DNA from: Campylobacterales bacterium
GTDB taxonomy: Bacteria; Campylobacterota; Campylobacteria; Campylobacterales; QNZT01
Direction of reading: 5' to 3'
DNA: 64,000 bases
NCBI GenBank assembly: GCA_024278835.1
Contig: JAJRSK010000033.1
Span: 1 to 64,000 of the forward strand
Shown piece after piece: positions 1 to 64,000 of the stretch. Numbering within the stretch: position 1 is the first letter of the stretch; every line of letters begins with the position of its first letter. The notes beneath the pieces are model-generated. The model had not been told where the DNA came from, did no database searches, and saw only the letters and a program-made list of their open reading frames with translations. The position numbers and the translations under genes were made by a program.

Positions 1-1212
1 ATAGTCCCATACAAGGTGTTTTTCACCTGCACCAAAGAAGATAGCATCACCCACTTTAAGATCTGAAACTTTGATAATTTCTTCTAAATCAGCCTCAGAG
101 AAAAACTTCGCCAATGGCCCTTTAAGCCCATCTTCTTTCATCTGTAAATACCCCAGTCCAGATGCACCAAACTTTCTCACATAATCCTCAAAACCTTTCA
201 TCTGTCGTTTTGAAAAGATAGTATCACCATTAGGAACTTTGAGCGCTTTGACACGGTTTTTCTTCGTATCTTTTGCGATATTTGAAAAGATTTCATTTTC
301 ACAACGCGCAAAGATATCTATCATGTCCACCATCGCTAAGTCATAACTAAGATCTGGCTTATCAGAACCATACTTCTCCATCGCTTCGCTATACGATATA
401 CGGTTAAATGGTATATTTATTTCATGTCCACAAGCAGCAAAAACTTGTTTTAACATATCTTCACTCACCGCGATAACCTCTTCTTGCCCACAAAAACTCA
501 TCTCCAAGTCTATCTGCGTAAATTCAGGTTGTCTATCTGCTCTTAAATCTTCATCTCTAAAACATTTAGCGATTTGAAAATATCTATCAAATCCACCTAC
601 CATCAGCAACTGTTTAAAAAGCTGAGGAGACTGTGGCAATGCATAAAACTCTCCACCATGCACACGGCTAGGCACGAGATAATCTCGCGCTCCCTCAGGT
701 GTAGACTTCGTTAAAACCGGTGTTTCTACTTCTAGAAATCCTTGTGCATCAAGCGCATTTCTCGCGGCTATCGTCGCTTTTGAACGGAGTTTAAATGTCT
801 CATATGACTTTGGTTTTCGTAAATCAAGATAACGGTACTTTAAAAGTGTCTCTTCCCCTACTTTGTCATCATTGATAACAAATGGCAAAACTTCACTTTT
901 ATTCTCAACGATAAGCTCATCAACAACGATTTCGATTTTCCCCGTTTTAAGGTTTTTGTTTTCAAGACCTTCACCACGAAGACGCACTTTTCCTTTAGCG
1001 ATAAGTACAAACTCATCTCTCACATCACTCGCTACTTTATGTGCGGATTCGCTATCAGCGGGATCACAGACAAGTTGCACCAAACCACTTTTGTCGCGTA
1101 AATCGATAAAGATAACACCACCGTGATCTCTATAGGAGTTTACCCAACCGCATAAGGAGACTTCTTCTCCTACATTTTCTTCATTTACTTCTGTACAGTA
1201 TTGACTTCTCAA
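1..1212 (-). CDS. aspS: Aspartyl-tRNA synthetase, C-terminus cut by window edge
   Basis: Charges tRNA-Asp in the cytosol. The reverse strand is open from a TTG at 1212 to the left edge, so the track omits it. It opens RSQYCTE, then gives [19 protein letters not shown] (the OB-fold anticodon-binding domain) and the class II core with [11 protein letters not shown] and [16 protein letters not shown]. About 404 residues are present out of roughly 580. The TTG start fits the conserved N-terminus of epsilonproteobacterial AspRS and has AGGA seven bases upstream. Many members of this group are non-discriminating and also charge tRNA-Asn; that is family knowledge, not visible here. Confidence 0.95.
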
Positions 1213-1352
1213 ATTTATTCCTAGACTTAATATTTCGTGATTGTATCTAATCTTGGGTTAAAAGCAAAAAATATACCACAATAGCTATCATGATAATAAA
1301 CACATCCACCGATTTGTCGATATTACTCATAGCCAACTTATCAGGGAGTCAA

Positions 1353-3257
1353 ATGAAAAATTTATCTATCAAAACAAAGCTTATCATCTTTACCACCCTT
1401 TCCGTGCTAGGATTAAGTGCATTGGCCATGCTTTTAAATAGTTCTCTTAACAATTTAAACCAATTTAATATGGCACAAACAAAAGTGCAAGAGTTAAAGT
1501 CTGATATGCTGATGCTACGAAGAAATGAAAAAGATTTCCTACTACGAAAAGATATGAAATATAAAGAGAAGTTTTCTAAAAACACCCTCACCTTACACCA
1601 AAATGTCTCATCCTTGGAAGGGATTTTGGATAACTATAGGATTGATACAAAAAAAGTTGAAGAATTTGACTCTATCATACGCACATATCAAAATGTTTTT
1701 TTCTCACTTATAGCAAAACAAAAAGAGATAGGTCTAAATCCTAAGGATGGGCTATATGGTAGTTTAAGGGAGTCTGTTCATCAAGTGCAAGCCTATGCAA
1801 AATCATCTCAAAACAATCAATTACTCGCACAGGTATATGACCTACGAAAACAAGAAAAAGACTTTATGTTACGAAGGGACATGAAGTATAAAGAGAAGTT
1901 TGAGAGTAAAATCATCACCCTTTTAGAAGCTTCCACGCAGGAGATACGCAGTCCTCTAGAAGCATACCAGAAGGATTTTCTAGCACTCGTTCAAGCAGAA
2001 CAAGAGATAGGACTAAGCAGTAGAGATGGCATACAGGGAAATATGAGAAATATCGTACATACAAGTGAAACTTTACTAAAAACCATGGCAAAAGAGGTAG
2101 AAGTTTCTGCGCTTGAAGAGATAAGCACTATGAAAACCCAAAGCTTTGCTATCACTATCACGGTAATACTACTCATGCTACTATTTGGTCGACTCTTTTC
2201 AACGAGTATCAATATCTCTATCAATAGATTCCAAGGGGGATTAGTCAACTTTTTTTCTTATCTTAACGGAGAAAAATCAGACGTCGTTTTACTACAAGAG
2301 ACAGAGGATGAGATAGGAGCTATGACCAAGGTTGTCAATAAAAACATCCTTCAAATCAAAGAGATGATGGAGCAAGATGCCGCCTTAATCGCAGAAGGGC
2401 AAGAAGTAATGAAAAGAGCGCAACATGGCTGCTATGCAAAATACATTGAAAAGTCAACTTCTAACGAGGCATTAGATAAGTTTAAAGACAATGTCAATGA
2501 AATGATAAAAGAGACAAAAGATAATTTTATCCATATCAATCAACATTTAGAATCATATTCACAACATAAATACACAAAAGAGCTGAGTATGCCACATATT
2601 GAACAAGGTGGCGTATTTGACATCTTGATTCATAACATCCATTCACTACGCAGTGCTATCGTAGATATGTTACAAAACTCTTCTGATAGTTCCAATGAGC
2701 TTTTGGTCAAAGCAGATTTTTTACAAACACAGATGCAAGCACTCAATGCTTCTACAAAAGAACAATCAGCCAGTATAGAAGAGACCGCATCTGCGATGGA
2801 GCAAATGACGCACTCTATCGAATCCACTTCAGATAAAACCAAAGATGTCATAAACCAATCAAACGATATCAAATCTGTCGTCAGTATCATTGGAGACATC
2901 GCAGAACAGACAAATTTACTAGCACTTAACGCAGCCATCGAGGCAGCAAGAGCCGGAGAGCATGGACGCGGATTTGCCGTCGTAGCAGATGAAGTCCGTC
3001 AGCTTGCTGAACGCACACAAAAGTCTCTCTCAGAAATTGATGTTAGTGTCAACGTCCTGACGCAATCTATCACAGAGATTGGTGTGAGTATCGATGAACA
3101 AAGTAGTGGCATCTCACAAATCAACACATCTATCACACAGATAGACCAAACAACACAATCCAATGCACACACGGCCAGTGAAGTCAATGTTGTTGCCAAT
3201 GAGGTCAAACAGATGGCATCCTCCATCTTAGAAGAGGTAGAAGAGAAAAGCTTTTAA
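1353..3257 (+). CDS. Methyl-accepting chemotaxis protein with helical bimodular sensor
   Basis: Transmembrane chemoreceptor signalling to CheA/CheW. I place the start at 1353 ([10 protein letters not shown]) behind the ribosome site CAGGGAG. The track's 1290 ATG lies inside a TATCATGATA palindrome and adds 21 residues of poor character. There is a membrane segment near residues 10-30, then a periplasmic region with two copies of an LRR/EKDF/MKYKEKF helix about 115 residues apart, as in HBM sensors that bind small organic acids. A second membrane segment ([11 protein letters not shown]) follows, and the cytoplasmic hairpin carries [19 protein letters not shown]. The ligand is unknown. It appears monocistronic. 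Confidence 0.92.
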
Positions 3258-3303
3258 CAAGGGTTTTTCTTATTTTTAATCACAAAGAAGCTAGAATATC
3301 CGC

Positions 3304-4203
3304 ATGCACTTTATATTTAATGATGAGAAACTTGATTCTATTAAAACCGTCGGCTTAGTGATACGCCCAGACTCTAAGCACCTTCTCCCCTACTATCATA
3401 CCCTAAAATCAGCATTAGATAAACATAATGTCACCCTACTTATCGCGCAAAATTCTGCTGATATGATAGGTATTGAGGGTGGCATCTCACGGGAAGAGAT
3501 GTTTGAAAAAAGTGATATGCTTATCGCATTTGGAGGAGATGGCACTTTACTCTCTTTAAGTCGTCGCTCTTACCATCATGATAAGCCCATTCTAGGTATC
3601 AATGCTGGGAATCTTGGCTTTCTTACCGATGTCCAACTAGATGAAATAGAGGGCTTTATCAATAAGATATTTGCGGGTGAATACCGTATAGACCACCGGA
3701 TGGTTTTAGAGGTAGAACTACACGCAACTACAGGCATCAAAAAACTTATCGCAGTAAATGATGTCGTACTCTCACGTCCTTCTATCGAAGGGATGATTAA
3801 CGTAGATGCCTATGTCACTAGTAAAAATGCAGGCATGAGCGAAAAACACCTTAACCGCTACCGTGGTGATGGACTCATCATCTCAACACCTACAGGTTCT
3901 ACCGCCTACAATCTCTCTGCTGGTGGTCCTATACTCTTTCCCCTCACCGAAGCGATGATTTTGACACCTATCTGTCCACACTCTCTTACTGAACGTCCTA
4001 TGGTGTTGCCAGCTGATTTTGATGTCACTTTTAAAAGTGAAGATGAGACTATTATCGTAGTAGATGGACAAGATATCTACAATTTAAAATTTTTCGATTT
4101 TATCCGTATCAAGATAGCCTCACGCTCAGTACGTATGATTCACCGCGTAGAGCGAAACTACTTTGATGTACTCAAACAAAAACTCAACTGGGGAAGCAAT
4201 TGA
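3304..4203 (+). CDS. nadK: NAD kinase
   Basis: Phosphorylates NAD to NADP using ATP or polyphosphate. It carries the family GGDGTLL motif near residue 78, GINAGNLGFLTD, and the substrate-binding TPTGSTAYNLSAGGPI near residue 200. At 299 residues it has normal family length. It overlaps the following recN-like gene by four bases, so the two are translationally coupled, an arrangement common in Campylobacterota. Confidence 0.95.
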   Translation: MHFIFNDEKLDSIKTVGLVIRPDSKHLLPYYHTLKSALDKHNVTLLIAQNSADMIGIEGGISREEMFEKSDMLIAFGGDGTLLSLSRRSYHHDKPILGINAGNLGFLTDVQLDEIEGFINKIFAGEYRIDHRMVLEVELHATTGIKKLIAVNDVVLSRPSIEGMINVDAYVTSKNAGMSEKHLNRYRGDGLIISTPTGSTAYNLSAGGPILFPLTEAMILTPICPHSLTERPMVLPADFDVTFKSEDETIIVVDGQDIYNLKFFDFIRIKIASRSVRMIHRVERNYFDVLKQKLNWGSN

Positions 4204-5726
4204 TAGAGCGATTTTATCTCAAAAATCATCTCTCATTTAAAGAGATTGATTTAGAATTTAATGAAAATTTAGTCATATTTACAGGACCTTCGGGTGCCGG
4301 TAAGTCAATCCTCATGGAATCACTTCTCACCCTATTTGGTCTCAAAGATTGTGATGCCAAAGCGATAGAAGCTACCCTTCCTTCCAAGATAGATTTCAAA
4401 GAGAGTGGTATTGAAGCGGATGAACCTAACATCTTTAGATATACCAAAGAAAAATCTGCCCGATATTTTATCAACAACCAACAAATCAGCAAAAAAAATC
4501 TTAAAAATATCACGACACATTTCATCAACTATCTCACACTACGTGAATTTAAAGAGTTTGAAAATGACAACCTCCTCACACTACTAGACAGCATTGCTAC
4601 ACAAAAAAACAGTCATCATGATAAGAGTTTACAAACATTTAAAAGTACTTACAAAATCTTACAAGCCACACAAAAAACCTTAGAAGATATAAAAGAACAA
4701 GAGAGACAAGTCACGGAACTAAAAGAGTTCGCCCTCTTTGAAATCCAAAAGATAGAGTCGATTAATCCTTCAGAGGAAGAGTATGAAGAGTTACTCATAC
4801 AAAAAAAAGAACTCTCCAAAAAAGAGAAGTTAGAAACAGCCCTCTCTTTGGCGATGGAGATATTTCACTTTGAAGGAAAGGTAAATGATGCACTTACCAT
4901 ACTAGAAGCACCTAGCGAACAGTTTGATGATGCGATGAACGAGCTGAAAGTCACCCTTGAAAGTGCCCACGAAAGGCTCTCTGCGCTTGATGACTTAAAC
5001 ATAGAAGAGATGCTTGACAGGCTAGAAAAACTCTCCTCTTTAAAGACAAAGTATGGCTCATTAGAAGAGAGTTTGCACTATCTTGAAAAGAAAAAAGAAG
5101 AATTATCTCGTTACGAAAATATCGCTTTTGAAAAGAGTAATTTAGAAAAAGAAGTAAAAGATCTCCAAGAGAAAGTAGCCACTTTAGCACAAGCACTTTC
5201 CAAGGGGCGTAAAAAAGCACTCAACACTTTATCCGGTCGGGTTTCACACTACCTCACACTCTTGCATCTTGAAAACCTTGACTTTCATTTTACCCAAGGA
5301 GAACTGCACCCACTAGGTCATGATTTTCTCAGCATCAGCTTAAAATCCACTCCCCTAGAGAAGGTCAGTTCGGGAGAGCTAAACCGTATCCGCCTAGCAC
5401 AGCTTGCAGCTTCAAGTGAGTTTATACAAAGTGATGGTGGCGTACTCATCCTTGATGAAATCGATGCCAATTTAAGTGGTAAAGAGTCTATGAGTATCGC
5501 ACTTGTTCTTGAAGTACTTGCCAAGCATTATCAGATATTTGCCATCTCTCATCAGCCACAACTCTCTTCCAAGGCAGGTATGCACTTTCTAGTCCACAAA
5601 GAAGATGGGGAAAGCCGCGTAAAACTACTGGGAAAAGAGGAGCGGATAAACGAACTTTCACGTATGATTTCAGGAGATGAAATCACCCAAGAAGCAGTAC
5701 AGTTTGCTACAAGTTTATTATCATGA
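4200..5726 (+). CDS. recN: DNA repair ATPase RecN
   Basis: SMC-like ATPase for double-strand-break repair. Walker A is GPSGAGKS near residue 30. A charged coiled-coil middle follows (about residues 140-340), then the ABC signature SSGELNRIRLA and Walker B GGVLILDEIDANLSG, and a switch His in ISHQPQ. It starts at TTG inside the nadK stop (TTGATAGAG). At 508 residues it is shorter than E. coli RecN (about 550), which is usual for this phylum. The stop region lies in a TATCATGATA palindrome shared with the converging kinase gene. Confidence 0.9.
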   Translation: MIERFYLKNHLSFKEIDLEFNENLVIFTGPSGAGKSILMESLLTLFGLKDCDAKAIEATLPSKIDFKESGIEADEPNIFRYTKEKSARYFINNQQISKKNLKNITTHFINYLTLREFKEFENDNLLTLLDSIATQKNSHHDKSLQTFKSTYKILQATQKTLEDIKEQERQVTELKEFALFEIQKIESINPSEEEYEELLIQKKELSKKEKLETALSLAMEIFHFEGKVNDALTILEAPSEQFDDAMNELKVTLESAHERLSALDDLNIEEMLDRLEKLSSLKTKYGSLEESLHYLEKKKEELSRYENIAFEKSNLEKEVKDLQEKVATLAQALSKGRKKALNTLSGRVSHYLTLLHLENLDFHFTQGELHPLGHDFLSISLKSTPLEKVSSGELNRIRLAQLAASSEFIQSDGGVLILDEIDANLSGKESMSIALVLEVLAKHYQIFAISHQPQLSSKAGMHFLVHKEDGESRVKLLGKEERINELSRMISGDEITQEAVQFATSLLS

Positions 5727-7997
5727 TAGAGGAAATTTAATAGTAAATAAAGCGCCGTTTTTACTATTTTTTACACGTAATTCCCCTTTACAATGCTCTT
5801 CGATAATTGTCTTAGACATATAAAGTCCTAAGCCCGTACCATTCTTCTCTTTTGTAGAAAAGTATGGGTCAAATATCTGCCCCATATACGCTGTATCAAT
5901 CCCTTTAGCATTATCCTCTATCTCTATAAAGAGACTTTTTCCTCGCACATAAGTACCTATCATGATAGAAGGATTACTTACCTTTTTTTCCACAAGCGCA
6001 TCTTTGGCATTATTTAAGATATTTAAAACGACTTGTTTAATCTCATTTTCATATGAGACAATCTTTTCACTTGTTTGATAAGCTCGCTCTACCACAATTC
6101 TTTTTGATTCTAAGGTAGGATTTATCAATTCAATCGTCTCATCTAAAAGCTTATTTGCCATAAAGGTTTTTTTCTCTTTTTGTGGCTTAAAAAAGTTTCT
6201 AAAATCCTCAATGGTCGTAGCAAGATACTGGACATATTTTTCTATACGTTTTGTACGCTCTAAGATAAATGCGTCACTTTTTTGTGATGCCTCTTCACTA
6301 TCTCTCAGTAATTTTCCTGTTTGTATTTTGACCTCCAAGTTCATCACCACCATGGCAATAGAACTTAATGGCTGTCTCCATTGATGAGAAATCATACTTA
6401 ACATTTCACCCATCTGTGCCATACGAGATTGTTGTAAAAGTTGATTCATCTGTTCTTTGTTCTGCTGTTCTAGGATTTTTCTTTTTGTGATATCTTGGGT
6501 GATGATTTGTACCACTTTTTCATCATTGAGAGTGATGATTTTAGAGACTATTTCCATCCACATCAAGGCACCATCTCTTCTGATACCTCGCCACTCCCAC
6601 GTATAGTCACCATTTTTGATCAACTCTCTTTGAAAATGACGTCCTGCGCGTAGAGAAGTTTTACCACCTTCTTGCAAAGGGGGTGCAAACTCTAATATAT
6701 AATGCCCTATCAAACTCTCTTTGGAACCAACCCCTAGCATCTGCACAAAAGCATTGTTACACTCTACTATCTTGGCATCTTTAAGGATACAAATCCCAGA
6801 ACCTGCCCTTTCAAAAAGTGTCTCATAGCTTGATTTTTGTATCTCTAGCTCTGCTACTTTTTCTTTTACCTTCTCCTCAAGGGTATTATTTAAATGCTCC
6901 AACTCTTTTTGTGTAGAGATGATTCTCGCAATCAACACTTTACCAAATAACATAAATATAAAGATAAGTATCCCAGGAAGCACCTTAAAAAAAACTGCTT
7001 TATATAGATTATATTTGTTAAAATAGTAGATAAAATCCCAGGGGGCATTTGCTAAGCTTTTTTTATAGAAAAAATAATCTCCTACTGCGATAAAGTCCTC
7101 TTCTGTACCTTCTGACGCTAACATCTCTTGTGAAAGTACTGTTTTTAAATCAATAATTTTATCATTTAAAAAACCTTTGATACCTTGCATTGCTAAAATT
7201 TGATGCTGCGCATTGGCAATGAGAGAAGTACCCTGGCTATCTTTGAAACCTTCTAGTAAAGCACCTAAATGTTCTAAGGTCATATCTAGTGCAACAACCC
7301 CTTTAAACTCTCTATTATGATAGACTGGTTTACCAATACTTGTCATCAATCCTAGCCCACCTGCATCTACATACAGAGGTGTCCAAAACAGTGATTTATC
7401 AGGATTTAGCGCAGGTGTACCATAGGTAAAACACTCTTTATCCATATCTTCTTTTCTCAAACGAAATATATCAGAGTGTACATAAGGGAAAAGATTGATA
7501 AATCCACTTTTAGAGGTATAATAAATCCATGCAGAATCCTTGATATGATTTCCGATGGTACTTAAAAGAGGATTTAAAGAGAGTGCCATACAAAGCTCAT
7601 TTTTATCTATATCAGAACTATGTAAATCCCCATACCCAGTGATCTTGGTTCTATCTGTAATATCCAACAATTTATGATAAGCATCATCAAGCGTAAAATA
7701 GTTCCCTTCTCTAGCCTGATGTACCATAGTAACCATACTTTGACATTTCGAATAAGGAGAATAAAGGAAAAGTTCTGCTGCACTTTCTAAATAAGAGATA
7801 GCTTCTATCTTCTCTTTTAAAGAAAAATCCAACTCCTTTGTAAAACTCTCTAAAGTTTTAAATCGTTCATGCTTGAGCTCAAGATTATGTAGATTGATTT
7901 TATACAGCAGCATAGCAATTAAAAAAAGAAATAACAATATAAAAAGAATATTGATATACCTCGCCACACCAAAATATTCTATAATTCTTTTTATCAA
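5721..7997 (-). CDS. Cache/PAS sensor histidine kinase
   Basis: Membrane sensor kinase. The N-terminal membrane segment (NILFILLFLFLIAMLL) is followed by a periplasmic region of about 300 residues that looks like a double Cache domain, with a YTSKSGFINLFPY stretch. A second membrane helix (VLPGILIFIFMLFG) comes near residue 345, then a coiled coil and a PAS/PAC unit ending in IITQDITKRK. The dimerisation/H-box is SHQWRQPLSS, with phospho-acceptor His near residue 538, and the ATPase shows DNAKGI and GTGLGLYMSKTI. No response regulator is adjacent, so the partner is unknown. It converges on recN with a six-base overlap. Confidence 0.9.
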   Translation of the reverse strand: MIKRIIEYFGVARYINILFILLFLFLIAMLLYKINLHNLELKHERFKTLESFTKELDFSLKEKIEAISYLESAAELFLYSPYSKCQSMVTMVHQAREGNYFTLDDAYHKLLDITDRTKITGYGDLHSSDIDKNELCMALSLNPLLSTIGNHIKDSAWIYYTSKSGFINLFPYVHSDIFRLRKEDMDKECFTYGTPALNPDKSLFWTPLYVDAGGLGLMTSIGKPVYHNREFKGVVALDMTLEHLGALLEGFKDSQGTSLIANAQHQILAMQGIKGFLNDKIIDLKTVLSQEMLASEGTEEDFIAVGDYFFYKKSLANAPWDFIYYFNKYNLYKAVFFKVLPGILIFIFMLFGKVLIARIISTQKELEHLNNTLEEKVKEKVAELEIQKSSYETLFERAGSGICILKDAKIVECNNAFVQMLGVGSKESLIGHYILEFAPPLQEGGKTSLRAGRHFQRELIKNGDYTWEWRGIRRDGALMWMEIVSKIITLNDEKVVQIITQDITKRKILEQQNKEQMNQLLQQSRMAQMGEMLSMISHQWRQPLSSIAMVVMNLEVKIQTGKLLRDSEEASQKSDAFILERTKRIEKYVQYLATTIEDFRNFFKPQKEKKTFMANKLLDETIELINPTLESKRIVVERAYQTSEKIVSYENEIKQVVLNILNNAKDALVEKKVSNPSIMIGTYVRGKSLFIEIEDNAKGIDTAYMGQIFDPYFSTKEKNGTGLGLYMSKTIIEEHCKGELRVKNSKNGALFTIKFPLS

Positions 7998-8118
7998 ACC
8001 TATTTCCCCTTTTTAAATATCTTAAATAAAAAGCACAAGTTATGCCAATAATTAATATATTTGAATAAATAGCATAAAAAGAGTATAATTAGGTGAAAAT
8101 AAAAGAAGGGAATTAATT

Positions 8119-8322
8119 ATGGCAAAAGTCGTTAAAGTTATCGAGGTTCTATCTCAATCAGACAAAAGTTGGGAAGATGCAGCGCAAGGTGCTATCACAG
8201 AGGCAGCAAAATCAATCAAAAACATCAAGTCTATCTACATCCAAGACAAGAGCGCGAAAGTAGTGAATAATAAGATTACTAAGTATAGAATTACCGCGAA
8301 AATCTCTTTTGTGATAGAATAA
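8119..8322 (+). CDS. Dodecin-family flavin-binding protein
   Basis: At 67 residues this matches dodecin, a twelve-subunit shell that stores riboflavin or FMN. It opens MAKVVKVIEVLSQSDKSWEDA, and the pattern of one helix followed by two strands ending ITAKISFVIE is typical. A TATAAT-like -10 (AGTATAATTAGG) lies about 30 bases upstream and GAAGGGA provides the ribosome site. A hairpin terminator follows, so it is a single-gene unit. Confidence 0.88.
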   Translation: MAKVVKVIEVLSQSDKSWEDAAQGAITEAAKSIKNIKSIYIQDKSAKVVNNKITKYRITAKISFVIE

Positions 8323-8326
8323 GCAT

Positions 8327-8347
8327 AATCCCCAGATAGTGGGGATT
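8327..8347 (+). terminator. Hairpin after dodecin gene
   Basis: Perfect 7-bp stem AATCCCC/GGGGATT with a 7-base loop, five bases after the dodecin stop. The tail is AT-rich rather than a clean T run, so it is probably a terminator of modest strength. Confidence 0.6.
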
Positions 8348-8372
8348 AATATCTCTTGGGTATAATATTTTT

Positions 8373-9449
8373 ATGAAGATACTATTTTTATATACAAAGT
8401 TTGATTCTGCCCTTAAGGAAAAAATCAAACTATTAAAAGAGCACAATGCTGAAGTCTCCGCACTTTCCCTGCTAGAGTATAAACTCACAGAAGATGACGA
8501 TATTACCCAGATGGAACCCCCAAGTAGATTAGAGTTTCTAGAGAAAAATAGTGCAAAGCTCAGGGTTATTAACCGTATATTCAAGCGTAAATCCCTACTC
8601 TCTTCTCTTGATGACTATGATATTATTGATGTCTATAAATGTGAAAAGTCTGCTCTTTTTATTGTAGATGAAATCAGCGAAAAATGTTATGATTTTTTTG
8701 TAACCGTCAGTTCTGAAGAACATGCACCCAATATCTTAACCAAACAATTTTATAAATACCTCTATCAAAAAGCACGTTTTTTACTTTTTAGCAGTAGCGA
8801 AATCAAAAATAGTTTTAGCTATATAGATGAAGAGAAAAGTCGTCTTATCTATGAGGGAATGCCCCTTTTAGAAGAGTTAGCTAAGATTTCGGAGGAAGAG
8901 ATTTTTAAAGCCTCCTATGCGATGGGATTTGACCTTGAAAAGGATATCATCTACTGTGATATGAGTGGTGCATTACGAACGCAGATGCGCTTTATCGATG
9001 ATTTACTCACACTTCCTATACAAAGACTACGCCAAAGCACTTTTATCTTTCATCTCAATGCACACACTTTAGATGAGCGAAAGGCACTCAAAGCACATTT
9101 GGAAGAGAAAAATTTTGATTATCTACTCATTGAGGCTCTCATCACACCCAAACAGAGTGCACTTTTATATAAAATCGCAGATAAATCACTCATCCTTTCT
9201 GACTCTTCATCCCTTGTTCTCTCCCTTTATAGCAAAAATCACACCTACCTTTATGGGGATATCATGATAGATGATATTTATCAAAAAGAGTCACTATTTA
9301 TCGATACATTTGACCACTTTACAAGTAAAAAAGAAGAAGACAATGTCATCATCAATGACTTATTGGAAGACAATAAACAAAAAATTCAAATGATTTTTTC
9401 TCCTGATGAGAGCATCAATCGCTATATAGAGGTACTAAAAGAAGTATGA
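8373..9449 (+). CDS. Protein of unknown function, possibly glycosyltransferase-like
   Basis: 358 residues opening MKILFLYTKFD, with alternating strand/helix segments reminiscent of a GT-B Rossmann fold. I see no diagnostic sugar-nucleotide motif, no signal peptide and no membrane segment. It overlaps tatD by four bases (ATGA type), so it heads the operon running to mrdA. Function is not assigned; a structure-based search would be the way to place it. Confidence 0.6.
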   Translation: MKILFLYTKFDSALKEKIKLLKEHNAEVSALSLLEYKLTEDDDITQMEPPSRLEFLEKNSAKLRVINRIFKRKSLLSSLDDYDIIDVYKCEKSALFIVDEISEKCYDFFVTVSSEEHAPNILTKQFYKYLYQKARFLLFSSSEIKNSFSYIDEEKSRLIYEGMPLLEELAKISEEEIFKASYAMGFDLEKDIIYCDMSGALRTQMRFIDDLLTLPIQRLRQSTFIFHLNAHTLDERKALKAHLEEKNFDYLLIEALITPKQSALLYKIADKSLILSDSSSLVLSLYSKNHTYLYGDIMIDDIYQKESLFIDTFDHFTSKKEEDNVIINDLLEDNKQKIQMIFSPDESINRYIEVLKEV

Positions 9450-10234
9450 TTATAGACACACACTGTCATCTCAATGACAAACAATATTTTGACGACTTAG
9501 AAGAAGTCTTGGCACGCTCACGAGAACATCAAGTTATCGCGACTATTATCCCTGGTGCAGACCCTAGAGAGTTACCTCGCGCAATAGCACTATGCGAAGA
9601 ACATAAAGAACTCTTTTTTGCCGTAGGTGTGCACCCTTATGACAAAGAGTTATATGATGAAGCACTTTTAAGAGAGCATGCCTCCCATCCAAAATGTATC
9701 GCCATTGGAGAGTGTGGACTAGATTACTTTCGCTTGCCTGAAGATCAAAAAGAGAAAGAGCTCGAGAAAGAGGAACAAAAAAAAGTTTTTATCGCACAAA
9801 TCAAACTGGCCATAGAGCTAGATAAACCCCTCATTATTCATATACGTGAAGCATCGGCAGATAGTAAAGCTATTTTGATAGAAGAAGAGGCAAAAAAAGT
9901 GGGTGGTATCTTACATTGTTTTAACGCTAGTGAGACTCTTTTGGAGTTAGATAAACACAATTTTTATTTTGGTATCGGAGGTGTTGTTACCTTTAAAAAT
10001 GCCAAAAAATTGGTTGAAATCCTCCCCCTTATCCCTCGCGACAAACTCTTGATAGAGACAGATGGCCCTTATCTGACCCCTCATCCCCATCGAGGGAGTA
10101 GAAATGAACCCTACTACACCACCCTTATCGCGGCAAAGATGGCTGAGATTTTAGATATTTCGCAAAATGAATTAGAAGCGTTAATGATATCAAATACTAA
10201 TAGGTTGTTTAAAGATGTATTTAAGTATATCTAA
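9446..10234 (+). CDS. tatD: TatD-family metal-dependent DNase
   Basis: Amidohydrolase-fold nuclease of the YabD/YcfH/TatD family. It opens DTHCHLND with the metal-binding HxH, then has GECGLDY near residue 92, PLIIHIREA, LHCFNAS, and the closing LIETDGPYLTP. At 262 residues it has normal length. Members act as 3'-5' DNA or RNA exonucleases or D-aminoacyl-tRNA deacylases, and the exact substrate cannot be read from sequence. Confidence 0.92.
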   Translation: MIIDTHCHLNDKQYFDDLEEVLARSREHQVIATIIPGADPRELPRAIALCEEHKELFFAVGVHPYDKELYDEALLREHASHPKCIAIGECGLDYFRLPEDQKEKELEKEEQKKVFIAQIKLAIELDKPLIIHIREASADSKAILIEEEAKKVGGILHCFNASETLLELDKHNFYFGIGGVVTFKNAKKLVEILPLIPRDKLLIETDGPYLTPHPHRGSRNEPYYTTLIAAKMAEILDISQNELEALMISNTNRLFKDVFKYI

Positions 10235-10278
10235 TATAGTATATTTAGGTTAAAATTTATATAACAAAAAGGTTTCCT

Positions 10279-11697
10279 ATTACTTCCAAATTTTTCCTAC
10301 TCTTTATCCTTTTTGGCTCTGGCCTCTATGCTTTTGACTTTCAACACGTCGCGTCCAGTTTTCATGAAGAAGATGAGATAGCTGTTTTAAAGTCTCTTGA
10401 TATAGATGCAAACTTTATCGGCGATGCCGAATATGAAAATATGAAAACAAAAATTGATAAAGTAGATATACTCTACTTTGCAAGAACCCTCAAAAGTGGT
10501 CAAGTTATCATCGAAACACTAAAAGAGATGATAAATAAAACAAACGTGCCTGATACCTTTCTCTATATGGCGATGGTTGAGTCAAAATTTTTGACTACTG
10601 CCAAGTCTAAAAAATCAGCTGCAGGTCTTTGGCAATTGATGCCTCGTACGGCCAAACACCTGAAACTCACCATCAATAGTAAAATAGATGAGAGACTCGA
10701 TCCCATCAAGTCAACCCAAGTAGCTATAAAATACTTACAATACTTGTATAGTCGATTTGGTAAATGGTATCTTGTTGCCTTTGCCTATAACGGAGGTGAG
10801 ACCCGATTGGCTAAAGCCATCAAAAAAAGTGGTACAGATAATATTTTTGCACTATTAGATACAGATTATGCCTACTTACCTAAAGAGACAAGAAAATATT
10901 TACGAAAACTCATTGTTGCTTCACTCATAGCCCATAGTGATACTATTTTACGAGAAGTACAGAAGATAGAAAGTGAAGGGAAAAAAACAAAACTAAAAAC
11001 ATTGAATGTTAAAGAAGGAACTAGTCTGGAAAAGATTGCCTATTCCTACAGCATTCCCGTTAAAACACTTAAAAAATATAACGCTCATATCTTAAAAGGT
11101 GTGACGCCTAGAGGAAAAAAGAACTATTGTATCTATATCCCTGAAGATAAGGTAAACAAAGAAAAGTCCATTTGTAGCAGCAACGAAAATATCTTTACTT
11201 ATACAGTCAAAGAGGGAGATACGCTCTTTTTAATTTCCAAGCGCTTTAACAATAAAATTTCTGCTATTAAAGAGCTCAATCATTATCTTCCTAAAACACT
11301 CTCCATAGGCAAAAAACTTGCCCTCATTGGTAAGCAAAAAGAGACATTAAAAATAAAAAATATTGCATTTACTCCTGCAGTAAAAGAAGAGACAACCAGA
11401 TTGAGTTTTGATAGGAAGCGTATCAAAGAAAAACATGTTCCGATAAAAGAGATTCAAAAAAGTGTCAAAAAAAGAGCACTTTATGATAACAATAAGTCAA
11501 AAATAACTAAGATACAAGATAAGCAACCTAAAGATTCAAAAAACAAAGAAGAGACATTTACCTATACTGTTCGTAAAGGGGATACCCTTTTTCTCATCAG
11601 TAAAAAGTTTAACAATCGCATCATGACCTTAGAAAGGCTCAATGGTACTTTTCCTTCAAGATTAAAAGTAGGTAGCACACTCATCATAAAAAGGTAA
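10279..11697 (+). CDS. MltD-like lytic transglycosylase with LysM repeats
   Basis: Cleaves peptidoglycan in the periplasm. The transglycosylase domain shows MVESKF with the catalytic Glu, then SAAGLWQLMPRTA and AFAYNGGETR. Two clear C-terminal LysM modules follow (YTVKEGDTLFLISKRF and YTVRKGDTLFLISKKF) plus a weaker one near residue 240 of the full frame. The track starts at 10441, but the same frame continues upstream through a signal-peptide-like FFLLFILFGSGLYAF. The only start that fits the AAAAAGG ribosome site is ATT at 10279, which is highly unusual and could be a mutated or misread ATG. Confidence 0.85.
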   Translation: MTSKFFLLFILFGSGLYAFDFQHVASSFHEEDEIAVLKSLDIDANFIGDAEYENMKTKIDKVDILYFARTLKSGQVIIETLKEMINKTNVPDTFLYMAMVESKFLTTAKSKKSAAGLWQLMPRTAKHLKLTINSKIDERLDPIKSTQVAIKYLQYLYSRFGKWYLVAFAYNGGETRLAKAIKKSGTDNIFALLDTDYAYLPKETRKYLRKLIVASLIAHSDTILREVQKIESEGKKTKLKTLNVKEGTSLEKIAYSYSIPVKTLKKYNAHILKGVTPRGKKNYCIYIPEDKVNKEKSICSSNENIFTYTVKEGDTLFLISKRFNNKISAIKELNHYLPKTLSIGKKLALIGKQKETLKIKNIAFTPAVKEETTRLSFDRKRIKEKHVPIKEIQKSVKKRALYDNNKSKITKIQDKQPKDSKNKEETFTYTVRKGDTLFLISKKFNNRIMTLERLNGTFPSRLKVGSTLIIKR

Positions 11698-11700
11698 CAT

Positions 11701-12549
11701 GTGAAATTACTCACCCTACTACTAAGCAGTCTACTCATCCCTTTTTTCTTTAGTGCTTGTGCACTTTATAATCCCTTTATGCCTTATGGTGCACAAGATG
11801 TCACCTATGATACCAGCACGCCCTGCCCCACAGAACCCATCAAAACCAAAGCAATGTACCGTGCCACCATGAAACCTTATACTGTCGCGGGGGTGAGATA
11901 CTGTCCTATCGTACCTAAAGTTGGACAAATTTTTAAAGGCACAGCTTCTTGGTATGGACCAAATTTTCATGGTAATCAAACCTCTAATGGAGAGTATTAT
12001 GATATGCATGCTGCTACTGCTGCCCATAAAACACTCCCCATCAACACACTGCTAGAAGTAACCAACTTAGAAAATGGCTTAAGTACTATTGTGCGAGTCA
12101 ATGACCGAGGTCCTTTTGTCAAAAACCGCATCATCGATCTCTCACATCAAGCAGCCCAAGAGATAGATATGATTAAAAAAGGAACTGCCAAAGTCACGAT
12201 AGAAGTGCTTGATTTTGATGCTAGTGCCTCAGCCTATAAACATAAAGAAGCACCTATTTGGAAAAAAAAGCGCATCACGCCAGTGGCACAAGCAAGTACA
12301 ACACAAAGTGCAAACCATCCCCTTGTCTACAAAGTCCAAATTGTCTCAACACAAAGCCAAGAAAAAGCCAAAGCACTTGTCCAAAAATATGCTATAATAG
12401 ATGAAAAATACAGCGCCAGTTTAAAAACAAAAACATTTTGGCAACGTACTTACTATAAAGTACTCATCGGTGATTTTAAAAATGCAGATAAGGCACAAAA
12501 TTTTATAGCCGAGCACTACTTTGATGGTGCATTTGTCGTGAAGGATTAA
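11701..12549 (+). CDS. rlpA: RlpA-like septal lytic transglycosylase lipoprotein
   Basis: Starts at GTG with a lipoprotein signal ending LIPFFFSAC. The double-psi beta-barrel domain carries GTASWYGPNFHG and VRVNDRGPF near residues 78-140. A SPOR-like C-terminal domain (YKVQIVSTQSQEKAK...) binds denuded septal glycan. RlpA cleaves such glycan strands during daughter-cell separation. It lies four bases after the MltD-like gene, so the two peptidoglycan enzymes are co-transcribed. Confidence 0.9.
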   Translation: MKLLTLLLSSLLIPFFFSACALYNPFMPYGAQDVTYDTSTPCPTEPIKTKAMYRATMKPYTVAGVRYCPIVPKVGQIFKGTASWYGPNFHGNQTSNGEYYDMHAATAAHKTLPINTLLEVTNLENGLSTIVRVNDRGPFVKNRIIDLSHQAAQEIDMIKKGTAKVTIEVLDFDASASAYKHKEAPIWKKKRITPVAQASTTQSANHPLVYKVQIVSTQSQEKAKALVQKYAIIDEKYSASLKTKTFWQRTYYKVLIGDFKNADKAQNFIAEHYFDGAFVVKD

Positions 12550-12553
12550 AACA

Positions 12554-13126
12554 ATGATAGAGATAAAAAGAGATACCAAAGAGACAAAGATAGAAGCAAG
12601 TCTAGAACTTTATGGGAAGGGAAAGAGCCATATCCAAACCGGTATAGGCTTTTTTGACCATATGTTAGAATCATTTACCAAGCATGGTCTTTTAAACTTG
12701 ACACTACAATGTGAGGGTGATATCCATGTCGATTTTCACCATACCGTGGAAGATGTGGGAATTGTCATCGGTCAAGCCTTAAGAAAAGAGATTTTTCCTA
12801 TAGAAAATGTCGAGAGATTTGGGGAAGCGACCGTCGTTATGGATGAAGCCAGCGTAAACACCGCACTTGATTTAAGTAACCGTCCCTTTTTACACTATGA
12901 AGTAGCAGTAAGTGACAAGGTGGGAGAGTTTGACACAGAGCTTGTCGAAGAGTTTTTTCGCGCACTCTGTTTTAACGCAGGGCTCACCACCCATATCGTC
13001 TGCTTACGTGGCAAAAACAAGCACCATATCATCGAAGCCGTCTTTAAATCATTTGCCGTAGCACTTAGACGCGCGGTAAGTGAAAACAGACGTGTGGGCG
13101 TACCAAGTACCAAGGGTATTTTGTGA
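12554..13126 (+). CDS. hisB: Imidazoleglycerol-phosphate dehydratase
   Basis: Sixth step of histidine synthesis. It has the metal-binding pairs DFHHTVEDVGI and KHHIIEAVFK, and GFFDHML. At 190 residues it is the monofunctional form without the phosphatase domain found in E. coli HisB. The stop TGA overlaps the GTG start of kdsC. Confidence 0.95.
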   Translation: MIEIKRDTKETKIEASLELYGKGKSHIQTGIGFFDHMLESFTKHGLLNLTLQCEGDIHVDFHHTVEDVGIVIGQALRKEIFPIENVERFGEATVVMDEASVNTALDLSNRPFLHYEVAVSDKVGEFDTELVEEFFRALCFNAGLTTHIVCLRGKNKHHIIEAVFKSFAVALRRAVSENRRVGVPSTKGIL

Positions 13127-13617
13127 TAGAACTTTTAGTCCTTGATGTCGATGGATGTTTAACCGATGGTAGTATCACCTACACACAAAACGGTGACGAG
13201 ATAAAAACTTTTTCTGTCAAAGATGGCTTAGCCATTGCCACATGGATAAAGATGGGAAAAAAAGTTGCTATCATCACAGGACGAAACTCTTCTATCGTGA
13301 CACGACGTGCCAAAGAGCTCAAGATTTCTTATATCTACCAAGGCATTGAAGATAAAAAAACAAAACTAGAAGCCATTTTAGAAGATGCCCATCTTTCTTA
13401 TGAAAACGTCGCAGCTATTGGAGATGACCTCAATGACTATCACATGCTAAAAAATTCTAAGCTATCCTTTACCCCTAAAAATGGCGTAAAACATATCCAA
13501 GAACTTGTTGATATTATCTTAACAAAAGAGGGAGGGGATGGCGCCGTACGTGAAATGATAGAAATCATCCTAGAAAAAGAGGGATTAACCCAGAGGTTTT
13601 TAAATCAGTGGGTTTAA
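13123..13617 (+). CDS. kdsC: KDO 8-phosphate phosphatase (HAD)
   Basis: HAD-family enzyme releasing phosphate from KDO-8-P for lipopolysaccharide synthesis. It shows LDVDGCLTDG with both catalytic Asp residues, IITGR, and GDDLNDYHML. At 164 residues it has family length. The GTG start overlaps the hisB stop. It sits just before lptC and lptA, as in many Gram-negatives, linking KDO synthesis with LPS export. Confidence 0.92.
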   Translation: MIELLVLDVDGCLTDGSITYTQNGDEIKTFSVKDGLAIATWIKMGKKVAIITGRNSSIVTRRAKELKISYIYQGIEDKKTKLEAILEDAHLSYENVAAIGDDLNDYHMLKNSKLSFTPKNGVKHIQELVDIILTKEGGDGAVREMIEIILEKEGLTQRFLNQWV

Positions 13618-14132
13618 AGATATTTACCATCCTTCTTATCCTTTTTATCGCAGAGATAACCTTCCTCTCTACCAAAGAGCCAAAGGTACTTAAAACGTCT
13701 AAAAAAGATATCAACTATTCCACGATAGAGTTTACAGGTTTGCAGGGTTGTAGCATCGATGAAGATGGTATCTCTGAGCGTATTGTCGCCTCAAAAGCAC
13801 TAAAGTTTAAAACCCACGATGAACTCTATGATTTAAACACTAGCTTTCAAAAAAAAGATATCACACATCACTTGAGTGCCTTGCAGGCTCGCTATAAAAA
13901 TGACCATTTATATCTCAAAGGCAATGTTCTCTATGAAAACAATCAAAGCTTACATATAAAAAGCGAAGAATTAGAGTATAATGTCAAAACAAAAATAGTC
14001 AAGGGTTCCTCTGCTTTTACGCTGACTTCCAACAAAGGTATCATGATAGGGGACTCTTTTGAGTATGATATGAATAATGAAGCGTTAAAAGGAGAAAAGA
14101 TGCACTATCAATTTGAGGTAAAAGAAAAATGA
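13608..14132 (+). CDS. lptC: LPS export protein LptC
   Basis: Single-pass inner-membrane protein bridging the LptBFG extractor to LptA. It has an N-terminal anchor (IFTILLILFIAEITF) and then a beta-jellyroll with LYLKGNVLYENN. At 174 residues it is of family size. The call rests on shape and on position between kdsC and lptA, because the family is weakly conserved. Confidence 0.8.
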   Translation: MGLKIFTILLILFIAEITFLSTKEPKVLKTSKKDINYSTIEFTGLQGCSIDEDGISERIVASKALKFKTHDELYDLNTSFQKKDITHHLSALQARYKNDHLYLKGNVLYENNQSLHIKSEELEYNVKTKIVKGSSAFTLTSNKGIMIGDSFEYDMNNEALKGEKMHYQFEVKEK

Positions 14133-14584
14133 AAATTTCATCTTTACTCTTTTTGTTATTGACGTTTTTACAAGCCCAACAAGTCGAAATCAGTGCTGAT
14201 CATTTTGAGGCTGATGAAAAGAAAATGCTCTCTGTTTTAACAGGCCATGTCCTACTGAAAAAAGGGGCAGATGAAGTACATGCGAAAAAACTCACGATTT
14301 TTTTTGACAAAAAAAATAGACCTACAGAGTATCTAGCAGAAGGCAATATCAACTTTATCATCAACACAAATAATCAAAGCTTTGAAGGTCGTGCACAAAA
14401 ACTTCTTTACAATCCTAGCACACAAAAATATGAAATATCAGGCAATGCCTTTATCCATGAGAAGAAACTCAACAGAAAACTCTATGGGGAGACTATCATG
14501 ATAGACAGAATCTCTGGAAAATCTACCATCAACGGCTCCAAAAAAAGACCCGTCAAATTTATCTTTGAAGTGAAAGAACAATAA
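14129..14584 (+). CDS. lptA: LPS transport periplasmic protein LptA
   Basis: Forms the periplasmic bridge for LPS. Signal peptide LLFLLLTFLQAQ, then an OstA-type jellyroll: VEISADHFEADEKK, LTGHVLLKKGADEVHAKK, YLAEGNINF. At 151 residues it is short but complete. It overlaps lptC by four bases and abuts engB. A TATCATGATA palindrome lies inside. Confidence 0.88.
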   Translation: MKISSLLFLLLTFLQAQQVEISADHFEADEKKMLSVLTGHVLLKKGADEVHAKKLTIFFDKKNRPTEYLAEGNINFIINTNNQSFEGRAQKLLYNPSTQKYEISGNAFIHEKKLNRKLYGETIMIDRISGKSTINGSKKRPVKFIFEVKEQ

Positions 14585-15189
14585 TGCCACGACTCATACA
14601 AGCAGAATTTATCGTATCCGCACCAGACATCTCCCTTGCCCTCCCAGCAGACATGAGTGAGATAGCCATCATGGGACGCAGTAATGTGGGTAAAAGTTCT
14701 TTTATCAACTCACTCACCAACCGAAAAAACTTAGCCAAGAGTTCCTCAACACCAGGGAAAACAAGACTCATTAACTTCTTTGACATCACCTATCTTTGCG
14801 GTGAGGATAGAATGTATGCCAGACTAGTTGATTTACCAGGGTTTGGTTATGCACGGGTTTCAAAAACAGAAAAAGTAGCCTGGCAAAAAAGCCTCAATAT
14901 TTTTATCAAAGATAGAAGTTCTATCCGTGTTTTTATCCATCTACTTGATGCCAGACACCCCCATATGCCCATAGATCAAGAAGTTCGTGAATACCTCCAA
15001 CACATCAAACGTGGCGATCAAGAAATCATTGAGATTTTTACCAAGAGTGATAAACTCAAACAAAAAGATTTGGCAAGACTCAGAAAAGATTATCCTGATG
15101 CACTACTTGTTTCTAACCTCAAAAGAAAAGGGATAGAAGCAGCAAATGCCACTATATTTGAAAAACTTTTTCAGACTAAATGCCCATGA
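14584..15189 (+). CDS. engB: Ribosome-biogenesis GTPase EngB (YsxC)
   Basis: Assembly GTPase of the large ribosomal subunit. G1 GRSNVGKSSF near residue 32, the G2 region STPGKTRLINFF, G3 DLPGFGYA, G4 TKSDK. At 201 residues it has normal length. It overlaps the following acetyltransferase by a few bases. Confidence 0.94.
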   Translation: MPRLIQAEFIVSAPDISLALPADMSEIAIMGRSNVGKSSFINSLTNRKNLAKSSSTPGKTRLINFFDITYLCGEDRMYARLVDLPGFGYARVSKTEKVAWQKSLNIFIKDRSSIRVFIHLLDARHPHMPIDQEVREYLQHIKRGDQEIIEIFTKSDKLKQKDLARLRKDYPDALLVSNLKRKGIEAANATIFEKLFQTKCP

Positions 15190-15647
15190 GTATCACTTAC
15201 ACCAAAGCCAAACTCAGCGATATAAAAGCGATGCAAGCAATGGTTTTGCCCGAAGTGATGTCGGGTGTTATCCTCTTTAGAAGTGATGATGAAGTCGCTA
15301 CAAACATACGTTCTTATATTTTGGCTAAAGATGAAGATAAAGTGGTAGGATTTGTCGCACTTCATATCCATGCCCCTGATTTAGCGGAAGTGAGAAGTCT
15401 TATCGTAGATAGTGACTACCGTGGCAAAAAAATAGGCGCGTCTTTAGTAAAACAGACAATAAAAGATGGCAAAGAGTTAGGGATAAAACAGCTTTTCACC
15501 CTCACCTATCAAAAAGATTTTTTTGAAAAACTTCACTTTAGAGAAATTCCAAAAGAGTCCCTACCAGAACATAAAATATGGGCAGACTGTGTCAAATGTA
15601 AACACTTTCCAATATGCGACGAAATAGCACTTATCATAGAACCCTAG
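15186..15647 (+). CDS. GNAT acetyltransferase, short ArgA-type
   Basis: GNAT fold with acetyl-CoA loop RGKKIGASLV near residue 80. The C-terminus PEHKIWADCVKCKHFPICDE resembles the stand-alone short N-acetylglutamate synthases of Campylobacterota, the first step of arginine synthesis. I choose the ATG at 15186, an ATGA overlap with engB; the track's 15180 ATG is two codons earlier. The CxxC/CxxxxxC cysteines may bind metal. The substrate is inferred from family resemblance. Confidence 0.75.
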   Translation: MSITYTKAKLSDIKAMQAMVLPEVMSGVILFRSDDEVATNIRSYILAKDEDKVVGFVALHIHAPDLAEVRSLIVDSDYRGKKIGASLVKQTIKDGKELGIKQLFTLTYQKDFFEKLHFREIPKESLPEHKIWADCVKCKHFPICDEIALIIEP

Positions 15648-16072
15648 CTCCCTACATCTTTTTTGTAGTTGCCATTCTTTACGAATCTTTGGCGTCCATG
15701 ACACTTTTTATGAGCCCACTTTTAGGGGTGGGCTTTTATTATATCGTGCAACATATCAACGAGGAGAGACGTTACAGAGATTTTATCTTGATATTTATTT
15801 ATGCCCTTTACGTTGAGATAGACAGAGGCATGATACCACTATCCTTTCTCTTCTTTACGCTCATCTTTTATAAATTTCTTTTTCGCTCCTTTAAAGAGTA
15901 TGTACATTGTCAAAACTGTCTTGTGATTTTATATGTGAGTGTTGGCTATCTTGGGTATTTTCTTTTTAATCTATTTCTAGACTATATTTTCAATATACCC
16001 CTCGCCCATTTTTCTAGTGATTATTTTATCTATATACTCACAGATATACTCTTTATACTGGTCTTGCTATGA
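15614..16072 (+). CDS. MreD-like inner-membrane protein
   Basis: 152 residues, almost wholly hydrophobic with about five membrane segments and short charged loops (NEERRYRD). It overlaps the upstream acetyltransferase by 34 bases and the downstream PBP2 gene by four. MreD normally sits before mrdA and belongs to the rod elongasome, so position and topology suggest an MreD equivalent. Sequence similarity alone would not prove it. Confidence 0.55.
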   Translation: MRRNSTYHRTLAPYIFFVVAILYESLASMTLFMSPLLGVGFYYIVQHINEERRYRDFILIFIYALYVEIDRGMIPLSFLFFTLIFYKFLFRSFKEYVHCQNCLVILYVSVGYLGYFLFNLFLDYIFNIPLAHFSSDYFIYILTDILFILVLL

Positions 16073-17922
16073 AAAGACGCATCCATTTTATACTAGCATT
16101 TTTTGCGATTACAGGAATTATTTTACTCTCTAGGCTCTATTTTTTATCGATTAAATCAAACACTTATTATGAAAAACTAGCCCAACAAAATCTTATCAAG
16201 ACAGAGTATTTTACAACAACAAGAGGAGAGATAAGAGATAGCAAGGGTCTACCTTTAGCCATCAATAAACTTGGATTCTCCCTCTCTTTGGCACCTCACT
16301 TAAAAAAAGAGCAACTCCAAAAAAACTTAGCTTTTTTAACAAAAGAATTGCCAGAATTCAACCTTACAAAACTACGTAAAATCTATCAAAAAAAATCCAG
16401 TCCCTATAACCATAAACCTATCATGATACTCCCTTTTATCCCTTATGATGACTTTATCTCAAAATTTATACTTTTTTCAAATAATAAGTCCTTTATCATC
16501 ACTCCCTCTTCTAGGCGTTATTATCCACAAGGTGAACGCATGGCACATATCATAGGGTATGTAGCCAAAGCCAATGAAAAAGAGATAAAAGCAAGTAAGG
16601 TAACAAACCTCATAGGTCTAGTAGGTAAAAGTGGGATAGAACGCTACTATAACACCCTACTACAAGGTACCCTGGGTGAAAAGAAGATTAAAGTCACAGC
16701 ACTTAATGAACCACTAGGCATCATAGATGAAAAACGACCAACAAGTTCACAACTCACTCTTACCGTCGATGTCAAAGTACAAAATTATCTCAAAGAGTTA
16801 TTTGAAGAACGTAGTGGTGCTATCATCGTCATGGAGGCAAAAACTGGTGCTCTTTTAGCCGCTGCAAGCTATCCTGAGTATGATAACAATGAGTTTATCC
16901 ATGGTATCTCTAAAGATGACTGGGCACTCATGATAAAAGATTTTAATCATCCCTTCACCAACAAGTTTATCCATGGACTCTACCCTCCAGGTTCTTCAAC
17001 AAAACCACAAGTACTACTCAGTTTTTTATCTTCTAAGCTAGTAGGGGAAAAAGAATCATTGCTTTGTGAAGGAACATTAAGTCTAGGAAAAAGAAATTTT
17101 AGATGCTGGAATCAAGCAGGACATGGTGCCGTTGATGCCAAAAGATCTTTGCGGGAGAGTTGTGATGTCTACTACTACAAAGGTGCCCTTCGGGTGGGGA
17201 TTAATACTATTTCCACAGATTTAAAACAATTTGGGTTTGGGAAAAAAACAGGCATCGATATGCCTTCAGAATTCATCGGTACTGTACCAAATCGTAACTG
17301 GAAAATAGAAAAATTTGGGGAGAGTTGGTATAAGGGGGAAACACTTAACACCGTTATCGGACAAGGTGATTTTCTTGTCACCCCTTTACAAGTGGCCACT
17401 GCCACCGCACTCATCGCTACAGGAAAGCAGATAGTACCCCATTTTATCAAAGCAGTTGATGAAACCAATATCACCTTTGATACTATGAACATCTTAAACA
17501 AAGAGCAAAAATCCCACCTACCCCTTATCAGAAAAGGGATGTATGAAGTGTGTAATCATAAAAGAGGTACTGCGTTTAGATACAACCACGCTTGGATAGA
17601 GATGGCGGGAAAAACAGGTACCTCACAAGTCGTTGGCATCCCCCAAGAAGAGATAGAACGCATGAGTGAAGATGACCTTGCCTACTTTAAAAAATCCCAC
17701 GCTTGGTTTACGACCTATGCCCCCTATCATGACCCAAAATACATCGTGACTGTTATCGTTGAACATGGGGGACATGGAGGAAAGGCAGCAGGTGAAATCG
17801 TCTCAAAGATTTATAACTTCCTCGTCAAAGAAGGTTATATCTCTAAAAAATATGTCAAAAAAAAGTTTCTACCACTTTTGGAAAATAACAACTCTAAAAA
17901 GCTAAATCAAACAAGACCCTAA
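16069..17922 (+). CDS. mrdA: Penicillin-binding protein 2
   Basis: Transpeptidase of the elongasome. One N-terminal membrane anchor, a pedestal with TTRGEIRDSKG, then the catalytic PGSSTKP (SxxK), SCD (the SxN-equivalent box), and KTGTSQV. At 617 residues it has family length. Its 3' end overlaps the converging barrel-protein gene by 29 bases. A TATCATGATA palindrome occurs inside. Confidence 0.93.
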   Translation: MKRRIHFILAFFAITGIILLSRLYFLSIKSNTYYEKLAQQNLIKTEYFTTTRGEIRDSKGLPLAINKLGFSLSLAPHLKKEQLQKNLAFLTKELPEFNLTKLRKIYQKKSSPYNHKPIMILPFIPYDDFISKFILFSNNKSFIITPSSRRYYPQGERMAHIIGYVAKANEKEIKASKVTNLIGLVGKSGIERYYNTLLQGTLGEKKIKVTALNEPLGIIDEKRPTSSQLTLTVDVKVQNYLKELFEERSGAIIVMEAKTGALLAAASYPEYDNNEFIHGISKDDWALMIKDFNHPFTNKFIHGLYPPGSSTKPQVLLSFLSSKLVGEKESLLCEGTLSLGKRNFRCWNQAGHGAVDAKRSLRESCDVYYYKGALRVGINTISTDLKQFGFGKKTGIDMPSEFIGTVPNRNWKIEKFGESWYKGETLNTVIGQGDFLVTPLQVATATALIATGKQIVPHFIKAVDETNITFDTMNILNKEQKSHLPLIRKGMYEVCNHKRGTAFRYNHAWIEMAGKTGTSQVVGIPQEEIERMSEDDLAYFKKSHAWFTTYAPYHDPKYIVTVIVEHGGHGGKAAGEIVSKIYNFLVKEGYISKKYVKKKFLPLLENNNSKKLNQTRP

Positions 17923-20521
17923 AAGTATTGGCATCCGCTAAATCTTCATTGATAATATACTCAAGACTTAGAGGAAGAGCTAAAGAATTAAAATAAAGCA
18001 AGTCAGCCTTCACCCCTAGCGTCACTTCATGAAAATCAGCCTCTTTGTCGTTTAAAAACTGCATCTTATAGTAGTTATACTTGGCATAGAGTGCTTCTCG
18101 CCTCAAGGAAACTGGAAAGGAAAAAAAGTACTTATCTATATCAAAGACCTTATGAAGGGAGAGACCAGCATTTAGCAGTGATTCTACATAGATATCATAG
18201 GCGAGACTAGGCATCTCAAAGTTGAGTGCATCTGAAAAACGGGTTTGATACTGTTGTAGCTTAATCCCATGTTTTTTACCACTCCCTTGCACATCAGCAT
18301 AAGCACCTCTAAGATCAAATCCCCCATAAAGTTGATTACCTAAAGAATGCGCGTAGTGATACCTTCCACCAATAGCTTTATCTTCCCTATCTAGACCTAA
18401 GGAGAGTTGAAAGTCATTGGCTGCGTTGAGATACATACTTTGTCCAAAATGTTTATGGTTAGTATAATCTAAGCTCAAAGTCAAAGGCTCTTTCTCATCT
18501 CTCTCCCAGTCCAAAAGATAAGAGAGTTTTAGATTCATCTTTTCATAGGTGTTTTGCATCAGCGGATAAGAGAGATAAAGATAGGTTCCAAATCCCCGTG
18601 AACTTTCATTTTTATCATGATTAATCACCCCAAACAAAGAAGCTCCAAAGTTTAAGCGATAGGCAGAAGAAGCATAACCTGCCCCAGCCAACACATCATC
18701 AGCCACTTTTGACGAAAATATCCTCACAGAATTCTGGGAGAGCGGATCTGTAAAGTTTGCAGCGATATCAAAATCTACCTCATCACCTGTACTTATGATG
18801 GATTGGGAAAGCGATGAATAGTGTAAATTTGACAAAGGGGCATAAGCTTCACTTTGTACTGCTTGTCTATCAAAATGCAAGGCGTTAAATCGCTTGTCAT
18901 TTTCAAAGAAATAGCTAACTTCTTCTACAGATGCTATCTGGCTATGGAGGCTAACCTCTCTAAATTTCATACCATCAGCACCTATTGTCTCAAGCAGAGC
19001 CCTATCAGCGCTTAATAGTCTAGCATCCACGATATCATCTGCCACACTCATGCGTGAAATCAACCCGCTCGCGTAACGATAGAGTCCACTCCCATTTTTT
19101 GTGTTAGCAATGAAATAGAGACCATTTTCATCTTTGTCACAAACAAAACCATACCAACCTTGATATGAAAAAAGTGCCCTTTTATTTTCATAAAGGGTAC
19201 GCGTTTTACCCTCTTGTACAAAATAATAGTGCTTATCATGAGAGGTAAAAACCGAAGAGTTCACCTGTGCGTAAAAGTCCCCATTGACATACATCTGAGG
19301 TTCATCAAAAGAGTTAGGGATATCAAAATAAACCATCTCCCCCTCTGCTGAAAGTGACTGCATCGCCTTTGATGCACTTTCTTTTAAAAGTAGACCTTCT
19401 TCATCATATAGCCCAACTTCTATACGCTCAGGCGAGGTATGCGCAGAACTAAGAGCATAATATCTCCCTGATTTTTTAAATACCTTTCCCATGCGATGAT
19501 TGGTTTTTTTCTTCTTTATCTTGCCTGTTTTTTTATCTATCATGATAAGAGTTGGTTGAGAGAGATGATTTGAAGTTAAAAAGTAAATCTCTTCATCATC
19601 ACTATTTAATTTCACTGCACTTTTAGAAGAAAAAAGCAGTCTGCCTTGGCTTGGCTGAAAGCCGCTGTATTTGCCTAATAACCAACTATTATATGCTTTG
19701 AGCAACGTTTCAAAATCTTGACCAAAAGTCTCTTTAAAAACATGATTGGTAAAGAGTGGAATCCACTGTCCTGAAAAGTTATAAAAATAGCTATTGACCT
19801 TGTCGATGCCATATTTTTGTGACAAAAAAAGTTGAAAAAATCCGCCAACGATATAATGATGTGTGCCATAAGGAAAATAGAGATGGTCATTATAGGTTCG
19901 CTCAGGCGTGATATATCCTGCACGTGCTTGGGTGATAGCCATGGCTAAGAGCGCTCCACTATAAAGCCGTCCTCCATTATTATGCCAAGACTCATTTAAC
20001 ACGGCATTGCCTTCTAGCACAAATGAGGATTCTGCTAAGTTAGGAGCTGGGAAAACTGGTACAAAAAGTAGCATCGTAAAAAAGCTATTTTTCACCACTT
20101 TATGGCTGTAGTACGAAAGTAGGTTTTTCTTAGGATTTAACTGAAAATTATGGGCACTCTCATGTAAAAGAAGTGTCTTTATCCAACTTGTCGAAGCAAA
20201 ATAATCTACCACCAGTGAGCCAGCTGGAAAATTCATCTGAAGATTGAGAGGAATTTGCGTGGAGTAAGCATTTGCTACTTGGTTATGCGAGGAGAGTAAC
20301 CCAACATACTGCTTGTCATCTAGTGAAAAACCATAAGAGTCACTATAGAGTCCTATCACTCCTTCTTCATAATCCAAGACTTTTTTAGAGAGTGCTTCAT
20401 ACTCATCAGCATAAAGTACCTCTAGCTTTTCATGAGAGATCTTTTTATACCTATCTCCTGTTACCGAGACATTAGCAGAAAGTGAGATAACAAAAGAAAA
20501 AAGTAGTAAAAAACGTATCAT
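17894..20521 (-). CDS. Outer-membrane protein: metallopeptidase, propeller and beta-barrel
   Basis: 875 residues with signal peptide MIRFLLLFSFVISLSA. Near residue 120 the HESAHNFQL stretch is an HExxH zinc-peptidase motif in a M1/M48-like N-terminal domain. Repeated strand units about residues 290-540 look like a TolB/WD-type propeller. The last 330 residues are alternating amphipathic strands ending in Phe (RVLFDLAF), the recognition signal for BAM-inserted barrels. The fusion would place a surface or periplasmic protease on an outer-membrane anchor. The substrate is unknown, and no partner gene is obvious beyond the adjacent antiporter. Confidence 0.72.
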   Translation of the reverse strand: MIRFLLLFSFVISLSANVSVTGDRYKKISHEKLEVLYADEYEALSKKVLDYEEGVIGLYSDSYGFSLDDKQYVGLLSSHNQVANAYSTQIPLNLQMNFPAGSLVVDYFASTSWIKTLLLHESAHNFQLNPKKNLLSYYSHKVVKNSFFTMLLFVPVFPAPNLAESSFVLEGNAVLNESWHNNGGRLYSGALLAMAITQARAGYITPERTYNDHLYFPYGTHHYIVGGFFQLFLSQKYGIDKVNSYFYNFSGQWIPLFTNHVFKETFGQDFETLLKAYNSWLLGKYSGFQPSQGRLLFSSKSAVKLNSDDEEIYFLTSNHLSQPTLIMIDKKTGKIKKKKTNHRMGKVFKKSGRYYALSSAHTSPERIEVGLYDEEGLLLKESASKAMQSLSAEGEMVYFDIPNSFDEPQMYVNGDFYAQVNSSVFTSHDKHYYFVQEGKTRTLYENKRALFSYQGWYGFVCDKDENGLYFIANTKNGSGLYRYASGLISRMSVADDIVDARLLSADRALLETIGADGMKFREVSLHSQIASVEEVSYFFENDKRFNALHFDRQAVQSEAYAPLSNLHYSSLSQSIISTGDEVDFDIAANFTDPLSQNSVRIFSSKVADDVLAGAGYASSAYRLNFGASLFGVINHDKNESSRGFGTYLYLSYPLMQNTYEKMNLKLSYLLDWERDEKEPLTLSLDYTNHKHFGQSMYLNAANDFQLSLGLDREDKAIGGRYHYAHSLGNQLYGGFDLRGAYADVQGSGKKHGIKLQQYQTRFSDALNFEMPSLAYDIYVESLLNAGLSLHKVFDIDKYFFSFPVSLRREALYAKYNYYKMQFLNDKEADFHEVTLGVKADLLYFNSLALPLSLEYIINEDLADANTFRVLFDLAF

Positions 20522-20530
20522 GATAAGCCC

Positions 20531-21463
20531 TTACATCTGTGTAACACTATGCTCTATCACCAAAGCCATCATGATAAGCAAGACCAAGCCTGCTGATTTG
20601 TTATAAAGCTTATTCGCAGATATAAAGACAAGCATAATAGAGATGATCAAGACAGCCACGATATCAAAAGCATTTTTACTTAAATCTATCATGATAGGAT
20701 TGACCAAGGCAGCGGCGCCCAAAGCCACGGTAAAGTTAGCTACATTAGAACCGATAATATTGCCAATAATCATATCAGAATTACCTTTCTTCGCTGCGGA
20801 GATACTCACCATCAACTCTGGTAAACTCGTCCCAAATGCTATCAGCAACAGCCCGATAATCCACTCACTCACACCAAAACTTTTGGCAATTCCTGTAGCT
20901 GACTCTATCGTAAAATTTGCCCCCACAATCACCATCACGAACCCAGCACCCAGATAAAGTCCTGTACGTTTCCAATCAAACTTCTCTTTGACTAAGGCAT
21001 CATCTATCTCGCTATCCAAGGCATCATCATTATTGACAAGAAAGAGCAGATAAGCCCCCATCATCATGATAAACATAAATCCCTCAAAACGAGAGATAAT
21101 CCCATCAAAACTAATCAAGATAAACGTCATCACAGGAAACAATCCCCAAGCAGAATCTTTGGCAAATATATCCCGTGAAGGCATCATATTTTTAGAAAAT
21201 AAAAAGACTAAGCCAAGAACAAGAGATATATTGATGATATTACTTCCAATGATATTAGAAACAGCGATGTCACCTTTACCCGCACCACTCGCCATCATAG
21301 ACGCTGCCATCTCCGGCAAAGATGTCCCCAACGCTACCAATGTCGCCCCAATCACAAAATGGGAGATATTGTAATAAAGTGCGACTCTCTCAGATTCATC
21401 AATCACAAAATCCGCACCCTTGATAAGCACTGCCATTGCAATGATAAATACAATATAATCCAT
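20531..21463 (-). CDS. Calcium/sodium antiporter (CaCA, YrbG type)
   Basis: Inner-membrane cation exchanger. Two inverted alpha repeats are plain: GATLVALGTSLPEMAAS with GSNIINI, and LIAFGTSLPELMVS with GSNVANF. About ten membrane segments in 310 residues is the family norm. It begins in the ybeY stop codon overlap. Confidence 0.9.
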   Translation of the reverse strand: MDYIVFIIAMAVLIKGADFVIDESERVALYYNISHFVIGATLVALGTSLPEMAASMMASGAGKGDIAVSNIIGSNIINISLVLGLVFLFSKNMMPSRDIFAKDSAWGLFPVMTFILISFDGIISRFEGFMFIMMMGAYLLFLVNNDDALDSEIDDALVKEKFDWKRTGLYLGAGFVMVIVGANFTIESATGIAKSFGVSEWIIGLLLIAFGTSLPELMVSISAAKKGNSDMIIGNIIGSNVANFTVALGAAALVNPIMIDLSKNAFDIVAVLIISIMLVFISANKLYNKSAGLVLLIMMALVIEHSVTQM

Positions 21464-21879
21464 TAGCCATTCCTCACTATCAAACTTTTTGGTAATGCAA
21501 AGTGTTGCATCACTTCTTGCTCTTTTTCTCGCATCTCACCAGTATCTTCTTCATGGTCATATCCCAAAAGATGCAACATCCCATGGGTGAAAAGAAGGGC
21601 AATCTCATCATCATGACTGTGTCCCAATGTCTCCGCCACTTCTTTTGCTCTATCCACGCTTATCATGATGGAGCCTAAAGGAAAAGAAGGTAGTGGTTGA
21701 AGTGGAAAGCTAAGGACATCAGTTGCTTTATCAATGCCACGTTCAGAATAGTTAATCTGGGCAATTTCTTTGTCGTCCGTCAGGATAAGCTCTACCTCTT
21801 TATCACTAAGATAAAGAGATATTTGCTCAAGTAAATCGCCATTAAAGGCTAGGTCTGTTCTATTGTCATATGCTATCAT
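21463..21879 (-). CDS. ybeY: Endoribonuclease YbeY
   Basis: rRNA-maturation and quality-control endoribonuclease. The zinc site [11 protein letters not shown] is intact near residue 100, and [14 protein letters not shown] is typical. At 138 residues it is of family length. Its last bases overlap the antiporter start, so the two are coupled. Confidence 0.93.
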
Positions 21880-21958
21880 AAATACCCTCTTTTAAAGTGC
21901 GATATTTTATCCAAAATATTTTACAAAGAAATTGAATCCTCTAAATAAGGCTAGGGTA

Positions 21959-22366
21959 CTATTGAATAAATTTCACAGGTACCTTGATAATCAGGTGATT
22001 GAGCGAGAAAAAAGACTCTCTGTCATTTTCTAAATCTTCTTTATAGAGATTCAACTGATCACTCACTAAAATCAACCAATTGATAAGCTCTTCACTCCCT
22101 CTTCCTTCTACCAAACGGCACTCTTCAAGTGTCTCCTCTGCTAAAGTTACCAGTTTGTTGATAGGTGCAATCTTCAGATAGCCCGTAGCAGACTTGATAT
22201 TGTGACAGATGCGAAAAAGTTCATTGATATTTGCCAAGTATCTCTCCTCGTCCGCAAGCCCAATAATAAGCTTTTCCATCGCCTCACTCATGAATGCATA
22301 GTGCGAAAAAAACTCTTCTACTATCTCATAATCAAACTCAGCTTCTATACTCGCAAAAACACCCAT
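21959..22366 (-). CDS. Stand-alone histidine phosphotransfer (Hpt) protein
   Basis: 135 residues, all-helical. FRICHNIKSATGYL near residue 53 carries the Hpt phospho-acceptor His in its HxxKS setting. It would relay phosphate between a hybrid kinase and a regulator. No hybrid kinase is in the window; flgS is divergent 1 kb away, but a link is speculation. Confidence 0.75.
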   Translation of the reverse strand: MGVFASIEAEFDYEIVEEFFSHYAFMSEAMEKLIIGLADEERYLANINELFRICHNIKSATGYLKIAPINKLVTLAEETLEECRLVEGRGSEELINWLILVSDQLNLYKEDLENDRESFFSLNHLIIKVPVKFIQ

Positions 22367-22387
22367 GCACTTTTCCTTTTCTTGTGC

Positions 22388-22402
22388 TATAATTATAACA
22401 TA
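22388..22402 (+). promoter_or_regulatory. Possible promoter for the DUF234-like/flgS/hemH operon
   Basis: A TATAAT element lies in the divergent gap just upstream of the rightward operon (TGCTATAATTATAAC). It falls downstream of the track's first Met (22365), which argues that translation begins later, at about 22440. Confidence 0.5.
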
Positions 22403-22439
22403 TTTTGAAGAGGACTTTTATGAGGAAATTGGTGAGATT

Positions 22440-23333
22440 TTGAAAAGCGAAAGATTTAAAACTTTTTTTACCCATGTCCCTTATTTAGAGATGGAAGAAC
22501 TCATCTCTAATTTTGCAGTTTTTGACGGATTTTCTGACTTGTCTCTTCTAAAAAATCACGAGAACCTTATGCAAAATATCGAGCATAATATCCTCCAGCA
22601 CTACCACAGTCAAAAAAAACATTTTCTCTTTTCATCCAACACCCAACTACAAGAGGATATAGAAAGCACCCTACACCGCCTTGCCATAGGGACACGAAAA
22701 CACTACTCTATCTACAAAGATGTCTCTCAAGCCAGAGGACGAGAAATCTATAAAATCCTCTACGACACAGACATCATCACCAAAGAATACACCCGTGAAA
22801 AACTACTCCTCAAACATCTAGGCCCTTTAAAAAAGGAGTTTCGTGGCTACAAACGAGAAGATAAAATACGATTTTCAAAAGAGTATTACCGTTTTTGGTA
22901 TACCTTTATCTATCCTCACTATAGCGATTTAGAGAAAAATGAGTATAATCAAACCTTAAGTGAGATTGCTGAAAATTTAGGCTATTTTATCAGTAGTTAT
23001 TTTGAAGAATTATCCAACACGCTACTAGCAGACATCTATAAAGATGAGATAAAAGAGTCAGGTGGATACTGGGATAAAAATGTTGAGATAGACTTATTAG
23101 TCAAGCTTAAAGACGGCACACAAATCACAGGCGAGTGCAAGTGGACAAACCACAAAATCAGTAAAAACATACTCAATAAGCTCAAAAAAGTGACGCAAAA
23201 AGCACAAATACGTGCTGATTTTTATGCGCTCTTTTCCAAAAATGGGTTTAGCAAAGAGTTAGAAAAAAGGGAAGATAACAAGTGCTTTTATATGACTTAC
23301 ATGCTTTTAAAAGGCTCCTATCATGATAGATAA
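22440..23333 (+). CDS. DUF234-like protein with PD-(D/E)xK nuclease signature
   Basis: The region IRFSKEYYRFWYTFIYP matches the DUF234 segment normally fused to archaeal-type ATPases. The C-terminus VEIDLLVKLKDGTQITGECKW has the D...ExK arrangement of restriction-like nucleases. There is no P-loop, so this is the tail module without its ATPase. I prefer TTG at 22440 (after GGTGAG) because the track start precedes the likely transcription start. It overlaps flgS by 11 bases. Its role is unknown; recycling as a DNA- or RNA-binding scaffold is possible. Confidence 0.6.
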   Translation: MKSERFKTFFTHVPYLEMEELISNFAVFDGFSDLSLLKNHENLMQNIEHNILQHYHSQKKHFLFSSNTQLQEDIESTLHRLAIGTRKHYSIYKDVSQARGREIYKILYDTDIITKEYTREKLLLKHLGPLKKEFRGYKREDKIRFSKEYYRFWYTFIYPHYSDLEKNEYNQTLSEIAENLGYFISSYFEELSNTLLADIYKDEIKESGGYWDKNVEIDLLVKLKDGTQITGECKWTNHKISKNILNKLKKVTQKAQIRADFYALFSKNGFSKELEKREDNKCFYMTYMLLKGSYHDR

Positions 23334-24351
23334 AAATCTTCTTGATAGCTTAAATGACAAAGACAAAGAGAACTTCAAAAACACCCTAGACACGCTCATA
23401 TCCCAAACCTATGTGGTGGAAAATGAGTACAAATCCCTCAACGAATCCTACCAAACACTGCAACATATCATCAAACAAATCATTGAATCTCTCCCCAATG
23501 CTATCTGGGTCTTAGCTGAGGATTATTCGATATTTTTACAAAACTCTAAAGCCAAAGAGGTCGCCGATATGATAGACTTTATCGATATCGAAAAACCAAA
23601 GTTTGAATTAGAATTCAGACAAAAAATCTATCTGGTCAATATCCATAAAAGTGATGAAAAAACCGTCATCTCAGCCACGGATATCACCGAGCAAAAGAGA
23701 AGCGAAAGGCTCGCTTCCATGGGAAAAGTAGCCGCACACTTAGCCCATGAGATACGTAATCCCATCGGTGCCATCTCCATCCTATCTTCTGCGCTGTTAA
23801 AGCGCGTCACCTTGCAAAATAAACCCCTAGTCCTTGAAATCAAAAAATCCCTCTACCGCGTAGAGCGCATCATCAAATCCACCCTACTGTTTACCAAAGG
23901 GGTGCAGATAAAAAGAGAAACACTCTCCTTATCTGCATTACAAGAAGAGATAGAGGATGCCTTTGAAAACTATGGATACACTAAGGATATAACACTCCAT
24001 GTAGACTTCTTAGATAAAGAGATATTTGGAGATTTAGATACACTCTCCATGGTTATGCAAAATTTTCTCTACAATAGTGTCGATGCTATCGAAGAAGATG
24101 AAAAGGAAGAAGGAAAAGTCTCTTTTTCCTATAAAGAAGAGGAAAATTTTGATATCATAACGGTCAAAGATTCTGGTGTGGCAATCAAAGATGAGAACAT
24201 ACTTTATGAACCATTTCAAACCACCAAAACAAAAGGTCACGGACTCGGACTCGCACTTTCACTAGAGATTATCAAAGCCCACCAGGGCAAAATAGTACTT
24301 TTAGAGCAAGAAAAAGGGTTTGAGATATACATCAAAAAGGGAGTATCATGA
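23323..24351 (+). CDS. flgS: Flagellar two-component sensor kinase FlgS
   Basis: Soluble histidine kinase that in Campylobacter and Helicobacter senses the flagellar export apparatus and phosphorylates FlgR to switch on sigma-54 flagellar genes. A PAS-like region (LPNAIWVLAEDY) comes first, then the H-box AAHLAHEIRNPIGAI with the His near residue 141, N-box FLYNSVDAIEED, and GHGLGLALSLEI. No membrane segment. The start lies in a TATCATGATAG palindrome overlapping the previous stop. FlgR is not in the window. Confidence 0.85.
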   Translation: MIDKNLLDSLNDKDKENFKNTLDTLISQTYVVENEYKSLNESYQTLQHIIKQIIESLPNAIWVLAEDYSIFLQNSKAKEVADMIDFIDIEKPKFELEFRQKIYLVNIHKSDEKTVISATDITEQKRSERLASMGKVAAHLAHEIRNPIGAISILSSALLKRVTLQNKPLVLEIKKSLYRVERIIKSTLLFTKGVQIKRETLSLSALQEEIEDAFENYGYTKDITLHVDFLDKEIFGDLDTLSMVMQNFLYNSVDAIEEDEKEEGKVSFSYKEEENFDIITVKDSGVAIKDENILYEPFQTTKTKGHGLGLALSLEIIKAHQGKIVLLEQEKGFEIYIKKGVS

Positions 24352-25301
24352 CAGCAGAGAAAAAAGCCATCGTATTTTTAAATATGGGTGCTCCTAGAAA
24401 TCTTGATGAAGTCAGCATCTTTCTAAAAAACATGTTCAATGATAAAAATATTATTACAGTTAAAAAGAAAGTGATTCGAAAAATCATCGCCACTTCTATC
24501 GTCGCTTCCAGGGGAAAAGAAGCCAAAGAAAACTACAAAAAACTAGGCGGATTTTCACCGCTAGTGACAGAGACAGAGAAGTTACTAAAAGCAGTTCAAG
24601 AAGAGTTTCCCCATCATATCGTACTCAATATCATGCGCTACACTCCCCCTTTTGCCGAAAAAGAGATTCGTTGGTTAAAAGCCAAAGGCATTGATGATAT
24701 CGTCCTTTTTCCACTCTATCCACACTACTCTACAACCACAGTAAAATCCTCTTTGGAAGATTTTTATGAAGCCTGTGAAAAAGTAGACTACACACCAACG
24801 ATAAAAGAGATAGCCCCTTTTTATACCAACCCACTCTATAACCGTGCTATACTAGAAACAATAAAAGCAAAAGTTTGCCTAGAGAGAGATGACCTCTCCC
24901 AAATGGATATCATCTTCTCCGCCCATTCACTCCCTAAAAAAATCATTTGTGATGGTGATTGCTATAAAGAACAGGTAGAGAGGCACGCCAAGATGCTTAA
25001 ACGCATGCTTAGAAATGAAGGATTGCGCTTTAAAGAGTATCACTTGGCTTACCAGTCTAAGCTAGGTCCCGTAGAGTGGCTCTCCCCTTCCCTTGGTGAA
25101 AAATTAGAAGAGTTGCAGAGCAAACGTGTACTCATAGTCCCTATCTCTTTTGTCTTAGATAACTCAGAAACCGAGTTTGAACTCGATCTTGAGTACCGCA
25201 TAGAGGCCAAAGAGATGTTTTTCCAAGATTATCGTGTGGCAAAATGTCCCAATGACTCCCCAGAATTTATAAAAACAGTTAAAGAGTTGGTAGAAAAATG
25301 A
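24348..25301 (+). CDS. hemH: Ferrochelatase
   Basis: Inserts Fe2+ into protoporphyrin IX, the last haem step. NMGAPRNLDEV at the N-terminus, metal-site His in FSAHSLPKK near residue 190, and the acidic C-terminal patch with SETEFELDLEYR. At 317 residues it has family length. ATGA overlaps join it to flgS and to the broken cvfB. Confidence 0.94.
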   Translation: MTAEKKAIVFLNMGAPRNLDEVSIFLKNMFNDKNIITVKKKVIRKIIATSIVASRGKEAKENYKKLGGFSPLVTETEKLLKAVQEEFPHHIVLNIMRYTPPFAEKEIRWLKAKGIDDIVLFPLYPHYSTTTVKSSLEDFYEACEKVDYTPTIKEIAPFYTNPLYNRAILETIKAKVCLERDDLSQMDIIFSAHSLPKKIICDGDCYKEQVERHAKMLKRMLRNEGLRFKEYHLAYQSKLGPVEWLSPSLGEKLEELQSKRVLIVPISFVLDNSETEFELDLEYRIEAKEMFFQDYRVAKCPNDSPEFIKTVKELVEK

Positions 25302-26137
25302 ATCATACACTAAGCATCGGCACCGTAAACACGCTCATCGTCAACAGATAGACAGCCAACGGCTTATATCTCATCACGGGGGGTAATGACACCGAAGTAC
25401 TTTTACCCAACATCTATGTCACAGATGCAATGCAGTTTGGAGATAGTATCGACGTTTTTGTCTATACAGATTCCGAAGATAGACCCGTAGCCACAACACT
25501 TACACCCAAAGCGATGCTGGGAGATTTTGCTTTTTTAAAAGTAGTCGATACTAATAAATTTGGCGTTTTTTTAGATTGGGGATTGCCTAAAGATCTTTTT
25601 GTGCCTCTACGTGAACAGAAAAATCTCAACAAGGGAGACAAACGACTCTTTTACCTCACCTTAGATGAACAGACAGATCGTCTCATTGCTTCTCAAAAGA
25701 TAGGTAAGTATCTGGGTGGTGATATCAAAGCGCTCTCTAAAAATCAAAAAGTCTCTCTACTCATTATGGCACCTACCCCTCTGGGATATAAAACCCTCAT
25801 TGATGAACAGTATGAAGGCATGCTATATAAAAATGAGATATTTGAAGATATTCACATTGGAGATAAAAAAGAGGGCTTTATTAAAGAGCTTCGTCCAGAT
25901 GGCAAAATAGACGTTTCTTTACAAGCCATAGGAAAAGATGCGACAGATAACGCCACAGACAAAATAGAAGTCCTTTTAGAGCAACACGGTGGCACACTAG
26001 CCTTTAATTATAAGAGTGACGCTACAGAGATACAAAAAGTATTTGGTCTTAGTAAAAAAGCGTATAAACGGGCACTCACTACACTCATCGATGCAAAAAA
26101 GATTATTATCGATGCAAAAGGCATGAAAAAGCTCTAA
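25298..26137 (+). pseudogene. cvfB: CvfB/YitL-like S1 RNA-binding protein with in-frame stop
   Basis: Reading from ATG 25298 (ATGA overlap with hemH) gives NHTLSIGTVNTLIVNR, then TAG at 25349, then TANGLYLITGGNDTEVLLP in the same frame and on into the annotated ORF from 25430. The joined frame is 279 codons, the usual CvfB length: tandem S1-like domains and a C-terminal winged helix (VFGLSKKAYKRALTTLI). Glu is common before the T/V-x-GLYL strand, so GAG to TAG by one G-to-T change would explain it. Restart at 25430 would lose most of the first S1 domain. It is either a real recent knockout or a base error. Confidence 0.75.
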
Positions 26138-26155
26138 TTTTGCCGATATAGAATT

Positions 26156-26422
26156 ATGCAAAAAAAGTTTAAAATTGAGAAAAGAAGTTATTCACTTCTT
26201 AAACCTTTTCTTTATCTGACACTTCAAATCATTCTCATCTGGGAATTTTTCTGGATACTCACAGGGGAAGCTGACTTGGTTTCTTGGAACTACTTTGAAC
26301 TCTCACTTTGTGCTATCATGATAAGTTACTTTTTTACTAAAAGTATGAGGATTTTTAAACGCACCCCAAAGAAAAACCAATGGACTAACACCATAGAAGC
26401 TGACAAGTTTTTACATACGTAA
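26156..26422 (+). CDS. Small two-helix membrane protein
   Basis: 88 residues with two hydrophobic segments (PFLYLTLQIILIWEFFWIL and FELSLCAIMISYFF) flanked by basic ends. I do not recognise a family. It follows the cvfB remnant by 18 bases, and its last codons overlap the 3' end of ttcA on the other strand by 12 bases. A TATCATGATA palindrome encodes part of the second helix. Confidence 0.5.
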   Translation: MQKKFKIEKRSYSLLKPFLYLTLQIILIWEFFWILTGEADLVSWNYFELSLCAIMISYFFTKSMRIFKRTPKKNQWTNTIEADKFLHT

Positions 26423-27166
26423 CTTCTCAGCATCAAAAAATGTACTCTCATGGATATGCTCAAAAGCTGCTTTGATAGAGACAAACAGTTGTTTGTTATT
26501 TTTCTCCATCTCATGTAAGAGGCGTTTCGTTTCAGCCCTAGCATGTGGTACCTTTGCCTGAAAATTAAATCCAGGACAAGCTTCATCTCCGATAGTTGGC
26601 ATAGCATTGTTAAAGGCGGCATCGATAAGCTGACGCTCACGCACATGAATCAAAGGACGAATCACCAACAGCCCATTGGCTGCTTTATAGATAGGTGGCA
26701 TAGAACGAAGTGCACCATTATAAAGGAAATTCATAAAAAAACTCTCCACCGCGTCATCCAAGTGATGCCCTAAAGCCAATTTTCCATAGCCCTTATCTAG
26801 TGCCACTTGATAGAGTGCACCCCGACGCATACGTGAAAAATAACTACAATAGGATGAATTTTCACGAATGGTATCTTTTGCCACTTCATAGATATTGGTT
26901 TTATGTACGATATGCGGTATCTCATGTTCTTTACAGTGTGCACTTAACGCAGAGAAATCTGTTCCATCCCCATAATCTACCGTGACTGCCAAAAAGTCAA
27001 AGTCAAAAGGCACCACCCGACGACGATGATTTAACGCATGCGCTAAAGTAAGAGAGTCCTTACCCCCACTTAAGCCCAAAAGCACTCTATCGCCTTCATT
27101 CATTAGCTGATATTTGGCATTGGTGCGCCCCACAACACTTAAAAGTTTTTTAGAAAGTTTTACCAT
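26411..27166 (-). CDS. ttcA: TtcA-like tRNA 2-thiocytidine(32) synthetase
   Basis: PP-loop ATPase that thiolates C32 of some tRNAs using an Fe-S cluster. P-loop LSGGKDSLTLA near residue 33, ALGHHLDDAVESFF near residue 137. E. coli TtcA has CxxC in the segment before RRG; here that segment reads CSYFSRMRRG, so the second Cys is Phe. A later Cys (DEACPG) remains. The change may be usual in this phylum or may be another G-to-T change (TGT to TTT). It is the last gene of the fabD operon. Confidence 0.85.
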   Translation of the reverse strand: MVKLSKKLLSVVGRTNAKYQLMNEGDRVLLGLSGGKDSLTLAHALNHRRRVVPFDFDFLAVTVDYGDGTDFSALSAHCKEHEIPHIVHKTNIYEVAKDTIRENSSYCSYFSRMRRGALYQVALDKGYGKLALGHHLDDAVESFFMNFLYNGALRSMPPIYKAANGLLVIRPLIHVRERQLIDAAFNNAMPTIGDEACPGFNFQAKVPHARAETKRLLHEMEKNNKQLFVSIKAAFEHIHESTFFDAEKLRM

Positions 27167-27858
27167 TAAACCGCGAGTTTATCCAGCATCTTAATGATAA
27201 AAGTCGCACTCTCTTTGGCAGAACTCTCTAAAAATTTATCAAAGTTAAACCCAGCATCCATGTCTGCCGTGTCACTAATAGCCCGAAGGATAAAAAATGG
27301 TACATCAAGTGCGTCACATACAACGGCCACAGAAGCACCCTCCATCTCCAAAGCATCTGCAGCAAAAGTATCAGCAATCCAATTTTTACGCTTCAGATCT
27401 GCTACAAACTGATCCCCTGTCGCGATAACACCCTCTAAAAGATTTTTATCCATCTGGGACGCAACTTCTTTAGCGATAACAAGCAGTGCATCATCACTCT
27501 TGATAAAAAGTTTTCCCTCAGGTATAAAGCCATCTGGATGACCAAAGGCAGTAATATCAACATCGTGTTGACAAAGTGAGGTAGCCGCTATTAAATCCCC
27601 TATCTTGAGCCTAGGATTGATTCCCCCCGCCACACCAGAAAAGAGTAGTTTCTCCGCCCCAAACTTCTCTATCATTGTAGCTGCTGTCAAGGTTGAAAAA
27701 ACCTTTCCTATCTTAGAATAAGCAATCACCAACTCAAGCCCTTTATACTCTACTTCATAATAAACATTGCCTGCATATTCTGTTTTTCTGTGCGTACCTA
27801 ACGCTTCAAGTAGTGGTGTTATCTCCTCTACCATTGCCCCCATTATCGCTATCTTCAT
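27166..27858 (-). CDS. mtn: MTA/SAH nucleosidase
   Basis: Hydrolyses methylthioadenosine, S-adenosylhomocysteine and, in Campylobacterota, 6-amino-6-deoxyfutalosine for menaquinone synthesis. It opens KIAIMGAMVEEITPLL, with SGVAGGI and ALEMEGASVAVVC carrying the purine and ribose contacts, and AISDTAD near the end. I choose ATG 27858 (TGATG coupling with the upstream stop); the track's TTG is one codon earlier. Confidence 0.93.
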   Translation of the reverse strand: MKIAIMGAMVEEITPLLEALGTHRKTEYAGNVYYEVEYKGLELVIAYSKIGKVFSTLTAATMIEKFGAEKLLFSGVAGGINPRLKIGDLIAATSLCQHDVDITAFGHPDGFIPEGKLFIKSDDALLVIAKEVASQMDKNLLEGVIATGDQFVADLKRKNWIADTFAADALEMEGASVAVVCDALDVPFFILRAISDTADMDAGFNFDKFLESSAKESATFIIKMLDKLAV

Positions 27859-28619
27859 CAACTTGTCCTTAGTAAATATTTTTGCACACTTGAGAGGTTT
27901 CTATCTATCTTTGCCACCAAGAGTTCTCTCTCAAAGAGTTTTGCTTCTTGTGCTATCTTGCCGTTGGCTGCAATGATTTTACTACCACCCCAAAATCCCA
28001 AACCATCTTCAAATCCCACACGATTTGAAAAAACAACATGCGCCCCTGAGAGTATCGCGGTTGTGGAGAGCAGTCTCGTCCATTGCTTTTCGATGCCAAG
28101 CATCCCCTCATCAAAATCTCTTGCCGGAGAGTTGGCGATAACATAGACAATATCAGGTTTTTCATTGGCAATAAAATCAATCGTAGAAGAGCGCCACAAG
28201 TCTTCACATACTATCATGATAGCCCGACCATGCTCAGTATCAAAAGTCTTGATACCCTCCCCTGCAAAAAAGAAACGTGCTTCTTGAAACATGCCATAAT
28301 TGGGAAGGTTATTTTTGTGATGCACACTTAAAAGTTTCCCTTTAGAAAAATAGAGTGCTGAGTTATAAATCTTATGAAACTCTTTCGTCACCGCACCAAT
28401 GATGATATCAATCTCGCCACTCATCTGTGAGAAAATATTTAACTCATTTAAATCAAAAGCATCTTCATATACGGAGTCCATCAGAGTATACCCATTCATA
28501 GAGAGTTCAGGAAAGAGGATGATATCTGCTTCCTCTTTCACTTTGTTTATCTCTTCGATATGTAAGTCAAAGTTATCTCGACTTAGCTTTGGTGAGATTT
28601 GTGAAATAGCAACTATCAT
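27858..28619 (-). CDS. Carbon-nitrogen hydrolase (nitrilase superfamily)
   Basis: Contains the Glu-Lys-Cys triad in context: FPELSMNGY near residue 39, HHKNNLPNYG near residue 100, and VCEDLWRSS near residue 139, the form seen in NAD synthetase amidase domains and free omega-amidases. At 253 residues it is a single domain. Substrate not assigned. It overlaps fabD by four bases. Confidence 0.85.
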   Translation of the reverse strand: MIVAISQISPKLSRDNFDLHIEEINKVKEEADIILFPELSMNGYTLMDSVYEDAFDLNELNIFSQMSGEIDIIIGAVTKEFHKIYNSALYFSKGKLLSVHHKNNLPNYGMFQEARFFFAGEGIKTFDTEHGRAIMIVCEDLWRSSTIDFIANEKPDIVYVIANSPARDFDEGMLGIEKQWTRLLSTTAILSGAHVVFSNRVGFEDGLGFWGGSKIIAANGKIAQEAKLFERELLVAKIDRNLSSVQKYLLRTS

Positions 28620-29542
28620 GATAGCTCAGAAAATGCACTCTCTAAACTTTGCATATCTGTGATAGAAATCGTAGGATTTTTCACGCCTCTTCTATTAAGC
28701 CCTTTTAAAATAGAACCACCAAATTCGATATGTAACGCTATCTCATCTTCGTAAGCCTTGATAGATTGTTTGTATTTTACAGGCATCGTTAACTGCTGCG
28801 CTAAAAGGTCTATCGCTTCTGCTTTTGATGCATACTTTTTAGCCGTCACATTGGAAACAACTGGCGCTAAAAACTCATTACGTAAATACGTTTCTAAACT
28901 CACTTTCAGTGGCGCAGCAGCAGACTCTAAAAGAGGACAATGACTCGCGATAGACATGTTAAGTACAATGGCTCTTTTAGCCCCCGCCTCCTTAAAAGCC
29001 TCTACCGTCGCCACTAAGTCTGGCTTAGCCCCCGCTACGACTATCTGCCCATCACTATTGTAGTTGGCTGCCCAAATCTTTTTGCCATTTTCTCTCTCTT
29101 TAGCTGTAAACGCTTCTACATCTTCATCACTTAAACCAAGAATTGCCATCATGCCTACATCTACACCTTTACATGCTTCTGCCATCAATTGTCCCCGCTG
29201 ATGTACCAAGGTAACACCATCAAGATAATCTAGCGCACCCACACTCACCAAAGCAGAAAACTCACCCAAAGAGTGTCCAAGTGCAAAAATAGGCTTGACA
29301 CTCATCTCATTTTCAAAAAGTTGATGTGCGATAGAGGAAACGAGTAAAATAGCCGGCTGTGTAAACTCTGTCTTCTCCAAGTTGTCATTTTCTTCAAACA
29401 TCAAAGCTTTAAAATCAAATCCAACTCTATCACTAGCCGCTTCTACCATCTCCTTAGCAACATCTGAAGAGTCATAAAAGTCTTTACCCATACCAAAAGA
29501 TTGAGAGCCCTGTCCGGGAAATATTGATGCGATTTTTTTCAT
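28616..29542 (-). CDS. fabD: Malonyl-CoA:ACP transacylase
   Basis: Loads malonyl onto acyl carrier protein for fatty-acid synthesis. FPGQGSQSFGMG at the N-terminus, GHSLGEFSAL with the nucleophile Ser near residue 90, and the catalytic His in SIASHCPLL. At 308 residues it has normal length. It heads the leftward unit fabD, amidase, mtn, ttcA. Other fab genes are not adjacent. Confidence 0.95.
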   Translation of the reverse strand: MKKIASIFPGQGSQSFGMGKDFYDSSDVAKEMVEAASDRVGFDFKALMFEENDNLEKTEFTQPAILLVSSIAHQLFENEMSVKPIFALGHSLGEFSALVSVGALDYLDGVTLVHQRGQLMAEACKGVDVGMMAILGLSDEDVEAFTAKERENGKKIWAANYNSDGQIVVAGAKPDLVATVEAFKEAGAKRAIVLNMSIASHCPLLESAAAPLKVSLETYLRNEFLAPVVSNVTAKKYASKAEAIDLLAQQLTMPVKYKQSIKAYEDEIALHIEFGGSILKGLNRRGVKNPTISITDMQSLESAFSELS

Positions 29543-29661
29543 AGAAGTATCCTTTTGTAATATGAGGATATTGTAGCAGTTTAATAGTAAAAAAAGGAAG
29601 AAATTAAGAAGTTAATTGTCATCAAAGAGCGCAGCCTTGGATGTCAGACAATAAAGAGAAG

Positions 29662-29690
29662 TATATAAAGGAGCAATGCTCCTTTATATA
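29662..29690. terminator. Perfect 13-bp hairpin downstream of slyD
   Basis: TATATAAAGGAGC and its exact complement are separated by AAT, 15 bases after the slyD stop. There is no separate T run, but the AT-rich outer stem could serve. It stands in the 162-base gap between slyD and fabD, where I see no gene. Confidence 0.55.
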
Positions 29691-29704
29691 TGGTAAACTG
29701 CTGG

Positions 29705-30232
29705 TTAGTTACAACCACATCCTCCACCACCTTCATGAGAACCACAGCTTCCACCTGCTGCTTGTGCACCACCAACTTGACCTGAAAGTACTTCATCATC
29801 AGTCGCATCTCTAACATCAAGAACTGTCACAGAGAACATTAAATCTTTACCAGCTAAAGGATGGTTATAATCAATAGTCACTGTTTCATCATTGAATGCT
29901 TTAACAACAACTTGAATCGTTTCACCATTTTCACCTTGACCAAAAAGTGGTAAACCCTCTTGAAGCTCTAAACCTGCAAATTGCTCTCTTGGCACATCAT
30001 CTATCGCTTCAGGGTTATGTTCACCATACGCATCTGCTGCAGGAACCATAATATCCGCTTTCTCACCTTTTGTAAGTGCTGAAAGTTGTTTTTCAAGACC
30101 TGGGATGATGTGTGATTTACCTGTGATATACTCTAAAGGTGCTTGACCGATATTTGAATCCAATACTTCACTTCCGCCTACTTCTTTTAATTCGTACTCT
30201 ATTGCGACTACTTGGTTATTTTCAATTGCCAT
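29705..30232 (-). CDS. slyD: SlyD-like FKBP prolyl isomerase/chaperone
   Basis: Cytosolic peptidyl-prolyl isomerase with an inserted chaperone flap. FKBP strands PLEYITGKSHIIPGLE, flap around VPREQFAGLELQEGL, return at DYNHPLAGKDLMFSV. The tail GGSCGSHEGGGGCGCN is a Cys/His/Gly metal-binding end like that of Helicobacter and E. coli SlyD, which feeds nickel to hydrogenase or urease. Confidence 0.92.
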   Translation of the reverse strand: MAIENNQVVAIEYELKEVGGSEVLDSNIGQAPLEYITGKSHIIPGLEKQLSALTKGEKADIMVPAADAYGEHNPEAIDDVPREQFAGLELQEGLPLFGQGENGETIQVVVKAFNDETVTIDYNHPLAGKDLMFSVTVLDVRDATDDEVLSGQVGGAQAAGGSCGSHEGGGGCGCN

Positions 30233-30318
30233 TATGTTTCCCTATATATTATAAATTTTATTTCGCGCCTATTTTATCTAAAAAAAGTTAAACCGTCAAA
30301 TCCACTATCATGATAGAA

Positions 30319-31149
30319 TCAATTGAGATATTTTTCAGCGATATTTGCCTGTGCACTTTCTGGGTAAGAAGAGAGAACCGTATCAAAAAAACGTTGGGCA
30401 TTAGCCTCATCCCCTGTTTTTTGAAAACTAAGTGCCGTATGCAGCAATAGTGTAGGCATATAACTAGCTTGGTCATAATAACCTACAGATTTTTTATAGT
30501 GATAAATCGCCTCTTCATAATTTTTTCTATAATAAGCGATTTCACCTAGATAATAATTTGTTTGGGCAGGTTTATAGTTTTTATCTGCCAAAGTGTTAAA
30601 CGCTTCTTTGGCTTTTGTAAAACGTTTAGCACGATAATCACTCACCGCAGATTTAATGAGCTGAGCACTACTTTTAGTGATTTTTTTCTTCGATTTTACT
30701 ACTTTTTTACTATTTTTTTTTTGAGGTGTTCCTATCACTTTGGTCAACTTTTTGAGTGCTCTATCGATTTTAAGGTAGTTATTTTCACTACTTTTTTTCA
30801 GTGCATCAAGTTGAGATTGTAAGTGAGCCATATCTTCACTACTCGCTTTTCCACTTTGAGCAGAGATTTCATTGAGCCGTTGACCTGTTTTGCCTATTTT
30901 ACCACTTATAGACTCAACAACAGAGCGAAGTCCTTCTACGGTTTCCTCTAAGTGATCAATCTTCAATGCCATTTGTCGAATAAGCTTTTTATTAGAAAGA
31001 GAGACTTGTCTATTCTCAACGATAGATCTTTCACTCTCTGTTAAACCATAAGGGTTAGAACTATCAAGCGCCCCTGCCCCAAAGGCAGAAGGCTCTGCCG
31101 CCTGTAAAAAGGAGAGTGTTAGTGCTGAAACTAAAAGAAGTTTTTTCAT
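30319..31149 (-). CDS. cpoB: Tol-Pal accessory protein CpoB (YbgF)
   Basis: Periplasmic protein coordinating outer-membrane constriction with PBP1B. Signal peptide LLLVSALTLSFLQAA, a coiled coil about residues 40-110, then TPR units in the last 130 residues (TNYYLGEIAYYRKNYEEAI). It is the last gene of the tol-pal operon, 12 bases after pal. Confidence 0.87.
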   Translation of the reverse strand: MKKLLLVSALTLSFLQAAEPSAFGAGALDSSNPYGLTESERSIVENRQVSLSNKKLIRQMALKIDHLEETVEGLRSVVESISGKIGKTGQRLNEISAQSGKASSEDMAHLQSQLDALKKSSENNYLKIDRALKKLTKVIGTPQKKNSKKVVKSKKKITKSSAQLIKSAVSDYRAKRFTKAKEAFNTLADKNYKPAQTNYYLGEIAYYRKNYEEAIYHYKKSVGYYDQASYMPTLLLHTALSFQKTGDEANAQRFFDTVLSSYPESAQANIAEKYLN

Positions 31150-31161
31150 CTATTTGCTACA

Positions 31162-31719
31162 CTATGGCAACATGATTTTAGCATCTGCACGTCTGTTTTG
31201 CTGCCAACATTCAGCGTTGTGATCAAAACACAGTGGCTTACTCTCACCAAAGGAGATAATAGAGAGTCTATTACTCTCAACACCGGCTGCCATGAGTGAA
31301 TCTTTCATCGCTTTTGCTCTTTTTAAACCAAGTGCATAGTTGTACTCATCCGTACCCCATTCATCACAGTTACCTTCAATATTTACCGAAAGGTCACTTG
31401 CCAAAGAGCCATTTAAGACATTGGCATCTAAGTCTATTTTCTCACTCTCAGTGACTGAGATATCATAACGATCAGTCCCAAAATAGATAGGTTGTAACTC
31501 ATTTTCGATAGCAGATATTCTCTCATCTTCACTAGCATAAGAGATAGAAGAGCTATCCATACCAGCCATTTTATCGATATTACTATCCACACCAGTATTG
31601 GTATTGACATCATCTAAACCCGCATTCACGATATCTGTATCAATCTCCGGTACCTTTTGTGAACAACCACTCATCAAAGCAACACAAATCGCCATACTAA
31701 AAATTATACTTTTTTTCAT
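31162..31719 (-). CDS. pal: Peptidoglycan-associated lipoprotein Pal
   Basis: Outer-membrane lipoprotein. The true start is ATG 31719 (MKKSIIFSMAICVALMSGC, lipobox SGC) behind AGGAGAAG; the track adds 17 upstream codons. The OmpA-like domain has NIEGNCDEWGTDEYNYALG and NRRADAKI for peptidoglycan binding. At 185 residues it has family length. Confidence 0.94.
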   Translation of the reverse strand: MKKSIIFSMAICVALMSGCSQKVPEIDTDIVNAGLDDVNTNTGVDSNIDKMAGMDSSSISYASEDERISAIENELQPIYFGTDRYDISVTESEKIDLDANVLNGSLASDLSVNIEGNCDEWGTDEYNYALGLKRAKAMKDSLMAAGVESNRLSIISFGESKPLCFDHNAECWQQNRRADAKIMLP

Positions 31720-31804
31720 ACTTCTTCTCCTATTTATCTCGATTTTAACATATTTGATATTAAATCGCACTCTTACAATATACTATCATGATAAAGGTAA
31801 CACT

Positions 31805-33073
31805 CTACCAATCAATCGACTGAATCTTCCCTGCTGAGAGTGGAAAGAGAAAGCTTCTATTGGCATTTAGTCTTAGCACTCCTAATGAACTTGTTCTACC
31901 TGTATCCTTTATAAAAAGTACCGTTTCACCATCACTTGCAAAACGAGGGAACATATTTTTACCATTGCTTGTTAACTTCCGGATAAAGTCTGTTTGCGTA
32001 GAGATAAGATAGAGATTAAAAACACTTTTTCCAAAAGAGTTTTGTTTTTCACGACTTGAATAGACGATATATTTACCACTAGTGGTACAAGAACTATTGT
32101 TTTTACCATGATACACCATCTGCTCTACCCTACCACCAGAAATCTCTTTATGAAATATATTGGGATAGCCCAATCTCTCAGAGATAAACACAACGCCCGT
32201 ATCATTATCCACAAAACTACCACTCACATCGATACCACGATATTTTGTGATACGTTTTTTACTTCCAGAACTTCTGTCATACAAGTAGATATCAGGCTGG
32301 TCGTTTGGTGCCATCGTTAAAAGGAGTTTTGTGCCATCATCACTCACATCTGAACAAACCATCATCCCTGAACTACTCGCGATTTTACTCTTTTGACCAG
32401 AATAAAGATTAAGTAAAAAAAGTGTTGGTTTACCATAATTATAAGAGGTGTAATAGATAGAGTCTTGCTGATCATTTGCCCATTTTGGAAAGATATTGAG
32501 TCCACCACTCACCAATGTCTTTTTAAAAGAGAGGGTATAATCTGAAACGATGATAGAACTTTTACCCGCAGCTGTATACTTCGAAAAAACGATATATTTA
32601 TTCATCCAGCCTATAGGTGAACCAGCAAAATATTTATTGATATCTATGGCCACATTGTGTGCTAAAAAGGGATATCTATTTTTTTTAGAAATCATGTAGG
32701 CTTTTTCATACACTAAAAGACCATTTTGTGCATTAATAAGCTTTATTTTAGCGTGCAACTTCCCACTGGCATCATTTTCAAGTTTACACTTGACCAAAAG
32801 TTCTGTCTTATCACGGACGAGTTCACTTAAGAGATTTGAACCATCAAAGGGTGCATTGATATAATTTTCAACAACCTTGAAATTGGAACTCACCTTTAAA
32901 TCACCAATAACTAACTTTAAAAATTTTCTGTTAATAACAGCATCAACTGAATTTTCACTGGCATTCGCGACTACAATGGTCGGATTTTTTTTGATTTTTT
33001 TGGTGATTTTTATCGTGGCATCTGCCTGCAGAAAGGTTGCAGCAAAGAGCACTATCATGATAAGCATACGCAT
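31805..33073 (-). CDS. tolB: Tol-Pal propeller protein TolB
   Basis: Periplasmic, 422 residues. Signal peptide ending FAATFLQA, an N-terminal domain, then a six-bladed propeller with repeats such as SDVSDDGTKLLLTM and PNIFHKEISGGRVEQM. It binds Pal and TolA. A TATCATGATA palindrome spans its signal-peptide codons. Confidence 0.92.
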   Translation of the reverse strand: MRMLIMIVLFAATFLQADATIKITKKIKKNPTIVVANASENSVDAVINRKFLKLVIGDLKVSSNFKVVENYINAPFDGSNLLSELVRDKTELLVKCKLENDASGKLHAKIKLINAQNGLLVYEKAYMISKKNRYPFLAHNVAIDINKYFAGSPIGWMNKYIVFSKYTAAGKSSIIVSDYTLSFKKTLVSGGLNIFPKWANDQQDSIYYTSYNYGKPTLFLLNLYSGQKSKIASSSGMMVCSDVSDDGTKLLLTMAPNDQPDIYLYDRSSGSKKRITKYRGIDVSGSFVDNDTGVVFISERLGYPNIFHKEISGGRVEQMVYHGKNNSSCTTSGKYIVYSSREKQNSFGKSVFNLYLISTQTDFIRKLTSNGKNMFPRFASDGETVLFIKDTGRTSSLGVLRLNANRSFLFPLSAGKIQSIDW

Positions 33074-33141
33074 TTATATCTCTCCTATTAAAATAACTAT
33101 AAACATTATATAGATAATTTAATAATATAAAGGTAATGCCC

Positions 33142-34005
33142 TTAAAAGTCTTCTTTATCTTCAAGTTCCAAGAGTTTAGAAGTCGATGCACCACCACGAT
33201 ATTTTGGGAAACTCTCATACTCTAAGTTTTGTAAAAATATCTGTAACTTTTTATCAAAAAGACTGTTATTGGATAATCGTTTTATTTGATATCTGAGTCG
33301 TCCTTTGTTGTCAATAGTAATCCTTACATCAGCACTAAGACCATTTTGTGTCTGAATCGTTCGTTGCCATAAAGCAGTAATACGATTTGCTACAGGGCTC
33401 CAAAAAGCATCTTCAGTACCACTTTTTTTATGCGAGGCAGCAGAAGCATCTTCTATATCTTGCATTGCAGCTCTCGCCTCAGCCAAAGCTTTTTCTCTAG
33501 CTTTTCTCTTTTTTCTCTCATCTGCTTTTTTACGTGCTTGCTCAGCTTTTTGCTTTTTTAAACGACTGGCTCTAGAGGCGTCTTGTTTTCTTCGCTCTTC
33601 CATCACTTTATCATACTTATCCGTACGCACCGTTGAAAAAAGATCTTTAGCACTTTTAGCCACTTTGTCCCGACTCTCTTTAGCTTCCTGTACAGGTTCT
33701 TCTATCACTTCTTTCACCTCTTTTATAGGTTCTGGATCAGGAGGAAGGATGATAGGAGGAACCACATATTTTGGTACAGGTTTAGGTTTTGGAGTAGGAA
33801 TGGGTTTTTCTATCTCTTTTTTAATAGGATTTTTATTTTCTGGAGCAGCAATCTCTACCACAATGGCTTCATCAACATTGTATCCAAAGTCTTGCATGAT
33901 TTTTTGATTATTTTTAACAAAATCAACTAGGGCATAGACAAAAAAGAGATAGATAAATATTGCACCAAAGGTAGCAATAAATTTGTAGAGTCTTTTTTCA
34001 ACCAT
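33142..34005 (-). CDS. tolA: TolA/TonB-like periplasm-spanning protein
   Basis: One N-terminal membrane helix (IATFGAIFIYLFFVYALV), a proline/lysine stretch (KPIPTPKPKPVPKY), an Ala/Lys/Arg coiled coil (KKQKAEQARKKADERKKR), and a small C-terminal TonB-type domain. Its position between tolB and tolR makes it the TolA equivalent coupling proton motive force to the outer membrane. It overlaps tolR by eight bases. Confidence 0.82.
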   Translation of the reverse strand: MVEKRLYKFIATFGAIFIYLFFVYALVDFVKNNQKIMQDFGYNVDEAIVVEIAAPENKNPIKKEIEKPIPTPKPKPVPKYVVPPIILPPDPEPIKEVKEVIEEPVQEAKESRDKVAKSAKDLFSTVRTDKYDKVMEERRKQDASRASRLKKQKAEQARKKADERKKRKAREKALAEARAAMQDIEDASAASHKKSGTEDAFWSPVANRITALWQRTIQTQNGLSADVRITIDNKGRLRYQIKRLSNNSLFDKKLQIFLQNLEYESFPKYRGGASTSKLLELEDKEDF

Positions 34006-34390
34006 TTGTTACAAGTGAGACTTTTGAAAAACCAGACTCTTTTATCACTTTGAGTAAAAACATCACGCTGTCATACTGTAAGCTTTTATCCGCCTTGATA
34101 TAAACGACTGTCTCTTTTGGAAATTTGGTCGATAAAAGATTAAAATCATCTGCAAATGTTTTGATAGAAAATGATTCACCTTTGATATGAATCCGCTTAC
34201 TTGCATCCATACTTACCGTTAAATCAGGAATTTTTTGCATAGATTTAGATTTAGAACCTTGAGGAAGTTTAATATTTTCTTGATACTCCATCACGGGTGC
34301 AGTCACCATCAAAATAGCCATTAAAACCAACATGATATCAACAAGTGGCGTGATATTTAAATCAGGTGCTTCATCCCAATCAAAATTCAT
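33998..34390 (-). CDS. tolR: TolR/ExbD proton-channel subunit
   Basis: 130 residues. N-terminal helix with LNITPLVDIMLVLMAILMV, where the Asp is the proton-carrying residue, then a periplasmic domain. Partner of the following TolQ. It overlaps tolQ by 11 bases. Confidence 0.9.
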   Translation of the reverse strand: MNFDWDEAPDLNITPLVDIMLVLMAILMVTAPVMEYQENIKLPQGSKSKSMQKIPDLTVSMDASKRIHIKGESFSIKTFADDFNLLSTKFPKETVVYIKADKSLQYDSVMFLLKVIKESGFSKVSLVTNG

Positions 34391-34979
34391 ATTTCTTCTT
34401 ACTCTCTACAGATTCAGTAGGGGATGCAACATGGAGTAAATCAATCTCTCGTTGTATAACACTCAAAACTTCATACGCTTTACGCTTCACAAATATATGT
34501 GCACTATACGCTGGTATAGCCACAAAAATACCAGCCGCAGTTGCCACAAGTGCTTCAGAGATGGCAGGCGCGATAACGCTTAAAGAGGCGGTTTCAGCAC
34601 TACCAAGCTTTGAAAAAGTATCTAATATACCAACAACTGTACCAAAAAGACCGATAAATGGGGAGGTCGATGCGATAACAGATAACATCGAAAGATAAGA
34701 AGTTGCCTTTTTTTCAGCAACACTTTTACAGACACTAAGTGTCGCGATATTGTGTTCACGAGATCCTACACATTTACTTAGAATTGAGTTTCTTTTTATT
34801 TTAGCAACACCTTTTAAAAGTGATTCCAAAGAAGACTTCTCTACCTTTTCCCAGTTTGCAAGGGTTAAGCTTCTCGAGATATAAATCCACATTGTGATGA
34901 TAAAATAAACAGAAAGCCAAACTAACACAATGGTGGATATAAATCCACCCTGCGTAAGATATGTAAAAAATATATCCAT
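34380..34979 (-). CDS. tolQ: TolQ/ExbB proton-channel subunit
   Basis: 199 residues, three membrane helices (FISTIVLVWLSVYFIITMWIY; ASTSPFIGLFGTVVGILD; ALVATAAGIFVAIPAY). The pore motif GLFGTVVGI is typical. It sits 12 bases after atpC, so the tol genes may share transcription with the atp operon. Confidence 0.9.
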   Translation of the reverse strand: MDIFFTYLTQGGFISTIVLVWLSVYFIITMWIYISRSLTLANWEKVEKSSLESLLKGVAKIKRNSILSKCVGSREHNIATLSVCKSVAEKKATSYLSMLSVIASTSPFIGLFGTVVGILDTFSKLGSAETASLSVIAPAISEALVATAAGIFVAIPAYSAHIFVKRKAYEVLSVIQREIDLLHVASPTESVESKKKYEF

Positions 34980-34991
34980 CTTTTTCTTATC

Positions 34992-35363
34992 CTATAACGC
35001 TTTAGCAGCGCTTTCAAGTTTTGCAGTTGCAGTTGCAATAGCAGAATCTGAATCACTCATACTTTTAACAAGTTCTTTCGCTTCTTCTAAAGATGCAGCG
35101 ATATCAGAACCAGAGATAGAGACAGCACCATCAGCAAGTATCGTTACCTTATGTTCTTCAACTTTAGCAGTTCCCCAGTTGATAGCCACTACTTCTTTAG
35201 AACCATCTTCTTTTTCAATCTCAATAACACCAGCATTCAGTAAAGTTACCGTCCCTGCATGTTCATCAAGTACACCAAATTCACCCTCTGCACCTGGCAA
35301 AGTAGCTGATTTGATTTCACCTTCAAAGATTGCACCATTCGGTGTGATTAATTCAAGTTTCAT
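34992..35363 (-). CDS. atpC: ATP synthase epsilon subunit
   Basis: F1 central-stalk subunit. It opens MKLELITPNGAIFEGE and has VLDEHAGTVTLL. At 123 residues it has the N-terminal beta-sandwich and a short helical tail. Last gene of the atp operon. Confidence 0.93.
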   Translation of the reverse strand: MKLELITPNGAIFEGEIKSATLPGAEGEFGVLDEHAGTVTLLNAGVIEIEKEDGSKEVVAINWGTAKVEEHKVTILADGAVSISGSDIAASLEEAKELVKSMSDSDSAIATATAKLESAAKAL

Positions 35364-35420
35364 TATAATTTCCTTAAATCAAAAGAGAAAGTTACCTCTC
35401 TCTTTTTCATATACCAAAGC

Positions 35421-36845
<1,425 letters not shown>

Positions 36846-36852
36846 TTATTTA

Positions 36853-37737
36853 TTATTTCAATGCTTCCATACCGGAGATGATTTCAATCAACTCTGTGGT
36901 AATAGATTCTTGTCTTGCTTTATTATATTTTACAGTTAACTGATTAACTTTTTCTTTTGCATTATTAGTTGCAGCATCCATCGCTTGCATACGAGCAGAA
37001 TGCTCAGCAGCCAATGAATCAATCAAAGCATAATACATATTGTACTCAAAATATTTTTTTACAAGCTCATCTAGCATCTTCTCTTCATCTTCTGCTTCAA
37101 TCTCCATCATAGAGGTAGAATCATCTGCACACTCTACATGCATATCAACAGGGATAAGATTATTTTGTCTCACTTCTTGTGTAATCATATTTTGGTAACC
37201 ATTGTGTACTAAAACGATTTTATCACATTCTCCAGCAACAAAATCATCCACTGCTTTAGTAATCACTTCTTGTGCTTTTTCATACGTTGGAGCCGATGAA
37301 ATACCAATATCTTTTTCAAGTAAGTCCATGCCTTGGAAGGAAAAAAAGTCTACACCCTTTCGTCCAACAGCACGAAGTCTTACATTAGCACCTTTAGCTT
37401 TGTACTCAGCAATAAGCGCATTAACACGCTTAATAGTCTGAATATTAAAACCACCACAAAGACCTTTATCAGCTGTCACAAAAAGAATGTCAACCACTTT
37501 AGGATTTTCTACTTCATTAAAAAACTTAGAGCTAGAACCACCAACTTTAAATTTATTTATCTTTGCAGACATCTCGTGTAACATTTCATTTAACTTCACT
37601 GCATAAGTACGAGATCTTTTAGCCGCCTCTTCTGCCCGCTTTAGCTTTGCAGTAGAGACAAGCTTCATAGCCCGTGTTGTCTTTTGCGTGTTTTGAACAC
37701 TTTTTATATTTCTTTTAATCTCTTTTAGATTTGCCAT
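36853..37737 (-). CDS. atpG: ATP synthase gamma subunit
   Basis: Rotor shaft of F1. The N-terminal helix [22 protein letters not shown] and the C-terminal helix [24 protein letters not shown] are typical. 294 residues. Confidence 0.96.
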
Positions 37738-37748
37738 TTTATGAAACC

Positions 37749-39266
37749 TTATTTAACAACAAATGTTGCTTTAAATTCTTCCAATACAGTTTTTAACAAT
37801 GCGTCAGTATCATCAGTGATTTTTTTATCAGTTCTGATTGCTTCTAAAAGTCCAGCATGTTTCGCTTCGATAAAAGGAATAAATTCTGCCTCAAACTTTA
37901 CAACATCTTCAGCAGGAATATCATCTAAATAACCATTTGCACCTGCATAAATTATAGCAACTTGTTTTTCAATAGCCACTGGCGCATATGGTCCTTGTTT
38001 TAACACTTCTACCATTCTCTGTCCACGTTCAAGTTGATTTCTACTAGTCTCATCAAGATCTGATGCAAACTGAGCAAATGCTTGAAGTTCTCTATACTGA
38101 GCCAAATCAAGTCTCAGTGTACCAGCAACTTGTTTAGTTGCTTTGATTTGCGCAGCACCACCAACACGAGAAACTGATAAACCAACGTTGATAGCCGGTC
38201 TAATTCCTGAGTTAAAAAGGTCAGTTTCAAGGAAAATTTGACCATCCGTGATAGAGATAACATTTGTTGGGATATAAGCCGCAACATCTCCCGCTTGTGT
38301 TTCAATGATAGGAAGTGCAGTCATAGAACCGGCACCTAATTCATCAGAAAGTTTCGCAGCACGCTCTAACAATCTTGAGTGTAGATAGAAAACATCACCA
38401 GGGTATGCTTCACGACCTGGAGGACGACGAAGAATAAGTGACATCTCACGATAAGCCACCGCATGTTTAGATAAATCATCATACACGATTAGTGCATGTT
38501 TACCATTGTCTCTAAAGTATTCACCCATAGTAACACCCGTGTATGGTGCTAAAAACTGTAATGCTGAAGAGTCAGATGCTGCGGCATTAACAACGATAGT
38601 ATACTCCATTGCACCGCTCTCTTCAAGTCTTTTAACCACTTGTGCAACATTTGATTGTTTTTGACCAATCGCTACATAGATACAGGTAACATCTTGACCT
38701 TTTTGATTGATTATTGCATCAAGAGCAACCGTTGTCTTACCAGTTTGTCTATCACCAATGATAAGCTCTCTTTGTCCACGACCTATCGGTACTAGTGCAT
38801 CAATTGCTTTGATACCAGTTTGAAGTGGTTCATGTACTGATTTTCTAGCCATGATACCAGGTGCTTTTTCTTCAACAAACTTATACTCAGTTCCTTCGAT
38901 TTCACCTTTACCATCGATTGGCTCACCAAGTCCATTAACAACACGCCCAACAAGCGCATCACCAACAGGTACTTTAAGTAGACGTCCAAGTCTTTTAACT
39001 GATGAACCTTCATGGATCTTCGCACCTTTACCAAGAACAACAATACCTACGCTTGTCTCTTCAAGATTCAGAACCATACCTCTTTCACCATCTTCAAATT
39101 CAACCATCTCACCAGACATAACATTGTTTAAACCATAAACACTTGCTATACCGTCAGCATATTGAACAACCTTACCCGTCTCTTCGATATCTACATTTAG
39201 TTCGAAGTTTTCAATTCTCTCTTGAATCAGAGAACTTATTTCATCAGCTCTTACTTTTGCACTCAA
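37749..39266 (-). CDS. atpA: ATP synthase alpha subunit
   Basis: Non-catalytic nucleotide-binding F1 subunit. P-loop [15 protein letters not shown] and [20 protein letters not shown] are intact over 505 residues. Confidence 0.98.
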
Positions 39267-39285
39267 CTCTATCTCCTTTAAATTT

Positions 39286-39816
39286 TTATAATGATTTTAA
39301 TATATGTTCTACAAGTTGGGCTTTAACGCGCGCTGTAGATAAACCTACTTCAACGCCTAAATCCTCAATCTCTACTTTTAGTCCAGGATAATCACTTACC
39401 TGATTCTCTAACTTGATTGTAGAACCTAACTTAGTACTTAAATTTTTCTCTATATCTGCAATTTGCTCGCTATCAACCTCAAAATTACTAATCAAAACAC
39501 CATGGTACTCATTATTTTTTATAGCGATTTGTTTTTGGAGTTCTTTAGACATTGCTGGGATATCAGATAATCTTCCATTTTCTACTAGTAGTTTGATAAA
39601 GTTTGTTAATTTTGCATCAGGCTTTTCAAGCATAGAGAGTATAAAAGTTTCTTTATCCTTCTTTTTAATATCTGATGATAAAATCACATTATTAAACTTT
39701 ACACTTGAAAACGCCGATGAGAGAGATGTCAACGCACTATTTAGCGGAGTTAAATCTTTCTCCCCTACAGAAGCTATTAACGCTTTAATATATTTTTTTC
39801 CAATTGCTTCGCTCAT
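39286..39816 (-). CDS. atpH: ATP synthase delta subunit
   Basis: Peripheral-stalk subunit at the top of F1, 176 residues. It opens [16 protein letters not shown] and ends [19 protein letters not shown]. It abuts atpF with a one-base overlap. Confidence 0.9.
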
Positions 39817-40340
39817 TATGCAACCTTCTTTTTAATGATATTTAACAAATCATCGTTAGAGATAGTAGCGCTATCACTTGCAAACATCTCTTCAAGAACT
39901 TCGTTAACAACTTCTTTTTTCATCTTTTTGGCTTCTATCTCGATTCTATCAGCATAGCTTTTTTCTAACTGAGCCTTATCATGGGCAAGTGCTTCATTAA
40001 TTTTAACAGTCATTAAATCTGCTTCTTTTTTCGCAGCATCTATCAACTCAGAAGCTGTACCTTCAGCATCTTTTGCTTTTTGGGACGCTGCTTCTTTTTC
40101 AACTTTTGCCTCTTTTAACTTCTCTTCAACTTCAGACAAACGTCCAGCAATCCCCTCTTCTCTACCTTTGAAATATGCTTTTATCTTATCTGCTAAGAGA
40201 TAATAAAGTATTCCAAAGAAAATAAGAAAGTTGATTAATCTCCAGAAGATATCAGTCTCACCAGACTCACTTCCTTCTGCACTACCAGAAGCAAATGCAA
40301 ATACTGGTAAAAGTAAAAGTGCTAAATATTTACTGTTCAT
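39816..40340 (-). CDS. atpF: ATP synthase b subunit
   Basis: Peripheral stalk. It has a cleavable-looking signal (LALLLLPVFAFASGSAEG), which Campylobacterota b subunits often carry, a membrane helix LINFLIFFGILYYLLA, then a long charged helix. 174 residues. Confidence 0.9.
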   Translation of the reverse strand: MNSKYLALLLLPVFAFASGSAEGSESGETDIFWRLINFLIFFGILYYLLADKIKAYFKGREEGIAGRLSEVEEKLKEAKVEKEAASQKAKDAEGTASELIDAAKKEADLMTVKINEALAHDKAQLEKSYADRIEIEAKKMKKEVVNEVLEEMFASDSATISNDDLLNIIKKKVA

Positions 40341-40353
40341 TTACTCTCCTTAC

Positions 40354-40776
40354 CTATATATTTTTCAATTTTGATTGTAAAGAATTTTGGTAAGTTGAAA
40401 GATTAGACACTAACTCTTTTTTAAGTCCTGTTCTTTCCCCACTTAATTCTTTTACAAATGCATCATACTTCTCTTCAATAACACTTTGTGCAATCTCCAA
40501 TTCTTTAGCTGCAGCATCTTTTGCTTTAGTCACCGCACTCTCTCTAATTTTAGCAGCTTCACCTTTCGCCTCGGAAATGAGCGAATTAGCTTTATTTAAA
40601 GAGTTTGCAACATCACCACTATCCTGTGCGATATTTCCTAAATCACTTTTGATTAAATCTTCTCTCTTTTGTATGAAACCCAATAGAGGTTGATACAAAA
40701 TAGAATTAAGGAGATAAATCAAAGCGAAGAAAACAACTGCCGTAAAAATGAGTAAACCTAGATTTATGTCTAACAT
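40354..40776 (-). CDS. atpF': ATP synthase b' subunit
   Basis: Second stalk subunit, 140 residues. A membrane helix (LGLLIFTAVVFFALIYLLN) and a helical tail. Paired b/b' is shared by Campylobacterota, cyanobacteria and some alphaproteobacteria. Subunits a and c are elsewhere, as usual in this phylum. Confidence 0.9.
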   Translation of the reverse strand: MLDINLGLLIFTAVVFFALIYLLNSILYQPLLGFIQKREDLIKSDLGNIAQDSGDVANSLNKANSLISEAKGEAAKIRESAVTKAKDAAAKELEIAQSVIEEKYDAFVKELSGERTGLKKELVSNLSTYQNSLQSKLKNI

Positions 40777-40902
40777 TCATAGCCTTGTAGTAAATTTTTA
40801 TCTATAAGCATAACAGAGAGTTATGCCTACTATAAAAGTGGTAGGATTCTACCATAAAAAGACTAAATTATTATTTAAAGATGCCAAATACTTTTTGAAA
40901 GG

Positions 40903-41769
40903 TTATTTCAACATCTCTAAAAAGCGTTCAACATCACTTTCATCAGAGAAATCTATGATAAGCTTATGTGTAGATTTTTTGACTTTAAAGCCAGCATTTA
41001 GGAGTTCTTGCACGGCTATCATGATAGCTATACTCTCCTCTTTTTTACCCTGTACAGGTGTGGCGTCAAATACTTTTTCATCACTCTCTTTTAAGTTTTT
41101 TACAAGTTCCTCACTATCACGAACTGAGAGTTTTTGCCCAACAATTGTATCAGCAATAAGTTGTTGTTTTTTTTCATCAAGACCTATCAAAACCCTAGCA
41201 TGTCCTTGTGTTATCTTCGCATCAGTCAATAACTTCTGGGTATAAGCACTTAATTTTAACAGTCGAATCGTATTGGTGATTTGTGTTCTACTTTTGTGGA
41301 TGATATCGCTTAATTCTTCTTGTGTGATACCATATTGTTCTATCAACTCTTTATAGGAGTTTGCTAATTCTATGGCGTTTAAATTTTCTCTTTGGATGTT
41401 TTCGATGAGTGCTAATTCACGTAGATTCTCTTCTGCAAAGTCTGCTACAACAGCTTTTATCATATCCAAGTCTGCTAACTTAGAAGCACGTAAACGTCTT
41501 TCACCCGCGATAAGCATATAACCATCATCTTTGGCAACTACCACAATAGGTTGCAAAAGCCCATGTTTGAGGATAGAGTGAGAGAGATCTCTTAAGGCTT
41601 CTTCCTCAAAAAATTTTCTTGGCTGATAAGGATTTGGACGGATATCATCAAGAGGAATCTCTTTGACCAAAGTTGTTGATTTATTTTCATCTAAATCTTG
41701 TTTGTACGCATCTTCTACATCTTCCAAGATTGCAGAAAGCCCTTTTCCTAATCCACTTTTTTTTGCCAT
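40903..41769 (-). CDS. parB: Chromosome-partitioning protein ParB
   Basis: Binds parS and slides as a CTP-dependent clamp. It opens KKSGLGKGLSAIL, with the CTP-binding GERRLRASKLA and ENIQRENLNAIELANSYKELI, then a helix-turn-helix around GITQEELSDIIHKSRTQITN. 288 residues. It follows parA by ten bases. I found no convincing parS in the window. Confidence 0.95.
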   Translation of the reverse strand: MAKKSGLGKGLSAILEDVEDAYKQDLDENKSTTLVKEIPLDDIRPNPYQPRKFFEEEALRDLSHSILKHGLLQPIVVVAKDDGYMLIAGERRLRASKLADLDMIKAVVADFAEENLRELALIENIQRENLNAIELANSYKELIEQYGITQEELSDIIHKSRTQITNTIRLLKLSAYTQKLLTDAKITQGHARVLIGLDEKKQQLIADTIVGQKLSVRDSEELVKNLKESDEKVFDATPVQGKKEESIAIMIAVQELLNAGFKVKKSTHKLIIDFSDESDVERFLEMLK

Positions 41770-41779
41770 GTTAACCCTT

Positions 41780-42565
41780 TTATGCTGTTGCTAGTATAGA
41801 CTGTGCGAGATGTTGATAGGCGACTGAACCCTTTGATTTGATATCATAAAGAATAATTGGTTTACCAAAACTTGGACTCTCAGCCAATTTAATATTTCTA
41901 GGTATAACAATACAGGCATCATTTTTGTCCTCAAATAATTTACTCTTAAAATGCTGTTGTAAATCCAACAAAACTTGTTTGGAAAGATTATTTTGAGGTG
42001 AGTACATGGTCGGCAAGAAGCCTTTAATACGAAGTTTTGGATTAATCGTTTTTTTGATAAGTTTGACAGTATTTAATAGTTGCGCCAAGCCTTCAAGTGC
42101 ATAAAACTCACATTGTATAGGGATGATAACAGAATGTGCAGCCGAGAGTGCATTCACCGTAATAGGGCCTAAAGCAGGCGGTGAGTCAATGATGATATAG
42201 TCATAGTTAGACTTTACTTCAGCTAATTTTTTCTTAAGTATTAACTCTTTACCTTTTGTCGTATCATCATAAAAAGCTTTCTCAATACCAACCAACCCTA
42301 TGTTGGACGGTACCAAGTCAAGTGTTTTTAACTCAGTATTTAAAATTACTTCCGAGAGAGCTTTTCTACCTATCATGACATGATAAATATTGTATTCATA
42401 GTCACTTCGTGAAAAACCCAAACCAATCGTAGCATTTGCCTGAGGATCAGCATCAACTAACAACACACGCTTCTCCGCAGCTGCCAAAGAGGCAGCTAGA
42501 TTTACCGCAGTTGTCGTCTTACCCACACCACCTTTTTGATTTGCTATTGCTATTATTTCACTCAT
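41780..42565 (-). CDS. parA: Chromosome-partitioning ATPase ParA (Soj)
   Basis: Deviant Walker A ANQKGGVGKTTTAVNLA at residue 7, LVDADPQANAT, IIDSPPALG. 261 residues. It overlaps birA by four bases. Confidence 0.96.
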   Translation of the reverse strand: MSEIIAIANQKGGVGKTTTAVNLAASLAAAEKRVLLVDADPQANATIGLGFSRSDYEYNIYHVMIGRKALSEVILNTELKTLDLVPSNIGLVGIEKAFYDDTTKGKELILKKKLAEVKSNYDYIIIDSPPALGPITVNALSAAHSVIIPIQCEFYALEGLAQLLNTVKLIKKTINPKLRIKGFLPTMYSPQNNLSKQVLLDLQQHFKSKLFEDKNDACIVIPRNIKLAESPSFGKPIILYDIKSKGSVAYQHLAQSILATA

Positions 42566-43224
42566 CGTAGACTATATATCCTTCTGTTTTCTATCATGAT
42601 AGAGCCATCCTCTAAAAGGGAGGCCTTTCGTAATGATACTTTTCTCCCAGATAGACTATCTGTATAGAAAAAAGACCTCGATTTCTCAAATTCTATCTCA
42701 TATTGTCTAAATATATCCTTCCAAAAAATAACTTGTTTTAGTTTTAAAAAGTACTTTTCAATTAGCACATTTTTTTCTATATTTACGTCAATTATTTCAA
42801 AGTCTTCAGGGGCATTTTTCAGGTTTATTCCCATCGAGCACAGTACAGACTCACCAGAGATAAGCGAGGTGATAGTGCCACCAATCTTTTTATCTTTAAG
42901 ATAAAAGTCATTAGGCCATTTAAGCCACACATGGGAACCAAATTCTCTAAGCACCGCTATCATGATAGAAGAAAAGTATATAGAAGTAGACGCCTGAGGT
43001 AGGTCAGAAGGTAACCTACCTCTAGAAAGACAAAAAGATAAAAAAAGGTTACCCTCTAATCCTTTCCAAACATTGCCTCTCGAACCCACCCCTTCAGTTT
43101 GACGTTCAGAAACGATAGCTAGAGGAGGAATTAGTTTCTTACCTCTAAGTCCCTCTTCTAAAAAACGATGTGTAGAAGGCAAGCTATCATGATAGACTAT
43201 CTCCAATACCCAACCTTTTTCCAC
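42562..43224 (-). CDS. birA: Biotin--[acetyl-CoA-carboxylase] ligase
   Basis: Attaches biotin to the carboxylase carrier. [12 protein letters not shown] at the start, the biotinyl-AMP loop GVGSRGNVW, WLKWPNDFYLKDKKIGG. 220 residues without the N-terminal DNA-binding domain, so not a repressor. It overlaps fmt by 38 bases, which is long; the overlap contains a TATCATGATA palindrome. Confidence 0.9.
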   Translation of the reverse strand: MEKGWVLEIVYHDSLPSTHRFLEEGLRGKKLIPPLAIVSERQTEGVGSRGNVWKGLEGNLFLSFCLSRGRLPSDLPQASTSIYFSSIMIAVLREFGSHVWLKWPNDFYLKDKKIGGTITSLISGESVLCSMGINLKNAPEDFEIIDVNIEKNVLIEKYFLKLKQVIFWKDIFRQYEIEFEKSRSFFYTDSLSGRKVSLRKASLLEDGSIMIENRRIYSLR

Positions 43225-44101
43225 GTAGATAAGAGGCGATATCTACCTCTTTTTTTGAGGGGGCTTGTACGCGTGTTATTTTGATAGCACCCTTTTTGCA
43301 GCCGATAATGGCATAATCATCAAAAACTTCAAGTATCTCACCCCGCTTATAGCTCCCATCACTTTTATAAAGTGTCAATGCTTTTAACTTCAAACCACTT
43401 TCACAGAAGATTCCTGGCCAATATATAAAAGCACGGTACTTTGCATCTAGCACTTTTGCATCCAAAAAGTCAACCAAGCCATCCTCTTTTTTTATCTTTT
43501 TAGCATACGACGTGTCCGCATCATTTTGTTTGATAGGAGCTATCTCTAGGTAGCTTTTTAATGTTCTTAATGTCAAAGAAGCTGCCAAGTCAGAAAGTGT
43601 AGCAAAAAGTTCAATAGCATTGAGTTTTTCGATATTAAGATAAGTAAAAGCCAAAATATCTCCCGTATCTAAGCCAACATCCATTTTCATCGCTGTCACT
43701 CCCGAAAACTTCTCTTGTGAAAGTATGGCATCTTGTATAGGACTTGCCCCTCGAAATGCTGGAAGTATAGAGGCATGCAGATTGATACAAGGTGCGATAT
43801 CCAATATATTTTTGGGCAGTATCTGTCCAAATGCCGCTACCACGATAAAGTCTGGATGAAAACTATTTATAAAGTTATAAGCTTCTTCATTTTTAAGATT
43901 TTGAGGCTGCAATATAGGAATACTACTAGCCACTTCTTGCAGAAATTTTTTGGTATGCGGTGGTGTTAAAACTTGCTTGCGTCCTACGGGTTTGTCAGGC
44001 TGGGTCACTAAGGCACAAACTTCAACCTCAGAATCTTCAACTAAAACTTTTAATATAGCTGTCGCATAATCTGGCGTACCCATAAAAAGTACGCGTATCA
44101 T
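43187..44101 (-). CDS. fmt: Methionyl-tRNA formyltransferase
   Basis: Formylates initiator Met-t[18 protein letters not shown], the SLLP-equivalent loop [15 protein letters not shown], and [13 protein letters not shown]. 304 residues. Starts in a TATCATGATA palindrome overlapping proB. Confidence 0.95.
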
Positions 44102-44862
44102 GATAGTACTCTTTTAAAAAGTGTACCACCCTCATGTCTACCCTCAAGTAAAAATGCACGTACATCAGCCAAATCAAATCCACTTGCCAAAAACATTTCT
44201 CTATCATGAGAGAGTAAAAAAGAGGCAGCCTTTAACTTTGTGACGATGCCTCCTGTAGCGAACTCATTGTTGGGAGTATGTGTCATCGCCAAGTCTTCTT
44301 TTGAGATATCATGCACGATACTTAACATTTCAGCATCTGGATTCTGATGCGGGTCATCGTCATAATAGCCATCAATATCAGATAAAATAACTAGTAAATC
44401 TGCATCAAAACGGTGGGCTGCGTGGGCGGAGAGTTGGTCGTTGTCTCCAAATACTAACTCTTCTATGCTCGTCACATCATTTTCATTGATGATTGGTAAA
44501 ACGCCATTTTCCAACAAGGTATCCACAGCTTTTTTGGCATGTTTGGTATGTCGTCGTGAGTCAAAGTCATCTGATCCAAGTAAGAGTTGAGCAACGATGA
44601 TGCCATTTTTTTCAAAAATATCTTGATAGACGGAGATAAGATAAGGTTGACCTACCGCAGCAATAGCCTGTTTATTTCCTAGTAGTGTCTTATCTAATTT
44701 TAACTTCGTATGTCCAGCAGCAACCGCACCGGAAGAGACCAAAATGACTTCGTGATTCACCATCAAATCCGCTAAAAATGCACACAAGTTTTCTATACGC
44801 CTCATCGCTAACTTACCATCTTGGTTCAATACATGAGAACCGACTTTTATGACAATTCGCAT
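44098..44862 (-). CDS. proB: Glutamate 5-kinase
   Basis: First step of proline synthesis. [11 protein letters not shown] near residue 42, the [20 protein letters not shown] substrate site, [10 protein letters not shown]. 254 residues: the kinase domain only, lacking the PUA domain of E. coli ProB, as in other Campylobacterota. Confidence 0.94.
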
Positions 44863-44864
44863 CG

Positions 44865-45968
44865 TTAGTCCTCTTGAGATTCTTTCACATGATTAACCAC
44901 TTCTAAAAGTGCATACTTAAACGGATCAATATTGAGACGAACCACAGAAGAGATAGGTGCTATAAAAAAGGGCTCTGCACTATCGTAGTCATCGATATCT
45001 TGTATATGCATAGGATACTTGTCTAAAAATTTATAAATATTGTCTTTCTTATCAACTTTTTTATCCAAACTTTTAATAAATTCTTCAATTCGTTCATCTA
45101 CATCATCTACACTCGCTGCATCTACCCTCGTTAAAGCAATAGCATAGTTTCTATCTTTAAGCCTATCTGAAAATTTTGCTATCTCCTCTTTTAAGACACG
45201 GTACTGTTCTTCAAGCGGACGATAATTTGCCATATCTAACATGAAAAGTAAAAACTTTGTTCGCTCGATATGTTTTAAAAACTCTAAACCAAGTCCACGT
45301 CCATCACTAGCCCCTTAGATAATCCCCGGGATATCTGCCATCACAAACGAAGCAAAATCATCTGTACTTACCACACCAAGTTTTGGCGTAAGCGTTGTAA
45401 ACTCATAGTTTGCTATCTCAGGTCGGGCATTGGATATCGTAGAAATAAGCGTTGATTTACCGACATTTGGCACACCAACTAAACCCACATCTGCGATGAG
45501 TTTTAACTCTAACCTTACCGTACGCACTTCTCCTGGAAGTCCCGGTTGTGAATAAGAAGGTCTTTGATTGGTTGAACTTCTAAAGTGCCAGTTTCCTAGC
45601 CCCCCTTTTCCACCCTCAAGAAACTTTACACGGTACCCATCATCTACCAAATCAAGCAATACATCACCAGTCAATACATCGATGACCTGTGTACCTGGTG
45701 GCACAACCACATCTATAGACTGACCTTTTTTACCAGATTTTTTACGCCCCTCACCCGGTGCACCATTTTTGGCTTTCATATGGTGACGTCCTCGAAATGA
45801 GGAGAGTGTATGAGAGTTTTTATCTACGACAAAGTACACATCACCACCACGTCCGCCATCCCCTCCGTCAGGACCGCCTTTTAAAACAAATTTTTCTTGA
45901 CGAAATGACGTAGCCCCTGGGCCACCTTTTCCTGAACTGAGTTGTATCTCTGCGTTATCGATGAACAT
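44865..45968 (-). pseudogene. obgE: GTPase ObgE interrupted by an in-frame TAA
   Basis: Obg is an essential ribosome-assembly and stress GTPase. The Obg fold ([17 protein letters not shown]) and G1 [13 protein letters not shown] are normal, but at 45315-45317 the G3 motif DIPGII is followed by TAA where the family has Glu (DIPGIIEGAS). The same frame then resumes GASDGRGLGLEFLKHIERTK through G4 LTRVDA to the stop at 44865. The joined frame is 367 residues, full family length. One G-to-T change (GAA to TAA) explains it. A stop inside the G domain of an essential gene makes sequence error the likelier explanation. Confidence 0.9.
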
Positions 45969-46083
45969 GCGTATAAGCCTTAATATAGTTAATAGTGTAT
46001 TTTATAGAAGTATGGGTAAATATATGCTTGGAGTATTAAATCAACACCTGAGGCATATACCCAAGTGTTGATAGGTGTGTCAC
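45969..46083. other. obgE-rplU gap with an inverted repeat and no rpmA
   Basis: Only 115 bases separate rplU from obgE. TCAACAC and GTGTTGA form arms around a 17-base loop near 46040-46071. In most bacteria the 85-residue L27 gene rpmA sits exactly here; no L27 codons are present on either strand. Confidence 0.6.
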
Positions 46084-46389
46084 TTAGCTAATCTTAGCGA
46101 CTTTGACTCTTGTGTATTCTCTTCTAAAACCTTTTTTAAGTTTAGAATCTTTTCTTCTTCTCTTTTTCCAGATAATTACTTTTTTATCCTTTCCATGAGT
46201 GACTACTTCAAGCTCAACTTTTGCACCTTTTACAAATGGTGTACCAATAGTAAGTTCTCCGTTATTAACTGCGAGTACTTCTTCGATAACGATTTTGTCT
46301 TTCGGCGAAGCGTCAAGTTTATCGAGATTTAAATAATCCCCTTCTTGAACTTTATATTGCTTTCCACCGTTTTTAATGATAGCGTACAT
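46084..46389 (-). CDS. rplU: 50S ribosomal protein L21
   Basis: 101 residues opening [20 protein letters not shown], with [22 protein letters not shown] at the end in the style of L21. Normally followed by rpmA, absent here. Confidence 0.97.
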
Positions 46390-46499
46390 TTTATGTCCTT
46401 ATTTAATTTAGGGGCGGATGATATCTTTTTTATCATTAAAAGTTTATTAAAATTTTAAACTTATTAATGTTCATAGCCCTATACATATACCTCGCCTCA

Positions 46500-46889
46500 T
46501 TAAAAGGAGTAGCTATGCTCAGCTATCGCAATAGCATCAATCTCTACATCAACATTTTTAGGCAACGTTTTCACTGCCACCGTGGTACGCGCAGGATACG
46601 AACCTGAGAAATACTCCCCATAGACTGTATTTACTGCAATAAAATCATCCATATCCGTCAAATAAATAGTCGTTTTGATAATCTGCTGTAAACTGCTTCC
46701 AGCTGCTTCTAAAACTTGTTCTAAGTTATTTAATATCTGTCTTACCTGATCATGAATATCCCCCGAAACTAACTCCCCTTCTGCTGTCATCGGAATTTGA
46801 CCTGAGGTATAAACCATATTTCCAACTTTCACCGCTTGTGAGTATGGGCCAATGGCTGCTGGTGCTTTATCTGTCTGTATTCTTTGCAT
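46500..46889 (-). CDS. ridA: RidA enamine/imine deaminase
   Basis: Removes reactive 2-aminoacrylate. APAAIGPYSQAVKVGNMVYTSGQIP and the active-site Arg in YPARTTVAVKTLP are intact. 129 residues. Appears monocistronic, with AAGGAAG as ribosome site. Confidence 0.94.
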   Translation of the reverse strand: MQRIQTDKAPAAIGPYSQAVKVGNMVYTSGQIPMTAEGELVSGDIHDQVRQILNNLEQVLEAAGSSLQQIIKTTIYLTDMDDFIAVNTVYGEYFSGSYPARTTVAVKTLPKNVDVEIDAIAIAEHSYSF

Positions 46890-46996
46890 TTATACTTCCT
46901 TTTAGTTAATAGTTCGAAATTATACCAAAAAATTTTGAATTAAAAGTTATCTTAAAGTTTTTATTATATAATTGACTTAGAATTTAGGAGTTATAT

Positions 46997-47539
46997 ATGA
47001 AAAAATTATTAACCGCATCACTATTAACTGTATCGCTAGCGACCGCATCATATGCGGAGAGTTTTTTGGACTACTTGGGGTTTGGTCTTGCTTTACAAGA
47101 TGTCACTAGCCCAAACTTTGACAATGGAACAGCGCTTGTTATCAACGGTGGTAAGTCGCTCTATCAAGGAATTGGTCTAGAGTTTGAAGGTACCGCGAGT
47201 ATCCAAAAGATGGAAGGTACGTTTAATGGTATCACAGACGAGGTAGACTTTTGGTCTATCGGTATGTATAGTACATATATCTGGAAACTTGGTAATCTTA
47301 GTATCAAACCAAGATTGGGTTTAGTGTATGATAGTATCAAGTCTGATGTCGATATCAACTCTCCAAAAGTGGCTGTGCCAGGTACAATTTATACAGGTAG
47401 TGATAAAAGTGGCGTTGGCTTAAGTGCTGGTATTGGTTTAGCATATCAGTTAAGTGAAAGTTACAATGTCTATACAAATTATACAAGAATGGAAGATGAC
47501 ATAGATCACTTGACATTTGGTGCTGAATTTAGATTTTAA
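46997..47539 (+). CDS. Small outer-membrane beta-barrel protein
   Basis: 180 residues. Signal peptide LLTASLLTVSLATASYA, then about eight amphipathic strands (LGNLSIKPRLGLVYDS; SGVGLSAGIGLAYQL; YNVYTNYTRM) and a terminal Phe (LTFGAEFRF). An OmpA/OmpW-size barrel of unknown cargo. A strong terminator follows. Confidence 0.8.
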   Translation: MKKLLTASLLTVSLATASYAESFLDYLGFGLALQDVTSPNFDNGTALVINGGKSLYQGIGLEFEGTASIQKMEGTFNGITDEVDFWSIGMYSTYIWKLGNLSIKPRLGLVYDSIKSDVDINSPKVAVPGTIYTGSDKSGVGLSAGIGLAYQLSESYNVYTNYTRMEDDIDHLTFGAEFRF

Positions 47540-47548
47540 TCCTAAACT

Positions 47549-47588
47549 AAAAAAGCCCTAGCACTTTGAAAGTGCTAGGGCTTTTTTT
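47549..47588. terminator. Bidirectional rho-independent terminator
   Basis: Stem GCCCTAGCACTT with its exact complement, flanked by A and T runs, so it works in both directions. It separates the barrel gene from the converging galU operon. Confidence 0.95.
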
Positions 47589-47614
47589 ATGCTCTTTTTA
47601 AAAGGAGGAAGTAT

Positions 47615-48445
47615 CTACTTCTCTTCTTCTAAATTATATAGATGATTTGTCGCTTCAACATACCCTTCAACAGAACCACAATCAAAACGTGTCCCCTTAA
47701 ATTTATAAGCCAACACCATCCCTTTCTCTGCAAGATGCAATAATGCATCTGTGATTTGAATCTCACCATTTTTTCCAGGTTTCGTCTGCCTGATGGCATC
47801 AAAGATATCTGGTGTTAAGATATACCGACCGATAATTGCTAAGTTCGTTGGTGCTTCATCTGGTTCTGGCTTTTCCACCATACCTGTAACACGATAGACA
47901 CCATCCTCCATTTCTTTACCTTCAATCACACCATACTTATAAGTTTGATCTTCAGGTACTTCCATGATAGCAACAACAGAACAGCGATATTTTTCATTCA
48001 AAGCTATCATCTGCTTCAATACACCATCACCATCAGGATTGATACATAAATCATCTGCTAACACTACACCAAACGGTTCACGCCCGATAAGTGCTTGCCC
48101 TTTTAAGATTGCGTCACCCAAACCCTTCATCTCTACTTGTCTCGTGTAAGTAAAAGTACACTGTGTGATAAGTGCTCTGATTTCTGACAAAAGGTGCTCT
48201 TTTGAAGTTCCTTTGATTTGGGTTTCAAGTTCATAGGAGATATCAAAGTGATCTTCGATGGCACGCTTACCACGCCCCGTGATAATTGCCATCGTTTTCA
48301 TACCTGCTTCAACAGCCTCTTCAACACCATATTGAATGAGTGGCTTTGTTAAAATTGGTAGCATCTCTTTAGGCATCGCCTTTGTTACTGGTAAAAATCT
48401 TGTCCCATAGCCTGCTGCTGGAAATAAACACTTCGTTATTTTCAT
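47615..48445 (-). CDS. galU: UTP--glucose-1-phosphate uridylyltransferase
   Basis: Makes UDP-glucose. AAGYGTRFLPVTKAMPKEM at the start and VEKPEPDEAPTNLAIIGRY. 276 residues. Last gene of the glucosylglycerate-type cluster, overlapping the phosphorylase gene by four bases. It supplies the likely glucosyl donor for the synthase upstream. Confidence 0.95.
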   Translation of the reverse strand: MKITKCLFPAAGYGTRFLPVTKAMPKEMLPILTKPLIQYGVEEAVEAGMKTMAIITGRGKRAIEDHFDISYELETQIKGTSKEHLLSEIRALITQCTFTYTRQVEMKGLGDAILKGQALIGREPFGVVLADDLCINPDGDGVLKQMIALNEKYRCSVVAIMEVPEDQTYKYGVIEGKEMEDGVYRVTGMVEKPEPDEAPTNLAIIGRYILTPDIFDAIRQTKPGKNGEIQITDALLHLAEKGMVLAYKFKGTRFDCGSVEGYVEATNHLYNLEEEK

Positions 48446-50169
48446 TTCATTCCTTTGTCAAATTTAATCCACATAGTTTGATATGCTTCAATTTTTCTAC
48501 TATTAGTTAAAATAATTTTATTCTTTAATAATTCTATCGCATCCTCTTTAATATAAGAAGGCAACTGGAAGCATATCGGCTGATTTGTAAAATTATTTAT
48601 AGAAAGAATATCAAATTTACCCTCTTTTGTCACTCTTTTGAGCACAAAAAGCCCCTCTGCCAAAGATAAAACCTCAAACTCCCCATAAGGGTCAAAAGCA
48701 GATTCTTCCTTTCGCAAAGTCAAAAGATGTTTATATTCTCCATATATCATTGCCCGTAAAGAGTCTTTATCAGCCAACTCTTCTTTTAAGATATCATAGT
48801 TTAATTTCTCACGATTGATAGAGCGAAGCACTCCTGTGCGCCTCACACCATCTTTGTCACTCGTCGAACCCACCAAAGAATGAAAGTAAACCCCTGGTAC
48901 TCCCGGCATCGCTAATTTCACCGCTTGTACTAACATAAACTTTTTCGCCCGCAACGCCAAATCATCATGCTCTGAAGAGATAATATCGATAAAAGAGGCA
49001 TTAAGTTCATAAGGTGCTTTACTCCCATCACTCATATCACGATAGGATACATGACCACCATTGGCTTCCACGTTCTCGATAATGCGTTCTAGTTCATTGG
49101 CTGAAAGCAAGTCTGCCACAGGGCGCACTCCACAGCCATCATGACTAGCGATAAAGTTAAAAAAGCAAACTTTATCAGAAGGCAAAGTAAGAGATTTTGC
49201 CCACTTGTTTAACGCTGTTGTATCTCCTGAGAGAATCGTATGTGCCACGAGAGGTGGCAAGGCAAAGTTATAGACCATTTGTGCTTCATCATCCCCTGAA
49301 CCAAAATAAGAGATATTCTCATCATGAGGCACATTGGTTTCTGTGATGATGACCACTTCAGGCGCGACTTTATGAATCACTTCTCGCATCAACTGTATCG
49401 CTTCATGCGTTTGAGGCAAGTGGATACAATCCGTCCCCAACTCTTTCCAAAGAAAAGCAATAGCATCCAAACGAATCAACTTTGCCCCCTTTTGCACATA
49501 AAATAAAAGCACATCAAGCACCGCTATCATGACAGCATAATTGGCATAATTTAAATCCACTTGATCCTTAGAAAAAGTCGTCCAGATAAAACGGCTCTTA
49601 TCATCTATATCTTTATATTCATGAAGCAGTGGCAATGCCCGTGGACGTACCACTTTTGAAAGGTCAACACTAGGGTCTACTTCTACAAAAAAGTTGGCAT
49701 ATTTAGGGTTATTTTCTAAAAAGCTTTTAAACCAATACGAATACTGAGAGATATGATTTATCACACCATCAAACATGAGGTTATAGTGTTCACTCAAAGC
49801 TTCGATATCATCCCAAGAACCCATGCGCGGCGAAACATCTTTATAATCAATCACCGAAAACCCATCATCCGAAGAGTAAGGATAAAATGGCAAAATATGG
49901 ACCGTGTTGATAATACCTTTGATATTCTCGTCCAAGAACTTCCCAAGCGTTTGCAATGGCTCTACACCTGGCTTAATCACTTGGTCACCATACGTAATCA
50001 AGATAACATCTTCTTGTGTCAATTTATAAGGTTTAGATACTATTTTTTCTTGATATTTCTCGACTAGCTTTGCTATCATGATAGCCGCTTTCTTAGCATC
50101 CTCTACGTTATAAAGTGCTAATAACCTTTCTTGAATATCTTTCTTTTTATACAACAAATTACTCGCCAT
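48442..50169 (-). CDS. GH13 sugar phosphorylase, probable glucosylglycerate phosphorylase
   Basis: 575 residues of the sucrose-phosphorylase branch of GH13. VHILPFYPYSSDDGFSVIDY, FDGVINHISQYS, nucleophile region IRLDAIAFLWKELG, acid/base TETNVPH, and FIASHDGCGV. The GH13_18 subfamily includes sucrose, sucrose-6-phosphate and glucosylglycerate phosphorylases. Sitting next to a GpgS-like synthase and a glycerate kinase, the last is the best guess: glucosylglycerate plus phosphate to glucose-1-phosphate plus glycerate. Confidence 0.82.
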   Translation of the reverse strand: MASNLLYKKKDIQERLLALYNVEDAKKAAIMIAKLVEKYQEKIVSKPYKLTQEDVILITYGDQVIKPGVEPLQTLGKFLDENIKGIINTVHILPFYPYSSDDGFSVIDYKDVSPRMGSWDDIEALSEHYNLMFDGVINHISQYSYWFKSFLENNPKYANFFVEVDPSVDLSKVVRPRALPLLHEYKDIDDKSRFIWTTFSKDQVDLNYANYAVMIAVLDVLLFYVQKGAKLIRLDAIAFLWKELGTDCIHLPQTHEAIQLMREVIHKVAPEVVIITETNVPHDENISYFGSGDDEAQMVYNFALPPLVAHTILSGDTTALNKWAKSLTLPSDKVCFFNFIASHDGCGVRPVADLLSANELERIIENVEANGGHVSYRDMSDGSKAPYELNASFIDIISSEHDDLALRAKKFMLVQAVKLAMPGVPGVYFHSLVGSTSDKDGVRRTGVLRSINREKLNYDILKEELADKDSLRAMIYGEYKHLLTLRKEESAFDPYGEFEVLSLAEGLFVLKRVTKEGKFDILSINNFTNQPICFQLPSYIKEDAIELLKNKIILTNSRKIEAYQTMWIKFDKGMK

Positions 50170-51370
50170 TGTCAGCTTTCACAGCTTCGTTGTAACGATA
50201 CGTAAAGTTTGGCAATACCGACCGGACATTTGTCCAAGCAGCAAGAGATGGCACACCCATAGGATCCTTATTAAAGTCCTCATTGGCAAGGCGTAAAGAC
50301 TCTGTAAATGTCTCTATCGCTGCTAATTCATTTTTACGGTTATACTTCAAGCCATTGACCTCTGAGATAGCCGAATACTGATCAATAGCACGTCGTGACT
50401 CTTCAAAATAAGTCGTCAAAAGCGCATTAAACTTAGATCCAGAAAATGCCACGCCACTTTGAGACATAATCCGAAAAATCGTCTCTGCTATCTCTTTAGT
50501 CATCTTCGCCACACCACCACCAGCTTCTGCGCCTAGTTCTTGATGCTTGTGCTCATAACTCTCCATGATTTCAGATTGACAAATCCTCTTTTTTGAAGTG
50601 TTGTTATAGACTTCTGAAAGTGTAGAAACTTCTAAACCCCAAGTAGGAGAGATACGGATACCTCTTGCAAGGGAACGGATAAATGCAAACTCTCCCGAAA
50701 GACCATAACGAAATGACGACATATAATCCAAATAACGGCTATTGCCAAAGTTGCGCTCTAAGGACTTTAAAAGTGGCGTGTAAAAAAGCCGTGTTGCGCG
50801 CCCATGAAGCTTGTCTGTAACACGAGAGTAGTACCCCTTATTAAACTCAAAGTCAAAGGCAGGATGCACGATAGGGTAAAAAAGCCGCGCTGGAATTTCA
50901 CGGGTATAATTGACGATATCACAATCATGCAGCGCTATGGCATAGGCATTGGAATCAGAGAGGATATACCCCATCATCATCCAGACATTGAGCCCTTTTC
51001 CTTTCACATCCGTACTTTGAAATCCTGCGTCATCCAACTCAGCCTTCAGCGCCATCACACGAGGACCATCATTCCAGATAACATCAACAGGTGTCGGAAT
51101 GACCGACATGATTTTTTTCACCTCTTCAAACTGCTCTTTTGTAGCAGCATCAAGCCCCAAAACAATACGATAGAGATAGTTGACATGTTTGAGTTCTTCG
51201 ATGATATTGTGCATCGCTTCTGTCTCAAACTCAGAGTAAAGCGCGGGGAGAATCAAAACCATATTGCGTCTTTTTGAGAGCTTTTTTAACTCCTCTTCCA
51301 TCTCTTCTACACTTCTAGCACCAAGGCGTGGAATCGTCGTTATCACACCATTTTGAAAAAAATCTGACAT
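50159..51370 (-). CDS. gpgS: Glucosyl-3-phosphoglycerate synthase-like glycosyltransferase
   Basis: GT-A fold of the GT81 type: VLILPALYSEFE, GLDAATKEQFEEV, GKGLNVWMMMGY, the metal site LHDCDIVNY near residue 150, and YGLSGEFAFIR. It would join glucose from a nucleotide sugar to 3-phosphoglycerate. 403 residues. The neighbouring phosphatase, glycerate kinase and galU support the assignment. Mannosyl-3-phosphoglycerate synthase is the main alternative. Confidence 0.82.
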   Translation of the reverse strand: MSDFFQNGVITTIPRLGARSVEEMEEELKKLSKRRNMVLILPALYSEFETEAMHNIIEELKHVNYLYRIVLGLDAATKEQFEEVKKIMSVIPTPVDVIWNDGPRVMALKAELDDAGFQSTDVKGKGLNVWMMMGYILSDSNAYAIALHDCDIVNYTREIPARLFYPIVHPAFDFEFNKGYYSRVTDKLHGRATRLFYTPLLKSLERNFGNSRYLDYMSSFRYGLSGEFAFIRSLARGIRISPTWGLEVSTLSEVYNNTSKKRICQSEIMESYEHKHQELGAEAGGGVAKMTKEIAETIFRIMSQSGVAFSGSKFNALLTTYFEESRRAIDQYSAISEVNGLKYNRKNELAAIETFTESLRLANEDFNKDPMGVPSLAAWTNVRSVLPNFTYRYNEAVKADNGE

Positions 51371-51393
51371 TATTTATCCTTTGATTGTTACAC

Positions 51394-51468
51394 GTGTTTT
51401 ATCATCCAGTTCTTCGAGGGCAAATCCTCCCTCTGGTCTGAGCCTCTACGACTTGGATGATAAAACAC
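51394..51468 (-). promoter_or_regulatory. Large intercistronic stem-loop between glycerate kinase and gpgS
   Basis: A perfect 14-bp inverted pair, GTGTTTTATCATCC and GGATGATAAAACAC, encloses 47 bases. That interval holds an inner 5-bp hairpin (GAGGG/CCCTC). The upstream arm lies in the last codons of the glycerate kinase gene and the whole lies just before the gpgS ribosome site AAAGGATA. It could be an attenuator or a messenger-stability element setting kinase against synthase. Confidence 0.6.
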
Positions 51469-52699
51469 TTTTTATTACTATCATGATATCCATGACATTG
51501 GTACCACTCTCACCTGTCATGATAAGCGCATTGTTGCTCTGTAAAAAGTGGTAAGAGTCATTATCTTCAAGAAACGCAATCACGCTATCATGATAATCAC
51601 CCTTACAGACAACTGCCCCAGCTGCATCACTATTTCCATCTATGCCATCCGTTCCAGCAGAGAGAAACGTGAAATCTTTTTTCGCTTTTAACACCCACAA
51701 ACAGAGTTCTTGATTTCTTCCACCGTTTCCATTTCCAGTCACTTGTACGGTTGGCTCACCACCAAATAAAAGCACCGATTCTCTCTCTTTGTCTGCCCTC
51801 TCAACGATGAAATCTGCTACCTCTTTGACATCACCTTCCAAGGTGTCTGTGATGATTTGAACACTTAATCCCATCTCACTAGCAACTTTTTTTGCTCGAC
51901 TGAGTGCAATCGCATTGGAAGCGATGAGAAAATGAGGAAAAACTTGCCCATGCTTCTTGGAAGTACTATCGTCACTTTCTATCAATAATTTTACACTATT
52001 TGGCAATAAATGTAAAATATTATATTTATCTACTATTTTTTTCACATCTTCAAGACTAGAGTTGTCCCTCAAAAGTGGCGCTGACCCGATGGCTTGTAAA
52101 TCATCACCTATCACATCACTCACGACCAAAACAATCCCTTTAGCTTTGGTTTTAGATGCCAGTCCTCCCCCTTTTATCTGGGAGAGGTTTTTGCGAATCG
52201 TGTTGATTTCATCGATAGAGAGCCCTTGGTGTAAAAGCACCTTGGTCGTCTCCACAAAATCCTCCAAACTCACCCCCGATACAGGTTTTTCTATGAGCGC
52301 AGAAGAGCCACCAGAGAGTAGATAGATGAAAAAGTCTTCTTCCTCCAACGCCTCAAACTCCGCTATCAGCCTCTCCCCAGCATCGATACTCTTTTGAGAG
52401 GGCAAAGGGTGCGTGCTCTCTATCACCTCTATGCCATCACTGCTATCATGATAGTTTGAGACAACAATATTTTTAGTAATTCTCTCTTTTAAGAGTGCTT
52501 GCATCGCCTTTGCCATCTCGACAGAGGCTTTTCCCGAACCAAAAACAAAAATATTTTTATACGCATTTAAATCATAGCTTTGGTTTTCAATAGTGAGGAT
52601 ATTATCATGATAGCCTAGTGCCAAAGGAATCAGATTTTTAGGCATGACAGAAGAAAGTGCCTTTAGATATATCACTTTTGCTTGTTCTTTTTCACACAT
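51446..52699 (-). CDS. Glycerate 2-kinase
   Basis: GckA/GLYCTK family, 417 residues: FVFGSGKASVEMAKAM near residue 52, STHPLPSQKSIDAGERL, LLSGGSSALIEKP, LLFGGEPTVQVTGNGNGGRNQEL. It phosphorylates glycerate to 2-phosphoglycerate, which would return glycerate released by the phosphorylase to glycolysis. It overlaps the phosphatase gene by eight bases. Confidence 0.92.
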   Translation of the reverse strand: MCEKEQAKVIYLKALSSVMPKNLIPLALGYHDNILTIENQSYDLNAYKNIFVFGSGKASVEMAKAMQALLKERITKNIVVSNYHDSSDGIEVIESTHPLPSQKSIDAGERLIAEFEALEEEDFFIYLLSGGSSALIEKPVSGVSLEDFVETTKVLLHQGLSIDEINTIRKNLSQIKGGGLASKTKAKGIVLVVSDVIGDDLQAIGSAPLLRDNSSLEDVKKIVDKYNILHLLPNSVKLLIESDDSTSKKHGQVFPHFLIASNAIALSRAKKVASEMGLSVQIITDTLEGDVKEVADFIVERADKERESVLLFGGEPTVQVTGNGNGGRNQELCLWVLKAKKDFTFLSAGTDGIDGNSDAAGAVVCKGDYHDSVIAFLEDNDSYHFLQSNNALIMTGESGTNVMDIMIVIKSVLSSKS

Positions 52700-53441
52700 C
52701 TTTTAAAATCTTTTTTAGTGTTTCATTCCAACCAAGGCTCCCTTTGTGGAGTGCTTTGATGAGATTTGGTATCTCTACATCGATGTACTTTCCCTCATGA
52801 TGGGGAATCAAGATAGGGGTATCAACCACACGCAACATATCGACATCATTATAGTTATCGCCTAGACCTATGGAGTAGCTATCATGATAGTGCTCCAAGA
52901 CCTTAGAGACCGCTTTTCCCTTATCTTGGTTTATCCCCACACAGTGATAAAAACGTCCTCCTTTGAGGATTTTCATCCCCTGCGCTTCTGCTAGCTTCTC
53001 TAAAGCCGTCAATTTCCGCTCATCATGAATCAAAAAAGGTTCTGAAAAATCCCGCCTCTTTGCCATACTTGCCAAGTCATAGGAAAAGTCTGTATGCTCC
53101 ATCACCGCTTCCACAGACATATCTGAAAAAGCATTGATAGCAAAAGCCTCTTTGACACTATCCATAAACGCTCTTATCTTGGAGTAGTGTAGCCCCAGCT
53201 GAACATCACCACCTTTCAGTCCAAAGATACACGCACCATTCTCTACGATAAACGGGACATCTAAACCTATCTTCTCTTGGAGAATTTCACACTCCTCTTT
53301 AGTTTTGCTGGTAGTAAAAATGAGAGGGATTTTGTGCGCCTTGATGAAGCTGAGCATCTCCAAAGCTTCATCAAAACTATAATCTTCGTGGTTTAAAAGT
53401 GTGCCATCAAGGTCTGTGAAAATAATCGTCTTATTTTTCAA
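52692..53441 (-). CDS. HAD phosphatase of the mannosyl/glucosyl-3-phosphoglycerate type
   Basis: FTDLDGTLLNHEDYSFDEA at the start, TTSKTKEECE, FIVENGACIF and GLGDNYNDVDML are the MPGP signature. 249 residues. It removes phosphate from the GpgS product to give glucosylglycerate. The substrate is read from context. Confidence 0.85.
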   Translation of the reverse strand: MKNKTIIFTDLDGTLLNHEDYSFDEALEMLSFIKAHKIPLIFTTSKTKEECEILQEKIGLDVPFIVENGACIFGLKGGDVQLGLHYSKIRAFMDSVKEAFAINAFSDMSVEAVMEHTDFSYDLASMAKRRDFSEPFLIHDERKLTALEKLAEAQGMKILKGGRFYHCVGINQDKGKAVSKVLEHYHDSYSIGLGDNYNDVDMLRVVDTPILIPHHEGKYIDVEIPNLIKALHKGSLGWNETLKKILKDV

Positions 53442-54678
53442 ACTTCTCTTTCAAGATAACCTTTCCAAGCTCCACACCTGGCTGGTCGTAGGTATTGACA
53501 TTGAGAAAATATCCTGTGATGGAAGTTAAAAGTTCATAGTACATAATCATCCCTCCAGCTGTATGTTCATCAAGACGCGGTAAAGTTATGCTATCTACAT
53601 CCACACCTTGGTCTTTGATACTCTGCATCGTCGCGTCACATTGGGCATTGATGAGGGTGTTGAAGCTGTGATTGTTGATAAAATTTGTCTTTTCAAGGTG
53701 AGGAATCGTCACATCAGGAATCATCATCTCATTTTCAAAATCTTCTACTTTTATCATGGTGACGGTTTTATTTTGCGGTCCTTCGATGATGAGTTGCAAG
53801 AACGAATGCTGATCCACAGAACCCACAATGCCGATAGGCGTCAAGCCCACTCTATTGCCATCACGATTGATTTTGCCTAGCGACTCACCCCAAAGCTGTA
53901 CATACCAGTCATTGAAGTACTTAAATGATGAACTATAGCTAAAAAGCACATTGATAGGCAATCGCTCTTGATTGTTAGCATAATAGTACGCTTTTTGTAT
54001 CATCGTATCTTCGTGTTTGTCGAAAAATGACTTTTTTAGCTCCCTAGCCCCCTGCAACAACTTATCTACATCATATCCCAAAATCCTCAAAGGCAAGAGA
54101 CCAACCGGCGTAAATATAGAAAATCTTCCACCCACATTTAAAGGCAAATGAAAAGTCGTCAAGGCAAAATCTTTGGCAAATTTATCCAAAGGAGAAAGAG
54201 GGTCTGTGATAATAGCAAAGTGCTTGACAAAGGCAGCATCCTCAAAAGAGATACCATACTTATCTACGATATATTTCACATGGGAAGTGGTCTCTATAGT
54301 CCCGCCAGATTTGCTTATCATGATAAAGAAACTCTCTTCAAACTTGACATCTTTGAGGTTTCTCTCTATCTCATTTGGATCGACATTTTCCATAAAGATA
54401 AGATTTTTGTCATTTCTGTTTTCTGTGTGAGAAAGCATATGGTCTATCGCTTTTGTCCCTAGTGATGAACCACCGATACCAATAACCACAACATTTTTAA
54501 TCGCTTCAAAGTCATAGTTTGCACAAAAGTCTTTGATTTCATTTAATGTCGCCATATCTTCAGGTAGGGTATAGTATCCGATATCCCCACTACTTGACTC
54601 TTCGATTATCGCCTCATACGCACCATAAATGTCACTCTCTATAATACCACTTTTAAAAAAATGTTCCACGCTACTCAT
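53431..54678 (-). CDS. pgi: Glucose-6-phosphate isomerase
   Basis: VIGIGGSSLGTKAID near residue 65, ISKSGGTIETTSH, the catalytic Glu in QLWGESLGK, and QPGVELGKVILKE. 415 residues, the short bacterial form. It links the solute cluster to central sugar flux. Confidence 0.94.
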   Translation of the reverse strand: MSSVEHFFKSGIIESDIYGAYEAIIEESSSGDIGYYTLPEDMATLNEIKDFCANYDFEAIKNVVVIGIGGSSLGTKAIDHMLSHTENRNDKNLIFMENVDPNEIERNLKDVKFEESFFIMISKSGGTIETTSHVKYIVDKYGISFEDAAFVKHFAIITDPLSPLDKFAKDFALTTFHLPLNVGGRFSIFTPVGLLPLRILGYDVDKLLQGARELKKSFFDKHEDTMIQKAYYYANNQERLPINVLFSYSSSFKYFNDWYVQLWGESLGKINRDGNRVGLTPIGIVGSVDQHSFLQLIIEGPQNKTVTMIKVEDFENEMMIPDVTIPHLEKTNFINNHSFNTLINAQCDATMQSIKDQGVDVDSITLPRLDEHTAGGMIMYYELLTSITGYFLNVNTYDQPGVELGKVILKEKFEK

Positions 54679-54691
54679 CCTTACCTTCTTT

Positions 54692-55789
54692 TTAAGAGAA
54701 TTTCTCTATCACCCTCGCAAACACACGCGCTAAATCTTCGACTTCCTTCACAGAAGTGCGTTCATTTGGGGCATGGATAGTGTCATTAATCACACCAAAC
54801 TCCACCGTATCTATCCCAAACTCCCCAAAAAATCTCGCATCGCTCGTGCCACCAGCCGTCGATAGCTTTGGAGTAATATCGACAATATCTTCAATCGCTT
54901 CAACCATTACCTCAACCACCCTAGAATCACGGTTGGTAACAAAAGGCTTTGCTGACTGATTTAAAATCAATGTATAATCCATATCCTTAAAGTATCTATC
55001 CACAAATGCCGCGATACTCTCCTTGTCTGTTTTGGTAGAGTTTCGGACATTGAACATCATCTTGAGTTTACCCGGTGTCACATTGGTCACTTCCATACCC
55101 GCACGGATATCGGTGATAACAAATTGACTCGGAGCAAAATCCTCATCCCCTTCATCGAGATTTACACCCGCCATATATGGCAAAATCTGCGCTACTTTAT
55201 GGATAGGGTTTTTCGCCTTTTCTGGATAAGCCGCATGCCCCTGTCGCCCCATCTTTTCGATAACACCATTGATAGAGCCACGACGCCCTATCTTGATAGC
55301 ATCACCAAAGACTTTTTCACAAGTAGGCTCTGCCACGATGGCAAAATCTGGCAAAAACCCGATAAACCTGAGATGCTCCAACATGATAACCGTCCCATAG
55401 GTCGCATCGCCCTCTTCATCACTCGTCAAAAGCAGAGAGAGTGTTCCCTTAAATTCTCTAGTATCGCCTACTGCTTTTAAAAAAGCAGACAAGCCACTCT
55501 TCATATCCTGAGCCCCACGCGCATAGATATAACCATCTTTATGAGAAGGCTCAAAAGGATCACCATCCCAAACATCACCCGCTGGCACCACATCGATATG
55601 CCCAGCAAAACAGAGATGCGGTCCTTCAGAGAACTTCTTGTATAAAAAGCGGTTTTTCACCCCCTCTTTATCCAGAGAAATCACCTTAAAATCAGAGAGG
55701 TACCCCTCGATAAAGTCAAATGCCCCATCATCATCAGGCGTCAGCGACTTAAAGCGTAAAAGCTTCTCAAAAAGTGGTATAATCTCCAT
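54692..55789 (-). CDS. dapE: Succinyl-diaminopimelate desuccinylase
   Basis: Zinc peptidase-family enzyme of lysine and peptidoglycan synthesis. CFAGHIDVVPAGD, ARGAQDMKSGLSAFL, LTSDEEGDATYGT and STAGGTSDARFF give the metal and catalytic residues. 365 residues. Confidence 0.95.
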   Translation of the reverse strand: MEIIPLFEKLLRFKSLTPDDDGAFDFIEGYLSDFKVISLDKEGVKNRFLYKKFSEGPHLCFAGHIDVVPAGDVWDGDPFEPSHKDGYIYARGAQDMKSGLSAFLKAVGDTREFKGTLSLLLTSDEEGDATYGTVIMLEHLRFIGFLPDFAIVAEPTCEKVFGDAIKIGRRGSINGVIEKMGRQGHAAYPEKAKNPIHKVAQILPYMAGVNLDEGDEDFAPSQFVITDIRAGMEVTNVTPGKLKMMFNVRNSTKTDKESIAAFVDRYFKDMDYTLILNQSAKPFVTNRDSRVVEVMVEAIEDIVDITPKLSTAGGTSDARFFGEFGIDTVEFGVINDTIHAPNERTSVKEVEDLARVFARVIEKFS

Positions 55790-56137
55790 CTATTTGTGTG
55801 GCGCTTCATAAAAGATATAAGAGGTAGAATAGTCCGAAAACTCAAAATAGACCCGTTTTTCACCCTTGTTTGCCACACCATCAAGATTTTCATCCAAGAT
55901 ACCATATCCATAACGATACGGACGATTGGCATCACCATCTGTACTCACAGCCGTAGAAAGCTTATCAATCTTCATAAAACGCTTGACGAGTTTATCCCCC
56001 GCATAGACTTCTAAAACCCCATCTGTCCCTGTCCAGTTTTGGATAGCACGCCCAAATTTATTTTGTGTCTCTTGCGTACAACCTAGCAATGTCAACATAG
56101 CGATAGTCGATACAAATATGATTGATTTTTTCATCAT
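55790..56137 (-). CDS. Hypothetical lipoprotein
   Basis: 115 residues with lipobox TLLGC after a short signal. The body has an EF-hand-like stretch, DENLDGVANKGEKRVY, suggesting calcium binding, but no family is recognised. It abuts dapE directly. GGGAG precedes the twin ATG. Confidence 0.7.
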   Translation of the reverse strand: MMKKSIIFVSTIAMLTLLGCTQETQNKFGRAIQNWTGTDGVLEVYAGDKLVKRFMKIDKLSTAVSTDGDANRPYRYGYGILDENLDGVANKGEKRVYFEFSDYSTSYIFYEAPHK

Positions 56138-56329
56138 GATAACTCCCTTGTTTTTTTGTTTAGGATATTTTAGCGAAATATTTGAAAAAGTGGGTTATGA
56201 GGGGTTGGTTTTGGAAGGTGCAACAGAAGATAGTTATTATGATAGGAGATAACACTTGACTAGCGTCAACAACAGTGAAAGTGAAGAAATTACTAGTTAG
56301 ACCTTAAAATCATACAAAAGACTAGCATG
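56138..56329. other. 192-base trailer side of the CRISPR array, no gene seen
   Basis: AT-rich. It contains a TTGAC/GTCAA pair around TAGC at about 56258 and no further repeat copies, so the array ends sharply at 56330. I see no ORF or promoter of note. Confidence 0.5.
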
Positions 56330-58219
56330 TTTCTAAGCTACCTACTCGGCAGTTTACATGTGTGCCTTGTGGCTTGTAAGCTTTTGTATTTTCTAAGCTA
56401 CCTACTCGGCAGTTTACGGCTTTTTTAAGTTTCGCGGGGGGTAGTATATTTTCTAAGCTACCTACTCGGCAGTTTACTACGCGTACACCCCTTGTAGCTG
56501 TAGCCCCTATTTCTAAGCTACCTACTCGGCAGTTTACTTTTATGACCTTGTAAAGGGGTCAAAATGATCTTTCTAAGCTACCTACTCGGCAGTTTACGTT
56601 GACCCCCCTAACGTTTTTAATTATTAGTTTTTCTAAGCTACCTACTCGGCAGTTTACTGGTAATGCGTGTGTATAGTGTTGATGATGATTTTCTAAGCTA
56701 CCTACTCGGCAGTTTACATAGTTACTCTTTTATCATAGAAGGTCTCTCATTTCTAAGCTACCTACTCGGCAGTTTACTCTCAGGTGGAGACAAGGGGAAA
56801 AAGTATAGCGTTTCTAAGCTACCTACTCGGCAGTTTACTATACGAGGTTAGTCGGTGGGCGGGTACCTATTTTCTAAGCTACCTACTCGGCAGTTTACAA
56901 TATATTAATAGGGGATGGGATTTCAAAGACTTTCTAAGCTACCTACTCGGCAGTTTACCTACTGCTACTGTTGGAGTTGTCTCTACTGTTTTTCTAAGCT
57001 ACCTACTCGGCAGTTTACTTTACAGCGGTCACGGCTATCGCTCCAGACAATTTCTAAGCTACCTACTCGGCAGTTTACGCGTCAATGATAGCCCGTGCTT
57101 TGTCATCTTTTTTCTAAGCTACCTACTCGGCAGTTTACAGTATCTTCAAAAAATCCAGACATTGAAGCGTTTTCTAAGCTACCTACTCGGCAGTTTACTG
57201 ATAGGCGTGTATTCTACGTGCTTTGTTGCTTTCTAAGCTACCTACTCGGCAGTTTACAAAATGTGTGAAGTATGTGGAGAAGAAATAGCTTTCTAAGCTA
57301 CCTACTCGGCAGTTTACAGTAAACAATACACAGCAGATAACACAAATCAATTTCTAAGCTACCTACTCGGCAGTTTACATCTTCACCTCTATCTTTTTAT
57401 ATATTATATGTTTCTAAGCTACCTACTCGGCAGTTTACTTTTTCTTCCATATCCTTGATAAGTTTTTCCATTTCTAAGCTACCTACTCGGCAGTTTACTT
57501 TGCAAAAGGGTACAAAAATCTTTTAGTAGATTTCTAAGCTACCTACTCGGCAGTTTACAAAAAATCAAAATAGGCATCCCTTTTAAAAAGTTTTCTAAGC
57601 TACCTACTCGGCAGTTTACTAAAGGATTTTGGTTTTAGTCTAAAGTGTGATTTTCTAAGCTACCTACTCGGCAGTTTACCAGCTACTTCGAAATAAAAGC
57701 AAGTGAGATAATTTCTAAGCTACCTACTCGGCAGTTTACTAGCCATAGGCGATAGAGTTATTAAAGTACAATTTCTAAGCTACCTACTCGGCAGTTTACT
57801 AAACAATAGAAAGCTAGCAAGGCTCGTGCAGTTTCTAAGCTACCTACTCGGCAGTTTACTTTTGGTTTTTTCTTTTCTTTTTTGTTCACTATTTCTAAGC
57901 TACCTACTCGGCAGTTTACACGTGGGAAAAGATATGCGTATTTGAGGGAGATTTCTAAGCTACCTACTCGGCAGTTTACAGTCATAGAGGGGATATAATG
58001 CCTAAAGTATGTTTCTAAGCTACCTACTCGGCAGTTTACAGCATTGCTTCATTTGTAGGCTCAATTCCGTATTTCTAAGCTACCTACTCGGCAGTTTACT
58101 TCGCTTGAATTTCTTTTTTACTCTTTATTTTTTTCTAAGCTACCTACTCGGCAGTTTACCTGGTGCTTTGAGGCTTATAAAAGACTTGGATTTTCTAAGC
58201 TACCTACTCGGCAGTTTAC
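56330..58219 (-). CRISPR. Type I-F CRISPR array, 32 repeats and 31 spacers
   Basis: The 28-base repeat in transcript sense begins GTAAACTGCC and ends GGTAGCTTAGAAA. It is of type I-F design: stem CTGCC/GGTAG with one G-U pair, loop GAGTA, and 8-base handle CTTAGAAA. Repeats recur at 56330, 56390 and so on to 58192, all apparently identical. Spacers are 32 bases, with a few of 31 or 33 (33 before 56811, 31 before 57230). The minus strand is the crRNA strand, so the newest spacers are at the right, next to the leader. The oldest repeat at 56330 shows no decay. The small ORFs listed here are artefacts of the repeat. Confidence 0.98.
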
Positions 58220-58363
58220 AGCAAAATTACACCCTAAAATGAAGCTATAACAGCATCTAATAGGACTTTTACCAATTATACCATTATTTTTTATCAAAAA
58301 AAAGAGACCTATTTTATGGGCTTTTAAGAGGTGTGTTAAAAATAATGGTGTTTTTTATATAAA
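58220..58363 (-). promoter_or_regulatory. CRISPR leader
   Basis: AT-rich 144 bases between the hepT-like stop and the first repeat. A -10 box TATAAT lies at 58280-58275 on the minus strand, about 55 bases before the first repeat. A perfect 12-base inverted pair (ACCATTATTTTT at 58280-58291 and AAAAATAATGGT at 58338-58349) brackets the leader core and may act as terminator of the cas/hepT transcript or as a protein site. Confidence 0.7.
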
Positions 58364-58798
58364 TCAGATTCTATCTTGCATCTTTTTGTATATCTCTTTT
58401 AAATTTTCATAAACTTCTATAGCAAGTACGATAGATTCTATCATCTCATCTTCATTGTCTGGGTATTCATGTGTGAGTGTATTTCTTAGTTTTCTATAAT
58501 CTATCCATGTATCACTACTATCTAACAACTCTAATTTTTCTAGCTTATGTAACACATCTATCAAAGACATGCTACTTTTATACTCTTGTAACTCTTTTAG
58601 TACGAAGGGGAAGAACTTCTCTCCCATCTTATCTTGAATCTTGGTAAATCGATAGATAAAAAAATCAATAGTTTTAATCTTTTCAATCTCTTGAAAATCA
58701 CTTTCATGCAAAGGAAGATAACTTTTAAGCTCTGGCAAAATCGCATCAATCCTATCAAAATGTACATCAAGCTCTTTTCTAACTTGTTCAAGTGTCAT
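58364..58798 (-). CDS. hepT: HepT-type HEPN toxin
   Basis: 144 residues, all-helical. The HEPN ribonuclease motif is RNTLTHEY near residue 107 (R-x4-H-x-Y); the Tyr is the residue modified by MntA. It probably cuts RNA when free. It overlaps the antitoxin gene by four bases and lies between cas6f and the array leader. Confidence 0.88.
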   Translation of the reverse strand: MTLEQVRKELDVHFDRIDAILPELKSYLPLHESDFQEIEKIKTIDFFIYRFTKIQDKMGEKFFPFVLKELQEYKSSMSLIDVLHKLEKLELLDSSDTWIDYRKLRNTLTHEYPDNEDEMIESIVLAIEVYENLKEIYKKMQDRI

Positions 58799-59091
58799 AG
58801 TACAATACCCTCTTTTTTAGCAATTTCAAATATCTCTTTACTCTTTGTGCCATTATCCACAAGCAAATCAACCTTTTGCTCACCAAAAAGCTTCTCAAAC
58901 TCTCTTAAAAAAACTATCTTAGCGTTTAAAATCCCCTCTTTTTTATCTGTTTGGATATAAATGTCTATATCTCCACCCTTTTGAGTAACATCAGCACGAG
59001 AACCAAATATCATCACCTTAGAACTATTAAAAAGTTCCTTTGCAAGGTGCTTTATAGTCTGCTGTTGTTGCTCTTTTAATCGTATCATCAT
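58795..59091 (-). CDS. mntA: MntA-type nucleotidyltransferase antitoxin
   Basis: 98 residues. The minimal nucleotidyltransferase motif is GSRADVTQKGGDIDIYI (GSx9DxD), which transfers AMP to the HEPN Tyr and blanks the toxin. Such pairs often travel with CRISPR loci and other defence genes. Confidence 0.88.
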   Translation of the reverse strand: MMIRLKEQQQQTIKHLAKELFNSSKVMIFGSRADVTQKGGDIDIYIQTDKKEGILNAKIVFLREFEKLFGEQKVDLLVDNGTKSKEIFEIAKKEGIVL

Positions 59092-59125
59092 AAGCCCATT
59101 ATACTCAACTTCAACTTATCTAGGT

Positions 59126-59701
59126 TTAAAACCATGGAACGGTTGCAGTTTTGCTAAGACCGTATGTTGAAAATTTACCATCTTTAAACTCGCTTTTTAT
59201 AGTTTTCTCTATAAAAATTTTCATCTGATTACCTGTTGACATACTCTCCATCATGATAAAAGGTAGTTTTGTTTCAGCTTCTTTAAAATTTTCATAATTT
59301 TTTAAAGCTTCTTCAAAACTGATACCTTTTCTTTTTGCTTGTCGTCGTGCTAGCCTTTCTACATTTGTTTTAAATTGTTTTCTGCTAAAAGTTACATACT
59401 CTGATATATCACACGGAACATTTTGTATCTCTGAAATTATCAAATAATCTACTATTTTACCTAACCAATGGCTTAATTTTAAATCTTCTAAATCCTCCTT
59501 TGTAAAACCAAAGAGCCTAAGTGTATCTCCCAAAAATCTATCACTAGAATATTTTGGGAATGATACTCCTATAGAGACTAAATTGTCCTCATTTTTGACT
59601 TCAACCAAAGCCAAATGAATTTGTTTATAAAGTTTTTTCCAGAGAAAACCTAGTGCTATCTCACTATCTGGCATGAGTTTTATCTCTATATAATATTTCA
59701 T
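59126..59701 (-). CDS. cas6f: Cas6f/Csy4 CRISPR RNA endonuclease
   Basis: Cuts the repeat hairpin and stays on the crRNA 3' end. It opens KYYIEIKLMPDSEIALGF, with the catalytic His in KQIHLALVE (residue 30, matching His29 of Pseudomonas Csy4), SIGVSFPKY, an Arg-rich helix RLARRQAKRKG, and the hallmark end YGLSKTATVPWF. 191 residues. It lies six bases after csy3. Confidence 0.95.
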   Translation of the reverse strand: MKYYIEIKLMPDSEIALGFLWKKLYKQIHLALVEVKNEDNLVSIGVSFPKYSSDRFLGDTLRLFGFTKEDLEDLKLSHWLGKIVDYLIISEIQNVPCDISEYVTFSRKQFKTNVERLARRQAKRKGISFEEALKNYENFKEAETKLPFIMMESMSTGNQMKIFIEKTIKSEFKDGKFSTYGLSKTATVPWF

Positions 59702-59707
59702 AATCTA

Positions 59708-60736
59708 CTACTTATCACTCTCACCAAATACACCACCACGAACAAGCACAGCCATCACATAATGTTCATCTTCAACACAATCTAGTTGTTCTCCTTTTGC
59801 AAACTTATCAAAAAAAGTATAAAAATCTTTTTTATCTTTAGGAGTTCTGTAAGCTTTACCCATGTTAGTAACAGCACCGTAAGGCTCTATTGCTATAGCA
59901 CCTACACCTGATGGTGAATCAAACTCAGGATACCATGTATCTATACTTCTTAAAGCATTGCCTATCTTTTGTGAGTGCATTGCAGCAATATTGTTTACAT
60001 GGTACAAAATCTTACTTTTTTTACTCTGTCCCTTATCTAACACAAGCTCTTCGCTAGGATAAACTTCTTGTGCTTTTCCAACTTTTGCAAAACAAGTGAT
60101 TTCCAACATCAAAAAATCATCTTCACTAGCCAGAGCATCTGCGATTTTTTCTCCCAAATCTATAACATTTTTATCATCACTTTTCATAGATCTTATATTG
60201 AAACTTTTTGAATCAAAAACAAAAATTTTATCTGACAATAAATCTTTAACACGCACTTCAATCGACTCAGCACCTACTCTATTTCGCCATAAAAATCGTG
60301 CATTTGCAATATTTAAAGCATATCTTAAACCCAATTCTTTAAACTGCTCTTTTTCTATATATCCACTAACCGCTTCTTGATAAGTTTCTAAAAACGCCGC
60401 ACTGTTACAAGCTGAAGGTTTTTTAATACCACCCAATACTTTTAGTGTAAACTGCAATACTAAAGTATCATGTTCAGGTGACAAAGCACAACTATCTACT
60501 GTCTGAGGGTTTGCTTTTTCTACTTCTGCGTTAAGTTTTACAGGGTCATTTTTGATAGCTGGTTTTAAGCGATTTGATATTGTTCCCCTTACTGATTTTT
60601 CTACCAACTTTAAAGCTATTTTACTATCTTTTTTGTTATCCCATGTAGTTCCATACATATATCCATCAGAAGGTACTAATTTTTTTTCAAATGCTAAAAC
60701 TGATGCTACTTTATTGCTATTTTTCTCTTTTGCCAT
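59708..60736 (-). CDS. csy3: Csy3/Cas7f crRNA-backbone subunit
   Basis: 342 residues. It begins with SVLAFEKKLVPSDGYMYGTTW, then GGIKKPSACNSAAFLETY, NARFLWRNRVGAES and GVGAIAIEPYGAVTNMG, all typical of Cas7f. Six copies line the crRNA spacer in Csy complexes; a 20-base spacer would need fewer. Confidence 0.95.
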   Translation of the reverse strand: MAKEKNSNKVASVLAFEKKLVPSDGYMYGTTWDNKKDSKIALKLVEKSVRGTISNRLKPAIKNDPVKLNAEVEKANPQTVDSCALSPEHDTLVLQFTLKVLGGIKKPSACNSAAFLETYQEAVSGYIEKEQFKELGLRYALNIANARFLWRNRVGAESIEVRVKDLLSDKIFVFDSKSFNIRSMKSDDKNVIDLGEKIADALASEDDFLMLEITCFAKVGKAQEVYPSEELVLDKGQSKKSKILYHVNNIAAMHSQKIGNALRSIDTWYPEFDSPSGVGAIAIEPYGAVTNMGKAYRTPKDKKDFYTFFDKFAKGEQLDCVEDEHYVMAVLVRGGVFGESDK

Positions 60737-60747
60737 AATATTTCCTT

Positions 60748-61635
60748 TTATCTATTTTTATTTTGTTCGCATAGGTATAATCCATGCTTTTTGTCTGCAT
60801 TATAATGCCACAGTATCTCGTCTAAAGATTCTATTTTATATGGCATGATAAATTCTCCCAAAGTTACCACACTCTCTGCGAAACGGTGTGGCACATCTGG
60901 ATCTCTTTGATTTTTTGCTTTTCCTAACCCAGAAATAGCTTGAAAACCTGTGGCTATTGGCACTATCCAACCTGCTGTTTTTCGTTTGCTTGTCCATAAC
61001 ACTTTATCTTCATCATCTTTTTCACAAGAATGGTTAATTGTCACATATTCCAAAAGAGCATCCATAGCATCCAAACCTCTATCCATAGCTTCCATCATAA
61101 GATCTCTTCGCTCCACAATGGCATAACCAGGCATAAGTTTTCGACGAACACGAGCTATGTCATCCTCTTCTTCATCTTCAACTCTTTCTATGAACGGTTT
61201 TCTCAGTTTGAAAATATCTCCACCTGCTATCTTCATTCTTGACTTTAGATGATATGCCACTCTTTCTAGTAACTTTTCTTCATCGCGTTTATGAAGTTCT
61301 GAAAATTCAATAACCAAAGAAATATCAAGATGTATTCTAGCTTCCTCTATAAAGGCAGGTCGTTTGCCATCTTTGTCTACAGGATTACTTGTGCCAATAA
61401 TAGAGTTTACATAATCTCCAACTCCTTTATGCACTTGTAAATCAGCCTTATGACTCACAACACCTATCGCATTAAACTTCAAATTTGACAAACCATCACT
61501 ATTAAGCTTCCGTTGTAGAGCATGGACAGCACCTAACCATGCAGTCATGGCAGGAAATCCTATAGTAAAAGAACTAGAAAGTGCATTTGCATTGTGTACC
61601 TCTATATGAGGTATTATCAAAATCATCTTTATCAT
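60748..61635 (-). CDS. csy2: Csy2/Cas5f subunit
   Basis: 295 residues. IIPHIEVHNANALSSSFTIGFPAMTAWLGAVHAL is the family opening. It binds the crRNA 5' handle together with Csy1. It overlaps csy1 by four bases. Confidence 0.95.
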   Translation of the reverse strand: MIKMILIIPHIEVHNANALSSSFTIGFPAMTAWLGAVHALQRKLNSDGLSNLKFNAIGVVSHKADLQVHKGVGDYVNSIIGTSNPVDKDGKRPAFIEEARIHLDISLVIEFSELHKRDEEKLLERVAYHLKSRMKIAGGDIFKLRKPFIERVEDEEEDDIARVRRKLMPGYAIVERRDLMMEAMDRGLDAMDALLEYVTINHSCEKDDEDKVLWTSKRKTAGWIVPIATGFQAISGLGKAKNQRDPDVPHRFAESVVTLGEFIMPYKIESLDEILWHYNADKKHGLYLCEQNKNR

Positions 61636-62915
61636 CGTAGTACCTCCTTATATTTTTCAAGAAGTGCCAACAGATGCAAATATTCAGATTTTCCAAATTT
61701 AATATACTCTTTCTTCCCTATAACTTTTTTATACCCCACATCAATGATCCATCGTGCTATCTCTTTCATTATCTTATCTAGCCATTCATCATCTTTTTCT
61801 CTCTCCATCTGATAATGTTCATTATCAATCAACCATACTTTTTGATGATATTTTAGTTTGGAGTTTTTCTCATAATACTGTTCTTTAGAAACACTTCGTA
61901 TCGCCCACATTTTATCAATGATTCTATCTATGATTTCCCCATAACGATAATCTCTGCCCTCTCGGATATTAATATTGTTATAATTTGTTTTATAGATGTT
62001 ATCCAAAGCAAAAAAAGTCTCTTTAAACTCCCAAATAGATATGGAATTTTTAAAAAAGTCTATTTTGGGAAAATGAATTTCTCTTTTCTCTAAAGTAGGT
62101 GGCATAGAATAAATAAGTTGTGCTTTCCCTCCATTTCGGGAGTTTAATACAGAGATATTTTGAGGTTTAGTTCCTCCATAGCCGATGGTAGTGAGATTAA
62201 AAATCTCTCGATACCCATCCTCTGAAAATTTATTATTTTTTTTGCTATTTCGTAATGTTTTTAAATGTTCTTTCTCCTCTTCATCTTCTCCAAATCGTAT
62301 CTTATTGAGTCGTTTTCTTAGCTCAAAAAGCATCCCCGAATTTGTCAAAATAGAGAGTTGATGGTAACTATCTTCCACAGGAAAATAGACCTGCTTTATC
62401 TTTGAGCTTGTTACCATCTCATTAGAAGTTGAAATCATTGCCAAAAACTCATCTCGCAATACATCATAAGGCTTAGTACTTATTGTCAAAAGAGAGATTG
62501 CTAATGGAGTCTCTTTTTGTATGTGCTCTATCAACTGTTGACCATCAGGCATAAGTAGTGTTAAAAATTTATGCACATCTAACGCTGCAGCATTACCCAA
62601 AGCATCACTAGGAACTCTTACATTTCCAGTTCGTAAAAAGCCATCATCACTTTGCTCCACCTTCGCTATAATGGAAGTGACATAACCATTTTTATTTTTT
62701 CTAGCACTTGGATGAGAAAAAGTACAAGGATGTGTTGCTATTGAGATTTGCTTAGCTCTTTTTGAAGCATTGGGCAACCAAATTTCTCTTGAAAACTCTC
62801 TAACAGCCTTTTGATGTAACTCTAAAATCTCCTCCTCATTCATTGAAGATTTACGATTCTTTTTTATCCAAGCCTCTTTTCTTTCATCAAAAAACTTGGA
62901 TATTATCTCATTCAT
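61632..62915 (-). CDS. csy1: Csy1/Cas8f PAM-recognition subunit
   Basis: GNAAALDVHKFLTLL and GYGGTKPQNISVLNSRNGG are diagnostic. I place the start at 62915 (MNEIISKFF) behind GGGAGAA, not at the track's 62966; this gives 427 residues, close to Pseudomonas Csy1. It is separate from Csy2, so this is I-F1 and not the fused form of transposon-borne I-F3. In the family this subunit reads the CC PAM. Confidence 0.94.
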   Translation of the reverse strand: MNEIISKFFDERKEAWIKKNRKSSMNEEEILELHQKAVREFSREIWLPNASKRAKQISIATHPCTFSHPSARKNKNGYVTSIIAKVEQSDDGFLRTGNVRVPSDALGNAAALDVHKFLTLLMPDGQQLIEHIQKETPLAISLLTISTKPYDVLRDEFLAMISTSNEMVTSSKIKQVYFPVEDSYHQLSILTNSGMLFELRKRLNKIRFGEDEEEKEHLKTLRNSKKNNKFSEDGYREIFNLTTIGYGGTKPQNISVLNSRNGGKAQLIYSMPPTLEKREIHFPKIDFFKNSISIWEFKETFFALDNIYKTNYNNINIREGRDYRYGEIIDRIIDKMWAIRSVSKEQYYEKNSKLKYHQKVWLIDNEHYQMEREKDDEWLDKIMKEIARWIIDVGYKKVIGKKEYIKFGKSEYLHLLALLEKYKEVLR

Positions 62916-62931
62916 ACTTATTGTTCTCCCT

Positions 62932-62960
62932 TTGACATATTTTGAATTATATGGTATAAT
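62932..62960 (+). promoter_or_regulatory. Perfect sigma-70 promoter facing the toxin gene
   Basis: TTGACA (62932-62937), exactly 17 bases, TATAAT (62955-62960). Start expected near 62967. The -10 is half of a mirrored ATTATA-TGG-TATAAT, so a minus-strand -10 (62951-62946) for csy1 overlaps it and the two directions would compete. Confidence 0.75.
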
Positions 62961-62966
62961 AGCCAT

Positions 62967-63076
62967 GACAGAGTTATCTCTGCAACTAAAACCATCGGAG
63001 TTCGTTTCGGACGTTAAGCTAGGGATTATCTAGGTAAAGCATTAGCAAACACCCGTAAAATTGAGTAGTTTTTGGT
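62967..63076 (+). ncRNA. Candidate structured small RNA between csy1 and the toxin gene
   Basis: Follows the perfect promoter. Four successive hairpins can be drawn: CAGAG/CTCTG with loop TTAT; GTTCG/CGGAC with loop TTT (one G-U pair); CTAG/CTAG with a 7-base loop; and TGAGTAG/CTACTCA at 63055-63076, abutting the toxin stop. A 22-codon ORF from ATG 62965 exists but begins at or before the start point and has no ribosome site. No Rfam family is recognised. Readthrough would make antisense RNA to the toxin messenger. Confidence 0.45.
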
Positions 63077-63490
63077 CTACTCATCTTTCTCAAAAATCGT
63101 TTTTAACTCTAATCTTTTATCCTTATAAATTCTTAGTTTTACCAGCTTGATAGTCTTGTTATCATACTTTTTATAAAATTCCAAACTTACCAAACTAGCC
63201 CCAGTTTTACTATCTTTTGTGATATTTTTCCTGACATCTAAAAAACTCTCTATAATCTCTGGTATCTCACAAATATAAAAAATATCATTAGGATGTCCTC
63301 TCCTTACATGTCTAACACTATGACTACTTATAACACCCAAATAACCACCTAAGTTTATATGTAATCTTTTTTGCACTCTTTGGATAGTTATTTCAGAGAT
63401 TAAAAAAGACAACTCTTCGTTGAACTGTCTATTTTCTATAGAGGTCTTAACAAAAAGACAAATCTCTTCTCGTTTTAACTTTGATGACAA
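63077..63490 (-). CDS. Putative BECR-fold (PBECR-like) nuclease, candidate CRISPR-guarded toxin
   Basis: 137 residues, starting at TTG with AAAAGGAG just upstream. The last 80 residues, with ISSHSVRHVRRGHP, IFYICEIPEIIES, LEFYKKYDNKTIKLVKLRIY and LELKTIFEK, follow the layout of the phage Barnase-EndoU-ColicinE5/D-RelE class: a His-bearing helix, an IPEII turn, then four strands. It is no known cas subunit, yet stands between cas3 and csy1. Its leader holds a mini-CRISPR aimed at its own promoter. The nuclease call is by eye and could be wrong; its placement and regulation do not depend on it. Confidence 0.55.
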   Translation of the reverse strand: MSSKLKREEICLFVKTSIENRQFNEELSFLISEITIQRVQKRLHINLGGYLGVISSHSVRHVRRGHPNDIFYICEIPEIIESFLDVRKNITKDSKTGASLVSLEFYKKYDNKTIKLVKLRIYKDKRLELKTIFEKDE

Positions 63491-63502
63491 GTTACTCCTT
63501 TT

Positions 63503-63578
63503 ACTTTACGCTACCTATTCGACAGTTTACCTCTAATAACCATTTAAACCTTTCTAAGATACTTATTCAGCATTAATA
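63503..63578 (-). CRISPR. Degenerate two-repeat mini-CRISPR (CreA/CreR-like) in the toxin leader
   Basis: On the minus strand the first pseudo-repeat (63578-63551, 19/28 to the array repeat) keeps the handle CTTAGAAA exactly. A 20-base spacer (63550-63531) follows, then a second pseudo-repeat (63530-63503, 22/28) keeping GTAAACTG...GGTAGC. The first hairpin is ATGCT/AGTAT instead of CTGCC/GGTAG: two pairs changed on both sides and pairing kept. The second stem keeps pairing with one added wobble (CTGTC/GGTAG). Both could be Cas6f substrates and would release an 8+20+20 nt guide. The toxin ribosome site begins at 63501. Confidence 0.85.
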
Positions 63579-63592
63579 ACCATTTAAACAGG
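63571..63592 (-). promoter_or_regulatory. Protospacer with CC PAM targeted by the mini-CRISPR spacer
   Basis: Minus strand: CC at 63592-63591, then 20 bases (63590-63571) matching the mini-CRISPR spacer at positions 2-17 and 20, 17/20 overall. CC immediately 5' of the protospacer is the type I-F PAM. The site begins about six bases after the -10 box, at the transcription start, so a bound Csy complex would block initiation. Confidence 0.8.
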
Positions 63593-63597
63593 ATAAT

Positions 63598-63603
63598 ATT
63601 ATA
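63598..63603 (-). promoter_or_regulatory. -10 box of the mini-CRISPR/toxin transcript
   Basis: TATAAT on the minus strand, six bases after the cas3 stop codon (63609). The -35 is weak (TTGGAA-like at about 63628-63623), as often in Campylobacterota, where -35 boxes are poorly conserved. Confidence 0.65.
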
Positions 63604-63608
63604 TAATC

Positions 63609-64000
63609 TTAAACCTTAACTATTCCAAACTGATCACTATACTCATACGAACTATCTTCATAGTAGCCAAAACTCAACTCCCCATACTTTATAGAAATAG
63701 CTCTTTTAGATTTATCGAACTTTTCTACCAAAGTATTATAGTCTCGTTTCAACCATAACCCTTTTTCCACCTCATCATCAATCTCTATCTTATTTATCTG
63801 TAAAATCTCTTCTCTTTTTATGATATTATCATATCCCTCTATTTCACAAAACGAATAGGCTTTATCATCTTCATCATAAACCAAAAAAACTTTTTGTGTT
63901 GGTTCACTCTCTCTAAAAGGGTGTAAGTATTGTGGGTGTGCTGTCAAAAACCAATTCTCATCTAAGTAGCCTTGCAAACCTGTTGCTCCCTTTTTATCAT
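63609..64000 (-). CDS. cas3: Probable Cas3 (Cas2-3) C-terminus, cut by window edge
   Basis: The frame is open to the right edge (DKKGATGLQGYLDENWFLTA...), so the track's TTG start is not the real one. About 130 residues remain. Position directly upstream of csy1 in the same direction is where type I-F loci carry the Cas2-Cas3 fusion helicase-nuclease, and LQGYLDENWFLTAHPQYLHPFR suits its C-terminal accessory region. No catalytic motif falls inside the window. cas1 would be expected further right. Confidence 0.6.
   Translation of the reverse strand, partial: DKKGATGLQGYLDENWFLTAHPQYLHPFRESEPTQKVFLVYDEDDKAYSFCEIEGYDNIIKREEILQINKIEIDDEVEKGLWLKRDYNTLVEKFDKSKRAISIKYGELSFGYYEDSSYEYSDQFGIVKV

Follow-up and report, generated by a model that had tools for sequence, protein, structure and literature searches.

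The stretch of Campylobacterales DNA that we analyzed (the window, 64,000 nucleotides) carries rplU, the gene for ribosomal protein L21, directly upstream of obg, with no gene for ribosomal protein L27 (rpmA) between them. Has L27 been lost from this organism, is its absence produced by a local deletion or a fault in the assembly, or is the protein encoded somewhere else in the genome? The classical Campylobacterota cluster is ridA-rplU-rpmA-obg-proB-fmt (e.g., in metagenome-assembled genomes (MAGs) of Sulfurospirillum sp. (L063, from rplU on), Sulfuricurvum sp. (L072), and Sulfurovum sp. (L094, L095, and L097)). The window matches this cluster in gene content, order, and strand (Table 1), with a ridA-like gene, rplU, obg, proB, and fmt on the minus strand, but it is without rpmA, so that rplU and obg are neighbors. 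Thus, rplU and obg are co-oriented and clustered with proB and fmt as in the classical operon, whereas rpmA, which in that operon lies directly downstream of rplU, is located on another contig in this genome. The gene names fmt and ridA-like are presumed from the respective protein families, and the name proB from its context as well as its family. In almost every member of the bacterial family to which the window belongs, and in many classical relatives, the ridA-like gene adjoins rplU; the rplU in the window is the sole copy in the genome.

Table 1. Features of the rplU-obg region of the window.
Feature	Position	Strand	Evidence and remarks
ridA-like gene, upstream of rplU	46500..46889	-	ORF; conserved neighbor
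rplU, ribosomal protein L21	46084..46389	-	101 aa, intact; Pfam PF00829, E 9.1e-35, positions 1-99 of 99
rplU/obg spacer	45969..46083		Most relatives carry rpmA here; a single modest hairpin and no remnant of L27
obg (obgE/cgtA), GTPase gene	44865..45968	-	Translation; complete apart from a TAA in frame at 45315-45317
proB, glutamate 5-kinase without PUA domain	44098..44862	-	ORF; order as in G001 and classical relatives
fmt, methionyl-tRNA formyltransferase	43187..44101	-	ORF; conserved order; end of the compared stretch

The first-pass annotation had placed a gap of 115 bases where rpmA was expected, and this description is confirmed: on the minus strand rplU terminates at 46084 with its stop codon and obg begins with an ATG at 45968, the spacer between them is exactly 115 bases long, and it contains no L27 reading frame. 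A tblastn search of the rplU-obg stretch (locus L057) with the L27 of the same genome as the query identified no L27 remnant, and the spacer has no match elsewhere in its own genome. In place of these 115 bases, the sister species G001 has 272 and G002 has ~40; because the spacer differs among the three genomes in both length and contents, its content is not conserved. The window spacer includes a near-perfect inverted repeat (46028-46072; ATCAACACTTGGG / CCTCAGGTGTTGAT) that lacks a T-run and is found once in the genome; the resulting hairpin is modest, with ordinary stability (−22.8 kcal/mol for a 132-nt fold; z = −1.43), and was not flagged by a terminator scan. We considered this hairpin as a conserved element or an intrinsic terminator and rejected both, given its z-value, the result of the scan, its single occurrence, and the different spacer contents in G001 and G002. 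The 272-base spacer of G001 carries inverted repeats of its own that are unlike those of the window.

The remainder of the assembly (2.51 Mb in 77 contigs; completeness 99.99) was searched with the Pfam L27 family, and a single rpmA was identified at positions 24944-25204 of contig 39 (C39), in the interior of a contig of 31.4 kb. The gene runs uninterrupted from its ATG to its stop codon and encodes 86 aa beginning with MAHKKGQG; the L27 domain (24947-25186) is complete (PF01016, positions 1-79 of 79; 129.4 bits against a curated cutoff of 20.5; E 5.3e-38), and the N-terminal tail (MAHKKG...) that reaches towards the peptidyl transferase center is present with no break in the frame. As judged by its sequence, this is the gene for the bacterial ribosomal protein bL27. 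Its neighbors are mrp (PF10609), which converges on it from downstream, and a diverging gene for a Pyr_redox_2 flavoprotein upstream, followed by proA and the gene for an ABC ATPase; we saw no genes of mobile elements in the vicinity of rpmA. The sister species G001, whose Obg is 87% identical, has the same arrangement, with rplU-obg-proB-fmt in one place and mrp-rpmA-flavoprotein in another; its L27, encoded between mrp and the matching oxidoreductase gene, is 96% identical to the L27 encoded by C39.

We then compared the positions of the L27 and L21 genes in 59 genomes, including 22 from the family of the window (six genera; all of the genomes are drafts). In the family, rpmA was found in 19 of the 22 genomes, including all of those of good quality (11/11); the three without a match are 57%, 65%, and 87% complete. 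The two genes are located on different contigs in each of the 18 family genomes in which both were found, all of them drafts, whereas the 37 genomes that represent 22 other families in the order all carry them side by side on the same strand. The latter arrangement also is the only one among the relatives obtained from an independent collection of named genomes, from which records close to the genome of the window may have been omitted: rplU is directly upstream of rpmA in 36 named Campylobacterota loci that include Sulfurospirillum, Sulfurovum, Sulfurimonas, Sulfuricurvum, Arcobacter, Helicobacter, Campylobacter, and Nautiliaceae. Within the family, mrp is located beside rpmA in many members, and the proA-ABC ATPase pair is beside it in most of the genera that we inspected; the recurrence of these neighbors indicates that the new site is shared and is not an accident of binning. 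In genus g6 other genes are found upstream of rpmA, so a second move within the family is possible. Arcobacter-type loci (L073, L089, and L090) also have apparent mrp matches close to the cluster; we take these to be ParA/Soj paralogues and set them aside as evidence on the move of rpmA.

These observations decide among the explanations that the first-pass annotation had offered for the gap, that is, deletion, assembly collapse, or relocation: relocation stands and the other two fall, given the intact rpmA on C39 and the presence of the gap in both G001 and G002. The discovery of rpmA elsewhere, both in this genome and in sister genomes, likewise refutes the loss of the gene. The local gap is all that would favor a true loss, with a ribosome that works without L27, and we regard this as wildly improbable when the assembly itself carries an uninterrupted rpmA whose product has the L27 domain in full; nor is C39 readily dismissed as a contaminant, because G001 matches its arrangement in both the sequence of L27 and the mrp and oxidoreductase neighbors. 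A local assembly collapse or deletion artefact that removed rpmA from the window might be suspected from the other apparent consensus faults in this assembly (the stop codon in obg and a frameshift in proA; vide infra). However, G001 and G002, which were assembled independently, likewise proceed from rplU to obg without rpmA, and in both the gene is located elsewhere; the repetition of the window arrangement in G001 is strong evidence against both collapse and contamination, and we assign such an artefact a negligible probability.

The family is monophyletic in both the Obg tree and the rplU+obg tree (support 0.94) and in both is nested among lineages of the order with the classical arrangement; rpmA therefore most likely moved once, on the stem of the family, and this single event is the simplest account. 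The tree calculated from L27 alone (86 aa) is without resolution, the protein being too short for a test of descent, and to this extent it leaves room for a history in which the native rpmA was lost and horizontal transfer supplied a replacement at the mrp/proA site. The L27 from C39, however, is 76-90% identical to other Campylobacterota L27s and ~70% identical to those from Alphaproteobacteria, and its surroundings lack visible mobile-element genes, so we judge a replacement of this type to be very unlikely; a transfer from within the phylum is conceivable as the source of the relocated gene. Vertical descent of rpmA is suggested by the 76-90% identity rather than by a well-supported L27 clade.

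A relocated rpmA that stands alone needs its own promoter. In 15 of 18 family members the sequence TATAAT-N1-3-CG occurs within 150 nt upstream of rpmA, at a position ~40-54 bases before the start codon; the same pattern is present in 1.6% of shuffled sequences and in none of the 36 classical genomes (0/36), in which rpmA closely follows rplU. We infer from this pattern that it drives the expression of rpmA. We are highly confident in the relocation, that is, that rpmA left the rplU-rpmA-obg cluster once, in the ancestor of this Campylobacterales family, and is now a single-gene unit near mrp and proA with a predicted promoter of its own. With this arrangement, the move out of the cluster in the common ancestor would have made rpmA a separate transcription unit at the new site; L27 would be produced from its own promoter, no longer cotranscribed with L21, and would be made normally from the separate transcript.

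Ribosomal-protein operons are well known to break up in evolution through the relocation of genes, and the present case resembles these events in the intact gene, the new site, and the promoter-like sequence that accompanies it; we find no substantial difference from such breakups generally, and the case here is an exception confined to one family within an order. The move of the L27 gene is an ordinary, ancient, and family-wide relocation and not a loss. We lean toward a broader reading, with some reservation, in which one Campylobacterales family has uncoupled the gene for L21 from that for L27 and placed the two under separate (predicted) promoters, with obg later leaving in most genera, so that L27 could be regulated apart. 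If this is correct, one of the more stable pairings of ribosomal genes has been lost in a specific lineage. The separation of rplU and rpmA also provides a usable gene-order marker for the family, and it illustrates that a gene missing from a conserved operon can signify an old, lineage-wide relocation instead of a loss.

The finding has no bearing on whether ribosomes function without L27. On that subject, the assertion that accompanied the original observation, that loss of L27 severely weakens peptidyl transfer in Escherichia coli, is outdated, although the deletion strains are sick. Ribosomes from E. coli without L27 form peptide bonds at a normal rate, and the severe phenotype of the deletion has been ascribed to subunit association (PMC4647459) or, in a preprint, to interference by unrestrained tmRNA-SmpB (PMC12871816).

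The assembly contains two apparent lesions. The in-frame TAA in the window obg (minus strand; Table 1) is located in the switch II region of a frame that otherwise is open (367 residues); the 15 other family genomes that we read have a Glu or Gly codon at this position, and the assembly contains no second copy of obg. In contig 39, the proA near the relocated rpmA is frameshifted (L142:4280-5514; ORFs of 112 and 314 aa) and is intact in the relative G003. Obg is essential in the bacteria in which it has been most extensively tested, so the TAA is likelier to be a consensus error in the draft, or a minority or strain variant, than a real loss; a genuine lesion in this essential GTPase would be surprising. 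Together, the TAA and the frameshift suggest consensus errors of the assembly as the likeliest cause.

In the family, the whole rplU-obg cluster is dissolving. The obg gene still adjoins rplU in G000 and G001 (genus g1) and in G002 (g2) and is located away from it in four of the six genera (g3-g6; loci L163-L179): in g4, g5, and g6 it is on a different contig than rplU wherever it was found, and in g3 it is ~4-6 kb from rplU, with other genes inserted. Some of the genes inserted in g3 resemble polysaccharide/glycosyltransferase genes.

What the first reader, a model, noticed from the sequence alone, without database searches (positions are those of the whole stretch)
62932..63076. Unexplained perfect promoter and structured RNA opposing the toxin gene
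TTGACA-N17-TATAAT is an exact consensus, rare in this AT-rich phylum where -35 boxes are weak. It drives about 110 bases with four drawable hairpins toward the toxin 3' end, and its -10 is mirrored by a csy1 -10. It may be an antisense regulator, a second CreT-like RNA, or the RNA end of a lost mobile element. No known RNA family fits by eye.
Basis: partly seen in the sequence, partly recalled or inferred. Interest (0 to 1): 0.7.

Follow-up and report, generated by a model that had tools for sequence, protein, structure and literature searches.

The report
Structured RNA partnered with PBECR3 toxin
Next to a bacterial CRISPR immune system lies a small RNA with a conserved shape that sits tail-to-tail with a predicted RNA-cutting toxin gene; it is probably the toxin's antidote, it matches no catalogued RNA family, and some phages carry a copy without the toxin.

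Summary
In detail: an exact TTGACA-N17-TATAAT (62932-62960) drives a structured RNA toward the 3' end of a PBECR3-like (BECR-fold) ribonuclease gene. The RNA is real and recurrent. A covariance model found 38 distinct copies; 17 of 21 base pairs show compensatory changes, and G-U wobbles put the RNA on the + strand. In one sample of 399 genomes of the order, all 17 with this toxin subfamily carry the RNA, against 6 of the other 382. In 18 cognate pairs the RNA ends within -6 to +10 nt of the toxin's end, always convergent, and the two co-diverge (Mantel r 0.67). No Rfam family matches. Toxin without RNA was not found; RNA alone or beside a broken toxin was found repeatedly, including in phage contigs, six of which also encode RNA ligases. 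Best reading: a non-repeat RNA antitoxin, working like type III toxin-antitoxin but convergent and with another toxin fold. In the window and one relative the toxin also has a degenerate mini-CRISPR upstream whose spacer matches the toxin promoter behind a CC PAM (CreTA/CrePA-like). Transcription, toxicity and binding are untested. The P6 loop contains the host tRNA-Gln anticodon loop; that is only a lead.

The parts
62932..62960 (+). promoter of the RNA: TTGACA (62932-62937), 17 nt, TATAAT (62955-62960), TG before the -10
   Evidence: conserved in toxin-linked relatives
62967..63090 (+). predicted small RNA (start inferred from the promoter; 3' end not mapped)
   Evidence: conserved by BLASTN and covariance model
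62969..62982 (+). P1, 5' hairpin CAGAG-CUCUG at the predicted 5' end; variable sequence, a hairpin is present in many but not all toxin-linked copies
62985..63085 (+). conserved RNA core, 113.8 bits to model R1 (this copy is one of the 14 the model was built from)
62996..63055 (+). P2: CGG 62996-62998 pairs with CCG 63053-63055 (other pair types in distant copies)
63003..63013 (+). P3 hairpin CGU 63003-63005 with ACG 63011-63013
   Evidence: weakest helix: few double changes
63018..63046 (+). P4 GCUA 63018-63021 with UAGC 63043-63046, enclosing P5 UUAU 63026-63029 with GUAA 63034-63037
63062..63083 (+). P6 hairpin UGAGUAG-UUUUUGGU-CUACUCA; conserved loop contains UUUUGGU, the host tRNA-Gln(UUG) anticodon loop; overlaps the toxin stop codon
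63077..63490 (-). PBECR3-like ribonuclease gene (137 aa, TTG start after AAGGAG); H61, H66 and T131 invariant in relatives
   Evidence: Pfam PF18812 E 6.7e-7, just below the curated cut-off; alignment A7; AF2 pLDDT 94.9
63503..63530 (-). CreA-like degenerate repeat 2, 6 mismatches to the array repeat, best match outside the array in the window
63531..63550 (-). 20-nt spacer GGTTTAAATGGTTATTAGAG
63551..63578 (-). CreA-like degenerate repeat 1 ending in the handle CTTAGAAA (9 mismatches)
63571..63592 (-). protospacer for that spacer with CC PAM (63591-63592), just downstream of a TATAAT (63598-63603) before the toxin; 1 counted mismatch, next best site 5
61632..62915 (-). csy1 (cas8f); csy2, csy3 and cas6f follow to 59126; diverges from the RNA promoter

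Best explanation
The RNA is the antitoxin of the convergent PBECR3-like ribonuclease. It is made from a strong sigma-70 promoter, folds into a multi-helix structure and most likely binds and blocks the nuclease directly, as RNA antitoxins do in type III toxin-antitoxin systems. Unlike those, it is a single non-repeat RNA from its own promoter on the opposite strand. In this genome the toxin is additionally repressed by a CreA-like mini-CRISPR whose guide would take the Csy complex to the toxin promoter. Loss or inhibition of CRISPR would raise toxin transcription, which would run antisense through the RNA gene and could tip the balance to the toxin. Shown by sequence: the RNA family, its strand and structure, its pairing with the toxin, co-divergence, the CreA-like element and its target. 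Inferred: toxicity, RNA-protein binding, CRISPR control and the tipping step.
For: 17 of 17 genomes with the toxin subfamily have the RNA; 6 of 382 without it do (Fisher 3e-25, not corrected for kinship). RNA end within -6..+10 nt of the toxin end in 18 of 18 pairs, always convergent; Mantel r 0.67, p 5e-5. Covariation 0/500 shuffles, 17 of 21 pairs with double changes (independent of model fitting 11 of 21). G-U 35 against A-C 6 cells fixes the strand. Asymmetric loss as expected of toxin and antitoxin: RNA kept beside broken or trimmed toxin in L045 and L038, and probably L063 and L068, and alone in other genomes and phage contigs, while toxin without RNA was not seen. BECR-fold RNase family with conserved His and Thr (PMC5512222, for the fold's active site). 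In four genomes the PBECR3 domain lies inside an ORF of 665 aa or more and the RNA is kept antisense inside that ORF right after the domain. CreA-like element with promoter target in the window and G017.
Against: No expression, toxicity or binding data. Canonical PF18812 proteins of other genomes (30 loci) lack the RNA, so PBECR3 domains can exist without it. No consistent intrinsic terminator, so the transcript's 3' end is unknown. If the RNA is always abundant it is unclear how CRISPR loss would free the toxin. Kinship of the genomes inflates the co-occurrence statistics.
Confidence: 0.7

Rival explanations
1. Cis-antisense (type I-like) RNA: the RNA or its read-through pairs with the toxin mRNA 3' end and lowers its level.
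For: Convergent arrangement with little or no gap in all pairs; no clear terminator, so read-through into the toxin is possible.
Against: Structure, not complementarity, is conserved; solo copies exist in phage contigs and genomes without the toxin.
Confidence: 0.12
2. The RNA is a required cofactor or guide that activates the nuclease.
For: Regular pairing and co-divergence fit a cofactor as well as an antitoxin.
Against: No variable guide-like segment is seen: the predicted RNA starts with hairpin P1; the RNA outlives the toxin in several loci and occurs alone, odd for a cofactor.
Confidence: 0.08
3. A control element of the cas genes or a CreT/CreA-like CRISPR RNA.
For: Lies between cas genes here, in G017 and in G325; its promoter overlaps a csy1 -10.
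Against: Copies occur where no cas gene is seen nearby, e.g. beside a clpB-like gene (G014) and in a prophage-like contig (L036); no repeat-like sequence inside the RNA (13 mismatches, chance level).
Confidence: 0.05
4. An independent phage or mobile RNA with its own role, near the toxin only because both travel together.
For: Solo copies in phage contigs and on other replicons.
Against: Fixed distance and orientation in 18 of 18 pairs and co-divergence with the toxin.
Confidence: 0.05

Closest known systems
Type III toxin-antitoxin (ToxIN, CptIN, TenpIN)
   Same: RNase toxin gene paired with a structured RNA proposed to neutralise it
   Different: ToxI-type RNAs are tandem repeats upstream on the same strand, co-transcribed through a terminator; here one non-repeat RNA, convergent, own promoter; toxin is PBECR3/BECR, not ToxN
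AbiF-RCd22 of C. difficile (PMC12373285)
   Same: roughly 100-130-nt RNA with its own sigma-A promoter that neutralises a protein toxin in cis and in trans
   Different: RCd22 lies upstream on the same strand and carries two abiF motifs; the toxin is of the Abi_2/AbiD/F family
CreTA and CrePA CRISPR-regulated toxin modules (PMC8501985, PMC9458426, PMC10097628, PMC12737573)
   Same: degenerate repeat-spacer-repeat next to a toxin with a spacer matching the toxin promoter, inside a type I cas locus
   Different: toxin is a PBECR3-like nuclease rather than an RNA (CreT) or a KilA-N protein (CreP), and there is an extra conserved RNA partner
PBECR domains of polyvalent phage proteins (PMC5512222)
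   Same: same nuclease superfamily; four copies here lie inside large ORFs
   Different: the PBECR passages of that paper mention no RNA partner; canonical PF18812 loci tested here lack it

Membership tests
Type III toxin-antitoxin | toxin of the ToxN/AbiQ family | tested here: not met
   Pfam gives only PBECR3
Type III toxin-antitoxin | antitoxin RNA made of tandem repeats | tested here: not met
   no tandem repeat in 62900-63700
Type III toxin-antitoxin | RNA upstream of and co-transcribed with the toxin | tested here: not met
   convergent, own promoter
Type III toxin-antitoxin | RNA binds and inhibits the toxin protein | not testable with these tools
   indirect support only: co-divergence, asymmetric loss
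Type I toxin-antitoxin | antisense RNA acting by pairing with toxin mRNA | tested here: not met
   overlap of a few bases at most; conserved without the toxin. Action on mRNA itself not testable
CreTA/CrePA (for the toxin gene) | degenerate repeats flanking a spacer next to the toxin | tested here: met
   6 and 9 mismatches to the repeat, best and joint second best outside the array in the window
CreTA/CrePA (for the toxin gene) | spacer matches the toxin promoter with the right PAM | tested here: met
   CC PAM, 1 counted mismatch against 5 for the next of 4534 sites; repression not shown
CreTA (for the RNA in question) | RNA itself carries CRISPR-repeat-like sequence | tested here: not met
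   best 13 mismatches, null median 14
PBECR3 (PF18812) | match above the curated cut-off | tested here: inconclusive
   29.7 bits against 30 for the annotated protein; a genome scan scored 30.5 over a stretch that includes the stop codon
Any Rfam family | score above gathering threshold | tested here: not met

The most novel reading that the evidence does not exclude
PBECR3-like toxins of this subfamily cut an anticodon loop (tRNA-Gln first candidate), their RNA antitoxin inhibits them with an anticodon-loop-like hairpin P6, some phages carry the RNA alone, with RNA ligases, to protect their translation, and some bacteria have put the toxin under Csy-CreA repression as a guard of their CRISPR system.
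Probability: 0.2. Interest if true: 0.92.

Novelty: new variant of a known kind. Interest (0 to 1): 0.78.

Why it matters
It would add an RNA family outside Rfam and a toxin-antitoxin design (convergent, single-copy structured RNA against a BECR nuclease). It would give PBECR3-like domains, known from polyvalent phage proteins, a candidate partner. The CreA-like element would supply a different protein toxin for CRISPR-repressed modules, which the review PMC12737573 lists as an open question. Phage-borne solo copies make RNA counter-defence directly testable.

Tried and rejected
Energy-only folding (z -0.65) was uninformative. Small ORF on the RNA: the frame KPSEFVSDVKL has a stop in the many copies reading GTTTAGGACG, so it is not coding. 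Toxin mRNA 3' UTR on the - strand: rejected by G-U 35 to A-C 6 and by the promoter. PDB fold search gave no significant match. INPHARED phages had no blastn match to the RNA or tblastn match to the toxin. My first strand choices for L004 and L018 were wrong and redone. Canonical PBECR3 loci lack the RNA. The phylum-wide sample repeated genomes already seen and is not counted as independent. The tRNA-Gln match is weak evidence: about 0.5% for a random 8-mer, but 2 of 28 letter shuffles, and the loop has 8 rather than 7 bases and varies in some copies.

Full report
OBSERVATION. The exact TTGACA-N17-TATAAT is at 62932-62960. It is the only site with at most one mismatch in the window, but shuffles give about one such site, so the string alone is not remarkable. 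A - strand TATAAT at 62946-62951 faces csy1, whose likely start is 62915. The predicted RNA (62967 to about 63090) does not fold better than shuffles and matches no Rfam family.

THE RNA RECURS. BLASTN in 59 genomes found copies in G014, G017 and weakly G040. Patterns found it in IMG/VR contigs; protein and DNA searches found it in L018 and on an Arcobacter cloacae plasmid. A covariance model from 14 copies then recovered 38 distinct copies. In these, 96% of cells pair, 17 of 21 pairs have double changes, and 159 double-change cells compare with 41.5 +/- 6.4 in shuffles and at most 29 in slid versions. That alignment is fitted to the model, so the MAFFT alignment A6 is the fairer test: 11 of 21 pairs, 39 cells, 0/500 shuffles. 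G-U outnumbers A-C 35 to 6, placing the RNA on the + strand.

THE RNA GOES WITH ONE TOXIN SUBFAMILY. The gene 63077-63490 (-) is PBECR3-like (29.7 bits, cut-off 30). In the same 399 genomes, the toxin search hit 17 and the RNA search 23, including all 17. In 18 pairs (17 genome or phage loci and the window) the orientation is always convergent and the RNA model end is within -6 to +10 nt of the toxin or domain end; distance matrices correlate, r 0.67. In G054, G127, G196 and G396 the domain lies in an ORF of 665 aa or more and the RNA sits antisense inside it directly after the domain. Thirty canonical PF18812 loci have no RNA, so the link is with this subfamily.

RNA WITHOUT TOXIN. Broken or trimmed toxin remains beside the RNA in L045 and L038, and probably in L063 and L068 (weak matches). 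Other genomes (G040, G061, G202, G252, G271, G278) have only the RNA in the stretch seen. Phage contigs L037, L039, L041, L043, L044 and L047 form one lineage by shared neighbours; all six encode an RNA ligase (PF09414), and in L037, L039, L041 and L043 it lies next to the RNA. Near-consensus promoters are seen at many toxin-linked copies and not at these phage copies. Toxin without RNA was not found. This asymmetry is what one expects of an antitoxin; it is an argument, not a demonstration.

THE PROTEIN. AF2 gives pLDDT 94.9. The PDB fold search is not significant. Y50, H61, H66, T96, K125, K130 and T131 are invariant in 18 sequences; [quoted passage not shown]

CRISPR COUPLING. The window holds a type I-F locus; cas2-3 and cas1 continue to the right. 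Upstream of the toxin are two degenerate repeats (63503-63530 and 63551-63578) around a 20-nt spacer whose best CC-PAM match in the window is 63571-63590, beside a TATAAT; positions 6 and 12, which type I guides leave unpaired, were not counted. G017 has the same layout with a weaker target (3 counted mismatches, next best 5). G325 carries the toxin between cas1 and cas2-3 without it. In G014 none was seen by eye.

MECHANISM. Best supported: an RNA antitoxin acting on the protein, with an added CRISPR layer here. Binding, toxicity, target and the effect of Csy are inferred. The P6 loop UUUUUGGU contains UUUUGGU, the host tRNA-Gln(UUG) anticodon loop. BECR relatives such as colicins D and E5 cut anticodon loops (own knowledge), which suggests a tRNA target, but this is only a lead.

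NOVELTY. No RNA partner of PBECR3 was found in the papers searched. Subscription literature and preprints were not searched. What it works like (type III, AbiF) and what it belongs to are kept apart: three defining features of type III were tested and not met.

Noticed in passing
window 63503-63592 (-): CreA-like degenerate repeat-spacer-repeat upstream of the toxin with a promoter protospacer behind a CC PAM; a similar element in L017 6293-6363.
   Followed up: partly
window 58364-59091 (-): HEPN-like and nucleotidyltransferase gene pair (MNT/HEPN type) between the CRISPR array and cas6f.
   Followed up: no
L040 3832-3932 and 4448-4539: One phage contig carries two RNA copies: one with a toxin, one alone with a different P6 loop (UAAUUGGU).
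   Followed up: no
P6 loops in L025, L059, L028, L029, L067, L069: The loop varies (UAGGUGGU, UAUGUGGU, UUUUCGGU, AUUUGGGU) while GGU stays; could reflect changed specificity or drift.
   Followed up: partly
L018 90-1447: In G325 the toxin follows cas1 directly on the same strand inside the type I-F cas operon.
   Followed up: no
L067 1-879: An ORF with no Pfam match whose middle part resembles a BECR-type domain by eye ends about 600 bases from an RNA copy in G271.
   Followed up: no
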